From Xestospongia bergquistia (Eukaryota; Porifera; Demospongiae; Haplosclerida; Petrosiidae), in the NCBI GenBank assembly GCA_963965975.1, contig OZ014424.1, positions 682,001 through 746,000 of the forward strand: a stretch of 64,000 nt of DNA, written 5' to 3'. Below the pieces are notes generated by a model. It did no database searches and had not been told where the DNA came from. It saw nothing but the letters and a program-made list of their open reading frames with translations. Every line of letters starts with the position of its first letter. Position 1 is the stretch's first letter. Shown piece after piece: positions 1 through 64,000 of the stretch. Made by a program: the position numbers and the translations under genes.

Positions 1-1302
1 GTTTTTTTTCTTGTATTTACTGTGGATGTTATATTAGATAATAAATGACATAGTTGTTGCTGTTTTTCTTCAACATGGCATGTAAAATGTTCTAGATTTA
101 TTTAATTTTTCACTTAGTATTATTATATTATATGTGTAGAAATGATGAGAATTTTATGCCAAATGTATTTTGTCTTTTAATACTCTTAACTTTATTTTAA
201 TTTAGACTGTAGTGATGGTTTAATTTCTTATGACAGCAATGTCTGCATTTTCTCATTCTTCTTTAGAAAGAGAAAAGGTGGAATGTGTCTTGAAGGAGAG
301 AAAGAATAGTGTGGAAAGTGATGGAGAGAGAGAAGATGAAAATGAAAGTGATAAAAAGAAGAAAGCACATATTGATCAATTATGGACGAAATTTAAGCAG
401 GAACATTGTTAAGGGAAAGGACAGTAGTGTTGCCAAGGAAACCAAATCTAGCAAGGAAGACACTAATACTGAAGATAAGGTATAGTTTACATTCCTTGTA
501 TTGTTAGCTTCAATTAATTTAGAGATATAAAAATTATAATAATAAAGTAATATAATTATTGACAACTTTTTAACCTCAAAATATGATAACACATTATATC
601 CTTGAGTTTCTCTTGATATTTAGGTATCTCCTTCTACTGAAGAGTCAGAAAAGACAGTGACTATTAAAAAGAGTTATAATTTTGCTGGAGAAGAAGTAAT
701 GTGAGTTATATTATATTCCTATCATCCAATGAACTCTATAATTGTTGTCCGATAGTGTGGAGGAAGAAGTATCTGTTAAATCTAAAGAAGCAAAAGAATA
801 TTTAAAATCACAAGAACATCAAATGAACAAACTAAGAAAATGTCTCCATCATTTACTAAAAGGTTAGAAATTTAATTGTATTTGTAAACAAGAATTAATA
901 ATTATTGGTTCATCTTCTTTACTTTGTTGCCTCTCTCTCTCCTAGTACTATTAAACGTAATAGAGGGGCTCAATCCTTATTATATTCTCTCTCTAAGAAG
1001 CCTAAAATGAGTACCCTTGTAAGAACCTCTTAAATCAATGACATCGTTATTACATCCTAATTTATTATTATTAGGAAAAGTCACGGCTGGACTGGACCAA
1101 GTACAAAAGGAGGAGGAGCTTGAAGAGGAGCTAGAGTTCCATTCAAAAGATGGGTAAGTTAATATATTTAGGTATCATATTATAATTAATAATTTAATAA
1201 TTAAGGTATCTTGAGAAACAAGCATTTTTACAACGAACAGAATTAAGACAATTTGAACAAGAAAGAGATGAACGCTTAAAACGATTTAAATATCTTTATT
1301 AA
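1..1302 (+). pseudogene. CFDP1 (BCNT) pseudogene, 5' end outside the window
   Basis: This is a second copy of the intact CFDP1 gene at 10.6-12.4 kb. Exons matching exons 3-8 lie at 267-479, 624-700, 756-862, 946-1018, 1075-1153 and 1206-1302, with splice sites conserved. Against the intact copy it has two 11-bp deletions in exon 3, a 1-bp deletion in exon 5 (near 815) and a 1-bp loss in an A run in exon 7 (near 1110), and these bring in-frame stops. Intron similarity continues to base 1, so exons 1-2, if present, are off the left edge. The family is the Swc5/CFDP1 chromatin-remodelling subunit with a C-terminal BCNT domain; this copy cannot encode it. Misassembly is unlikely to produce so many independent lesions. 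Confidence 0.85.
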
Positions 1303-1437
1303 AATGTCATATCTTGTACTCAAATGTTGAGACAAGTCATTATTAAAATGTGATGTATCTTGTACTCAAATGATGAGACAAGTCTTATTAAAATGTGATG
1401 TATCTTGTACTCAAATTATGAGACAAGTCATTATTAG
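1303..1437. repeat. Minisatellite, about 3 copies of a 45-48 bp unit
   Basis: Three copies of a unit containing CTTGTACTCAAATGATGAGA follow directly after the relic stop codon of the CFDP1 pseudogene. The same unit is expanded to about 14 copies after the intact gene at 12.42-13.06 kb. Each unit can fold into a small hairpin, CTTGTaCTCA pairing with TGAGaCAAG. Confidence 0.9.
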
Positions 1438-2567
1438 TGATACCAGTGTAGGGATGACCCCTAAAACATTTATTACTAAACCTGTTAGTATGATTAGGGA
1501 TTAAGAGAGTTATAATTAATAGCAAACAATTTTATATTTATTTAATTGGCAATAAAGTACTATAAACTAATACATACCATTTGCTAAAAGTTCATAATAT
1601 CTTCAATTTAACATGCTGTTATAGTAGGTACTGAATATAAGTACATCTTTGTTATGTAAGCACACTATATCATATACCAGTACTTTTCACTATTGCTATG
1701 CCATAAAAGTCTGTACAATTATTATTAAAAGTGTTAATACTATCTTTTAGTAAGTTTTTCTCCTGTCAATTTCATGTGGCTTTGTTGCCGCTATTTATGT
1801 CACTTTAGAAGAAACTATGGCTGGAGAGTTTGCATTACTTTGGGGTGTGGGAATTAGTCTAGTTACATCACTTATCAATGTCATCATTGCCTGTTTTCCC
1901 ATCTATCCAATTTTATAACAATAGGAGGTGTGGTTTGTTTGATCCCTTGGTGAGCACCGTCCATAACCTTAAATGTCTTGTCATGTTTTTAAAAACAACT
2001 GATAACTCCCCTCGAAATTTTATTTCAATGTTCTCTTGAAAGAACAAAATCATTTTGTTAATACCTTTTATTTCTTATTTCTTTTACTTACTAAATCTAA
2101 ACTGTTATTTCTTTTATGTTTAATGTTATATTAATTGTTTTATGTCCTTTAATTATAATTATTATTAATATATACATAACATCAATATAGTATGAAGTAT
2201 AGTACAGTATGAAATGTTAAAATATTATAATGTTTCCCTTTCGTATTATCATGGTATGTGTCATTGTTATAAATGATAAGATAGTACCAACTTTACTTCA
2301 TTTTCAGGGTTAAAATCATATTTATATTAAATTCATCAACATACTTTCTTTTCATATCACTTAAATGCACAGAAGAAACTGAAAGTCCTTAAGAATTCAC
2401 ATTTCTGTTAAATACAAAATATAAAATTACTTTAGCACCATCATGTCATTATGTACATAATGATCTACAGAATGATTGTAATTATATAAATTTATAAATA
2501 AATTATAAATTTGCCAAAATGAAGTGAAACGACACTCATACCCACATTTGTACATATTAATATTAAT
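1438..2567. other. Spacer without a supported gene
   Basis: AT-rich sequence with no recognisable exon apart from a doubtful 33-codon reading frame at 1817-1918. Confidence 0.6.
1817..1918 (+). CDS. Possible small membrane peptide, 33 aa
   Basis: An ATG-to-TAA frame begins MAGEFALLWGVGISL and is hydrophobic for most of its length, like a single membrane span. No splice sites, homologue or promoter support it, and a frame this short is expected by chance. It is listed because SMIM13, a real micro-membrane protein in this window, shows that such genes are easily missed. I do not recognise it. Confidence 0.15.
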   Translation: MAGEFALLWGVGISLVTSLINVIIACFPIYPIL

Positions 2568-2788
2568 AACACATGTACAAAACAGCTGGATACAGAAGAC
2601 AAAGATTACCTTCCTTATAAGGTATGTAGAATCCTATTATTATATAGCATAACTTTATATTGTAACTGATATTTTCTTATAGTTACTCCACTAATATTAG
2701 AGGATAGTGCCAAATATCAAGTCAATAGAAGGAGTATGGTGTTAAAGGCACCAAAAGTTTTTAAAAGGGAGAAGACTAGTTCCACAAG
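2568..2788 (+). pseudogene. Relic of CFDP1 exons 1-2
   Basis: Two exon-like blocks, about 2570-2621 and 2683-2788, each end at a GT donor. The first encodes LDTEDKDYLPYK, resembling DTDSEDEDYIPE of intact CFDP1 exon 1. The second ends VFKREKTSSTR, resembling KFTKRKNITSTR of intact exon 2. The in-frame start codon is lost and no exon 3 follows. It is a third CFDP1-derived locus, more diverged than the one at the left edge. Confidence 0.5.
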
Positions 2789-3822
2789 GTAAATAAATTT
2801 GATAAAAAGTTTCAGAGGAAAATGAGGTGCTTGTTTAGAGTTAGCATGTACATACTATACTTGTGTAAATTATATTGCATGTTCTCCCAGTGTCTAGAGC
2901 TGGGGTGTATCTAGGGTGGATCTTGGGGTGCTCTTGTACCCCCCCTTTTTTGAGTTCTAATTGTAATAATGAGTAACAACCATAGAAATTTTCCTGAGGT
3001 TGTTTTATAGACTAGACATGCACAGCTGGAATAAAAGAATGAAAGTAGTAGAAGCAACGCAGCAAAGTTGAATCTGAAATTGCACTTCGATTTAATTGAT
3101 AATTAACCATAGTCATTGTCATATTCAGATCATTTGGGATTTTTCCATTATAAACTTTCAAATATTGGACCCAAGCTCAATTAATTTTGTACATAATCTT
3201 AGCATAATATATTTAAATGAACTAAGTCTTGATATCAACACCTGATGTTCTTAACAAACAGTAAAAGACATGGCTTCATTAACCGCACCTTCATGAATAA
3301 TTAATTATTTAAAAATTTTGCAAAGTACTTTGCACACCATTCCTTTGCATCCCCTATTCTTGAGATCTAGATAAATTCTTGTAGAGAATATTCAAGTAAC
3401 AATTCTCTTGTTCAGTCATTTATCACTGACATAGTGTCATGATGTATACAGATCATTTTTAAACAAAATGTACTAGTTGACTGGGTTTATTGTCAAATGA
3501 TATGCAATTGTTAAAATGATGCTTATGAAGTAAGTAAATTGAATTGAGAGTACACACTGGTAAAAACTTGTGCCTTTTCTCTGTTTCTATGGTAATGCAA
3601 TTGTTGTCTATGACAACTGGCACACCTTTGATTTCTTTATAAAGCAACAATTGTCATAAATATATTTTAAAATAACAATGGTTTTTGGTAATAACTGTGG
3701 GAACATTTGTAAGTTAGTGGATATCATATAAAACAATTTAAATGGAATACTTAATAGTCTCTTCATTAAGTATATATATGAAACAAATTATGTTATCAAA
3801 CTATTATCAGCACACCAGAACA
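2789..3822. other. Spacer with a partial interspersed repeat
   Basis: No gene is visible. About 3450-3720 resembles the flank 5' of AnkR-A (8640-8945), sharing the TAATAACTGTGGGAACA tail and an ATGCAATTGTTGTC-like block. It is one of six copies of this repeat in the window. Confidence 0.5.
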
Positions 3823-6800
3823 CTATTGTTTAACATTTAAGTTCAGTATTATACCAAGTTCTTTGTTGATTTCATCTTTCCAGCGTCCTGCTATAGCCTT
3901 AGCTGCAGCTTGCACTGCGCCACCTTGACTCGACAGACAGTCCAGAAATAATTGACAATGCTTCTCTAACTCAGGGACTGTTTTAAACTTCATTCCATTT
4001 TCATAATCATTCATTACACTTATATAAGTTGGGTTATGACAAACAGCGTTTGTGATCAATCCCTTGGCATACATTTCAGTAACGACATCTGGTAGACAAC
4101 CATATAACAAGTCACTTAAATTTGCAGACTGTTCCTGAAGCACCATCCTCAATATCTTTCTAACCCTCTCTGGGCTCACATCAGTAGCTCCTGTTTGAAT
4201 ATAATAGACTAATTAAGATATTCACATTGAATATTTACCTTGAAAAGATGGTTGGCATGGTTTAACTGACTTGTTTAGCGTATCAAACGGTAGTGACAAT
4301 GACTTTGATTCTTTCTCTTTTGCTCTCTCTACTTTTTCTCTTGTTTGACCTCCATATTTACTTAATAGTTTACTAATACTTTCCTGTTTAATATCATTAG
4401 CATCATCTAATGGTGTCCTCTTGTCAGCAATAGCATTGGGATCAGCATTTCTCTCTAAGAGTGTCTCTACTATTGTGAAGGATTTACCTCCTCTTATTGC
4501 AAAGAACAAAGGAGTGAATCCCCAAAAACTTTCTTGTTTATTTACATCAGCTCCAGCTTTTATGAGAGCAACCACTATATCAACATGTCCACATGATGAA
4601 GCTACCATGAGTGGAGTAAGACCTAGAACCAGTGGAGTATCTGGACTATCTAATGTCTTCATTACAACTGTTCCTTTAACACATGAGTCTAGTAGTTCTC
4701 TCTGGTCATTAGTGAGGTGTGAAAGTTTGTTTGAGAGGAAGGTAATGACAATAGGGTGACCACCTAAACATGATAGTACTACTGCTTTTTCAATCTCCTC
4801 AGTAGTGGGTTTAACTTTGTCTAAGAGCATATTAACAAGGTCTCTGTTACCACTATAAGCTGCTAATGAAAATGCTGTTGATCCTTTAGATGATAACAAG
4901 TGAGGATCTGCGTGTGATTGTAATAAACATTCTACAATTTCAAGATGACCATTCTGACTAGCTACCATTAGGGCATTGTAATCATATTCATTTAGAATAC
5001 TAACATCTGCATCCCATTGGAGAAGTAATTTAACAACTTGAGTATGACCATTAAAACTAGCTAGCATTAAACTAGTTAATCCATCGTTTCTCTTGCGATC
5101 AATGTCAGCATGTTCTTTGAGTAGTAGTTCAACGACCTGGTGATGACCATTATAACTAGCTAGCAATAATGCAGTACCTCCATCTTTTCTTTGATAGTTA
5201 ATGTCAGTTTTTTGTTGTAGTAGTACTTGAACAATATCATAATGGCCATAAAAACTTGCAATCATTAATGCATTTGAGCCATTTGATTTCTGTAAATTTG
5301 GGTCAGCACCATGCTGTATGAGAGTATTGACTATTGTAAGATGGTTGAGTTCACTTGCTCTCATGAGTGCTGTCCAGCCTTCATTTTCTTGAATATTAAC
5401 ATTAGCTCCAGCTGATGCTAATGATTTTACAATTCGTTCATGTCCTTCTTCACTAGCTAGCATTAGTGCAGTCACTCCATTTTTGTTCTGAGTATTAATG
5501 TCAGCATGTGCTTTAAGTAGTTCAACAACCTGATGATGACCATTGTGACTAGCTATCATTAGGGCAGACCATCCATCTTTTTCCTGAATATTAATGTCAG
5601 CATTCTCTTTAAGTAGTAGTTCAACAACCTGGTGATGACCTTTTTCACTAGCTAGTATAAGTGCTGTTTTGCCTTCTTCATTGCAATGGTTTATATCGCC
5701 TCCTAATTTCAGGAGAAATTTCACAGCTTCATTATGACCAGCTTTTGTAGCTTCTTGAAGAGCTGACTCAAAACTAAAGTTCATATTCTCATCTTCTTCC
5801 AGGATAGATTGACCATTAATTGTTAGACCAAAGATACCAATGAGACGCATAAAATGTAGCTTGTCTTGAGCATAAGCTATGAGACAATCAGCTGTAGAAT
5901 CATGAACAATATATTTAATACAAACTGAGCCTGTATCAATTGTGATATACTTCAAAAGAGATTGTTTTAATGGATGTGGTAGTAAATGTCTAACTAGTAG
6001 ATAAAGTCCTTGAATATTGGCATCATTCCATGGATTGTGTAATTCAATATAAATTTGAGGCATGCTTGTTAGATCTCCTAGATGTGAGGTGTATATGCTT
6101 TTTAGTTGGTCTTTGAGTTGTTTCACAGTAAATGAGCAACGTAAAGTCTCAGCTTTATCCATATGTTTTTTAAGTTCACTGACTAAGTTCTTGTCTTCCC
6201 CAAAACATTCATCATTAAGAAACCTTTCACTCACACGAATGATTATTTCACAGTCTAAAAAGTCAAAATATGGATGTAGTTTCTTGAAGAGCTTATCTAA
6301 ATCATTACATTTGTTGATGTCACTCAGTTCTTCAACCCAGTATAGTTCATACTTAATAAATATTGTGACATCTTCTAATTTTAGTAGTCGATGTTGTAGT
6401 TTATGAACAAGAGCTGATTGAACAGCAACTATTAATGTACTGAAATTTTGACGTAAACTCTGTAAAGAGGTTCTAAGTTCCATTTCCTTCTCTTTATTTT
6501 CTACTTCTACTTTTTGTTGATAAATGCTAGAGGCTATTGAGGTATAAAACAATTAAATCTAAAAGGAAAGTTTACAATACCTTGGATAGTGATTGGTTGT
6601 TCTGAAGTTGTTTCTAAAGAAGTAATAGGTTTTTGAGATGTTTCTGTAGCTAGATCATGTTCTTGGGATTTTTCTAGAGCAGACTTTACTCCCTGTCCTG
6701 ATGTAGGCACTCCATCTACAGTAATTGGATATAAATAACTTTATCATTATATTCCACGTAAGAATATTATCTATCAACATTACAAACAATCTATTATTAT

Positions 6801-8434
6801 TATTGCAGCTTGCTCTTTGCATACCAGGTAGTCCTATGATTGTTTTACCTATGTATACCATATATATGTTGTACCAATGAATGCTACAAATAATCTACCT
6901 TGCAGCATTAATGGATGAAATGAGACTAGTTGATACATATTTATAGTATGTAGATTGTTTTATTACATTGACAATAGAAACTGCATATAAATTAAAATGC
7001 ATTTTCAATTTTCACTGGAAAATCTAATGATTTTACAACAATGAATGTTATAGTGTTCACATAGCTTGACTGTACATTAGCTATTTGATTTTCTATGGAT
7101 AGGACAAATATAGTTTAATGTTATCCTTTTGCTGGTTGAGCATGCCATATGACATCTCCCAGAGTCAGTCAGTTTCTTAGTTTGGTTAATTAATAATAAT
7201 ATTGTGGACTTTGTGACTAACTTCTAGTTGCTATAGGCTCTCTGATAAGTATTACACTATGACATAAAGGTATAAAAATAAACTCTTTCATAGATTAGAG
7301 TATATGATGCTTACATGTATAGTATATGTCATGTAATATTTTTATAGACTTAATATAGTAAGTAATATAGTGACTTTTATTTATAATATCATTGTTACAT
7401 CTATGAAGGAGTGTAAACTTGTCAAAGCTTGCTTTGCTCAAAATCATGAATTCACAAATAACAACTGTGACAGGAATTCTATTGGAATGTTGCTATAGTA
7501 GTTATTTTATTGGTAAAAATAACAAGAACAATACATATTTGTGTCACTATATCTCAAAGATATGGACTACCATCATTTTATATTACTGACCTTGTTGTTC
7601 ATCACATGTAAGATTTAGTGAGATATCACATTGCTTTTTAACTTCTACTATCCAGTCTTGACATAACTTTTGAACAGCTGATTTCATCGGATCACCTTCA
7701 CTGGAGAGACATTGTAAGAAAAGTTGACAATGTTCTTGTAGCTTTGAATTGTCTCCCTTGATATTTTCCATTGCAATTTCAAATTGATCGATCATACTGT
7801 GAACAGTTGGAGAATCTCGGACTGATTTGATTATTAGGTCATGGGAGTACATCCTATCAGCAACTTGTTGGACACATGGTCGTAAATGGTCACTTAAATG
7901 AGCAAAATGGCTTTTCAGTACCTTCTTCAACACTTTATGAACTTCAGCACCTGTAATGTTATCGTAAAAATGTATACAGTTATCACAGGAAGGCTTTTAA
8001 AAATTCATGAGGACTTTTCTAGCAAGCTCAATTATACAAGTAACCTGTTTATTACTAGGTTGTATTTATTATAATAAATTAATAGAAATGAAAAAACTGA
8101 TTATTTGATTTAACCAATAATGGTTATATATAGGTCACATGTATAACCATATATAAATAAGTTAAAACATCATTCTATCAGTTATATGTTTTAATATTTA
8201 CTGACCTGTTTTAGGTCCAGGGTTGAGTTCAATATCACCTGATAAAAGGAGGAGAAGTAAGAGAAACAAAACTAGAGAGAATATCAAAGTACCACCACCC
8301 TCATCTCCTGATAACAATAGTGACTTTATACATCCAGGGGTATCAGTGGTAGAAGGAGTCTTTTTAGTAGTATATGGTATATGATGACAATACCATAACC
8401 CAATACTAGCTCTCCATTGAGAGATATCAATCAT
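3823..8434 (-). CDS. AnkR-A: 2A leader, HCQ module, ankyrin repeats, C-terminal HCQ module
   Basis: Five exons: 8206-8434, 7591-7950, 6581-6715, 4239-6533 and 3823-4190; all four introns are phase 1. The protein is about 1128 aa. Residues 1-76 are a leader with a hydrophobic run ending in the 2A-like motif SGDIELNPGP. Residues 77-196 are an HCQ module (LQEHCQLFLQCLSSEG). A Thr/Ser/Glu-rich linker follows to about 241. An uncharacterised region of about 245 residues (HPYFDFLDCEIIIRV) comes next, then roughly 13 ankyrin repeats (GHHQVVELLLKENADINIQ type) and a second HCQ module at 1007-1128. There is no Death domain, unlike AnkR-B, and no NACHT P-loop. A receptor or scaffold role is inferred. 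Exon junctions fit by phase and similarity; transcript evidence would settle them. Confidence 0.75.
8213..8236 (-). other. 2A-like ribosome-skipping motif DIELNPGP (AnkR-A)
   Basis: The codons read D-I-E-L-N-P-G-P, matching the 2A consensus D(V/I)ExNPGP, directly after a run of leucines (LLLLLLLSG). In this family the ribosome fails to join the last Gly and Pro, here residues 73 and 74. The hydrophobic stretch just before it could act as a signal or anchor when skipping fails. Confidence 0.85.
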
Positions 8435-8639
8435 AATGACCTACAAACAATCAATATATTAAAAGACAACTTGTTCTACATATTTAGTTACCTTTTGTTC
8501 CTGTCTAACACTATATACCTCAATGGATACTCGTATACAATTAAGTAGCTCAATAACACAATCAAAAAAATCAAATGGCTATCAAAATATACAGCTAGGA
8601 AACAGGTAGTTTTTATTACTACTTATGTTTTTGGACTTT

Positions 8640-9060
8640 AATTCAGTTCAACAAACAAAGCAAGATCCGAAGTTATTAATGAGTTATTTATAGTAGAAAT
8701 GACAACTACTGCCACAAACAAACCTGGCCCTATTCTGTTTTTCTGGTTACTAAGGGAACATAGAGCTACACATACTTTTTTCTTTTTGATCCTTTTATAG
8801 TTTTTGGTTGCCATGGAAATGCAATGGTTGTCAACAACAACAAAGTTGTATTGAATAACCTTAGATTCTTTATAAGGCAATAATTATTATGAATATGTTT
8901 TCAAAATGACACTCGTACGGTGTTTTTGGCTAATAACTGTGGGAACAATGAATATTATCAATATATCACGTGAGGTGTGGCCAATATCATTCATAGTTAT
9001 TGGATGGAGAAAGGTTACAATTTTGACCAAATATGTACAGCATATGTCTCATATCATGAA
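8640..9060. repeat. Interspersed repeat copy upstream of AnkR-A
   Basis: A block ending in TAATAACTGTGGGAACA, ATCACGTGAGGTGTGG and AATTTTGACCAAATATG recurs, diverged, at about 3450-3720 (partial), 41786-41900, 53380-53730, 61313-61445 and 63900-64000 (cut by the window edge). All copies have the same orientation. No coding capacity is seen. Confidence 0.65.
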
Positions 9061-9403
9061 TATAATTATTATATACAATATTGTTAATGGAATATAACAA
9101 TATTATTGGATAGATAACTGTATGATGTGGACAGATATAGGATGAGTCTGTACTGTATTTGGATAGGTCTGATTAATTAATTTAATAACCAAAAGTTAGA
9201 TTAGTGTAATGAGATGATAAAATTTTAATATATTATATTAAAAATATAATTATATGAAGTAATACACGCTGATAGCTTTATATAATTAATATTGAAGAAA
9301 ATAATCAAGATGATAGATTATTAAATGAACTCAATAAAACAATATAGATTGTTATATCAACATAATAATATTTTAATAAATTAATATGTTATTAATATTA
9401 TTA

Positions 9404-10544
9404 TTATTTTACTCTATTTATTTGTCTAACTGATGATGTTCTAATAGAATGTGAAGAACTAGATTTGTTAGAAGTTACTTTTGATTTTAATGATGAGTGT
9501 TTGTTCTTATCAGGTGATTTCTCTGTGTCTGATGCTAAGAGTGCTCTCATGAACTCAAATCGTGACAAAAATAACTTCCATACTAATCCCCAACCTATTT
9601 AATGAGAGAAAATAAAAAAATCAAGACAGCAATAGTTCTAATTATGTAATAATACTAGGCTAGTTCACAGGACATATATATCTACAATAAAATATGTATT
9701 AATCTTATGTAAGGGTGGGAGATACTATCAAAATATATCGATGTAATCAATTATAATACGGTCTCGATTACTAATTGATTACTCATACATGCGTATAGGT
9801 GATTAGCGATTACTTTGTGCATGCGCATTTTTACAGTCATGCATGTATTCTTACTGTTCTATTATTATAAAATGGCTGAAGCAGCTGAGACTGCCGAGCT
9901 ACTATATTTCCTTTTCTTTCTAAATTTGCCAAAAAATACATGAGCATTACAGGTACTTCAGTTCCTGCTGAAAGAGTCTTCTCCAAAGCAGGTGAACTTA
10001 TTTCACAAAGAAGAAATGTGATAAAACCAAAACATGTAAATATGTTGTTGTTCTTAAATAAAAATTAATTGGAAAATGTAATCACATAGTAATTGATACT
10101 ACTGATACTTATACTAAAGTAATCAGTAATTGTATCAAAATCGAGATTTTTAGTATCGTCCACCTTTAATCTTATGTACATAGTTTTTAGTGACATTTTA
10201 GTCCATTATAAGCCTATGTAGTTATATATAGGTCAGTCACATGAAATTAAGTGAGTAAAAGTCTCAGTATTGGTATGTAAGAAGATACCAACAGCTGCTA
10301 ATTAATTATAGTGCTACAGATACAATGTATTAATGAATTACAATAGTCTCATTCTCAGACATCTTTTCTGTTCATTAGTGATGGAATCTAGGGGAGGGCT
10401 AGCTACACAAGACTATTTATATTGGCCTAGTATTAATTACTAGTATACTTATTTGTACTAACTTATCATAATGAAGGCAATGACCACGCCCACTGATAAA
10501 ACTGCTAACAATAAGATCAACGCAATATCTGAGACAGTAGTCAT
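9404..10544 (-). CDS. SMIM13: Small integral membrane protein 13
   Basis: Two exons, 10463-10544 and 9404-9594, encode 90 aa, against 91 in human SMIM13. Exon 1 gives a hydrophobic N terminus (MTTVSDIALILLLAVLSVG), a single membrane span. Exon 2 carries the family signature WGLVWKLFLSRFEFMRALL, which resembles the human GWYFVWHLFLSKFKFLREL, and then a Ser/Lys-rich tail. The donor is GTTAGT and the codon across the junction is Ser. The function of the family is unknown. The only intron (about 870 bp) holds a hAT-type element. The gene is head-to-head with CFDP1, 85 bp apart. Confidence 0.85.
9711..10167. mobile_element. Internally deleted hAT element in the SMIM13 intron
   Basis: The ends are inverted repeats (AAGGGTGGGAGATACT against AAAGGTGGACGATACT, 13 of 16 alike), flanked by the direct repeat AATCTTATGT at 9701-9710 and 10168-10177. 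Inside, on the plus strand, a frame encodes TSVPAERVFSKAGELISQRR and ends MLLFLNKN-stop at about 10068, the hAT C-terminal dimerisation motif of Ac/ZBED-like transposases. A short frame beginning MAEAAETAEL near 9873 may be the transposase start. The catalytic core is missing, so this copy is non-autonomous. The 457-bp length and 10-bp flank match are visible; hAT usually makes 8-bp duplications. Confidence 0.8.
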
Positions 10545-10629
10545 TCTGAAAATGGTCTGAAAAATGAAAGGTTATTGTTCTAATTAGAGCTCACTTAATC
10601 TAGTCCCTCCCATATCCACGTGTATATTA
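10545..10629. promoter_or_regulatory. Shared SMIM13/CFDP1 promoter region
   Basis: Only 85 bp separate the divergent start codons, so both genes must use this stretch or overlapping 5' leaders. A CAG before the SMIM13 start may be the acceptor of a leader intron. No TATA box is visible. Confidence 0.45.
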
Positions 10630-12421
10630 ATGGCTACTAACACATCAGATACAGATTCAGAAGATGAGGACTACATTCCTGAAGGTATTATGAATAGCCC
10701 CATAACAGATTAATAGAAAAGATGATAGTATCTTTACTGTGTATACATGTACATGTACTATAATGGTATATAATATCACAGATATTACTATGATGTTTAT
10801 GATATTATACATGTATATGTACTGTATTAGGGGATAATGTTAGTTCTGAAGGTGATGATGTACAAACTGGTAGTGAGAAGTTACAGAGAGAACAGAAAGA
10901 TGATGACACTTGTAAATCTCAAGTGAAATTTACAAAAAGAAAGAACATTACTTCTACTAGGTAAGTGGATTGAATTAGGAGACTGATTGTTTAGTTCAGT
11001 TTTAATAACTACTAATTATAATAAAATACAATTAATAACTAGATATTTAAGTCCTTTTCTCTTATTACAAATTATTATTTAAACAATTAACTGATTGAAT
11101 TAATTGATTAGTTGTTGTTGTTGTTTATTGTGGATGTTCTATATTGATAATTGTTGGTTCTTTAGCTTTTTTCTTTCTGATGGCACATGAAGTGATCAAG
11201 CCTTATTTTAACTTAGTAATATTTGTATAGATCTGTAGGACATTTTCCATCATATGTATTTTATCTTTTAATCTAAAAATATTTTAATTTAGATAGTAGT
11301 AAAGATTTAATTTCTTATGATAGTAATGTCTTCATTCTTCTCTTGTTCTTTAGAAGGAGAAAAGGTGGAATATGTCTTGAAGGAGAGAAAGCGGGAGAAG
11401 AGAATAGTGAGGAAAATGAAGGAGAGAGAGAAGATGAAGATGATAAAGAAGGTGATAAAAAGAAGAAAACACATATTGATCAATTATGGGTGGAGTTTAA
11501 GAGTAACAGTAGCGGGAACTTTGTTAAGGGAAAGGACAGTAGTGTTGCTAAGGAAACCAATTCTAGCAAGGAAGACACCAATACTGAAGATAAGGTATTG
11601 TTTACACTCCTTGTATTGTTAGCTTCAATTAATTTAGAAATATAAAAATTATAACAATAATTAATATTACTGACTTTTTACCTCAAAATATAATAACACA
11701 TTAAATACTTCAAGTTACTCTTAACATTTAGGAACCTTGTTCTACTGAAGAGTCAGAGAAGACAGTGACTATTAAAAAGAGTTATGATTTTGCTGGAGAA
11801 GAAGTAGTGTAAGTTATGTTATATTCCTATCATGCAATGAGCTCTATAATTGTTGTCTGATAGTGTGGAGGAAAAAGTATCTGCTAAATCAAAAGAAGCA
11901 AAAGAATATTTAAAATCACAACAAACATCAAATGAACAAACTAAGAAAGTGTTTCCATCATTTACTAAAAGGTTAGAAATTTAATTGTACTTGTAAACAA
12001 GAGCAGTGAATTAATTGTTTCATTTTCTTTACTTTATTGCCTCTCTCTCTCTCCCCTAGTACTATTAAACGTCCTGGAGGGGCTCAATCCTTATTAGACT
12101 CTCTCTCTAAGAAACCTAAAATGAGTACTCTTGTAAGAACCCCATAAATCAATGACATCATTATTTATTACATCCTAATTTATTATTACTAGGAAAAGTC
12201 ACGGCTGGACTGGACCAAGTACAAAAAGGAGGAGGGGCTTGAAGAGGAACTAGAGTTCCATTCAAAAGATGGGTAAGTTATATATTTAGATTATCATATT
12301 ATAATTAATAATTTAATAATTAAGGTATCTTGAGAAACAAGCATTCTTACAACGAACAGAATTAAGACAATTTGAACAAGAAAGAGATGAACGCTTAAAA
12401 CGATTTAAACGACTTTATTAA
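10630..12421 (+). CDS. CFDP1: Craniofacial development protein 1 / BCNT / Swc5 homologue
   Basis: Eight exons: 10630-10684, 10831-10960, 11354-11594, 11732-11808, 11864-11971, 12060-12132, 12193-12272 and 12325-12421, giving 286 aa (human 299). The N terminus is acidic (SDTDSEDEDYIPE), the middle contains IDQLWVEFKS and lysine-rich stretches, and the C terminus is the BCNT domain (EKSRLDWTKYKKEEGLEEEL, then EKQAFLQRTELRQFEQERDE). The family is a subunit of SRCAP/SWR1-type complexes that exchange H2A.Z in nuclear chromatin. All phases join correctly. A 3' minisatellite starts immediately after the stop. Two broken relatives lie upstream in the same orientation. Confidence 0.93.
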
Positions 12422-13056
12422 AATGTCATATTATCTTGTACTCAAATGATGAGACATGTCATTATTAAAATGTGATATATCTTGTACTCAAATGATGAGA
12501 CAAGTTATTATTAAAATGTCATATTATCTTGTACTCAAATGATGAGACAAGTTTTATTAAAATGTGATATTATCTTGTACTCAAATGATGAGACAATTCA
12601 TTATTAAATGTGATATATCTTGTACTCAAATGACGAGACAAGTCATTATTAAAATGTCATATTATCTTGTACTCAAATGATGAGACAAGTTTTATTAAAA
12701 TGTGATATTATCTTGTACTCAAATGATGAGACAATTCATTATTAAATGTGATATATCTTGTACTCAAATGATGAGACAAGTCATTATTAAAATGTCATAT
12801 TATCTTCTACTCAAATGATGAGACAAGTTTTATTAAAATGTGATATTATCTTGTACTCAAATGATGAGACACGTCATTATTAAAATGTGATATATCTTGT
12901 ACTCAAATGATGAGACAAGTCATTATTAAATGTGATATTATCTTGTACTCAAATGATGAGACAAGTCATTATTAAAATGTGATATATCTTGTACTCAAAT
13001 GATGAGACAAGTCATTATTAAAATGTGATATTATCTTGTACTCAAATGATGAGACA
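12422..13056. repeat. Hairpin-bearing minisatellite, about 14 units, after CFDP1
   Basis: Units of about 42-50 bp with core TCTTGTACTCAAATGATGAG follow the stop codon directly and probably lie in the 3' UTR. Each has the imperfect inverted repeat CTTGTaCTCA/TGAGaCAAG around AATGA. Larger patterns of alternating unit types (TGTCATATT, TGTGATATT, TGTGATATA) show expansion by unequal exchange. It is not CRISPR-like: there are no unique spacers. Confidence 0.95.
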
Positions 13057-13286
13057 AGTAGTAACTTACTGTAAAGTGATGAATAATTGATTATTGATTC
13101 ATTAAACTTATTATGATACTATTTTATTGCTTTTTATGTAAAATTAATTCTGTAATCATTAAGTAGTGAATAGTTTTCTTCTTTTTTAAAAAGGTAATCA
13201 GAAAAAATTGATTATTAAATAATTAAATTTCAAAGATGACATGTAGTTATAACTAGTTATGACCAGTTATAACTAGTTATAATTAG

Positions 13287-14920
13287 TTATAATTCTTGTT
13301 CCTGTTGTTTCTCATCTTGATATTGGTAGTGTAGATCAGCAACATTAGTTTGTGATACTTTGACCCAACCATCTTCTTTAATATGGTACACTAGAGAGAA
13401 GAGAGAGAGAGAGAAGCACTCAAATAAAATATCCATTATCTTACAATTAACAACTCCTCCACTGAATGAGTCTCTAAAGGTAGCATGATAAATAGCTCGA
13501 CGTCCTAGCTCTTGTGCATCTTTAACACTCATCTCCTTACTATATCCTGAGTCTAGAACTCCATATGCATAAGTTGAACCAGATCCAACACTAAACATAT
13601 CATTAGTAAACCTGTTACCATCTGTATCAACATAGTATATCCCAGGACCCTGTAATGTGTGTGTGTGTGTGAGGGGGGGAGGGAGGAAGGTATGTGTTAA
13701 TGTAAATATGTCACTATCTGTTTCTGTTAACTTACTTTTTTATCCCAACCACAGATCATAGTTCCCTAAAATAATGAAATAAAATATATTAGTGATTTTA
13801 ATTGTTCAAGTATATATTAATGATTGTAACATATTCTCTATTAATTTAGAAATCTTTATTAATAGTAACTGCACATTATTACAATATATCCTTAGTACAG
13901 AGGTGTACTTATGTTTTTTTTGTTTTTTTTCCTTTTTAATAATAATTTACCAATATAGTTAGGAAATACTAACAGGTTGAGCTAATAACTTGTGCACCAG
14001 ATAATAAGTTACATTGCAATAGCTTAATTTAATAAGTTCTAATGTCAAAATATAATAGATGTGTTCAACAATAATTACATTAAAATATTAATATGGGAAT
14101 TAAAATAAGTATCCTAATTTAAAGAGTGCTTTTAAATCCAAGTGTCCTTTATAAGAGGTTCTTTTTTACCATTAACATAATAACCTCCGATATATGTACA
14201 TGTAGATATATTAACATAATAACCATTAATAATTATACATGTACATGTATGACTGTTATCTACTTAACACTGACCATAGATAGTCCATATCCTTTATAAT
14301 AGGAGACCATATTGGCTAGTAGTTTAGATGCAGCTGCTACAGATATTCGCTCCTTATTACGTAATTCATATATACGACACTCAAATGCCAGCTGTCTTTC
14401 CCAATACGAGCAATCAGCTGCACCGCCGGCCATAGTACCCAACAGATAGGGGTTAATTTCTATTACCTTCTTGACTGTTTGAGACGCTAAGTGAGTAAAG
14501 GGTTAATAATTTACAATTAGTTATTTTAAGACAATATTTACCAATATAGGAACCAGCTGTTGCTCTGGAATCCACAGCAACTATCACTCCATGATCAAAT
14601 TTAAATGCCAATGTTGTCGTCCCATGAGCAAATTTGATTCTGAAATCACTTTTATCTGATGTAAATGGTTTCACAAATTCCATCGGCTATAATAAAAATA
14701 GAAGAATCAACTTATTATAATACAAAAGATTGTAACATTAACTCTTTCTTGCCTCTATTCCAGGTGGTACAGCAAAGGTACTTGAGTTAAGAGCTAAGTC
14801 AACCATTGGAGAACCCAGTAAATCATTCTCTCTTTTTCCTAACGGGTCCACAAAACATCCAGTGATTGATTTATATGCGTATTTGTCCACTAAACTTAAC
14901 GCCATTTTTCTCTGCACCAC
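13287..14920 (-). CDS. PSMB5: 20S proteasome subunit beta type-5 (chymotrypsin-like)
   Basis: Six exons: 14753-14920, 14542-14686, 14275-14486, 13736-13765, 13445-13649 and 13287-13390. The product is 287 aa from the first ATG, or 282 from the second at 14905, which follows five codons later. After a propeptide, [10 protein letters not shown] supplies the catalytic N-terminal Thr; [10 protein letters not shown] holds the conserved Asp and Arg, and TVKKV the active-site Lys. The diagnostic stretches [20 protein letters not shown] and [18 protein letters not shown] place it as beta5, not beta1 or beta2. Exon 4 is only 30 bp. Intron 1 appears to be GC-AG (GAG|GCAAGA), because this alone keeps phase. 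The stop lies beside repeated TAACTAGTTA motifs. Confidence 0.95.
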
Positions 14921-14969
14921 ATGTAAATTTTAACTCTTTCTTACCAACTCATGTATACACGTGTTCATT
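14921..14969. promoter_or_regulatory. Compact bidirectional promoter PSMB5/NUDCD1
   Basis: Forty-nine bases separate the first possible PSMB5 start codon from that of NUDCD1. The palindromic-looking TATACACGTG at 14953-14962 contains an E-box. No TATA box is clear for either direction. Confidence 0.5.
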
Positions 14970-17900
14970 ATGGCCTTTAAACCCAATCGTGACCTTCTCA
15001 ATGCAAATTTTGAAGGCTACAAACTAGCAGAAGTGTCCTTACCATTTACTAGTCAAAGTTTTGTAGGTGGAGTCAATAAACTTGTTCTCTCAGAAGACCA
15101 ATTCTCTTATCAGCATGTACGACAAGCAACTATGTACAATCATCTTGTTTTTGACCCCTGGAATGGGTTCCAGGTTTATTGGTTTACATCTCAGACCCGT
15201 AGTGTTTTGTGTGGAACACTTACGGTCAGTTTAATTAAATGCACCTGTTCATACATTAGAGACAGAAAGGTACAGTACTGAAATAATTCTAAGTCAACTG
15301 GCCAGCTCACCATGGCGATCCCTATGTCTCACTTTATTTTAGTCTATCAATATTTTAGTGTATTGTCATTGTATTATATCATCATAACTAGACATCAATT
15401 CACCTAATTACTTTAGTGTTAATATTCAGCATTAGTGGATGTAGATAAATGTTTAAAGTTTATTATTATTATTAAATTGCAAAATACAATATTAACTTTT
15501 TGCTGCTTGGCATGTGAAATATTCCAAGCAATAACATGTACTGTCAAAGTATATATAGAAATCATATTATGTCATCATAGATATCATAACAATATAGGAA
15601 CTATATTGTGACACTATGTTCTATGTGTCAATTAGAGGGAATAAATAAGAGTAAACTTAATACATTAACTGACAATGAACAATGAAGTGTATAAGTATTT
15701 ACTATAAGCATTACAAGGATGAGTGTAGGTGGTGGATTTTTGAAGCCTCTTCTTTCTATGCTAGCTTCTCTGCCTTTTAGCATCTTATATCACATCTATT
15801 TACTCTTTAATTTACAAAAACATATGATTTTTGTCTCTAGTCATCAGGAGAGCTGATGATATCTACAGTCTATCAGTGTCAGGAGGCAATAGACAAGGAA
15901 ACCAAACAAAACATGTCTAACACCTCTCTTATCTTTCTCTCTCACACTAATTCTCTTCTCTATGATGTTAAGTGCACTCAAGGTCAAATTCTGCTATTTG
16001 ATACAAAAAATCGTACAGGAAACTCAACATTACCTTCTCTGTGGCAGGTCATATCAACTATTCCTCTGTTGTCTCCTAACATTACAATTCAAACATCCTT
16101 TTTAAATGAGAATCACTTGGTACTCAACTTGATGACTTACCAACTAGAAAGGACATCAAGACATACAAGAGGAGAAGATGACAACAATACATGTACATGT
16201 ACATGTACATGGTTAAACATAACTTTTGCTAAACCACTAGGGTCTGAGAATATTGGAGAAGTGAACCAGACCCTCTTTTGCAAGTTTGAAAGTTCAACTG
16301 TACCACTTTACAGTGAGTTTATAGGTCATCACCTTATGATAGTAAGTGACTCCAAAATTAAAATTACATCACCTCAAAGAATAGAAGAGCTCAATGAAGA
16401 AGAGATGGAGGATGTTGAGAGAGAAAGACAGCAAAGTGATGATGACATAAAGGAATATGTGGGGCTTGGTTACGGAGACCAGTCTGAGAAGAAATACGAG
16501 TGGGCTCAGACTGAAACTGATGTGAATGTATCAGTGTCTCTGTCTGAGGATATTGCTAAAAGAGATATACATTGCATCATTGAAAGAGATAGTCTAGTAG
16601 TTGGACTAACAGATGGTACCACATACATCAGAGGAGAGCTATGGAATAAAGTGGACCCTGATGTTAGCCATTGGGTAATGGAGAAAGGAAGGTAAGATAG
16701 ATAGATTTGTTGCTATTTGCTTTGTTACATGACTATAGACTTGAAGTGTCATTGGAAAAACTCCATGTTGGTCAACTGTGGCCATCTTTACTTGATGATG
16801 TCCCCAGAGGAAAACAAACTCTTCCTCTAGAAGAGGGGTTATCTTATAATGATGAGTTGACTCCTGAAGAATTAAAACTGATTGAAGAGAGATTGTTGGG
16901 TGTCTCTGAAATTAAAAGAAAGAGGGTAAAGAATACATTATTACTTAATTGACCCCCTTTGCATTAAGTGATGAAGTAGTGAAATGTCACAACAGCTATA
17001 GTTTCTGACTGCTTGATCTTACAGTTTTAGCAGCATGATCTTTGACTACGTTGCACTTATTTTATAATTCTTACTGTTATATAGGAAGTGTTAGCTGATG
17101 GAGCTACATCTTCTAAATTTTCCAAGCCACTTGTTCAAACAACATTAGAAGATTGTGACACAGAAGATGATAAAGATATTTGTCTATTTCTTATTTCACA
17201 AGATGGGAATATTATTGAAAGGGTGAGTGTCCTAGATACCAGTATAATGAAGTAAATAATTTTAATACTTCATTTTTTAATCTCCTAATGTGATATATAT
17301 GACTGCTATATTTTATATTATCATGAATTTGTTTTAATTTACTTAAATTGCAAGTACCTTGTTGATGTGCACATATATACATTGTGTATAGCTATAGAGT
17401 TTCCTTGCCAACTAGCACTTAATCTTCAGAAATATAGTATAGACAGAATTCAGTAACACCTTATTATTAAAGTAGGTCTTGTCTATATTTTCTTGAATGA
17501 TGAAAGTTTAAATTATGCTATAATTTTGTTAGAACAATATAATATTTGCTGCTTTCAAATTAACTTAGTCAAGTTCAAGTTTTATTTTTATATATAGCTG
17601 GTCTCAAATTTAGTTGCTTACGGATTGTTTTTCTTCAATAGATGGGATTAGGAGGGAAACAACTGTTATTCACACTACCATCCAGCTTAAACCACAGCTC
17701 TTTACTGTCCATTAGACATGACATTGATGCTCTTCTATATTCTCCTTTTCTCTCATCTACTAATTCTCTTAACTTTGCACATGTTAGTACATTTCATGCT
17801 CTGGGATATGTCCAAGCTTCTAAAAGGGACAAAAAGTTTTTGACATGTAGTCCCAATATGTCCTACGCAGCATTGAGTACAGCCAGTCGTCATATTTTCA

Positions 17901-18061
17901 TTTATTGTCAGCCTATTGATGGCATTAAAGGTACATCTGCTGTACAATATGTACATACACTTGGTAATAATGATGGAATACTTGGTTTACAAGCTTCAAG
18001 TGAACAACTGGTATTTGTCTTATGTGAGAATGAACTAATAGCTTTGAAACTTGATCAGTAA
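14970..18061 (+). CDS. NUDCD1: NudC domain-containing protein 1 homologue
   Basis: Five exons: 14970-15224, 15841-16691, 16739-16925, 17085-17222 and 17642-18061; 616 aa (human 583). The N terminus has FEGYKL and MYNHLVFDPW as in NUDCD1. A CS/p23-like domain lies at about 305-395, starting WAQTETDVNVSVSLSEDIAK and ending near LHVGQLWP. The last exon contains the strongly conserved GYVQASKRDKKFLTCSPN, followed by SYAALSTASRHIFIY. The family are Hsp90-type co-chaperones that support WD-repeat partners. An ACATGT microsatellite is translated as alternating Thr/Cys around 16185-16212. The ATG is the first in frame after the head-to-head PSMB5 promoter. Confidence 0.93.
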
Positions 18062-18767
18062 TATATATATAGTGTTAATCTTGTTGTATCCACTTTGTTG
18101 TGTTGTCTTTTTCTATTTGATTTAAAACACTGAAAATAATTATATAGTTTTAATCATGATGTATTTCATACAGGATGAGACACAATGGAGTATTAATAAA
18201 CTAGTAATTAACTAATATTAATATATTAATAGTTAATTAATAGTTAATAAACTACTGAGTAAAGATAGTGTATTTAATTTTTTGTGAATCTACATGTCAA
18301 TTAATGAACTTCTTTAGGCTTTTTACAAACTTTAATAACATTTCTGATCTCAAACAATTATTCTGTTTAACAACGAGCTAAATATATAAAGATTTTGTTT
18401 ATTTCATTTTGGACCAATTTTTAATCCAAACTTGTAATATAATATTCTATATAGTAACAATGTCGTATTTGTGAAGGCTGTCACTATGGAATCTATAAAA
18501 GTCAATTCCATGTAGTGATTAGTAATCAACGCAGTATGTGTTATTAATACTTTTAAATATAGGACTGTAATGTAAGAGACCGCCAATTGGTTGAAATAAC
18601 CAAACAAATTTATTTTAAAATTAATAAAATTGTTTGAAAAAAGGGAAAGACAAAAAATGATATTTCTAAGATACAATAATGTAATGTTCATGTATCCACT
18701 ACAAAAGTTACAACTTATAAAATATTTCATAGCCTAAAACTAGTTACAGGATAACAAATAACTTCAG
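18062..18767. other. Spacer between convergent NUDCD1 and the lectin-like gene
   Basis: No gene is seen. From about 18570 it contains the 3' flank shared with the second lectin-like gene (21060-21225), including CCAATTGGTTGAAATAACCA. Confidence 0.6.
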
Positions 18768-20129
18768 TTACTGGATGATTGCGCTTATCTTGCTGGAGCC
18801 AATTCCACTATATACTCCAATAACATTGGTATAGAAAGATGTACCACTCTCCAAGTAATAGTACACTCTTCCTCTGTACTGAGTAGAGAATGATCCTCCA
18901 TAAAGTACAGCGGAGACAGTGATGGTCTCTGTGCGTGGAACTGTCACAGGAAATTCATAACATTGGTCAATTTCTTCCTCCATATGACGATCGTAAATCG
19001 ATGCAGAACTTAATTGGAGATGTGTATGTCCACCACTAGGGTTAGGGGCGAAAACAGGTAAAGCAGTTTCTACCTTGGTATTGAAATGAGACTCAAGGGC
19101 AGTTGTATATGACCAGTCACGTTTTTCAATAACTTTTTTACAACCTTTGAGAACATAGTGTTGATCTATTTTTCCTTTGGTATTATCATAAGTCACAGTG
19201 TGGTCATGAATTGGCTTAATAGGAATATTTCTGCTGAGGGAAGGATAAGTGAGAGATTGTAACTTTACTTCTTCAACATTACGTAGTAGTTGGAAACCAA
19301 ATGACATGACATAACTGGAAACCCTACCAACAGCGCTGATGAGTACTCCAGATCCAACTGGTACTCGATATGGACCGTGCAACTGTCCCTTCAGTGTATA
19401 CATCGAGAAAGTGCGGTTGAGATTGGTTCGCAAGTACATTCCACCAAAGTAACCTCTAGTACTAGTGCCATGTGTAACAGCATATAAGAGAAGAGTGGTT
19501 ACTTTCTCTCCATTTTGAAAGTAAAAGGTATCTGTTGAATATCCACTACTTGATCCCATGGAATATGACCAAGTGCTCTTTCCATTTGTATACTCAAAGA
19601 TGATGCCTCGAATAAATGTATTGTAATAATATCCTTTAATACTTTTAATAACTCGACCATATATGTGTCCATTAACATTGACTGTTTTCATTGATCCTGC
19701 ATTGTACCCAATGAATGCATCAGATGTAAAGATCTTCCTGTTAATTGAACTATAGGCATGCTTATAAGATGGTGGGATATTGGCTGCATTTGTTAATGAT
19801 TCGATTTTGGAGTCGTCATCATTTGTGTCAAGAGTAGATTGGTCTTCTTCATAGACAGCTTGAAAGTTGGTAGCTTCATCCATCTCAGCATCATTTGTGT
19901 CTTGATTATCATTTTCTAAAGTGGGACCATCTTTAGTTGGTTTTTTATCAGTTTCTAAAACAGGACCATCTTTGCTTTCTGCATCATTATCTGTCATTTC
20001 TGCATTCAATGACTTTTCTAAGTCCTTGGATAAATCATCCACTCCACCATTCACGAGGACACCACCCTCACCAAGAAGAGTGAAGGCTGCAAGCAGACCA
20101 ATGAACAGATAGACAACACATGCCTTCAT
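18768..20129 (-). CDS. Secreted jacalin-like/aerolysin-like protein, copy 1
   Basis: A single exon encodes 453 aa. Residues 1-28 are a signal peptide (hydrophobic FIGLLAAFTLLGEGG). Residues 30-120 are an acidic low-complexity linker with a repeated DGP-x-LE-x-D motif. About 130-290 resembles a jacalin beta-prism lectin (GIIFEYTNGKSTW, FGFQLL). About 290-453 resembles the aerolysin-type beta-pore-forming module of natterin-like proteins, including the insertion region and the C-terminal run of paired strands. In that family the lectin part binds glycans and the second part oligomerises on membranes. Both domains are recognised by eye and the second is less certain. A near-identical tandem copy lies 2.5 kb upstream. 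It could be defence, prey-lysis or self-matrix related; nothing here decides. Confidence 0.7.
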   Translation of the reverse strand: MKACVVYLFIGLLAAFTLLGEGGVLVNGGVDDLSKDLEKSLNAEMTDNDAESKDGPVLETDKKPTKDGPTLENDNQDTNDAEMDEATNFQAVYEEDQSTLDTNDDDSKIESLTNAANIPPSYKHAYSSINRKIFTSDAFIGYNAGSMKTVNVNGHIYGRVIKSIKGYYYNTFIRGIIFEYTNGKSTWSYSMGSSSGYSTDTFYFQNGEKVTTLLLYAVTHGTSTRGYFGGMYLRTNLNRTFSMYTLKGQLHGPYRVPVGSGVLISAVGRVSSYVMSFGFQLLRNVEEVKLQSLTYPSLSRNIPIKPIHDHTVTYDNTKGKIDQHYVLKGCKKVIEKRDWSYTTALESHFNTKVETALPVFAPNPSGGHTHLQLSSASIYDRHMEEEIDQCYEFPVTVPRTETITVSAVLYGGSFSTQYRGRVYYYLESGTSFYTNVIGVYSGIGSSKISAIIQ

Positions 20130-20199
20130 TTTTGAGTAAAGATTGGATTATCTGATATATGAGGTCAGATTCTACGACTAACACTGCACGTATGCTCCA

Positions 20200-20207
20200 T
20201 TTATATA
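20200..20207 (-). promoter_or_regulatory. TATA box of lectin-like copy 1
   Basis: TATATAAA on the minus strand lies about 70 bp before the ATG. The equivalent site is kept at the same spacing before copy 2. A sharp TATA promoter suits a strongly or conditionally expressed secreted product. Confidence 0.55.
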
Positions 20208-20215
20208 TTCACTGC

Positions 20216-21059
20216 TCTAGTGCTGCAACAGAAATTCATTTATAACAATATATAATTGTAACTAGAGTAAATCACTATAGATAGAGTGGATTATGTGAAG
20301 TATGGAATCTAGAACTAATGTGAATTACTCACTGTCTATTTTATTGGTATGATATGTCATTATAAAACAACAACATTTAATTATATATTAAGTAATTTAA
20401 ACAAATTTGTGACTCCATAGTAATCTATTAATGTAGCTACAAATTAATTGTTAAAATGGCATATTAATTTTATAGTGGCATACTTGTCTATTGTAATAGC
20501 ATATACTTTCATGTTAAGCTATAGAATAGAATAGTAATGTATTGTATTGGAAGAGTAGCTGTATTCATGACTATAGTGACTCATGATCATAAGGTGCTAA
20601 CATATTTTTTCATTACTTTAACCTAAATGCCGTCAGATCCATGCTTACAATAACTACTTGACTATATGTGTAATGCATGACCTTGCAAGCTGGCAATTGT
20701 AATGACAACATGTTATTATCATGTATGGTCTAATATGGTCTAATATGGTCATTATCAGCACCTATTGTTAGATTATTACATTTTTGACTGGTACCAGAAA
20801 TGACGTAATCTGATTGGTTGATTACATTAAAGTTTACACTAATTGATATAATAGGACATACTTTGTGGTATTTATTTCTAAAATGTTTCAAAGACAAAAA
20901 CTAATGATATATTTTGATTCAACTGTACTGAAAGATGATGAATGAGTCTATAAATCAACAAAGCAAGGGAAAAACTATCTATCTAGACTATCTATCTATC
21001 TATATATATATATACATGCAGCATTACTAATCAAAGCAGTATATGTTGTTCATATAGGA
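20216..21059. other. Spacer between the two lectin-like genes
   Basis: AT-rich, with a short ATCT/AT microsatellite near 20980-21013. No gene or RNA is recognisable. Confidence 0.6.
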
Positions 21060-21263
21060 GGCATGTAATCTAAGTGACCATCAATTGGTTGAAACAACCA
21101 AATTTATTTGTTTTAGTATTAAAAAAAATTGTTTAAAAAAAGGAAAGACAAAAAATGATATTTCTGAGATACAATAATGTAATGTTCATGTATCCACTAC
21201 AACATAAAAAATAGCCTAAAACTAATTAGGGGTAACAAAAATTCTGAAAATGAGGTACATCAG

Positions 21264-22625
21264 TTACTGGACAATTGCGCTTATCTTGCTGGAGCCAATT
21301 CCACTATATACTCCAATAACATTGGTATAGAAAGATGTACCACTCTCCAAATAATAGTACACTCTTCCCCTGTACTGAGTAGAGAACGATCCTTCATAAA
21401 GTACAGCAGAAACAGTGATAGTCTCTGTGCGTGGAACTGTCACAGGAAATTCATAACATCGGTCAATTTCTTCCTCCATGTGACGATCGTAAATCGATGC
21501 AGAACTTAATTGGAGATTTGTATGTCCACCGCTAGGGTTAGGGGTGAAAACAGGTAAAGCAGTGACTACCTTGGTATTGAAATGAGACTCAAGGGCAGTT
21601 GTATATGACCAGTCACGTTTTTCAATAACTTTTTTACAACCTTTGAGAACATAGTGTTGATCTATTTTTCCTTTGGTATTATCATAAGTCACAGTGTGGT
21701 CATGAATTGGCTTAATAGGAATATTTCTGCTGAGGTAAGGATAAGAGAGAGATTGTAACTTTACTTCTTCAACATTACGTAGTAGTTGGAAACCAAATGA
21801 CATGATATAACTGGAAACCCTACCAACAGCGCTGATGAGTACTCCAGATCCAACTGGTACTCGATATGGACCGTGCAACTGTCCCTTCTGTGTATACATC
21901 GAGAAAGTACGGTTGAGATTGGTTCGCAAGTACATTCCACCAAAGTAACCTCTAGTACTAGAGCCATGTGTAACAGCATATAAGAGAAGAGTGGTTACTT
22001 TCTCTCCAGTTTGAAAGTAAAAGGTATCTGTTGAATATCCACTACCTGATCCGAGACAATATGACCAAGTGCTCTTTCCATTTGTAAACTCAAAGAGAAT
22101 GCCTCGAATATATGTATGGTAATAAAATCCTTTAATACTTTTAATAACTCGACCATATCTGTATCCATTAAAATTAACTGTTCTCAGTGATCCTGCATTG
22201 TACCCAATGTATACATCAGATGTAAAGATCTTCCTGTTAATTGAACCATAACCATGCTTATAAGATGGTGGGATATTGGCTGCATTTGTTAATGATTCGA
22301 TTTTGGAGTCATCATCATTTGTGTCAAGAGTAGATTGGTCTTCTTCATTAACAGCTTGAAAGTTGGTAGTTTCATCCTTGTCAGCATTGTTTTTGTCTTT
22401 GTTGTCATTTTCTAAAGTGGGACCATCTTTAGTTGGTTTTTTATCAGTTTCTATAACAGGACCATCTTTGCTTTCTGCATCATTGTCTGTGACGTCTGCA
22501 TCCAATGACTTTTCTAAGTCCTTGGATAAATCATCCACTCCACCATTCACAAGGACACCACCCTCACCAAGAAGAGTGAAGGCTGCAAGCAGACCAATGA
22601 ACAGATAGACAACATATGCCTTCAT
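21264..22625 (-). CDS. Secreted jacalin-like/aerolysin-like protein, copy 2
   Basis: Another 453-aa single-exon gene, colinear and largely identical to the one at 18.77-20.13 kb, with the same signal peptide, acidic linker, jacalin-like part and aerolysin-like part. Differences concentrate in the acidic linker and in the first half of the lectin-like part (for example VNFNGYRYGR against VNVNGHIYGR), the face that would contact ligand. The C-terminal half is almost unchanged. That pattern suggests divergence in binding specificity with the membrane-active part held constant, but it is only a visual comparison. The frame is open with no damage. Confidence 0.7.
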   Translation of the reverse strand: MKAYVVYLFIGLLAAFTLLGEGGVLVNGGVDDLSKDLEKSLDADVTDNDAESKDGPVIETDKKPTKDGPTLENDNKDKNNADKDETTNFQAVNEEDQSTLDTNDDDSKIESLTNAANIPPSYKHGYGSINRKIFTSDVYIGYNAGSLRTVNFNGYRYGRVIKSIKGFYYHTYIRGILFEFTNGKSTWSYCLGSGSGYSTDTFYFQTGEKVTTLLLYAVTHGSSTRGYFGGMYLRTNLNRTFSMYTQKGQLHGPYRVPVGSGVLISAVGRVSSYIMSFGFQLLRNVEEVKLQSLSYPYLSRNIPIKPIHDHTVTYDNTKGKIDQHYVLKGCKKVIEKRDWSYTTALESHFNTKVVTALPVFTPNPSGGHTNLQLSSASIYDRHMEEEIDRCYEFPVTVPRTETITVSAVLYEGSFSTQYRGRVYYYLESGTSFYTNVIGVYSGIGSSKISAIVQ

Positions 22626-22698
22626 TTTTGAGTAAAGGTTGTTGGGTTATCTGATATATGAGGTCAGATTATACGACTAACACTGCAGATATGGTCCC

Positions 22699-22706
22699 TT
22701 TATATA
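22699..22706 (-). promoter_or_regulatory. TATA box of lectin-like copy 2
   Basis: TATATAAA in gene orientation, about 74 bp before the ATG, conserved with copy 1. Confidence 0.55.
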
Positions 22707-22720
22707 CTCACTGCTATAGC

Positions 22721-23727
22721 ACTACAACGGAAGAGTAACCATGTATATATGCAATGCACGTCCCTCCCACATACAACTAATGACAATGGCAATAGGATAC
22801 TATTGTGTATGATCTATGAATGTTATTATTTTACATTATCCTACTTGTTAATCTACTTATGCAGAGACAGGCGGACTGACATCAAATATCGCTGTCAAAA
22901 CCTTACTACTTATTAAAAGATTCCCTCCATTCTTTGAATAGACTGTACTGCTAAATTAAATCATGTATATTATTACAGTGACATTACTGTTATTAAACAA
23001 ATATGTCATTCTCACTGCACGTATCTCCCGCTTACAGCACATGTATATTACAAGATGTGACATGATGAGTATCACAGTGTTATTAAACTGGCTAGTGCTA
23101 CTGAGAATGACAAAAATAACAAAAAAATGAAAAACCTAACCAAAACTATCAGAGCATGAATCTATGAGGTTATTTAAAGTAAACATTTTGTTGAAAGCAC
23201 AAATTCTAAACCCTCTCATTTTACATGGTATTTGACATATTTATCAATACCCTTTATTACTACACAATACATATAAATTAATGTACATATTATTATGTGT
23301 ATTGTAAATTCATTTTCAGTTTACTGTCAACCTCTACACTGTACTGTTCAACATGTACATAATGTTAAATATACTTGTGTGGTCTACAACTCACAAGTCT
23401 ATGAATAGTATTGATAAAATGGTTCAAGTAAGCCTTTACTAGATTATTACATTAATGAATGTAAATGACAAAATCTGACTGGTCATGATCAGGTACATTC
23501 AGATACTCTGCTAATAGCCTCAACACGCTGTATTATATACTAGTACATGGTATGTGACATTTTTTTCATTTAATTGTAATATGTTTTAATTGGTACATTT
23601 GAGTGAATTTGCACTAAAATTTAAACAATCCTATAATCCATTACAACAGTAAAGGTAGCCTTGGTAACTTGTAAAAAATGTTACAAGAAAAACAAGTCAT
23701 GTCTCCTTTGGAACCAGGTAGAGACAA
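22721..23727. other. Spacer upstream of the lectin-like pair
   Basis: No gene is seen; AT-rich sequence separating the tandem pair from the relic of a third copy. Confidence 0.55.
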
Positions 23728-23826
23728 CTACTGAATAATGGCAGAGATGTTGCTGTAGGCAACTCCTGTAACACTAATGGAGAAAATTTCATCACTTTTC
23801 AAATAGTGCAAAAATTCATGCAACAT
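23728..23826 (-). pseudogene. C-terminal relic of a third lectin/aerolysin-like gene
   Basis: The last roughly 30 codons before a TAG on the minus strand end SNISAIIQ, matching SSKISAIIQ of the two intact copies, with further matches upstream (HYLKSD against YYLESG). The frame runs out about 100 bp upstream and no signal peptide or lectin part is found. It is therefore a fragment of an older tandem member. Confidence 0.65.
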
Positions 23827-24224
23827 TGATTTTTTTTCTACATTCCAATTTTTAACTCAAAAATTAACAAACATTTCAAAGTTTTAACTAAATCTCAAAT
23901 AAATTGATTTTAAAGCAGAATTATATAATCCTGATGTAACCATGACAACTAATGCACTAAACCACAACATAAATTTAATAAAACACTTAACATAACGTAC
24001 TAAAACCAAATAGTAAAAAAAGGAAACACAAAACAAAAATTTGAAAATGAACCTAGGAAAAATTTTAAAACCAAAAAGACTATCTCTCAACATAATAATT
24101 ACAGGAATAAAGAAAAGTATGGCTGATCACTCATGTGATAGTCATGTGACAACCATGTGACACAGCTATAATACATATATCAGTATGTAATATATACCAA
24201 TGACTATAATATAACAGAGCTATG

Positions 24225-25974
24225 TTAAGTAGAGTTATGAGTTGATGTATTTAATTGACCATTAGTTAAACCACCTGTACCTCTTACAGTCTGACTGGCT
24301 TGTTGGAATAATACATTAGGCTGAGGACGCTGTACTGCTAACCTTGTTCGCTGAGAAATTAAGTAAGAAAGAAGAGAAAGAAGCACACATGTATAATGAA
24401 GACTGTAGTGTTAATAGATAGACTGTACACATTACATTAATTGTTATATGTAAAGACTATTTGTAATATGTGTATTGACTGTATTAATAATGTTAAAAGA
24501 AGTATATGTACATGTACTGAGATATCTTACCTCTAAGTAAGGTCTTTTTGATGGACTAGTTAATCCAGGACTACTACTCAAAAGAGCATCTAGTTTACGT
24601 TTAGCACGACCTCCATTAGTTGATCCTGTAACATGATTTAACTCTTGAAAGTCCTACAGACCAAGAAAGAAATTAAATTTTAATGAGAATTTGAAACTTA
24701 CTGATGGAGTACTTTTCCCGACGACACAAGTCTTAGCCAGAGGTGAGAGAGATGATAGACAACCTGTGTATCAAAAATAAGATGAGGTAAACCAACAAAA
24801 TTTAATAAGTAATTTTGTATTAAAAATAAGATGAGGTAAACCAACAAAATTTAATAAGTAATTTTATTTTATTTCATTTTTTGATTTACTTTTTAAAGGA
24901 GAGATATAAATTTGATGGCTTTTTGAAAGTTTCCGTGGCGACACAGCACTTCTCCTTATTACGGGTAGAGGCGATAATTGAGGAGCTTGCCCCTATACCA
25001 CAACAATGTACATGTAAAAATCACATGTCTATTATTATAGCTACTCACATCATCACCAGGAGAAAACTTTAAGACATAATCTTTAACAAAATCAATAAAA
25101 ACTTTGTTATAAAATTGAATAATATCTCCTCTTGCATCAATGGGAATGTCCCTATTGTTAGAAGACCCTATGTTCATTTCACCCTCACCCATTGATGGAT
25201 CAACACTAAAAGGTTGGCTCTCTGAACTGACTTGAGACTCAGTCTCAAATTGAGTCCCATTTCCAGTTTGATGGACTGAGACTGAAGCTACTTCTTGTGG
25301 AGTAGTTTGAGAGGGAGTTCTAACACGATGTCCATTATTTAAGAGAACACTTCTATACACCTGTACAGTAGATAGTTAATATATCAATTTAAAATTCACA
25401 AAGCAATTAAGTTAATATCTTTAACACATTTATTTCATAATTCTCTTACGTGACTTTTAGCTTGTGGTTGATGTCGATATTGTCTCATAATTTCCTGAAA
25501 GGTAACATCTTTCCTGAGAACCTAAAAATAAATTACATTAAATAACATACACCTGTACACTGACACACCCTTATCCACACCAAACACAGGTGTACTATAC
25601 AAACATGTACATGTACAAAGCTGTATAATGTATATGTTATTGTTACCTTGGCAACAATGTAAACAGAACACATGATCAATTGATCGATATTTCTTTCACG
25701 CATAATATCAGGTGATCGTACAAGACTATATTCAAAACATGTCCATATTCTAAAGAAAGATAACAAGGAAACATAAAGACAACAGACACAAGTACATATA
25801 TTATAATAAAATTGTCCAGTTAAATAGTTTATCTAAAGTAGACACCATAATAGATCAGTAGGCTTACTTTTGTATTGTCTCAGTGTCTAATTGGAGTCTT
25901 TCACATAAGTCTTTAATTCTTAAAAATGCCATTTGATATACCTATTTTGAAAAATTTTAATTATGTAAGTAGGC

Positions 25975-26024
<50 letters not shown>

Positions 26025-26045
26025 GAGAGACAGAGAGAGAGAGAC

Positions 26046-26086
<41 letters not shown>

Positions 26087-27745
26087 CAGAGAGAGAGACA
26101 GAGTGTGTACCTTTCTATAGAACAAAGCAACAGAGCCATTTCGTTTTGGTTTAGGAGGACTTACTCGTTGAGGTGTACCAGTTAATCCAGTTGTGGGTGT
26201 GGTTACAGTAGGTGTAGCAACTGGCATCATTTTCTGTGGTGTCTTATTTTGTGAAGGTGATACAGTGAAGGTGATAGTAGGTACAGACGGTTGACCACCT
26301 ACTCCAGACTTATCTGGTGAGTTCTTTAGTGGACTAGTCATGTTAGCCATGGAAACAAGAGCTTGAATAGTAAGTGGCGATTCTCCACCAGCAGCTGCCG
26401 TGGGAGAATTGGTGAGATTAGTGATACCACCAGGAGACAGAGATGTTTTCTGTGGTGATGACACTGTTTTTTGTTGGAGTAATGACGACAAAATGGCAGC
26501 TGCTCCTTGTAAAGGACTAAGACGAGTGACTTGGACAACACCCTGAGGAGGTTTGGGAGCTATTGGGGCTGGTTTAGATGGAGACGAGGGTATGGTAGTC
26601 TTTAATGGGGAAGCTGCAGGTTTTTTACTTGTAAAAAGCTGACGACGAGAGGAAGCTGGAAGAGGAGATGAATAACGATCTCTAGCAGACAGTGGAGAAG
26701 CTATCATATCTAAAGAGAGACAAAAACATGGTAAATTCAATAAAAAGGAACTTACTGCCTCTGGAAGCTTTAAATCTGTGAAGAGGTGAAAGAGGAGAGG
26801 GTGTTGTTGCAGTTGATAAGATGGCTACATTTGGTAGAGCAACTTCTTCATAACGTGGAACAGATCCCACAAAATCAATATTGGCAAAAAGAGGAGAAGA
26901 TGACTTCCAGGCAAGGGAACTAAGAACAGACTCCTCAATCTAACAACAAAACGACAACTTAATACTGTATCTCTGCTGATTCTGTTAATACATTAGTAGA
27001 TTGTAATTTTGAAATGGTACAATGGAACATTTCCCACAGAAATACCATTTAAAGTGGTAATTCTTTATTCATGAAGGGTTAATTATTATCACTACATATA
27101 CCTAATAGGAATGTTTCAGCTATCGTACTAATGCATGTACATGTAAATATGATTACCTTGCTTAAGTGTTTGACAATGGCTCGTGGGAAGCCTGGTTCAT
27201 CTTTAATAATAACTTCAATTACCTAGAGACATATTAGAATATTTGAATGGATTAATAGTATCCTAGCAACAACATATTGTAGTGTAAACATAATATAATA
27301 GCTAGTAAAAACTATAGCAGGTTTTGTCTTGCCTTGTAAAAGTGATAAGGGCTGATATCAATAACACTTAATACCCAAGGGAAGATCCTGAATAGATAAG
27401 GAAGTAAGAACTTGGATTACATGTGCTCTTTGTGTCCCTGTCTCTCTCTCTCTCTCTCTCTTACCTGCTATGTGAGTTGTAAGAGAACAACACTATTTCA
27501 ATGCAGACAGCAAACAAAGATTTATGGAAGAAATCATGTTCCAACATTTTCTATAAATATTAAATATTCTTAACATTATATTAATAATTGTTATAATTAC
27601 CTCAATTGACAAATATTTAATTTGAGGATTAGCATGAGATGTTTTTCTTTCCTCGTCAACAATAATATTATTTAATAATTTATAATAAAGTGATTGACTT
27701 AATTGAAGACGAACGAGAGCAAAGTTATCAGGAGAGGCCAAAGAA

Positions 27746-27804
<59 letters not shown>

Positions 27805-28525
27805 AATGATGTATTATTCAACAACTTACTGCTTTGAAAGAAGAAAGAAATACTTTACTCATAGCCTCTAAACGTAGTGTTATTCCTCTCAAAGGATTAT
27901 TAGAACACATACTATTATAATTATATAAAGAAATAGACAATTATTAAATGCAAAATATAATAAAAGAAAACATTTAAAAAAACCATTGACTTATGAATAC
28001 AAAGTACACAAACCACATCTTATTTAAACAATGTTATTTTTTTGGAAAGGACAATTCTTAGAAAGACACTGCCAGTATTGACTTTAACATCTATATATTA
28101 TCCATTACATGTATTGTACATGTACATGTATTATATTGTACATGTACATGTATTATATTATCCAATACATGTATTATACATGTACATGTATTGTTAAGAC
28201 ATCCAATAACAATTGTCTCCTTATAATCTCAAGACAATTGTCACTAAATCAACTTTTGCCAGCTGGTATTATTAGTACAGTGTTGTTTATATAACTGAAC
28301 ATTTATTCAATTAAAACAACATTTGTAATATTTAAACTATCATCATGATGACTTGACATTACCTGCAGGTCTTCACAAGTGTCTCTGATGGTTCTGGTTT
28401 ACACTCCTCCAATAATAAATGTAATTGAATCACAGATTGGTTAGCATCAGATACTGGTGTCAATCTAGAGAGAGAACAGTCATTTTAATGGGAGGGAGAG
28501 AGAGAGAGGGAGAGAGAGAGAGAGG

Positions 28526-28568
<43 letters not shown>

Positions 28569-30392
28569 ACAGAACTGTAGTCTGTTGTTATAATCCATTC
28601 TATTATAGATATACTTTTAAGGAATGTTCTCTGACGATATATATCTAATACTAACTTGTTTGTATTGACTTACTTATTCTCTCTAGAGGTGAGGTACTCT
28701 CGTCCTGTAAGAGGTGTCCCATATTGTAGATGTTGTGGTGACTATAACAAGTAAAGAATGAAAGTGAAAATAGATATTGTTACAACTAATGATTTAGTTA
28801 CTTGATAAACAATTCCAGGTTGTAACCTAGAGTAAGAGAGAGAGAGAGAGCGAGTGATAGTCTAGACTTATACGTACAGACACAGATAACAGATTACTAT
28901 ACCACAGATAACTATATATACAACTTATCATTAGACAAGACAAGTGTCTACATCTACTATCATCATATTGAATATGAATACAATATGAATGTACTTACAT
29001 GTACAATATTAGACTACATGTATATTATATATACATATATAAGTACATGTACATGTATAAGATCAACACAGCTGGCCATATGGAGTCATCTATTATTTAG
29101 TTACCTATTGTCATCAGATCCACCACCTGACTGGCTGTTGAGATAACCTTCAATTTCAGTTTGGGAGTTTAAAAATACACGCTCATCAAAATCTCCCTCT
29201 GATAACATAACTAACTCATATGCTGTCTTCAGAGAACGACTAGAGAAAGGAATATGAGTAGAAGCCATTTTAAATTGTATTTTCATAATGTAAGCCTTGA
29301 GGCAATAGAACCCACACTACTGTATAACAACAAAACTCAAGGCAAGCAGAGGCATGTTCTCTCCTCTCTTCTCTTCTCTTCTCTATCAACTCACAAGTTA
29401 GCTTGAAATGATCCTGGTTGTAATAGACAGTTAAGGACCTCCATTACTTCAGGAGACCCTGATGAAGTACCCATTAATACTTGGGACTCATAAAGACGTC
29501 GTACAGATGGCCACCAATAATAATCTCGTACAACTTGACACTCTTTTTCAATAGCTAAAAAACAATTATTAGACAAAAATGTATTAATTAATTAATTAAC
29601 CACATTCTACAACATCCTAACCAAAAATTATATTAATTCATTTGGTCGTTATTTAAATAATTAATTTTTAATATAATTATAGATATGAATTATCATGTAT
29701 AAATGTAATGTCTCAACTTAGACAAGAATATGGTCATATTAATTCATCATATTGAGACAATAATCTACATTAAGGCACCATCAGTCTGTAAATGAATGGC
29801 AAGGAGTTGGATGGATGGTCAGAATAAACATACCAGGAGAGTAGTCTCATGTACTGACACATTTCACACTAAATAATCAAGATTACCTAAGGTGTTGTGA
29901 ACATATTCTAGTTTAAACTGTTTATCTACTAGTAGTTTTGACACGTACTTGAAATACAATGCCCACAAGTTGACCACAAGGAATGACTCCACTTTTCAAG
30001 TGGTTACTAGTATCACTATTTTTATAGTGTAGGACTTACAACAGAACCCACATTAAGTATATCAACAAAAAATTTAGAGGCATGCCTGAAATTAGATGCT
30101 GGAATAACACATTAGAGTATATCCCATTGGAAAAACACTTATATCTGAGTTACTACTATAAACCTGGCCTTTTCTATACCTGAAAATTGATGACATAGTC
30201 CAGGGAGTATTCTTGGAAAGTCTTCTGAAGGTGTGAATGATGGCGAGTCAAATCCTTCAGGTAGACCTGGAAAGTCAGGATTTAAGATATCTTTTCTCTT
30301 GCTTGTGATGGCAGCTGCACACAACATGTCCAGACAACAGAGAAGAAGGTAATGAGAGTTGACTAGATCATCACTGATTAGGGGAAATTGAT

Positions 30393-30424
<32 letters not shown>

Positions 30425-32773
30425 TCATAGAAATCATCCATCATTTCTGTAATTTACTTTTAATATGTACATAAAGGACCCATCCAAATTGAAAGAGTTG
30501 AGAAGAAGTACACGGACGAGCTCTAAAGAGAGAAATAAAGGAAAAAAATCCACATCAATCAACTCCTATGATATCTACATAATCAATGCTATGATAACAT
30601 TCTCAGACTATTAGACTAATTTTAACCATAATACAATAGACACAGTCCCAAACCTACAAAAATTGATTCCTATATATTCAACCTAAAGTGACTGATTCCT
30701 ATACTTGCTCTATATTAGACTGATTCTTATACTCGCTCTATATTGGACTGATTCCTATACTCGCTCTATATTGGACTGCTCTCTCTATATTAGACTGATT
30801 CCATACTAGCTCTATATTGGACAGATTCCTATACTCTCACTATATTAGACTGATTCCTATACTCGCTCTACATACTATATAGCAACTGACTCTCGTAAAG
30901 GGACTAACGTCCATTATTTGTAAGGATTACTATTACTCCATGATGTTGTAATAGTATGTTATCAAACGAGATAGTTACTCGTTTGTTGTTGTACGAAGAT
31001 GATAAATTACTCTCATTACACACAACACAATTACTATACTGAACTTTAATAGTAACAATTTATAACATAGCACTGTACTAAACTATTTAAATAGTACTTA
31101 TAAATGTAGTCACTATGTGTGAAAACACTATTAAGTAATAGCACTCTATACATGAAGACTATCACTATATGTGAACATAATATAACACTGTATTGATTGT
31201 ACTGTGTTATAGTAATAACACTCTATACATGAAGACTATCATTATATGTGAACATAATATAACACTATATTGATTGTACTGTGTTATAGTAATAACACTC
31301 TATACATGAAGACTATCATTATATGTGAATATAATATAACACTGTATTGATTGTACTGTGTTATAGTAATAACACTCTATACATGAAGACTATCACTATA
31401 TGTGAACATAATATAACACTGTATTGATTGTACTGTGTTATAGTAATAACACTCTATACATGAAGACTATCATTATATGTGAACATAATATAACACTGTA
31501 TTGATTGTACTGTGTTATAGTAATAACACTCTATACATGAAGACTATCATTATATGTGAATATAATATAACACTGTATTGATTGTACTGTGTTATAGTAA
31601 TAACACTCTATACATGAAGACTATCACTATATGTGAACATAATATAACACTGTATTGATTGTACTATGTTATAGTAATAACACTTGGTCTAGTAGTCAAT
31701 ATGTGTGAACATGTGTCTCTGTTATTGTATTACAGCAACATATGTCCACTTGTTTTATTTGTACAATACCATTCAGCTATTTATAAACCAAAGACATCTC
31801 CTCTGTATATCACTAACAGTCCTGTTAGTCAACACATCTGTTAGATCATCCATCATTCAATATATCATTCCAACTATTAATTCAATCTGTCTATCCTTCT
31901 AATAATCATCATCCATTAATTGTCTATATTGTTTCTTTATAAATTTATCACTTTTATTTTCTCACTTGTTAGGTTTACGGCTCCTAGGACGACTATTTCC
32001 ACCAGAACCACCTGATTGTTGTTTAAAATTATCTTGAAGTTGAAACAAAGTAGAAAATTCCACTTCATATTTTTTGAATATTACTGATATCACTTCAAAT
32101 TTACGTTCCAAAGCCTCTACTTTATCTAAATAGATTGGAGGCAATTTGGCCATTTCAAGCCACTTCTTAACTTTACGAAAGAATTCAATTAATCTAATAA
32201 AAGAGAGACACAATCACTAATAAATAACTCTATTAAATGTCAACTATAATTTATCTGCTGGTATATTACTTAATATTGATCTCTTTATCCATTCATTATC
32301 CTATCTGTACATACATACATTCATTCATTTATTAATGTATTCTTCCATCTAACAATTCATAACTAACCTTAGTTTTGTTACTCTTAATATTTGAGTCAAA
32401 CTAATACAGTTACCACTGTACTCACCACCTTCTACTGTATATGTAGATGTACTACGACAGGCTACATAAAGAGCACAGGCTAGCCACTCAATTTGTGACC
32501 CCTGCAATAAAAAAGAAGATAAGTTACTAATAAAGTTGACAAGAACTTATACATCTTCCTTTATTCACATATATTATAGTACATTTGACACTTAGGTACA
32601 ATATCCCTCCTAGTTACACACTGAATTGCTTTATAGCTTACCTCTAGTACATAATCGTTATATATCGAACGATAAGAGGACCAAGCTGATTCATTGGCGT
32701 CTTCATCTAAGTTTAGCTCGCTACAAACTTCATCAAACTTAATCTTGATATCTTCCTCGTTTGGTGGGTCCAT
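24225..32773 (-). CDS. RBL1: Retinoblastoma-like protein (p107/p130 type)
   Basis: Twenty-five exons join in phase to 1151 aa (human p107 1068, p130 1139): 32642-32773, 32368-32501, 31966-32193, 30458-30522, 30180-30392, 29395-29554, 29105-29239, 28802-28826, 28674-28741, 28363-28464, 27830-27911, 27601-27747, 27465-27550, 27333-27387, 27157-27222, 26756-26939, 26111-26709, 25868-25941, 25647-25749, 25450-25521, 25049-25360, 24890-24992, 24702-24763, 24531-24653 and 24225-24350. The N-terminal fold has LIEFFRKVKKWLEMAKLP and ISDDLVNSHYLLLCCLDMLC. Pocket A starts near TPLTGREYL and includes FPWVLSVIDISPYHFYK. A long Pro/Ser spacer with many SP/TP sites follows. Pocket B contains KRNGSVALFYRKVYQMAFLR and NIDQLIMCSVYIVAK. 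The protein represses E2F genes in the nucleus. Exon 14 ends at a GC donor (AAG|GCAAGA). The symbol denotes the family; RBL1 and RBL2 are not separable here. Confidence 0.93.
24773..24865. repeat. Two-copy 49-bp tandem duplication in RBL intron 22
   Basis: The block AAAAATAAGATGAGGTAAAC and what follows is repeated at an offset of 49 bp, almost exactly, close to the exon 22 donor. Confidence 0.9.
25978..26103. repeat. GA/CAGAGA microsatellite in RBL intron 17
   Basis: About 125 bp of GAGA interrupted by CAGAGA. On the coding strand it is a CT tract a few bases downstream of the exon 17 donor. Long frames across it (Ser-Leu repeats or Arg-Glu repeats) are artefacts. Confidence 0.95.
27749..27801. 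repeat. GA microsatellite at the RBL exon 12 acceptor
   Basis: A pure GA run of about 50 bp, read as CT on the gene strand, forms the polypyrimidine tract before exon 12. Confidence 0.9.
28492..28566. repeat. GA-rich microsatellite before RBL exon 10
   Basis: GAGAGG/GA repeats of about 75 bp in intron 9. Several RBL introns carry such CT tracts on the transcribed strand (also near 27441 and 30398). Confidence 0.9.
30680..30870. repeat. Degenerate tandem repeat of about 28 bp in RBL intron 3
   Basis: Six or so units with CTGATTCCTATACTCGCTCT and TATATTGGA, of uneven length, next to the 77-bp array. Confidence 0.85.
31130..31690. repeat. 77-bp tandem array, about 7 copies, in RBL intron 3
   Basis: The motif CTCTATACATGAAGACTATC recurs at 31144, 31221, 31298, 31375, 31452, 31529 and 31606, a constant 77-bp period with very few substitutions. 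It fills about 40% of the roughly 1.44-kb intron. High homogeneity implies recent expansion. Confidence 0.95.
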
Positions 32774-33010
32774 TTTAGCTAGTTACCGCTAAAAATGGCT
32801 GCAGTTAGTTTCTACCACACCTGGGAAGGTTACAGAAGTCTTGATTAATGGATGTTCCGGGCTCCTTGGTACTAGTATTTATACAAAAGCTTGGAAGGTG
32901 AGTGGATAAGCTTCGAGGAAGACGCAATTTCCCGGCTAAGTAATGTGGCCAATCAGATCGCGGGATTTTATTGCTAAGCGCGGGTAGATGATCCGCTCCG
33001 CCTCTAGGTG
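32774..33010. promoter_or_regulatory. RBL promoter with CCAAT and E2F-like sites
   Basis: This stretch is clearly richer in G, C and CpG than its surroundings. It holds TTTCCCGG (32928-32935), CCAAT (32949-32953), GCGGGATTTT (from 32960) and GCGCGGG (near 32979). E2F sites in RB-family promoters are known from vertebrates; here they are inferred from sequence alone. Confidence 0.5.
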
Positions 33011-33085
33011 TGCCCTTAATTAAGTGCTTAATATGAATAATTTTATTACGTTAATTGTTATTTTTTATCAATCAACAACGTTAAT

Positions 33086-33658
33086 TCACTGATGATGTAA
33101 TGACAATCTAAATTGGTCATTTAGCACAAAATAATTTTCTCCATCCGTTGGCTTTAGTAGGAAGACTTGGCTAAAACCATGAGGAGGATCATCGTCAGTC
33201 TGCAACAAAAAATACACTGTAAATATTAAATGTAGTGCAAATATGTAGCTACTATAATGATATCAAGTATTATAAAGTTAAGTTTACTTACCTTCAGCTG
33301 ACCAATTACAAAAACAAGCACAGACTTGTCCAATGATGGCTGTACATCAATAGTTGCAATGTCATGAGTTATTTTATTGAAAGGCAGTTTCTATACATAT
33401 ACTGATATAAGAAATGACTGCATCATTTCAAAAAACTTACCACAAGCTTTTCAACAATTTGTTCTTTCCCTTGGAACTGTTGACCTTCAAAAGTCAACAT
33501 AGACTCTTCCCTCTACAATAAAATATAACAACATAATGATCTATTTAATAATAACATTAACTCACATAAAGATTGCCAAGCTGTGCTCTATTTGCATCAA
33601 ATATACTATAGTACATCTTCGCAAATGTTTCACCTACTGTTTTAAAGTTAGGATTCAT
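33086..33658 (-). CDS. NUTF2: Nuclear transport factor 2, paralogue a
   Basis: Four exons, 33566-33658, 33441-33512, 33292-33390 and 33086-33199, all phase 0, encode 125 aa (human 127). The protein reads like canonical NTF2: KMYYSIFDANRAQLGNLY, LTFEGQQFQGKEQIVEKL, VIGQLKTDDDPPHGFSQVFL and NDQFRLSLHH. NTF2 is a homodimer that imports RanGDP through FG-nucleoporins; the acidic TDDD corresponds to the Ran-contacting ADED loop. It lies just upstream of RBL on the same strand and immediately downstream of a second NTF2 gene with identical internal exon lengths (72 and 99 bp), so the pair is a tandem duplication. Confidence 0.93.
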
Positions 33659-34331
33659 ATTCAAAATGGCAGGAAGATCAAACCACTCTAACAGCACTCT
33701 CTCTTAGTCTTAGAACAGGAACTTGTGAACTTCAAACCCTAGTAAATTTCACACCTACCACCTGGCTCTGTACACTACTCTCCACTTGTTAATTATAAGG
33801 AAAATACATTTACTGAGAGCATTGATTAAGGTAACATCTTGTGTGTCCAATGAAATGATGTTTACTCAGAGAACTTGATTTCTATTTCTCACTTAAATGA
33901 TTCAATCCCTAAATACAACTTATTGTCCATTGACTACATATATAATACCTAATTGCCTATAACTTACTGGTAGCTAGTTTAACTGTGATTTGAACAAATA
34001 TCACATACCCAGAAACAAGATTGTTTGGGCAATGTTGCTATTCATGTGACACTGATATGCTAAATTTACAGTAAGTGCAATATGTCACTGATTTTGTTTA
34101 ATTGGTTGGTGATTATTCTTAATTATTTGTGTCACCTGCACTACATGTGTAATATATTATTTTACAAAATGATTTAGCAAGTTAAAGTGGCTTATCACAA
34201 CAACTCAAACATCCATAGACATCTTTTTCTAAGACAAAAACAAGTCTTTCTTTGTATTACAAGTATAACTCAAACAAGGTCTTATTGAGTAACAAACAAG
34301 AGAGAAGAGTCTATAATAATCTTTTGTCATG
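33659..34331. other. Spacer between the NTF2 paralogues
   Basis: AT-rich, with no exon or RNA gene recognised; it must hold the promoter of paralogue a and the 3' end of paralogue b. Confidence 0.55.
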
Positions 34332-35707
34332 TTAGTTATGATGTAATGAGAGTCTGAACATATCGTTCATTATAAAGAGACTATCACCAATCTGTTTAAC
34401 ATTGAAGGATTGAGTAAATCCAAAAACAGAATCTTCATCAGCCTAGATGGCAAAAAAGATCATTTGTTGACATCTTAAATACATATACATATATACTCAT
34501 ATACCAGTGAGAAATATTCATTATAAAAAATCTCACTCAACCTTATTTAACTTTAGTATGGCTAACTAAATTATAAGGTTGCACAGACAGTCACCTACTC
34601 AACAGTGCTTAACATCAGTCACAATGAAGTAACTAGTCTACCAAGTTATATTATTGACCCAATAAAGGTTAAGTAGACACATTGAAAACTAACATCATTT
34701 GTTTATTAATACCATATAAGTCTAAGTAGACACTTCTAGTTAAGAGAGAATCTAACAAAGATTACAACACGTATATATACCTTAAGTCTTCCGACAACTA
34801 AAATCATGATAGACTGATCTATAGTTAGAGAGCAATCAAAAGTTGTTACATCATGTACAACTTGTTTGAAAGGTAAACTCTAGAAAAGAAAATACATTTT
34901 AAAACAGAAAGAAATTAGTCAAGAACAAAGAAGACTACATTATATTGGATATAATTAAACTCCATAAAATTCTTTATTTCCAATGAGATATTTTTCAAAT
35001 ACATTCTTCCATACAAAAAAAATATCATGTGATAAATTATGTACTTTAATACTTTACAATATTAATTTATTACCACTAACAGTGAGTTTTAATATAATTT
35101 TTTCAACTCCTGTATAACATTCACCCTCAAAGATTAATCTCGATTCAGGTCTCTTTTAAAAAAGAAATAGAAAATTTTAGTATCACACCAAAACTAAACA
35201 AAATATAATAATAATATTTCAAATAATCGATATTTTAACACCAACTATCAAGAATGTACACTGAGGGTTAAAAATAACAGGCTCTGAATTTATTCTTTCT
35301 CCCATTAAGATAATAAGTGCAGAGTTAGTGCTGTTAAGTAATGGCATCATATTGAAATAAAACATTCTAATATTTCAAATAACGGACATATGAACCCCAA
35401 ATATTAGGAATGTACACAGAGGGTTAAAAATAACAGGATCTAGAGTTTAGTATTAATTTCACGTCTAAATTTATTCCTTTTTCCATTAAAACACTTAGCA
35501 CAGAGTTAATGCTATTAAATAATGATATAGTCTATAATACATTTATTGTTTTCTTACATAAAGAGCAGCCAGTGCAGCCCTATTAGTATCAAATGTTTGA
35601 TAGTACATAGTTAGTAATTGTTGGACTGCAGCCACTACTTCAGGTGGAGCCTGTGTTTCTGATTGAAGTTCTCTTTTAGAAGGAGCCTCAACATTTGGCT
35701 GGGCCAT
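34332..35707 (-). CDS. NTF2-like protein, paralogue b with N-terminal extension
   Basis: Four phase-0 exons, 35558-35707, 35081-35152, 34781-34879 and 34332-34442, encode 143 aa. Exons 2 and 3 have the same lengths as in paralogue a. The NTF2 fold is clear (TMYYQTFDTNRAALAALY, LIFEGECYTGVEKIILKL, VVGRLKADEDSVFGFTQSFN, NDMFRLSLHHN). It starts with about 20 extra residues (MAQPNVEAPSKRELQSETQA). The ADED loop is retained, but the GQQFQGK segment is replaced by GECYTGV, so FG or cargo contacts may differ. Exon 2 ends at a GTTAGT donor chosen to keep phase. The first exon starts 256 bp from LSM14, head-to-head. Confidence 0.88.
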
Positions 35708-35963
35708 AGCACTTCAACTGGCAACAGAAGTCTGAAATGTTCTACGCATGCGTACTAGATATGAGGAGGCAAGGCTTAAAATGGTGGTGTGAGGTGTGTC
35801 CTCATGTAGAAGAGGCCTTTTGAAAATTGTTTATCACAATCGTTTACACCCCTGAGCCGCTCAGGGCTTTTAAATCCAATCCAATCTCGTTAGCAACTCT
35901 TCTCTAAACTTTCTCCATCTTGGAAAAGGAGAGGCGAAGCCTGTATTATCACTAGAAGCCGCC
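35708..35963. promoter_or_regulatory. Bidirectional promoter, NTF2 paralogue b / LSM14
   Basis: The 256-bp gap has raised GC. It contains the 12-bp palindrome TACGCATGCGTA (35743-35754), close to the NRF1 consensus TGCGCATGCGCA. Confidence 0.5.
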
Positions 35964-38218
35964 ATGACAACTGGTACTCCCTATATAGGGAGTAAAATCA
36001 GCCTTATCTCAAAGGCAGAGATACGATATGAAGGCATTTTATATGACGTCAACAGCAAAGAGGCGACTGTAACATTGTCAAAAGGTGCATATGATCATGT
36101 ATTAGTACAATGTTTTATTCATAACTATAGTACGGTCATATGGTACTGAAGATCGTCCAGCCCCAAAACCTATTCAGCCGAGAAATGAGGTCTATGAATA
36201 TATAATATTTCGTGGTAGTGATATCAAAGATCTTAGTGTAAATGAAATGGCTAAACAAGACGAAGGTCCACAAGATCCTGCCATTGTATCGACTGTGAGC
36301 CATCCTAATTAATGCCCTTGTTATATCGTCCTCTATTTAGCAAACTGTACCTCCTCCAACTTCAAGACAGCAGCCACCACCACCTCAAGGACCTACAACA
36401 GGGAGTATGGTTACCGGACAACCATCAGGGCTACCTCCAGGCCCCACATCAGGGTACACCCCATTTCCACCTGGTTTGGGTACATATAATCCCTTCATGC
36501 CCTACTTCGCTAGACCTCCAATGATGATGGGACAACCTCCTTTAATACCAGCAACACAGGTAAGAAAATCAAAGGATAGACAATATGTGATATAGACATA
36601 ATTTATCAGGAAATAATTCTTATACCACAGCTCCCAAAAAAATGATGTTTGCAAATTCTAGATTTTTCCAATAGTAGACAACCTACCCTTGTCAGGTTTC
36701 AATTACAAAATTACAGCTGTTATTACCTGTACTATGTAATTAATAGCGTGTTTTGATAATCACTATGTATGTTACCGTCTGTTCCCTCGTAGCATCCTCA
36801 TCATCCTCCTCCTCCTCCACAACACATTAGTTCCTCACAGCCACCGCCACCTCTGACACAATCTGATCCCACACCTCCTAAACCATCTCAATCAGCAGGT
36901 CCTCCATCGGAATCAACACCTCCTGTTGTAACTGGTGTTTGTTTAGAAACATCAACACCTATAAATAGTGGTGAGTGAAAGGAGAAATGGAGAGGGAGAT
37001 AAATAATTTTTCTTGCAATTTTCCCTCTTAAAGATGGACCATCTCTACCATTACCATCCTCTGTGTCATCATTGGAACAATCAGAAAAGAAGTTAGCAAC
37101 AAATGATCTAACTTCCTCTCCTTCTAATGAACCAAGTGAACACGAAAGATTATCAGAGAGACAGACCCTCTTTAATAATGAGGAGACTGAACTCCATCCT
37201 CCTCCTGACACTACAACTAATGAAACCAATATTAAATCACGATCTAAATCTGCTAATCAAAAAGGACAATCCTCATCACCATCGTATCGTAATAGAAGAA
37301 CACCGCAACACAATAGTTATCAGTCTGCCCCTCCTAGAGGTACCATATCAATCACTACTAATAGATTGTCTTGTCATTTTTATGTTTTTCCCTAGGTTCT
37401 AGAGGTAACTATCGTCGAGAAGGCAGAGCTGGGTCAAGTGCAAGTACCTATAATCGTCCTTCCAGAGGTGTTAGTGGTAATTATCCCAATTCAAATGGGC
37501 GTGGTCAAGGAACTAGTGGTGCCACCCATCAACAGTCTTTACGTTATGATAGTGAATTTGATTTCGATAGTGCTAATGCTCGTTTTAGTAAAGAACAGCT
37601 GGAAGATGAGATCAAAAAGAAACTTCAAATTAGTGATGAACGGTCATCTGCTGATAGTACACCAGATGACACTCCGCCCCAAGAGAGACCAGAGGAGGAA
37701 ATAGAAGAGGGAGAGTATAGAGAAGAGGATGATATACCTGAGGAGGTTGTGACAGAAGAACATTCTATTGAGTGTTATGATCGATCAAAGTCATTTTTTG
37801 ATAATATTTCATGTGAAGCTAATAGCTCTTCCAATAGGTATGAATGGTTTATGAATGGATAGACATCATTTTTTATTTATTTTTATATAGACGTCCTAAT
37901 CGTAGTGAAGAGAGAGCTTTAAATACCGAAACGTTTGGTGTCACATCACGGGGTTATCGTGGTAGACCCAGAGGAGGGCGGGGCAATAGAGGACGCGGGT
38001 ACTATTCTAGAGGTGGAAATGACTGGGGTTACTATGATAACTATCGTTACGGGGGTTATCAGTCGAGAGGACGAAATTATAGTGGGCGTGGTGGTGGTTA
38101 TTATAGTGGTGGATCTGGTTACTATGGTAGTGGATCTTATAAAGGGCGTGGTGGTGGGTATCAAGATCGGAGAACTTATCCAAGAAATCAACATCAACAA
38201 TCTGATTACCAGTCTTAA
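35964..38218 (+). CDS. LSM14: LSM14 (RAP55/Scd6/Trailer hitch) homologue
   Basis: Seven exons, 35964-36084, 36131-36294, 36341-36559, 36793-36970, 37034-37339, 37396-37837 and 37891-38218, give 585 aa. The LSm domain ([20 protein letters not shown], then [16 protein letters not shown]) occupies about 1-85. A Pro-rich middle follows, then the FDF motif ([20 protein letters not shown]), the FFD box ([14 protein letters not shown]), the TFG box ([11 protein letters not shown]) and an RGG/YG-rich tail. These proteins repress translation and scaffold P-bodies with DDX6 and 4E-T. All RNP partner motifs are present. A likely poly(A) signal lies at 38825. The ATG is the first after the shared promoter and matches the family N terminus. 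Confidence 0.95.
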
Positions 38219-39203
38219 TTTGTAACTATATGAGTCATGCTCTCAGGTTAGTCTATAACTAAAATATTCTTTATAAAAAGAAGACATTGTAACTTAATAC
38301 ATTTAGGACATCTTTATACCAAGGATTTTTTGTACGTTAATCATATATAGAGTAGTTCTTTGTAATAAAATCATAAAATAATAATAATAGGCCTATTGTT
38401 CAGTTAATAGGCTATTAGTATTATCTCTGTGGCTATTATATATAGAGCCTTTATTGTTAACTAATGTAATATTTTAATATATAATTAATAGTTTGTTAAA
38501 TGTCTTGATGTATTTTCTATTGTAAAATGTACATAATATGATGTATTAATTTGTTTGATTTTATTTCTTTACAGAGTGAACTAAGTCTTGTAAATTCGCT
38601 TTTAAATTTCAAGAAAGATACCTCCAACTTATCATTAATACTATTGATTAATATTATTAGTGTTGTGTTAATACTACATCAGATCTTAATGTGAAAATCA
38701 AAAATTATCTTGTGAAAATCAAAATTATGTTGTTGTTATCTGTATAAAATTTTGTATAATTCTCATCTATATCTTGTTCCCACTATTTGTTACATGAGGT
38801 AGTACTCACTTGTATAATGTGTATAATAAATAAATTATATATTAGTCTTCGATTGTATTTTGTTATTCTATCAAAAATCATCTTACAATATATTATTTAT
38901 ATTCATCTAGTTGTACTCTCTTGTGTGTAGTAAGCATTAGTAAGTGTGTAGTAAGAGTTAGTTCTCTCAATTGTATTATTAGATTAGTTGTTATTTGTAT
39001 AATACACTTTTGTTACCAAAATCTGTAATCATTTTAGTATGTTCTGTTGTTTTAAAAAAGAACAAATTTTGAAACTTTGTATGTTATTACTAACGATATA
39101 GTGTCTGTAGAAAGTTATATCAAATGAAGATATGATATCTTCTTGCTATGGGTAGCTAAAGTTGTAAAGAGTATTAAAGAATACAGACGAAGACCACTTA
39201 AAA
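38219..39203. other. LSM14 3' region and convergent gap to SS18
   Basis: A CAG acceptor near 38572 suggests a 3' UTR intron. AATAAA at 38825-38830 could end the LSM14 transcript. Nothing coding is seen. Confidence 0.45.
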
Positions 39204-40591
39204 TTACATGTCCATCTGTGACATATTAGGTCCTGGTGGTATTCCTGTTGGGGGTTGACCATATGGAGGATGTCCCATGGGTCCTCCTTGAGGGGCCCCG
39301 CCCATATACCCACCTTGGTGAGGTGGATACATATTAGGTTGAGGTGGGTGTGGCATCCCTGGTGGCATGACTGGTTGAGGCTGAGAAGTCTGTTGCATTT
39401 GACGTACTTGTTGAACTCGGATCAATCTTTCTTGATGCATACGAAGTAGTTGTTGACGTCGATCCATTTGCATTCTCTGTTGCATTCCGTAATTCACAGG
39501 CATTTGGCCGGGCTGTGGTAACCATGGCGCTGGTGCATATCCTTTCATACCATATTGTCCCACCATTTGTTGAGGCATTGTTGATGAGGGGGGATTGCCC
39601 CATTGGGACTGACCCATAGGAGTGGTGACTGTGGCATTAGGTGGACGTGACATACCACTGGTGACTGATGCTATCGATGCACTGGTCATGCTTGAAGGGG
39701 GTGGGGTCATGTTTTGAGGAGCTGCAGAGACTGTTTGATTAGGGGGTGGAGCTCGTTGAGACTGGAGGAGATTACTTCCAGGTGCCTATAAATAAAGGAG
39801 AAATGGGTAAATAAATGAGTGGATAGAAAGATAGATGGAAGGTTGAATGAGCTGTTATATCTTTACTGGTAATATCTGATGTATATCAATTCTTGGATCA
39901 GCTAATCCTGCCAAATAGACAAGATTACGATGAAGAATTTGTTGATACCTAGAAATGAGAGAGAGAGAGAAAGCATTTGATGCAAAAGCAATAAGAAAGA
40001 GGAAGATAATAACAGAGGAAAACAATAAACAAGCATCATTTCACTACACTTACTGTATAATGTCCATTGATTTCCCCTTCAAATTTTGAGCTTCAATTAA
40101 AGCCTGCATAATAATAATTAAAGGACAGATAATTAATTAGTATATTATACCAAACAACAAACAATCTTAGTATATTAAAACAAGTATGTGATAAGCCACC
40201 ACAAACACACTGAGGAGGCCTTCTGACTAACATGACTACAAGACTACATGGTTACCATGTGACAACAAGTACCTTGATAATTTGAGCATTTTCATCCAGT
40301 AGCTGATATATTTGAAAGTCAAAGACAAGAAGAACGCCAAAGAGACAGAATATAGTCGTATTTCAAGACATCAGGAGAAGAAGACATACATTAGGAAATA
40401 CAACAGGTCAGATACAATATATTATGTTAGTTAGACTTGTATATAGTGATACAGCAATATAAACGGTGTGTAATGGCGGGTATGTATGAGACTAGTATGT
40501 AGTGTTATTGACAAACCTTCTGTATTTGCTGTGGGTTGACATCTGCTCGACCCTGAGGTATGTTCATAGTACCACCACTTGATGAAGACAT
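39204..40591 (-). CDS. SS18: SS18/SS18L (SYT) homologue, BAF complex subunit
   Basis: Five exons, 40517-40591, 40273-40302, 40054-40103, 39867-39948 and 39204-39785, give 272 aa. The SSXT domain spans exons 1-4: NPQQIQK, LLDENAQIIK, ALIEAQNLKGKSMDIIQ and YQQILHRNLVYLAGLAD, matching human SS18 around residues 15-75. The rest is a Met/Pro/Gln/Gly-rich tail (for example QRMQMDRRQQLLRMHQERL), shorter than the human QPGY domain and without its many Tyr residues. SS18 is a transcriptional coactivator subunit of BAF chromatin remodellers. A fragment of its exon 1 is duplicated at 43.62 kb. Confidence 0.9.
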
Positions 40592-41081
40592 ATTGTTCAA
40601 TATTTCAGTAAGGGTACTGATAATTAGAACAAAATGGTATGTACTTAGACATCTACCACAACACAATTTTGAGCATCATATTCAACATTTTAATAACTTG
40701 TAGAAATAGAGAAGTAGTATTAGAAATAAAATACAAAGTTTTTTATTTGGAGAACTAATTCTGTACAAGTTAGTTGTCCAGGCAAAATGTATATATCCTT
40801 TATTGTTTTATAAGTTGGGTTCCTGGTCATGTGACTATTGTTTATATTGTCAAGTTCTCGAAACTAATGCAACAAACATAAAATCAGATAATACAATAAT
40901 TCAGTAAAACAATATCTTAGTTCAGTATCAATGATTTCTTTTTTCTTCTCCTTTCACTGGACTACCTCTGAAGACGATATCAATAAAATAAAGATATTAT
41001 GATTTTATTTACCTTGATGAGTGTCAAATGTGGATTCTATTTGTGTAGTGTTCTTCATTGTTTGTAATGTAGACTATAAGA
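40592..41081. other. 5' flank of SS18
   Basis: No gene is recognised; a hAT element begins at its far end. Confidence 0.5.
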
Positions 41082-41779
41082 CATAGGGGTAGGAAGATAG
41101 TAGGGATTAGGAGGGCTAAAATATTATCAGTAGTAATAACTGTTCTATGAGCAGGGGGTTGCATTCCCAGATGTTTTTAGTTTGAAAACCTTGTAAAATT
41201 ATGTTAAATGATAACAGATGATTATGACTAAATTAAAGAAATGACATATGTACATGACCTAATAAAATATGTTAATAATGTCCAAAATAGTTTGCACGTC
41301 TCTCGTTGCTGGTTACAAAATCCTTTGCGATACTTAATAAATTTACCTTATCAATATGCTCCTTGTGTGTGTGCATCTGTACTACATTATTAAGTCTCTT
41401 TTGAGTCATTGTGGACCTTAAATAATTCTTCAGTCTTCGAAGTGATGAGAACGTACATTCTGCTGTAGTGGATGTGATTGGCACAGTCAAATAAATGGTT
41501 AAAAGCTTGTGTACGTCAGTGAATATTGATTTTCCTAAATCGCTACTGTACATTACTTCACAAATTGTGCGAACCTTGGTAATTGTTTTATCCCTTGGCT
41601 TGCTGTACTTACTCAGACAAAATCTTGAAGCTGGTTCACCAGCTTGTCAAAGTTGATGACAGATGAATATATTTCCATGTAACTTTACTTTGTTAACAAT
41701 ATTAGGGGGGCTAAGCCCCCCTTTAATCAACATTAGGGGGGCTAAAGCCCCCCTAGCCCCCCTGGTTCCTACCCCTATG
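41082..41779. mobile_element. Non-autonomous hAT element with perfect 8-bp target duplication
   Basis: The ends are perfect 14-bp inverted repeats CATAGGGGTAGGAA. They are flanked on both sides by CTATAAGA (41074-41081 and 41780-41787), an exact 8-bp target-site duplication, the length typical of hAT. Sub-terminal G-rich repeats (GGGGGGCTAA/GCCCCCC) lie at 41703-41760. The 698-bp element keeps only a piece of the transposase. Confidence 0.9.
41272..41687 (-). pseudogene. hAT transposase C-terminal fragment
   Basis: The frame open from 41553 encodes the hAT dimerisation region: VPITSTTAECTFSSLRRLKN then YLRSTMTQKRLNNVV. Upstream of 41553 homologous-looking sequence continues (FDKLVNQLQDFV) in another frame and runs into a stop, so it is decayed or spliced. 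The catalytic D-D-E core is absent. It resembles TTF/ZMYM-type hAT proteins of animals. Confidence 0.8.
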
Positions 41780-41785
41780 CTATAA

Positions 41786-41900
41786 GAGGTTTTTTAGTAA
41801 TAGCAATGAGAACACAAATGTCATTATAACGTCATGTGAGAAGTGGTCAATATCATTCATACTCTTTCAGTATAATAGTTCCAATTTTGACCAAATATGG
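41786..41900. repeat. Interspersed repeat copy beside the hAT element
   Basis: Contains GTCATGTGAGAAGTGGTCAA and AATTTTGACCAAATATGG, matching the copy upstream of AnkR-A. Confidence 0.55.
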
Positions 41901-42212
41901 TCAAATATGAAATCAATTACAAATTCATGTAAATTATGTTACTTTATGAATAACTAAAACAATCATACTCAGTTAACAGTACACACTAAGTAATTTGTAA
42001 TGAAAAAAATGTCTTGACATTTTGTTTGTAAGTCAGTTCACTTTCATATACCTTGTACTTGGTGAGATCCATATATAAAATTTCAGTACATTATTTATAA
42101 TATTAAAAATATTCTTGACAACAGAAGTAAATTAATGATAACATTATTGAGCATATGGTTTTAATTATGTCAAATATCTATTTAAAAAGAGTACTAATTA
42201 CATTAAGCACAA

Positions 42213-42933
42213 TTAGTGACTTAAGTTTAACAATATACCACAATTTTTATTGACTTCGTCATTCCAGTCTTTTGCTAAAACTTTAGCTGCTCCTACTGCT
42301 GGACCACCTTGACTGGACAAACATTCCAAAAATAATTGACAATGGTTCTCTAATTCAGAGACACTTTCAAGAAACTGTAATCCTACTTCTAATTCACGTA
42401 TCATACTGTCATAAGTTGGATTGTCTTTAACAGCCTCTGAGATCAATCCCTTGGAATACATTTCTGCTGCAACATATGGCAAGGTATCTTTCAAAGAGCG
42501 ACTCAAACTTGCAAATTTTTTCTTAAGTACTTCCTTTAATGTCCTACGAATCTTATCAATGTCAACACTAGCAGCTCCTTTGTACAATTGATGAAAGAAT
42601 GTGACATATGGTTGATTACTTACCTTGAGAAGATCTAAGTGTTGATTGTGTTCCTATGGCAACAAGGTTTTTCTTTACTTTCTCTGCTAAAGCATTTTCT
42701 CTTGCTGTTGTCAATGCAGTAATCACATCTTGCCATGAGGCATTGGGATAAAGTCTAAGCCATTCATCATAAAGGGCTGATTTCTGATGATATATACCTC
42801 TCTTATCAACTTCTATACTTTGAATATGTTCATGTTTTATTCCTGGTAAAAAAGTGCCAAACTTTTGCCAGTTAATCAGAGGACCAAGCCATAAAGTCAA
42901 CTTGTCAAACTCAGGTTTAGATGATAGAGACAT
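42213..42933 (-). CDS. DH6: Death-domain plus HCQ-module protein
   Basis: Two exons, 42624-42933 and 42213-42577, separated by a 46-bp phase-1 intron, encode 224 aa. Exon 1 is a Death-domain-like fold (NWQKFGTFLPGIKHEHIQSI, then ALYDEWLRLYPNASWQDVIT). Exon 2 is an HCQ module (ELENHCQLFLECLSSQGG). I start at MSLSSKPEF, conserved among all DH genes; an ATG 11 codons upstream is also possible and is conserved in DH5. There is no signal peptide or membrane span, so it is probably a cytosolic adaptor; the partner is unknown. It is almost identical to DH5 on the other side of AnkR-B. Confidence 0.75.
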
Positions 42934-42969
42934 TGCTGCTGGCACAACATTTAGCATTGTCAGCAATCA

Positions 42970-44606
42970 CATTTAGCATTGTCAGCAATCACATGACAGT
43001 GAGCATTCTCAGCACTGATCACATGAGACACAGAGAGAGAAAGAGAGAGAGGACTCAAACTAGAACCCCTACATTATCTGTTTAAATATGCTCCTTTTTT
43101 ATTTTTGGTAAAAGGGCAGCAACTTTTACCATTCAATCAGAGAACTCAAACATAAATTAATGTCTACTAGTCAGACTGAGGTTCATATGACAGACATTTT
43201 TGAGTGCAATTTCATAATTATCCACTGGTACTGAGTCTAATGACATCATTACAAAGATATAATAAGTTATCACGAGTGTCATCATTATTGCAGCAGTATT
43301 GCTAGCCACCAATCAGCTCTTTATCTTAGATCACATGAGATAGTAATTGGTACACAATTGCATACATCTTGTCAAATGTCAACAATAAATCTTACTAAAT
43401 ATTAATGTATTATGTATATGATTAAATATAAGGAGAAATAAACAAAAAACAGACTTTACATACACACTCACTCGTACAGTGACATACAACAAGACCAATA
43501 TAAAAATTAACATAGTAACACTTAACACACTATTGGACATAATGTTGACATACATATCTTGTAGTGTGGTATTGATATCACTGTTTGGCTTAATCCTGTA
43601 CCAACATGGCAAAAACTAATCATAGTATCTCCTATTGATGAAGACATTTTGTTCAATATTTCAATAAGGGTACTGATAATTAGGAAGATAATGGCATGTA
43701 CATTTCTGGATGTTGTTAGCAAACTCAACAAGTAAATTTGATGTAATTTATTTGATTAATGTTGTAGAAATCTTAATAAGTAGCCTGAAAATCACTTACT
43801 AATCATCCCAGGAACACTTGTAAAACATCTGGGCTAAGAACACTTATTAACCTCCCACATATGTGTTCCATGGTAGAAGTCAGCTATACATTTCACTATG
43901 GTTTTTAATAATTTATCAAATTTGTATCTTAATCTAAGTAGTTGGTTCAGAAGAAAACCTTATTTCAATGAATAACTTATCACTATACTATTATTAAAGG
44001 ATTACTTCCTGACATGTTAAGATCAAACACAACCACATCAATCACTGTGTCTAGGTGAACAAAGAAAGATGTCCCAATGTTTCTTTATCCTTCTGTAGTT
44101 AGAAATATAGTAAATTTTAAGACATTGTCTACCACACTTTTAAAGGAGAAACGTATGTCAGAATATGAAAACTTATTTATTCATTTCTCCCTTTCTCAAT
44201 TTTTGGTTTTTATGTTACAATTGGTTGTAGAAATATCTCACATAATTATGATTTTAGTTTTGTCATCTTATGTAAGTGCTTTGATAAAAATGACAAAGTA
44301 TGTCTCCAAAAAATAGAGGAACTCTAAGTTCAAGTGCAACATATGCATCATAAATAATTCCCCAGTGGGTTTTTCACCATTCCAGGTCCCTCACCTTTGT
44401 TTTTGGTCAACTGTCTTTCCCAAAAAACTGTCTTGTTTTTTTTTCTGTTTTCAGTTTGTCTTCCAATTGCAACATGACCTGTTCTAGAAGAATGAATTAT
44501 AGAGGCAAAACCAGGTTTTAGACTGTAAAACTTGTATTACTAAATAATAAATTGTACAAGATTATAATTTTAAAATTAACTAATAATCACACTTATAATA
44601 GTAATA
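42970..44606. other. Spacer 3' of AnkR-B
   Basis: Contains the 5' flank shared by DH genes (short direct repeat of TTTAGCATTGTCAGCAATCA at 42948-42990) and an SS18 exon 1 relic. Nothing else is recognised. Confidence 0.5.
43619..43687 (-). pseudogene. Duplicated fragment of SS18 exon 1 and 5' leader
   Basis: About 70 bp match 40576-40645, the SS18 start region, including TTCAATATTTCAATAAGGGT. The frame begins MSSSIGDTM against MSSSSGGTM and then loses similarity. It lies 3 kb upstream of SS18 in the same orientation. Confidence 0.7.
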
Positions 44607-47600
44607 TTAATTAATACTAATAGTATATAATTCTTTGACTTCTTTCTTGTTGTCTTGTTTCATACTGGTGTTTCTTAATGTATGAGTAGGGTTTAAGATG
44701 TATGGAGTGAGTGAATGAAGTATGGACATGACACTTGGTATTCGTAATCTCTTTTGTTTCATCTCGCTCTTGATAGTGTAACTTGAATTTTCATAAGTCT
44801 TTAGTTCATCAGTTGTTTGTAATAACATAGGTATGGTACTTTCTTTATGTGATGTTGAATTGAGTTCTTTCTCTTTTGTTCCTTCTAATTGTTCTCTTGT
44901 CTGACCTCCATATTTGGTTAGTAGGTCACTAATATTTACATCTTTAGTTAAATCTAATGGTGTTCTCTGGTAAGATATAACGTTAGGATTGGCACCAAAT
45001 AAGAGTGTGCTTTGGTCAACAATAATGTTAGGACTAGCACCATTTTTTAAGAGTGTCTCTACTATTGAAGATGATTTGCTTCCTACTACTGCAAAGAACA
45101 AAGGAGTGAATCCAAAATTACTTTTATTGACATCAGCTCCAGCTTGTATAAGAGCATCCACTATATCAACATGTCCACATGATGAAGCTATCATGAGTGG
45201 AGTAAGATCAAGTACCAGTGGAGTATCTGGACTATCTAATGTCTTCATTATGACAGCACCTAAATCTCCTTTAACACATGAGTCTAGTAGTTCTCTCTGA
45301 TCATCAGTAAGGTGTGGAAGTTTGTTTGAGAGGAAGGTAATAAGAGTAGAGTGACCACCATAACATGATAGTACTACTGCTTTTTCAATCTCATCAGTAG
45401 TTGGTTCAGCTTTATCTAAGAGCATATTAACAAGGTCTCTGTTACCACTAAAAGCTGCTAATAAAAATATTGTTGATTCATCATATGCTAACAAGTGAGA
45501 ACCTGCTTGTGATTGTAATAAACATTCTACAACTTCAAGATGGCCAAACTTAATAGCTACTATTAGGACATTGTGATCATCTTTAGTCTGAATATTAACA
45601 TCTGCATCCCATTTGAGAAGTAGTTTAACTGTCTGAGTATGACCTTTTAGAGTAGCTAGCATTAAAGCAGTCCATCCATACTTGTTTTGAATATTAACGT
45701 CTGCATGTTCTTTGAGTAACAGCTCAACAACCTGGAAATGACCATTTAAACTAGCTAGCATTAGAGCAGTCAATCCATTTTCATCCTGAATATTAATATC
45801 AGCATGTCCTTTAAGTAGTAGTTCAACAACCTGGTGATGACCATTTAAACTAGCTAGCATTAGGACAGTCAATCCATTATTGTTTTGAATATTAACGTCT
45901 GCATGTTCTTTGAGTAACAGTTCAACAACCTGGAAATGACCATTTATACTAGCCAGCATTAGAGGAGTCAATCCATTTTCATTCTGAATATTAATATCAG
46001 CATGTTCTCTGAGTACTAGTTCAACAATCTGATGATGACCATTTTGACTAGCTAGCATTAAAGCAGTCCATCCATTTTTATTCTGGGCATCAATGTCAGG
46101 ATGTTTTTTAAGTAGTAGTTTAACAATCTGGTGATGTTCACTTATACTAGCTATCATTAGGGCAGTAAATCCATCTTTTGCCTTTTGATTAATGTCAGCA
46201 TTCTCTTTGAGTAATAGTTCAACAACATGGAAGTGACTTTTTCCACTAGCTATCATTAAAGCAGTCAATCCATCATTGTTTTGAATATTAACGTCTGCAT
46301 GTTCTTTGAGTAACAGCTCAACAACCTGGAAATGACCATTTATACTAGCCAGCATTAGAGGAGTCAATCCATTTTCATTCTGAATATTAATATCAACATG
46401 TTCTCTGAGTACTAGTTCAACAATCTGATGATGACCATTTTGACTAGCTAGCATTAAAGCAGTCAATCCATTTTCATTCTGAATACTAATATCAGCATGT
46501 TCTTTGAGTAGTAGTTCAACAACCTGGTGATGACCGTAAAAACTAGCTACTATTAGGGCAGTCCATCCATTTTTGTTCTGAGTATTAATGTCAGCATGTT
46601 CTTCAAGTAGTAGTTCAACAACCTGGTGATGACCGTTTTCACTAGCTAGCATTAGAGCAGTCATTCCATCTTTTTCCTGGTAATCAATGTCAGAACGTTC
46701 TTTGAGTAGTAGTTCAACAACCTGGTGATGACCATTTTCACTAGCTACCATTAGAGCAGTCCATCCATTTTCTTCATGAGTATTAATGTCAGCATGTTCT
46801 TTGAGTAGTAGTTCAACAATCTGGTGATGACCATTTTCACTAGCTAGCATTAGGGCAGTCACTCCATCTTTTCCCTGGTGATCAATATCAGCATTCTCTT
46901 TGATTAATAGTTCAAAAATCTGGAAATGACCTTTTCTACTAACTAGCATTAAAGCAGTCCATCCATAATTGTTTTGAATATTAACGTCTGCATGTTCTTT
47001 GAGTAACAGCTCAACAACCTGGAAATGACTGTTTATACTAGCTATCATTAGGGTAGTCCATCCATTTTTATCCTGGATATCAATGTCAGCATACTTTTTT
47101 AGTAGTAGTTCAACAATCTGATGATGACCATTTTGACCAGCTATCATTAAAACAGTCAATCCATTGTTGTTTTGAATATTAATATCAGCATGTTCTTTGA
47201 GTAACAGCTCAACAACCTGGAAATGACCATTTAAACTAGCTAGCATTAGAGCAGTCCATCCATTTTCGCTCTGAGTATTAATGTTAGCATGCTTTTTTAG
47301 TAGTAGTTCAACAATCTGATGATGACCATTTTGACCAGCTATCATTAAAGCAGTCAATCCATTGTTGTTTTGAATATTAATATCAGCATGTTCTTTGAGT
47401 AGTAGTTCAATGACCTGGTGATGTCCATTAAAACTAGCTACTATTAGAGCAGTCACTCCATTTTCGTTCTGAATATTAATATCAGCATTTTCTTTGAGTA
47501 GTAGTTCAACGACCTGGTGATGACCATTAAAACTAGCTAGCATTAGAGCAGTCACTCCATTTTCGTTCTGAATATTAATATCAGCATTTTCTTTGAGTAG

Positions 47601-50600
47601 TAGTTCAACAACCTGGTGATGACCATTTTGACTAGCTAGCATTAGGGCAGTCATTTCATTTTTGTTCTGAATATTAATGTCAGCATTCTCTTTGAGTAAT
47701 AGTTCAACAACCTGGAAATGACCATTAAAACTAGCTAGCATTAGAGCAGTCCATCCATTTTCGCTCTGAGTATTAATGTCAGCATGCTTTTTTAGTAGTA
47801 GTTCAACAATCTGATGATGACCATTTTGACCAGCTATCATTAAAGCAGTCAATCCATTGTTGTTTTGAATATTAATATCAGCATGTTCTTTGAGTAGTAG
47901 TTCAATGACCTGGTGATGACCATTAAAACTAGCTAGCATTAGAGCAGTCACTCCATTTTCGCTCTGAGTATTAATGTCAGCATGCTTTTTTAGTAGTAGT
48001 TCAACAATCTGATGATGACCATTTTGACCAGCTATCATTAAAGCAGTCAATCCGTTGTTGTTTTGAATATTAATATCAGCATGTTCTTTGAGTAGTAGTT
48101 CAATGACCTGGTGATGACCATTGTGACTAGCTATCATTAGGGCAGTCACTCCATTTTCGTTCTGAATATTAATATCAGCATTTTCTTTGAGTAGTAGTTC
48201 AACGACCTGGTGATGACCATTTTGACTAGCTAGTATTAGGGCAGTCATTCCATTTTTGTTCTGAATATTTATGTCAGCATTCTCTTTGAGTAATAGTTCA
48301 ACAACCTGAAAATGACCATTTAAACTAGCTAGCATTAGAGCAGTCCATCCATTTTCGCTCTTAGTATTAATGTCAGCATGCTTTTTTAGTAGTAGTTCAA
48401 CAATCTGATGATGACCATTTTGACCAGCTATCATTAAAGCAGTCAATCCATTGTTGTTTTGAATATTAATATCAGCATGTTCTTTGAGTAGTAGTTCAAC
48501 GACCTGGTGATGACCATTAAAACTAGCTAGCATTAGGGCAGTCATTCCATTTTTGTTCTGAATATTAATGTCAGGATGTTTTTTAAGTAGTAGTTCAACA
48601 ACCTGATGATGACCGTTTCGACTAGCTACCATTAGGGCAGTCTCTCCATCTTTTCCCTGGTGATTGATGTCAGCATTCTCTTTCAGTAATAGGTCAATAA
48701 TCTTGGTATGACCATTGCAACTAGCTAGCATTAGAGCAGTCACTCCATCTTTTCTCTGGTGATTATGGTCAGCGTGCTGTTTAAGTAGTACCTCAATAGT
48801 CTGGGAATGACTATTATTACTAGCTAGTATTAGGGCAGTGCAACCAATTTTGTTCACATCAGCACCTTTTCTCATCATTAATTTAGCAAGTTCCAAAAGA
48901 CCACTCATACTTGCTAACATAAGCACAGTGAAGCCATGTTTGTCTTGAATATTGACATCAATATTCTCTGCCTGCAATAGTAGCTCGATAATTTCAATGT
49001 ATGCAGCATTGAGCGCAGGCAAATTGATAGCTACCTGAGCAGCTAAATGAAGTGCTGTCTTGCCATTGTTATCTCTGATATTAGGATCAGCATTATATTT
49101 AAGTAGATGTTGCACAATACCTAGACGTCTAAAAACTGCTAACATTAAGAATGCAGCTGCTATTGTAACACAAAAAACTGAGTTAGCACCTGCTATGATC
49201 ATGATATAAATATAGAATATTTCAAGGTAGTGATGTTCACATGCTAACATTAGTGCTGTTCTGCCATTGTTATCTTGAATGTTAACATTAGCACCAGCTG
49301 ATACTAGTGCTTGTACAACTTGTTTGTGTCCTTCTTCACTAGCTAGCATAAGTGCTGTTCTGCCTTTGTTATCTTGAATGTTAACATTAGCACCAGCTGA
49401 TACTAGTGTTTGTACAACTTGTTTGTGTCCACTTTCACTAGCTAACATAAGTACTGTTCTGCCTTCTTCATTGCAATGATCTATAGTAGCTGTTCCTATT
49501 GATCCTAGAAGAAATTGGACTCCATGAGCACCAGCTTTAAGTAGTTGTTCTATAACTTGAGGTGACTTGTGTCCTGTTATAGCATATACTAGTGGAGTGT
49601 ACCCACCACTGTCTGTACTATTGACATTAGCTCCTGCTTGTAGGATGACTTGTATTGTCTCTGTATGTCCACAAGATGAGGCTATCATAAGAGGAGTAAT
49701 ATCATTGACTAGTGTACAATTGATATTGACATTGGTGTCATAAATATGGCTTTTTGTGGTATTGTGATCTCCTTTAGCACATGAAACAAAAAGTTGGAAT
49801 TCATCTGGTGTAATGATATCAACTAGCTTTACTAATAAACTGATAATAATTTGAGAGTGTCCATATTGACATGCTGTAGTAAGGGCTGATGTTACTACAT
49901 TTGTTTTCTTGCTCTCTGCTAGATGTTCAAGTAATATTTCTATTATCTCAATAGAATTTTGACGTGTAGCTACAGTGAGCGCTGTATCATCATTTCTGTT
50001 AGTGATAAGTGGATCAGCATTAAATTGAAGTAATAACTTGACAATATCAGAGTGATTATTATCACATGATATTATGATAGCTGTGTCACCATCATTTCTT
50101 TGTATATCAGGATTAGCCCCAGCAGTCTGGAGTAGGTAATTAACTATAGTGTAGGAGTTTGTGTCACATGCTATCATCAATGCAGTGTAACCATTCTTAT
50201 CTTGTATGTTAACATTAGCTCCAGCCGATACCAGTGTTTGTACAACTTGTTCATGTCCACCTTCACTAGCTAACATAAGTGCTGTCATACCTTCTTCATT
50301 GTAATAGTCTATGTTGCCTCCTAACTCAAGCAGAAATTGCACAGCTTCATCATGACCAGCTTTTATAGCTTCAAGAAGAGCTGACTCAAATGTAAAGTTC
50401 ATATTCTCATCATCTTCTAGGACAGGCTTACCATTAATTGTTAGACCAAAGATACCAATGAGACGCATAAACTGTAGCTTGCTTTGAGCATAAGCTATAA
50501 GACAATCAGCTTTTGATTCATGGACAAAATATTTAATACAAACTGAGCCTGTCTCTATTTCAATATACTTCAAAATTGAATGCTTTGACTTGTGAGGTAG

Positions 50601-53180
50601 TAAATGTCCTATTAGTAGATAAAGTGCTTCAATATTAGCTTCATACCATGGATTGTGTAACTCAATTTGAATATGTGGCATGTTCACTAGATTTGTCTGA
50701 TAGGGAAAGTATATCTTTTTAAGATCATTTTTAAGTTGTTTGACTGTAGACAATGTACGAAGTCTCTTAGCATTAACCATATGTTCTTTAAGTTCATTGA
50801 CAAGGCTCTTGTCATCCCCAAAGTATTCATTATTCAAAAACATTTCACTCATATCCACAATTAACTTACAGTCTAAAAAGTCAAAATGTGGATGTAGCTT
50901 CTTGAAAAGCTCATTCAAGTCATCAATGTTGCCCAGCTCCCCAACCCAATTCATTCGATGTTCAATCCATCTAATAAAGTCCACTAGTACTAGTTGTTGA
51001 TGTTGTAGTTTACGATCAAGTGCTGATCGAACAGCTACCATTAACTTGCTGAAATGTTCATGTTGACTCTCTAATGCTGTTTGGAGTTTTTCTTCCTCTT
51101 CTTTATTTCCTACCATTAATTTTTCTGTAGTATTGCCAGTATCTACATGGAATGATAATACACAAGTAATAAACAACATTTTAAAAAATGAAGTGAAGTA
51201 GGAACAACAATCCCAAAAATTGAAACAAGATAGACATAACACATTTTACACACAAATTCATACAAATCCCTACACATAAGTAGCCTGGTAACAATAAACT
51301 AAGAAGGTATACAATTACTCATTTGCTTTGCCATGATATTGTCATCCAGATCCCTACATTTACTGGTCATTTTTCAATTCTTATATCAATTTTCAATTTT
51401 AAATATTTCTGTATAAAATTTTAATGAGGAGAATATATTGTATAGTGTGTTCTTTTTAATTTAAGTATATAATTTGTGTAATCTGTATATTTTTAGCTAA
51501 TGTAAGATACAAGATATTTTGTAAATGAAAATGTTTTGAATATTTATTGTATTTTGAGTGATCTAATGATTGAATTTAGGAAACATGTAATTTTTGTTAT
51601 TGTTTGTAGCAGTTGTCATGTATTTAGGTCAGTGTTTATATGAACATGCAATATGAGTTGTTTCATGATGTGTCTGTTGCTATAGAAATAGTGAACAAAG
51701 ATAATATAATTATAAAAATCATTCTAAGTTGAAGGACTGGATTATTGCTAACTTTGAAGACTGCAGCAATGAGTTGGTAGAAACTATGGAACTATATCTG
51801 AAGTATCAATACTAAGAAGCTTCAATCAGTCATACTCAATCAAAGTGTTCTCATTGGATGCTATATGTATTAGTACTAGCATTTACCATAAACTGACCTT
51901 GTTGTTTAATATCTTGTTCATCACATGTAAGATCTAGTGAGATATTACATTGCTTTTTAACTTCTTCCATCCAGTCTTGACATAACTTTTGAGCAGCTAA
52001 TTTAGTAGGACCACCTTCACTGGATAGACATTGTAAGAAAAGTTGACAATGTTCTTGTAACTTTGAAATACTGTCTGCTAATCTCATTCCACTTTCAAAT
52101 TCACCAATTACATTGTAAACAGTTGGAGAATCTCTGACTGATTCAGTTATCAGTCCTTTAGAATACATTGATGCAGAAACACGTGGTAAACATCTATTTA
52201 ACTGGTTATTTAAGTCAGCAAAATGGCTTCTAAGAACACATTTCAACACTTTATTAACTTCATCACTTTCTGTAGTACTGGTACCTTCTATGTCACCATA
52301 TACAGATTTAGAACAAAAAATCTTGCTTTTGACCTGGTCACTTATTCCTTCTTTCTGTCCTTCTGTTTGCCCTTGGTAAAGAAAGGAAGCTGTAAGGATT
52401 GAGTTTAGATGAGTGAACTGTCAATCTAGTTCCACTCCTTTTATGGAGTAAGTCATACCAGAACTGTACCAAAAGACTAACTGTGCGCCTTCAATATAGG
52501 AAATCAATAGAATATACCTTGTTATGTACTTTACTAAACTATTATACTACATTGATAATTATTTTAAAGTACTAGTATATAATGAACTATATATAGTAGA
52601 TACCTTCATCTTTAATATCTAGTTGTCTTCTCAATGTAGTAGCTACATCAACATCACCACAATTCTCAATAGCTGAAATGAGTTCTTCCCAAGAGGGGGA
52701 AGTACCATTTGTAATCCACCATTGTAAACCTTCTTCTAATGCAAAGTGGTAGTCTTGATCACTGCTGGCCATTGTCTTGAGTCTTCTTCTCTCCTCCAAT
52801 GACACACCTAGAAGAATAGTGAGTTCGTTCCACTTGTTTTTAACAACAAAACCACTCTTAATAAGAACTTGTAGAACATTAATTGATGTTAACTCTATTA
52901 AAGTAAATTGAATCATCATTCCATCAGTTATATGTTTTAATATTTACTGACCTGTTTTAGGTCCAGGGTTGAGTTCAATATCACCTGATAAAATGAGGAG
53001 AAGTAAGAAAAACAAAACTAGAGAGAATATCAAAGTACCACCACCCTCATCTCCTGATATCAATAGTGACTTTATCCATCCAGGGATATCAGTGGTAGAA
53101 GGAGTCTTTTTAGTGGTATATGGTATATGATGACAATACCATAACCCAATACTACCTCTCCATTGAGAGATATCAATCAT
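44607..53180 (-). CDS. AnkR-B: giant 2A leader, Death, HCQ, ankyrin-repeat protein
   Basis: Four exons, 52952-53180, 52604-52894, 51898-52389 and 44607-51142, all with phase-1 junctions, give about 2515 aa. Residues 1-76 are the 2A leader (IFSLVLFFLLLLILSGDIEL then NPGP). Residues 77-173 are a Death domain (KNKWNELTILLGVSLEERRR, then SPSWEELISAIENC). Exon 3 is a 50-residue linker plus an HCQ module (LQEHCQLFLQCLSSEGG). The single 6.5-kb last exon has a region of about 250 residues shared with AnkR-A (HPHFDFLDCKLIVDMSE) and then roughly 50 ankyrin repeats, about 30 of them nearly uniform 33-residue copies. The end is a basic, Ser/Thr-rich tail without an HCQ module. No NACHT or kinase is seen. 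It may be a large sensor with Death-mediated signalling; that is inference. Confidence 0.8.
45580..48770. repeat. Homogenised 99-bp ankyrin array inside AnkR-B
   Basis: About 32 consecutive 99-bp units encode NGHHQVVELLLKEHADINIQ-type repeats. Blocks of several units recur in the same order, for example the sequence of units carrying FNGHHQVIELLLKEH, GQNGHHQIVELLLKK and LNGHFQVVELLLKEN. This shows duplication of multi-unit segments, not single units only. Confidence 0.9.
52959..52982 (-). other. 2A-like ribosome-skipping motif DIELNPGP (AnkR-B)
   Basis: Identical in sequence and position to the motif in AnkR-A, after a hydrophobic run. The leader exons share nearly all residues, with a few changes in the hydrophobic core and upstream. 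Confidence 0.85.
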
Positions 53181-53379
53181 AATGACCTACAAACAATCAA
53201 TGTATCAAAAGACAACTTGTTCTACATATCTAATTACCTTTTGTATACCACTGTGTGACTCTTTATTCCACAGGATACTAGTGGACAATTGAGTAGCTCA
53301 GCAATACTATATATATCTGTCTAGTTTGTGTAACAATATGGATGTGAAGTTTGCAATTTAAGACTTTGATATAGTAATA

Positions 53380-53730
53380 AACACTGTATAGCCACTGTTT
53401 GTTGTATATAGGTGATCTCTTTTTATAGTGTCCTTACTGTTTCCACGGAAACTATAGACTATAGTTACAATTTTACCATAAAAGTACTGTTCTATTTTTA
53501 AAGGATGATACTTTGGTATTAACAATGGGAACATGAATCTCATTATAATGTCATATGAGGTGTGGTTTAATATCATTCATGCTCTTTTCACCTAAACAGT
53601 TGTAATTTTGACCAAATATGATCAAATAATGAATTTGGTTACACATGTTCAAATTTCAATTAATTTTTTCTAATCACGTGACTATGAATAGCTGTAGTGA
53701 CCATGTTTAGTTAGCAGTGTTACATAAACA
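53380..53730. repeat. Interspersed repeat copy upstream of AnkR-B
   Basis: Sits about 200 bp before the AnkR-B start, the same place as the copy before AnkR-A, so this may be a shared promoter-proximal block of a gene duplication. It includes GTCATATGAGGTGTGG and AATTTTGACCAAATATGA. Confidence 0.6.
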
Positions 53731-54009
53731 AAAAATTCACAAGAGAAATAAACAATGAAATTTTGAGTGGATATTTATAAATCCATTCACTTTTCATAGC
53801 TTGTACATGACCTATGAAATCTGATTAGTATATTGTATTATGTCATTAAATGTAAGTATGTTTATAATATAACAACTCTATAAATGGTAACAACATTGCA
53901 TTTATACCAAGAGTACATGACCTTCTGGTTTTATTTTGATGACAAGGACTTCTTGTACTGTGTCCAAAAATATTAATGTAAGTCATAGTACTAATTACAT
54001 TAAGTGCTA

Positions 54010-54730
54010 TTAGTGACTTAAGTTTAACAATATACAACAATTTTTATTGACTTCCTCATTCCAGTCTTTTGCTAAAACTTTAGCTGCTCCTACTACTGGA
54101 CCACCTTGACTGGACAGACATTTCAGAAATAATTGACAATGGTTCTCTAATTCAGAGACACTTTCAAGAAACTGTAATCCTGCTTCAAATTCACGTCTCA
54201 TACTGTCATAAGTTGGATTATCTTTAACAGCCTCTGAGATCAATCCCTTTGAATACATTTCTGCTGCAACATTTGGCAAGGTATCTTTCAAAGAGCGACT
54301 CAAACTTGCAAATTTTTTCTTAAGTACTTCCTTTAATGTCCTACGAATCTTATCAATGTCAACACTAGCAGCTCCTTCGTACAATTAATGAAAGAATGTG
54401 ACATATGGTTGATTACTTACCTTGAGAAGATCTAAGTGTTGATTGTGTTCCTATGGCAACAAGGTTTTTCTTTACTTTCTCTGCTAAAGCATTTTCTCTT
54501 GCTGTTGTCAATGCAGTAATCACATCTTGCCATGAGGCATTGGGATAAAGTCTAAGCCATTCATCATAAAGGGCTGATTTCTGATGATATATACCTCTTT
54601 TATCAACTTCTATACTTTGAATATGTTCATGTTTTATTCCTGGTAAAAAGGTGCCAAACTTTTGCCAGTTAATCAGAGGACCAAGCCATAAAGTCAACTT
54701 GTCAAACTCAGGTTTAGATGATAGAGACAT
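54010..54730 (-). CDS. DH5: Death-domain plus HCQ-module protein
   Basis: Exons 54421-54730 and 54010-54374, with a 46-bp phase-1 intron, give 224 aa. The Death exon is essentially identical to that of DH6. The HCQ exon differs at a handful of residues (ELENHCQLFLKCLSSQGG). Similarity also covers the intron and the upstream TTTAGCATTGTCAGCAATCA repeat. DH5 and DH6 are direct repeats about 11.8 kb apart that bracket AnkR-B. Helices and length agree with a small two-domain adaptor. The start is uncertain between two in-frame ATGs, as in DH6. Confidence 0.75.
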
Positions 54731-54769
54731 TGCTGCTGGCACAACATTTAGCATTGTCAGCAATCACAC

Positions 54770-55256
54770 TTTTAGCATTGTCAGCAATCACATGACTCTC
54801 AGCACTAATCACATGAGATACACACACACACAATAATCAAAACATTTATGTTTACTTTTTACTTTCATTTTTAAATCAAATAGTTTACTACATATAAGTA
54901 CACTACTACTGGTATACATTGATTATGTGAAATATATATTTACATGTGGTATAGAGTTCCAAACTGTGGTAGACAGTCTGAACCAGAAAATACTTATTTA
55001 AAACATAATTTTGATATTACCTAGCTCAATGTAAAATCTGATTGGTTGATTTGACCAACTTATGGTCATGTACAGAACATTGTTGTAAATAGTTTATTAC
55101 ATAACAAGAATAACAACTATACAATAAAAAATAAAACTTGCAACAATAAGCTAGAACAAATACAAATTCTCCTCATCATAGCAAATACTACTAACTAGCT
55201 ATTTACTACAAAACCATCATTAAACAAAACTATATAAGTATGTCACAGTACTTTTA
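54770..55256. other. Spacer between DH5 and DH4
   Basis: AT-rich; no gene recognised. Confidence 0.5.
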
Positions 55257-56438
55257 TTAAACACTCAAGTTCAATGATATACCAAATTCTTCATTAACTT
55301 TCTTTTTCCATTCTTCTGCTAAACGTATAGCTGCTCTTTCCACTGGACCACCTTGACTGGAAAGGCTGTCCAGAAATAATTGGCAATGGTTCTCTAATTC
55401 CACAACACTTCCCTGGAACTGCATTCCATTTTGAAATTCACCAATCATGCTTCCAAATGTTGGTGCTTCGTTAACAGCATCTGCAATTAAATTTTTGGCA
55501 AACATTTCTGTAGCAACATTTCGTAAATTAACTCTCAATGTACGGTCTAAAACAGCATACTGATTCTGGAGTACTCTCTGCAATGACTTGCGAAGCTTGT
55601 CTATGTTAACACTAGTGGCTTCTTTGTTAAGTGCTATAAAAGTGGATTGGTTGCTTTAGCATATGCATACGAGTATATATATGTGTGTATTTATAGTAGG
55701 TTGATATAACATATACATGATATGATACTAGTAAGCACCACACAATTTTTATTACTAATATACTAATTGACAGGTCATGTAGTAAATTATTGTCTAGATT
55801 TGAGCTGTCATTAGTTAGACAAAAGAATCATCATGAATGCCAGATATATTTGTGTGGGCTGTTATTATGGAGTTGATGTTAGGGCAGACCCCTATCACAT
55901 GCATGCCATTTCTAAGAATTCATACTATTGAACTAATGATCTGACAATTCCATAGTAATTAGTAATCCAAACAGCATATATAGTTGATGCTTTCCAATGA
56001 TAGATGTGCTTTGTAGGCATGTATGAAGCCAGTGACTATCATTAGTTAAAAGAATCAATCTATTTCAACAGTACAGTGTTGATATAATTGATTACAGTAT
56101 TACTGTTTTATTAATAGTTGCTTATTACCTTGAGGTGAAGTAAGTGTTGGCTGTGTTGGTATACCACCAAGTTTTTTCCTTATGTCTTCTGCTAAAGCAT
56201 TATTGTCTGCCTCTTTCAATGCAGTAATTACATCTTGCCATGTGGCTCCAGGGTATATTTCAGTCCATTCATCATAAAGTGCTGATTTCTGCTTATCAGT
56301 ACCTTTATTATCATTCTCTATTTTTAGGATATGTTCTCGTTTTATTCCTGGTAAGAATGCAGCAAATTTTTGCCAGTTAATCATAGATTTGAGCCAGCTT
56401 GTCCATTTATCAAACTCAGGTTTAGATGAATGAGACAT
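55257..56438 (-). CDS. DH4: Death-domain plus HCQ-module protein
   Basis: Exons 56129-56438 and 55257-55621, separated by a 507-bp phase-1 intron, give 224 aa. The Death exon starts MSHSSKPEFDKW and has NWQKFAAFLPGIKREHILKI and ATWQDVITALKEADNNALAE. The HCQ exon has VELENHCQLFLDSLSSQGGP and ends in GISLNLSV. A longer N terminus from the ATG at 56492 is possible but not conserved. No linker exon is needed for phase, although the long intron could hide one. It is more diverged from DH5/DH6 than they are from each other. Confidence 0.72.
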
Positions 56439-56492
56439 ATTCATAAAGCAGACACAAGTGTCTTCTGGTATAGCAAAATGCCAAATCAGCAA

Positions 56493-58185
56493 TCACATGA
56501 CAATTTATGCTGATCAGCAATTTGACTTTACTGGACCCTTCATAAATTTTATAGACTTAACTTTTGAAACAGAGAGAAAAAGAGAGAGTTAAGCCAAACA
56601 TGAATGCCTACATCATCTGTTATTATGTAGAATGTCATTTTAATTTATGTATTCTCAAATGGTTCAGTAAAAAAATGATGTCATTACACTTTACATCCAT
56701 AGAGGTAGTAAATTTATCATCTCATCCCTCTGGTTTTAATTCTCATTAACATTAAAGCAACATTTATGAGCAATCAGTCAACCTATCAAGCACAGATCAC
56801 ATAAAACACACAGAGAGAAATTTGACCCAAACAAGAACTCCTACATTGTCTGTTGTGTGGAATGTCAGTAGTAAATATTATTAAAGTATTCATATCATGT
56901 ATATGATTAAAGAGTTCAATGAATAATGTCTACCAAGAAGTGAGAGATAAACAAAACAGACCACACGCACACACACGATGACATGCAACAAGACCAGTAT
57001 TAAAAACCACTACTATATGTCAATTATGTATTTTTTCATATATAATTGACATTTATGTATTTAAAAGAAATAACTATGAGTTACATAATAATAGAGAGAG
57101 AACGAACTATATAAACAGATAGTTAATACATACATATATCAGGTAGATAGGTTGGTGACATGGTATATTAAATCAATGACCAGATGAACTTATAGTGCTC
57201 ATTGAGACTAGTACACATTGGTAATAGACTATACTGTGACACTGCAGACTTGACATTATTGTGGAAACTGTAAAGTAATGCATTACTATCATTACCACTA
57301 AACCATTTTAGACCATTGCACTATAGTTATAATTAAATGTAATGATCATCTGTAATTCATAAAGAAGTGATTTTAAATACATTTCATTTAAAAAATAGAT
57401 ATGATCTTATTCATGACATATTTTTGTCTGTCTGAATTAACTAATCAACACTACATATTTAATTTAATCATAATATGTAACTTTTTTGGTGCATGAATTG
57501 TATCTTTAACTGAATAGCCATTAGTTATAAGTACCACTAATTTCCCAAAAGAATGGCAATACTATAATTGGTTGAGCCTAAATTTAATATATATATATCT
57601 TAACATATATACATAGATAATAAATTTTTGTCTGTGTGTACCTATATTATTAAATGAACATCAAGTGTTGACAAATACATTTTAAATTGTTAATATATAC
57701 AACAAAACAATAGAACCACTACATTGTCTGTTATTATGTGGAATGTCAATTGTAAAGTATTCTCATCAAATGATTTGATAAATGATGACACCATGTTGAC
57801 ATTAACATAGAAACTGAATTTATTTCACTTGCTATTAACTTTGGCATAAATATCATCAGAACATGATTGAATTGATGTTTGAAATGTCTATGGTTATGTT
57901 ATCACATGCTGTTAATATATTGTTGATGTTAGGTAGCTATTGTAGACTACTTCTGTACAGATACTTACACTAATCTTAATAATTGTTTGTTCTTATTAAA
58001 AAATGAGAGTGCCTTGTTGAAAATAGCAAAATTAATTTATAAGTGACTAATATATAAAATTAACTTCAGCAATATAAGCATATGTTACCAAGTTAAGACT
58101 GAGAGTAGTCTCCTTGTTTTTACAACTAACTATTTGCTATTATGAGTTAAACAAAACTATTATAATCATGTAAATGAACTACTTA
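56493..58185. other. 1.7-kb spacer between DH4 and DH3
   Basis: Contains degenerate copies of the DH upstream flank (CTACATTGTCTGTT near 56842 and 57719; GATTAAAGAGTTCAATGAAT near 56904). This suggests that a former gene unit has been lost here. No Death or HCQ coding sequence remains visible. Confidence 0.45.
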
Positions 58186-59093
58186 TTAGTAAACATTTAA
58201 GTTCAGTATTATACCAAGTTCTTTGTTGATTTCATCTTTCCAGCATCCTGCTATAACCTTAGCTGCAGCTTGCAGTGGGCCACCTTGACTGGACAAGCAG
58301 TCCAGAAATAATTGACAATGCTTCTCTAACTCAGGGACTGTTTTAAATTTCATTCCATTTTCATAATCATTCATTACACTTATATAAGTTGGGTTACGAT
58401 AAACAGCCTGTGTGATCAATCTCTTGGCAAACATTTGCGTAGCAACATTTGGTAGACAACCATATAACAAGTCAGTTAAATCTCCAGACTGTTCCTGAAG
58501 TACTCTCTTTAATATCTCTCTAACCCTGTCTGGGCTCACATCAGTAGCTCCTGTTTGAATATAATATATTAATTAAGATATTCACACTGAATATGAGAAG
58601 AATCATGTACTGACTGTATTACAATGTCACTGACCACTGTAATGACTAATATATGTAATAATTAATGAAAAAATAGTATGTGATGAGTAAAGAAGATATT
58701 TATATATTGGTTACTTACCTGGTAGTGTTGATTGTGTTCCAGTTGCACCAACTACATTAGAAACTCCTATATTATGTACAACAATTAACTAAACAATAAC
58801 ATTACATCCTTTTACTACTCACCTTGTGAACAATACTTCTCTTTTACTTTTTTTGCTAAAGCATACTCTTCAGCTTTCTCCAATGCAATAATTACATCTT
58901 GCCATGTAGCATCAGGATAAATTGCAAGCCATTTGTTATAGAGTGCTCTTTTTTTATTTGGTATGTTTCTTTCTTCCATGTCTATTCTTTCAACATGCTC
59001 TGGTTTTATTCCTGGCAAATGATCAGCAAAATCTTGCCATTTATTTAGAGGAGCAAGAAATTCAGTCAACTGGGAAAATATAATCTTAGCCAT
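58186..59093 (-). CDS. DH3: Death-domain plus HCQ-module protein
   Basis: Three exons, 58823-59093, 58719-58766 (a 48-bp linker reading VSNVVGATGTQSTLP) and 58186-58550, give 227 aa. The start is set at MAKIIF to align with the other DH proteins; an ATG at 59120 would add nine residues. The Death-like part has NKWQDFADHLPGIKPEHVER and YPDATWQDVIIALEKAEE. The HCQ exon (ELEKHCQLFLDCLSSQGG) is strikingly close to the last exon of AnkR-A, including the flanking intron. Both introns are phase 1. Confidence 0.72.
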
Positions 59094-59468
59094 TGTTGCT
59101 GGGAGTGACTCTTGTACCAAGTGACAAAATATATGTCACTGTTTACAAGTGTCATGTGACAGTCAGCCAGCATTGATCATGTGATACAGAGATAGAATGA
59201 TGTAAACACCTGCATCATTTTGTAAAGTAAATCTTATTAATATATTCATATATCATATGTGATCAATGTGAATGTTTTTATGATGATCATGCTGTGCATA
59301 TTACATGTTGTCATATGGTATGTCTTTAACATCCCCAGATTACAAATTGAGAGTAGTGACATTGTAGCAAATTATATGCATGGAACAAATAGACTTGTGT
59401 CAAATTATGTGCACATAGTATTAAAAACAATGACAATAATGATACCAAATAAAGGCCTCGCAGGTCTA

Positions 59469-60207
59469 TTAGTCAACTTTCAAGTTAAATGATATACCAA
59501 GCTTTGTGACTTCCTCTTTCCAGTCTTCTGCTAAGACTTTAGCTTCAGCATTTACTGGACCACCTTGACTGGAGAGGCTTTTCAAAAATAACTGACAATG
59601 CTCTTCTAACTTTAAGACATTTCTTTTGGTATTCATTCCTGCAATAAATTCATGTATCATACTATCATATGTTGGTGCATCTTTCACATCTTCTGAGATC
59701 AATCCAACAGAATACATTTCTGCTGCAACACCTGGTACACAATTATGCAATGAACGACGTAAATTTGCAAAGTGTTTCTGAAGTACACTCTGTAATATCC
59801 TACAAAGCCTGTTCAGGTCAATATCAGCTTCTTTAGTACCTCCTACTTATGGAGATATAAGTGGCTATAAATGGAGTTATAGCTCTTTATTTACCTTTAG
59901 ATGAGCTATTTGCTGTTGTTTGTGTTCCTGAAGGACCAAGTTTTGTCAGTATATCATCTGCTAAAGCATTATAATCTGCTTTCTTTAATGCAGTAATTAC
60001 ATCTTGCCATGTGGCATTAGAATATAATTGGAACCATTTCCTGCAGAGTGCTCTTTTTCACCTATCAATACCAATATAATCTTCTTCTATTTTTTGAATA
60101 TCATCTTGACTTATTCCAGGTAAAAAAGTACCAAATTTTTCCCAGTTAATCAAAGGGTTTAGCCATTCTTCCATTTTAGAAAAATCAGGTTTAGATGACA
60201 GAGACAT
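59469..60207 (-). pseudogene. DH2: Death plus HCQ gene with one nonsense codon
   Basis: Exons 59895-60207 and 59469-59842 join in phase 1. The frame is open through a Death-like region (NWEKFGTFLPGISQDDIQKI) and an HCQ module (KLEEHCQLFLKSLSSQGGPV), 228 codons in all. The only damage is TGA at 60058-60060, where the paralogues have Gln before Lys-(Ser/Arg)-Ala-Leu. Everything downstream is intact, so loss was recent, or the stop is a polymorphism or assembly error. A downstream start could give an HCQ-only protein. Confidence 0.7.
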
Positions 60208-61693
60208 TGTTGCTAGGACCTGACCACAGTTGTCCACTGAAACTTATATCACTTGACTTTGATCAAAAATCACATGATAATTAGCCATTTTAATTACTGA
60301 ATGCCAACATTGACTTTTGCTGTGATTGCATCAGACAAAACGTGAACCAAACAAGAACACCTACATGTCTGTTATTGTATCATGAATGCTTTATTAAAGT
60401 ATTCATATAGCATGTATATGATTAAAGAGTTCAATGAATAATGACTACCAAGAAATGAGAGATAAACAAACAGACTTGTATCTTATACATTCACATTAGT
60501 AGATGTAGTACATATTGATGCATGGTATTTATTCATACTTCACTGATCTACTAACATGTGTATTGATAGAGGCAATATAGACTGCAATATAGACTCCTCT
60601 GTTAAAGAGAGAGAAGAACTAATAGCTATAACAATAATATAATAAAAATTCATAACATGTACACAGGAATGAAATGTATTTTCAATTTGTTGATATTGGG
60701 ATGTTGCCTGTCCTTAATAATTCACTTTAAGTTAGTTTGAGTTTGATCAACCAATATGGCAAAAGAGTTTTTTATAACTATTATGAGTTGCAATTTTCAG
60801 TTATATCTATAACTTCATTTTTGGGTGTGTCTCTTGGCGAAAATTAGCACTGCATATGTAATTTAATTATACTAAAAAATTACAATCATCTTGTAATTGT
60901 TTTGAAAGATACTGACTTCACATTGAAACACCGACTAAGACTCAAGAATGTCTGTGGAAGGCTATAGAATGTTAGAAAATATAACATTATAGCAAGCTAA
61001 TGAGAAACTTTGAGCCTTCAAATAATGATCTGCTACACTCATCATTGTAGTGCTCATAGTTTGTTTAATAAAATTCATTGGTTACTTTATTGCATTGGCA
61101 GTTTAATTTCATTTGTTGCTTTCAATTGTCACTTACAACAATAGAATAATAAAATGAAGTGAATATAATGATTATATATATACCAGCATTCTGTAACACT
61201 TTATAGCAGCTTCTTCAACTCTTCCTGTCTTGATCTATTTCTTACCATTAACAAGTTCTATTTTTATTATTATTGTTGATAAGAGCAATGAATGCATTTA
61301 TAGACTGACTTAATGATAGAGGTATACTTGTGACTCATAATTGTAAACTTTAACTATCATCATAATATCATGTGAAATATACATAATCAAAAATCGTTCA
61401 TGCTCTTCTCAATACAAAGGTGGTAATTTTAACCAAACATGACCAAAAAATAATTAATTTAATTATATGCCCCCATCATATCCTTGCTTCCACTTGTTAT
61501 TACATTTGATAGACCACTCCATACACACTACAGATTACTGCACAATGTACAATTTCATATAACTGTTATTAGAAAAGGGAAGACATTTTTGAGATAGCAA
61601 AACCTATTTATATTGCATGATATGACTACAACAGTATCCAAATAACAAGTTCACATTTATGTCTAATTACTATGTTAGCATAGAACAATGTTA
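60208..61693. other. Spacer between DH2 and DH1
   Basis: Holds a copy of the DH upstream flank near 60340-60475 and an interspersed repeat near 61313-61445. No gene is seen. Confidence 0.5.
61313..61445. repeat. Diverged interspersed repeat copy
   Basis: Resembles the 8940-9040 block (ATATCATGTGAAATATACAT, then AATTTTAACCAAACATGACC). Low identity. Confidence 0.4.
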
Positions 61694-62516
61694 TTAGTCA
61701 AATAAAGTTATGCCAAACTCCTTCTCAATTGTATCTTTCCATTTATCTTTTAAACCCTTAGCTGCATATTTTGCTGCACCACGTTGACTGGAAAGACTTT
61801 CCAGAAGTAGCTTGCAGTATTCCTCTATCTCTGAAGGATTTTTCTGAAACTTTAATCCAGCTTCAAATTCATTTATCACACTATTATAAGTTGGATTGTT
61901 TTTAACTGCCTTTGCAATTACACCTTTGGCAAACAATTGTCCAGCAACACCATTTAGAACTTCCGCATCTTCCAATGCATCACTTAAATCAGCAAATTGT
62001 GTTGTAAGAACATCTCTCAATGTTGTGCGAAGTTTGTCTGGATTAACATTCACTATAGAATATTGTAAATGCATTTCACTAAATTATTTTTGGTTGCTTA
62101 CCTTGACCTGTGACAACTTTTGGTTGTACTCCTATAGCACTAGCTTCACTAGCTGCTTCTATATGTAATAGCAATTGATTAATGAATGAATGCAAGACTT
62201 ATGCTTCCTTACCTTGAGGAGAATTCTGTGTTTGTTGCACACCAAGATTTTGCTTTATTTCATCTACTATTGCATTTTGTTTTGCCTTCTCTAGTGCAGT
62301 AATTACATCTTGCCATGAAGCATTGGGATAAACTTGTAGCCATTTATTGTAGAGTGCCCGTTTTTGACCTTCTATGTCTCCAGGATGATTAATCTCAATT
62401 TTTTCAATATCACATCCTTCAATTTCTGGTAAAAAGGCACCAAAGTCTTGCCACTTATTCAAAGAGCCAAGCCATAAAATCAACTTGTCAAACTCAGGTT
62501 TAGATGATAGAGACAT
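61694..62516 (-). CDS. DH1: Death-domain plus HCQ-module protein
   Basis: Three exons, 62213-62516, 62102-62158 (linker ASEASAIGVQPKVVTGQ) and 61694-62052, all joined in phase 1, give 239 aa. The Death-like part has NKWQDFGAFLPEIEGCDIEK and YPNASWQDVITALEKAKQ. The HCQ module is the most diverged of the nine: HCQLFL becomes YCKLLL and LSSQGG becomes LSSQRG. That comparison marks the invariant core as Glu-x-x-(H/Y)C, Leu, and LSS(Q/E). The start at MSLSSKPEF is conserved; an ATG 11 codons earlier is also in frame. Confidence 0.74.
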
Positions 62517-62549
62517 TGCTGCTGGTATACCATTTAGTATTGTCAACAA

Positions 62550-63899
62550 TCACAAGACAACTAGTCAACATACTCAGCACTAGTGATCACATGAGACACA
62601 GAGAGAGCATTGAACCAAACAAGAACCCTATACTGTCTGTTATTGTGTAGAATACAGTAAATCTTATTAAGGTATTCATGTATTGTGTATATGATTAAAG
62701 AGTTCAATTAATGATGACTACCAAGAAATGAGAGATACACAAACAGACCACACACCTCACACACAGTGACAGACAACAAGACATTACAAAATTGAACATA
62801 TTAACAGTGTAAGTGTAAGTTTGTTATGCTTATACTTTATAAACAAAATCCATTGATATGAAAACATAGACAATATCAAGAACAGTTTGGATATATACAT
62901 CTAATGTAATTATGATGATAAATGTTGGTAATAAGTATTAGTATTATGTATAAATTATATTGATGAAATAACATAATTTAGGTTGAAGATATGTCTCATC
63001 ACAAAAATCAATTACAATATTATATTCGTAATTAGCATATTAAAGCTTGGATGTGTCATGTAATGAACTAATACTGTCATAGTTAGATCTATAGTAACCT
63101 AACACATTAACTATTTAGCTGAACATACTTAGAACTTAGAACGACAACTCCTTTAATGATATGGGATAGAGAGCTGCTAATGATGTTAGAGCAATGAATG
63201 AGGGAGTTCATACTTGTCATTTAATTATGTCGTTACTACTTTGGTCTCCTATCATGTCATTTTACAATTCAGTCTTAGTGACTAGACATTAACAATCTGT
63301 ACTAATTAAATGTTGTACTCTTATTGTACTCTAAGCATGATCCATTGACATGCAAAGAACATGACATGCCCAGTTCAGTTTGAAATATACTTCATCAAAT
63401 AATGAGAATGGATAAGTATTATGGGTAGTGATATATTGACAAAAATCTGAAATCATAAACAGTTTCCTGGAACATCAAATATCAACTTCATTGCTAAGTT
63501 TATGTGTCTTTAAGATTCCACATAACATAATAATTGTAAGTATATATATTTGAAATTAATTGTCCAGTCAAGTGTGGCCACCAGACTTTACACACATACG
63601 TAGACATTTGCCATGATTCAATGTTATAGGTTTTCAGATATTGGATCATAAGTGGTGTCTGTTGAGTACTGATCTCATTTTGCTGAAAATAGTCTAGTCC
63701 AGTCCCACCTTCCCAACCCACTCCAATAGTCATGTTGGATGATAATCGTATTGAGAATATGTGCAATAACAATTTTGTACTAACAATTTTAGGTAGAGTG
63801 TATGAGTAGAGAATGAACTAAGATTACTAAAAGTAAAAAATGATTTGTTGTTAATTCTTTCTTGATCAGCATAAACTATTGCACTATATAACAAATCTA
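62550..63899. other. Upstream flank of DH1 and right-hand spacer
   Basis: 62590-62760 carries the flank shared by DH genes (CTGTCTGTTATTGTGTAGAA, GATTAAAGAGTTCAATTAAT). The remainder is AT-rich without a supported gene. Confidence 0.5.
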
Positions 63900-64000
63900 T
63901 ACACAGGTCTTTATGAATATAAGATACTGATATGAAGATTGAATATTATTAATATATCACATGAGGTGTGGTCAATATTATTCATAGTATAACTCAGTTT
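63900..64000. repeat. Interspersed repeat copy cut by the window end
   Basis: ATATCACATGAGGTGTGGTC and the preceding GAATATTATTAATAT closely match 8948-8985. Confidence 0.6.

Follow-up and report, generated by a model that had tools for sequence, protein, structure and literature searches.

What does a 2A (StopGo) peptide do at the front of a giant receptor-like protein in a cellular genome? A survey describes StopGo as a device that cellular organisms use rarely, if at all (PMC12846837). In the 64,000-nucleotide stretch of DNA analysed here (the window), an earlier note had reported a separate, hydrophobic first exon that closes with a D(V/I)ExNPGP octapeptide and is joined in frame to Death, HCQ and ankyrin sequence. 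The exon is there, as a 74-residue leader (52952–53180, minus strand), and splice-site reading supports the join in phase 1 (Table 1).

The leader exon and the gene behind it

The gene begins with an ATG at 53180 on the minus strand, a GT donor lies directly after 52952, and the AG of the intron precedes 52894. On this reading the leader ends in LLILSG-DIELNPGP and runs through a phase-1 join into the Death exon, with the coding frame staying open past the final proline of the 2A sequence; further phase-1 joins, read by eye, lead from Death to HCQ and from HCQ to the large exon. The Death domain has the six-helix death fold, and its exon scores 18.1 bits for PF00531 against a curated cut-off of 22.6 bits, which a paralogue (L107) passes with 22.9. 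Compared by sequence with solved structures, the HCQ module gave no match at E ≤ 1. Pfam places 47 ankyrin stretches over cut-off in the large exon and, scanning this exon and the joined first exons, finds no NACHT domain, as the earlier note had held for this protein. The downstream exons thus show ankyrin repeats and no retrotransposon protein; a retrotransposon origin of this copy is not supported, and the retrotransposon-like 2A places of the genome are separate.

Table 1 Features of the window gene and of the second leader exon
Feature	Position in window	Strand	Basis
Leader exon, coding part: 74 residues through NPGP, then KT plus one base of the codon that follows	52952–53180	(-)	ORF and junction reading
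Conserved N-terminal motif, residues 1–16: MIDISQWRGSIGLWYC	53133–53180	(-)	dN/dS 0.25 and pattern search
Linker, residues 17–49, near-neutral	53034–53132	(-)	dN/dS 0.95
Hydrophobic segment, residues 50–65, overlapping the StopGo upstream hexapeptide LLILSG	52986–53033	(-)	dN/dS 0.21, hydropathy, charge counts
2A/StopGo octapeptide DIELNPGP; skip expected between G73 and P74	52959–52982	(-)	Motif match
Intron, 57 nt, phase 1, GT...AG	52895–52951	(-)	Splice-site reading
Death domain exon	52604–52894	(-)	In-frame join after 57-nt intron
HCQ module exon, seven helices, CARD-like	51898–52371	(-)	Splice ends read by eye
Large exon, ~2,180 residues: pre-ankyrin domain, then a long array of ankyrin repeats and a C-terminal tail that runs to the stop codon	44607–51142	(-)	
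Second leader exon of the window	8206–8434	(-)	Ankyrin ORF 4225–6552 and HCQ ORF 7586–7954 downstream

The window holds a second match to the D(V/I)ExNPGP pattern (8214–8236) besides the one at 52960–52982. The gene behind it has ankyrin repeats confirmed by Pfam, and no Death exon was found in that gene. Upstream of the first leader, a TATA-like TATAAAAAG lies at 53419–53427 on the minus strand, about 240 bases before the ATG, and a likely 5′ UTR intron ends TTTGTAG, before GTCATTATG.

Copies of the leader across the genome

Exact codon-level matches to D(V/I)ExNPGP number 161 in the 146.46-Mb genome, against 0 for the reversed pattern. Of these places 159 are listed, and 102 of the 159 were read as DNA (100 in loci outside the window and the two within it). 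Of the entries read, 88 (87 places) have a core resembling W[RK]xx[IV]G and 15 have none; some of the 15 are leaders that have broken down or diverged (L013 and L038, for instance), and others are retrotransposon-like or unrelated. Setting aside three entries without a full leader leaves 85 complete leaders of 62–78 residues (median 74), all of which share M1 and I2. Besides the 2A residues, which are invariant by choice of loci, M1, I2, W7, R8 and G12 do not vary in an alignment of 24 diverse leaders.

The N-terminal pattern QWRxxxIGxW alone matches 118 times in the genome (reversed pattern, 0). Among the 100 matches listed, 96 have a 2A sequence 150–195 nt downstream on the same strand, all in frame (for one of these, the 2A position is an estimate based on where the leader matches at L111). 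A leader query stripped of the motif gave 150 matches, of which 132 adjoin a listed motif; a further match, L111, was seen on reading to contain it, making 133 of 150. Nine of the remaining 17 were read: two carry GVELNPGP (p12 = G), one (L109) combines KPGP and a changed end of the exon, five are broken (L110, L112, L114, L115 and L118) and one has no recognizable leader in the printed frames. Because both searches are independent of the motif-based choice of loci and both point to the 2A sequence, we regard the leader as a cassette. A chance motif is ruled out by the 161 matches against 0 reversed and by the pairing of N-terminal motif and 2A. The p12 = G form is counted as functional in the StopGo survey (PMC12846837). 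L109 (C14:894000–894350) reads DVELKPGP, and a single base has changed where its exon ends; this copy is either a pseudogene or a naturally occurring variant that does not skip.

The donor is in phase 1 in all 88 entries (87 places). Introns of 43–65 nt occur in 46 of 49 paralogous leader joins; acceptors were picked from those AGs that preserve phase 1, which makes the in-phase joins, unlike the donor phase, partly a matter of construction. The earlier note had described the leader of one gene; it is real, but it is one copy among well over 100 genes, NACHT genes included.

What follows the leader varies. Within 6 kb, looking along the same strand as far as the next motif, NACHT is found at 47 of the 159 listed motif places, the pre-ankyrin domain at at least 33 and neither at 79, a count that took in all 95 NACHT matches and 47 of 150 pre-ankyrin matches. 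A Death-like exon lies within 4 kb of at least 100 of 132 leader places, a lower bound because 76 of 108 and 62 of 150 matches from two lists were used. Pfam confirms NACHT in six loci and ankyrin in two (L020 and L026). A tandem-Death class is represented by two Death-like exons within a 2-kb stretch of one place on C4; their Pfam results fall short (14.7 bits, below cut-off, for one and no Death match for the other), so this class rests on alignment and a separate search for Death-like exons. At L011 (C1:2166500–2176499) the leader leads in phase 1 into TPR repeats and then a CHAT protease domain (E = 1.3e-44), an architecture reminiscent of bacterial TPR-CHAT proteases; of 13 CHAT matches in all, no other lies close to a listed motif by coordinates. 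NLRs of the same genome that lack the leader are seen at C2:8.8–9.15 Mb, where a NACHT gene cluster has no listed 2A motif nearby.

On a tree of leaders, a single change parts NACHT from ankyrin labels (which drew on 42 of 95 NACHT and 32 of 150 pre-ankyrin matches), a weakly supported result with 54 of 80 inner branches open; it is compatible with the leader having passed just once between the NACHT and ankyrin classes.

In a large protein database the leader profile matches 343 protein clusters, and the full motif is present in 114 of the 120 listed and missing from 6. Some of these matches are plainly from the source species or a close one. No spliced leader–Death join was found among 212 database proteins examined, at least six of which have leader and Death with the intron read through in frame. 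Two proteins, P0143 and P0144, join a leader with NVELNPGP (p12 = N) to the HCQ module and are identical save for 15 residues after NPGPKTA; their longest contigs, of 2,674 and 2,629 nt, are 45 nt apart. Both differences are expected of a 45-nt phase-1 intron retained in one case and removed in the other. The pair, in which the lengths suggest an RNA origin for P0144, hints at splicing at a leader–HCQ junction in another organism or assembly and is the closest that this analysis comes to RNA evidence. A further database leader, P0141, has a linker of more than 90 residues and retains the N-terminal motif as well as the hydrophobic end with its 2A.

Constraint on the leader and its possible role

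Pooled Nei–Gojobori dN/dS over the 85 leaders is 0.25 for residues 1–16, 0.95 for residues 17–49, 0.21 for residues 50–65 and 0.07 for residues 66–74, the last value being biased because the loci were chosen by that motif. Bootstrap ranges over leaders are, in the same order, 0.22–0.30, 0.85–1.05, 0.18–0.25 and 0.05–0.10, and 29 representatives give 0.27, 1.00, 0.27 and 0.09; the leader pairs pooled here depend on one another, and the arrays have probably undergone gene conversion. Every bootstrap preserves the contrast of N terminus and linker. pS of residues 1–16 is 0.33, as high as elsewhere in the leader, and the constraint therefore acts on protein rather than RNA.

The hexapeptide upstream of the octapeptide was used in none of the searches. 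It ends [SAC]G in all 85 leaders and is LLILSG in 67; the four residues before [SAC]G are all hydrophobic in 81 leaders and three of the four are in the other 4. These hexapeptides match StopGo motifs 2/6, and the window leader has both a permitted upstream hexapeptide and the core octapeptide. Leucine-rich StopGo hexapeptides likewise end (A/S/C)G before p12 = D and, among four classes with a representative that supported skipping in vitro, motif 6 is one, according to the survey (PMC12846837). The leaders thus share with RNA-virus StopGo the core octapeptide and the leucine-rich hexapeptide, and differ in belonging to cellular genes, in using as hexapeptide the end of a membrane-type segment and at p15, which is Leu in 80 of 85 leaders and mostly Ser in the L-rich StopGo motifs (PMC12846837).

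The hydrophobic stretch begins near residue 48 (range 36–55), and a median of nine residues separates its end from, and includes, the final proline. Assuming skipping, the leader has the single hydrophobic segment near the C terminus that marks tail-anchored proteins. The flank on the N side is the more positive in 53 of the 85 leaders and that on the C side in 22, a small difference that does not fix topology.

Our preferred reading, to which we assign a probability of about 0.6 taken as a whole, is that the leader exon is a StopGo cassette which exon shuffling has placed, as a phase-1 unit, in front of several classes of immune-type protein with death folds, and that it causes skipping and yields a leader that matters. 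The ribosome would usually skip the G73–P74 bond. With the ribosome at G73, the hydrophobic segment would be about 9–25 residues from the catalytic centre, which, given the length of the ribosomal tunnel, is still inside it; a skip at this point would free a peptide of tail-anchored layout and leave the receptor soluble. The freed leader would have 73 residues, its sole hydrophobic segment ending about nine residues from the C terminus, and would act as a tail-anchored membrane peptide with its conserved N terminus facing the cytosol, a fate that we infer from the spacing alone. The Death–HCQ–ankyrin receptor would be made as a free cytosolic protein beginning with proline. Where the skip failed, the hydrophobic segment would serve as a signal anchor and tether the receptor of about 2,500 residues to the membrane, so that one mRNA would give a fixed pair of membrane peptide and soluble receptor together with a minority tethered form.

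The recurrence of the exon, over a hundred times and on several kinds of immune protein, suggests that each leader-bearing gene makes a small membrane peptide and a free receptor. With a hydrophobic start near residue 48 and a separately conserved N terminus of 16 residues, the freed leader resembles an independent product, and a receptor made without skipping resembles an anchored protein rather than a secreted one. We advance more tentatively, as possible though doubtful, a skipping rule for the whole genome, by which over 100 receptor genes, with four or more architectures among them (Death–HCQ–ankyrin, Death–NACHT, tandem Death and TPR–CHAT), would each co-produce, in a 1:1 ratio, a tail-anchored microprotein whose face MIDxxQWRxSIGLWYC acts as membrane partner, monitor or inhibitor of its own receptor; the receptor would then be tethered where skipping failed, as it might during infection or translational stress.

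The nearest precedent is the NLR leader of Strongylocentrotus purpuratus, which has 26 residues, skips at about 80%, sends its unskipped product to the Golgi and is exocytic once skipping is abolished (Roulston et al. 2016, PMC4981915). In dual targeting of that kind, the leader would be a switchable signal sequence, with the skipped receptor cytosolic, the unskipped one secretory and the freed leader waste. The order of parts is the same, with an N-terminal hydrophobic leader ending in D(V/I)ExNPGP before a death-fold immune protein, and the sea-urchin leader does behave in this way in HeLa and plant cells (PMC4981915). However, the leader there is 26 residues long against a median of 74 here, where the hydrophobic stretch starts at residue 36–55, and a waste leader does not predict a dN/dS of 0.25 at residues 1–16 beside a linker at 0.95. 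The hosts differ as well: the sea-urchin signal sequence stands on NACHT–LRR proteins (PMC4981915), whereas the leader here, of about 74 residues and with a linker behind its conserved N terminus, fronts NACHT, tandem-Death and TPR–CHAT genes besides the NACHT-free ankyrin protein. We consider dual targeting unlikely, and the earlier description of the leader as the same switch is not supported for a hydrophobic stretch that lies near residue 48 behind a conserved 16-residue N terminus, as opposed to a 26-residue signal. An internal start that would give a short leader like that of the sea urchin was rejected, as the linker has no conserved Met and a Met at position 41 occurs only in some copies.

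The conserved N terminus could instead serve translation or early targeting, through start context or the binding of a cotranslational factor during the pause, with no separate leader product. Residues 1–16 would be about 58–73 residues from the catalytic centre at the skip, which, given the length of the tunnel, is likely just outside it. The pS of 0.33 points to constraint at the level of protein, with which a cotranslational role of the protein remains compatible, and we judge this explanation improbable.

Still less probable is a plain signal-anchor exon, its NPGP end inactive or barely active and the receptors simply membrane-anchored. The authors of work on Dysidea avara NLRs do report transmembrane domains and suggest membrane-bound NLRs, in expanded Death–NACHT genes whose membrane segment is unexplained there; the text searched mentions neither StopGo nor ankyrin (PMC12909245). 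An anchor has no need of the octapeptide, yet the motif is kept at 133 of the 150 leaders found without it, and the StopGo hexapeptide is matched in 85 of 85. It is hardly credible that the leader is a passive remnant of a 2A-bearing retrotransposon, spread to gene fronts by retrotransposition: some 2A places of the same genome (L017, L018, L019 and L023) do look retrotransposon-like and are followed closely by a PHD-type cysteine pattern, but the leader copies retain open frame, start codon, donor and phase, precede host-type immune domains and have dN/dS of 0.2–0.27 in three of four segments, unlike neutral carriage (the 2A segment being biased by locus choice). Non-LTR retrotransposons bearing 2A sequences, reportedly described by Odon et al. 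in 2013, resemble the window gene in having the 2A near the N terminus, and such places occur in the same genome; unlike them, the window 2A is followed by Death, HCQ and ankyrin and not by retrotransposon proteins.

Relation to known systems and other features of the window

N-terminal 2A sequences on immune proteins are already known. The earlier note had them on the NLRs of both sea urchins and sponges; the sea-urchin case is documented in the report cited above (PMC4981915), and sponge reports were not found in the literature searched, which likewise yielded no paper on 2A in sponge or ankyrin proteins. As far as these searches show, three things are new: the bipartite build of the leader, its presence on ankyrin and TPR–CHAT proteins, and the scale. 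At least 133 leader copies with a canonical motif, among 150 leader-like matches, occur in one animal-type genome on NACHT and non-NACHT immune-type proteins. If active, they would form a large natural system of cellular recoding and could explain the membrane segments reported on sponge NLRs. Natural variants, including the copies with p12 = G and p16 = K, could serve in tests of how skipping controls receptor location, and a neutral linker between two constrained ends makes it a sharp, testable claim that the freed leader has a job.

Elsewhere in the window, two tandem, nearly identical ORFs of 459 and 460 residues on the minus strand (18771–20147 and 21267–22646) have a hydrophobic start and no Pfam match, and a C-terminal fragment of a hAT transposase lies between receptor genes at 41275–41646, also on the minus strand. 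An array of small, leaderless two-exon genes with Death and HCQ runs on the minus strand (42216–42966, 54013–54763, 55260–56492, 58189–59135 and 61697–62549). Pfam Death is over cut-off at 54413–54763 and 56103–56492, and the Death–HCQ pairs at 42.2–43.0 and 54.0–54.8 kb are nearly identical.
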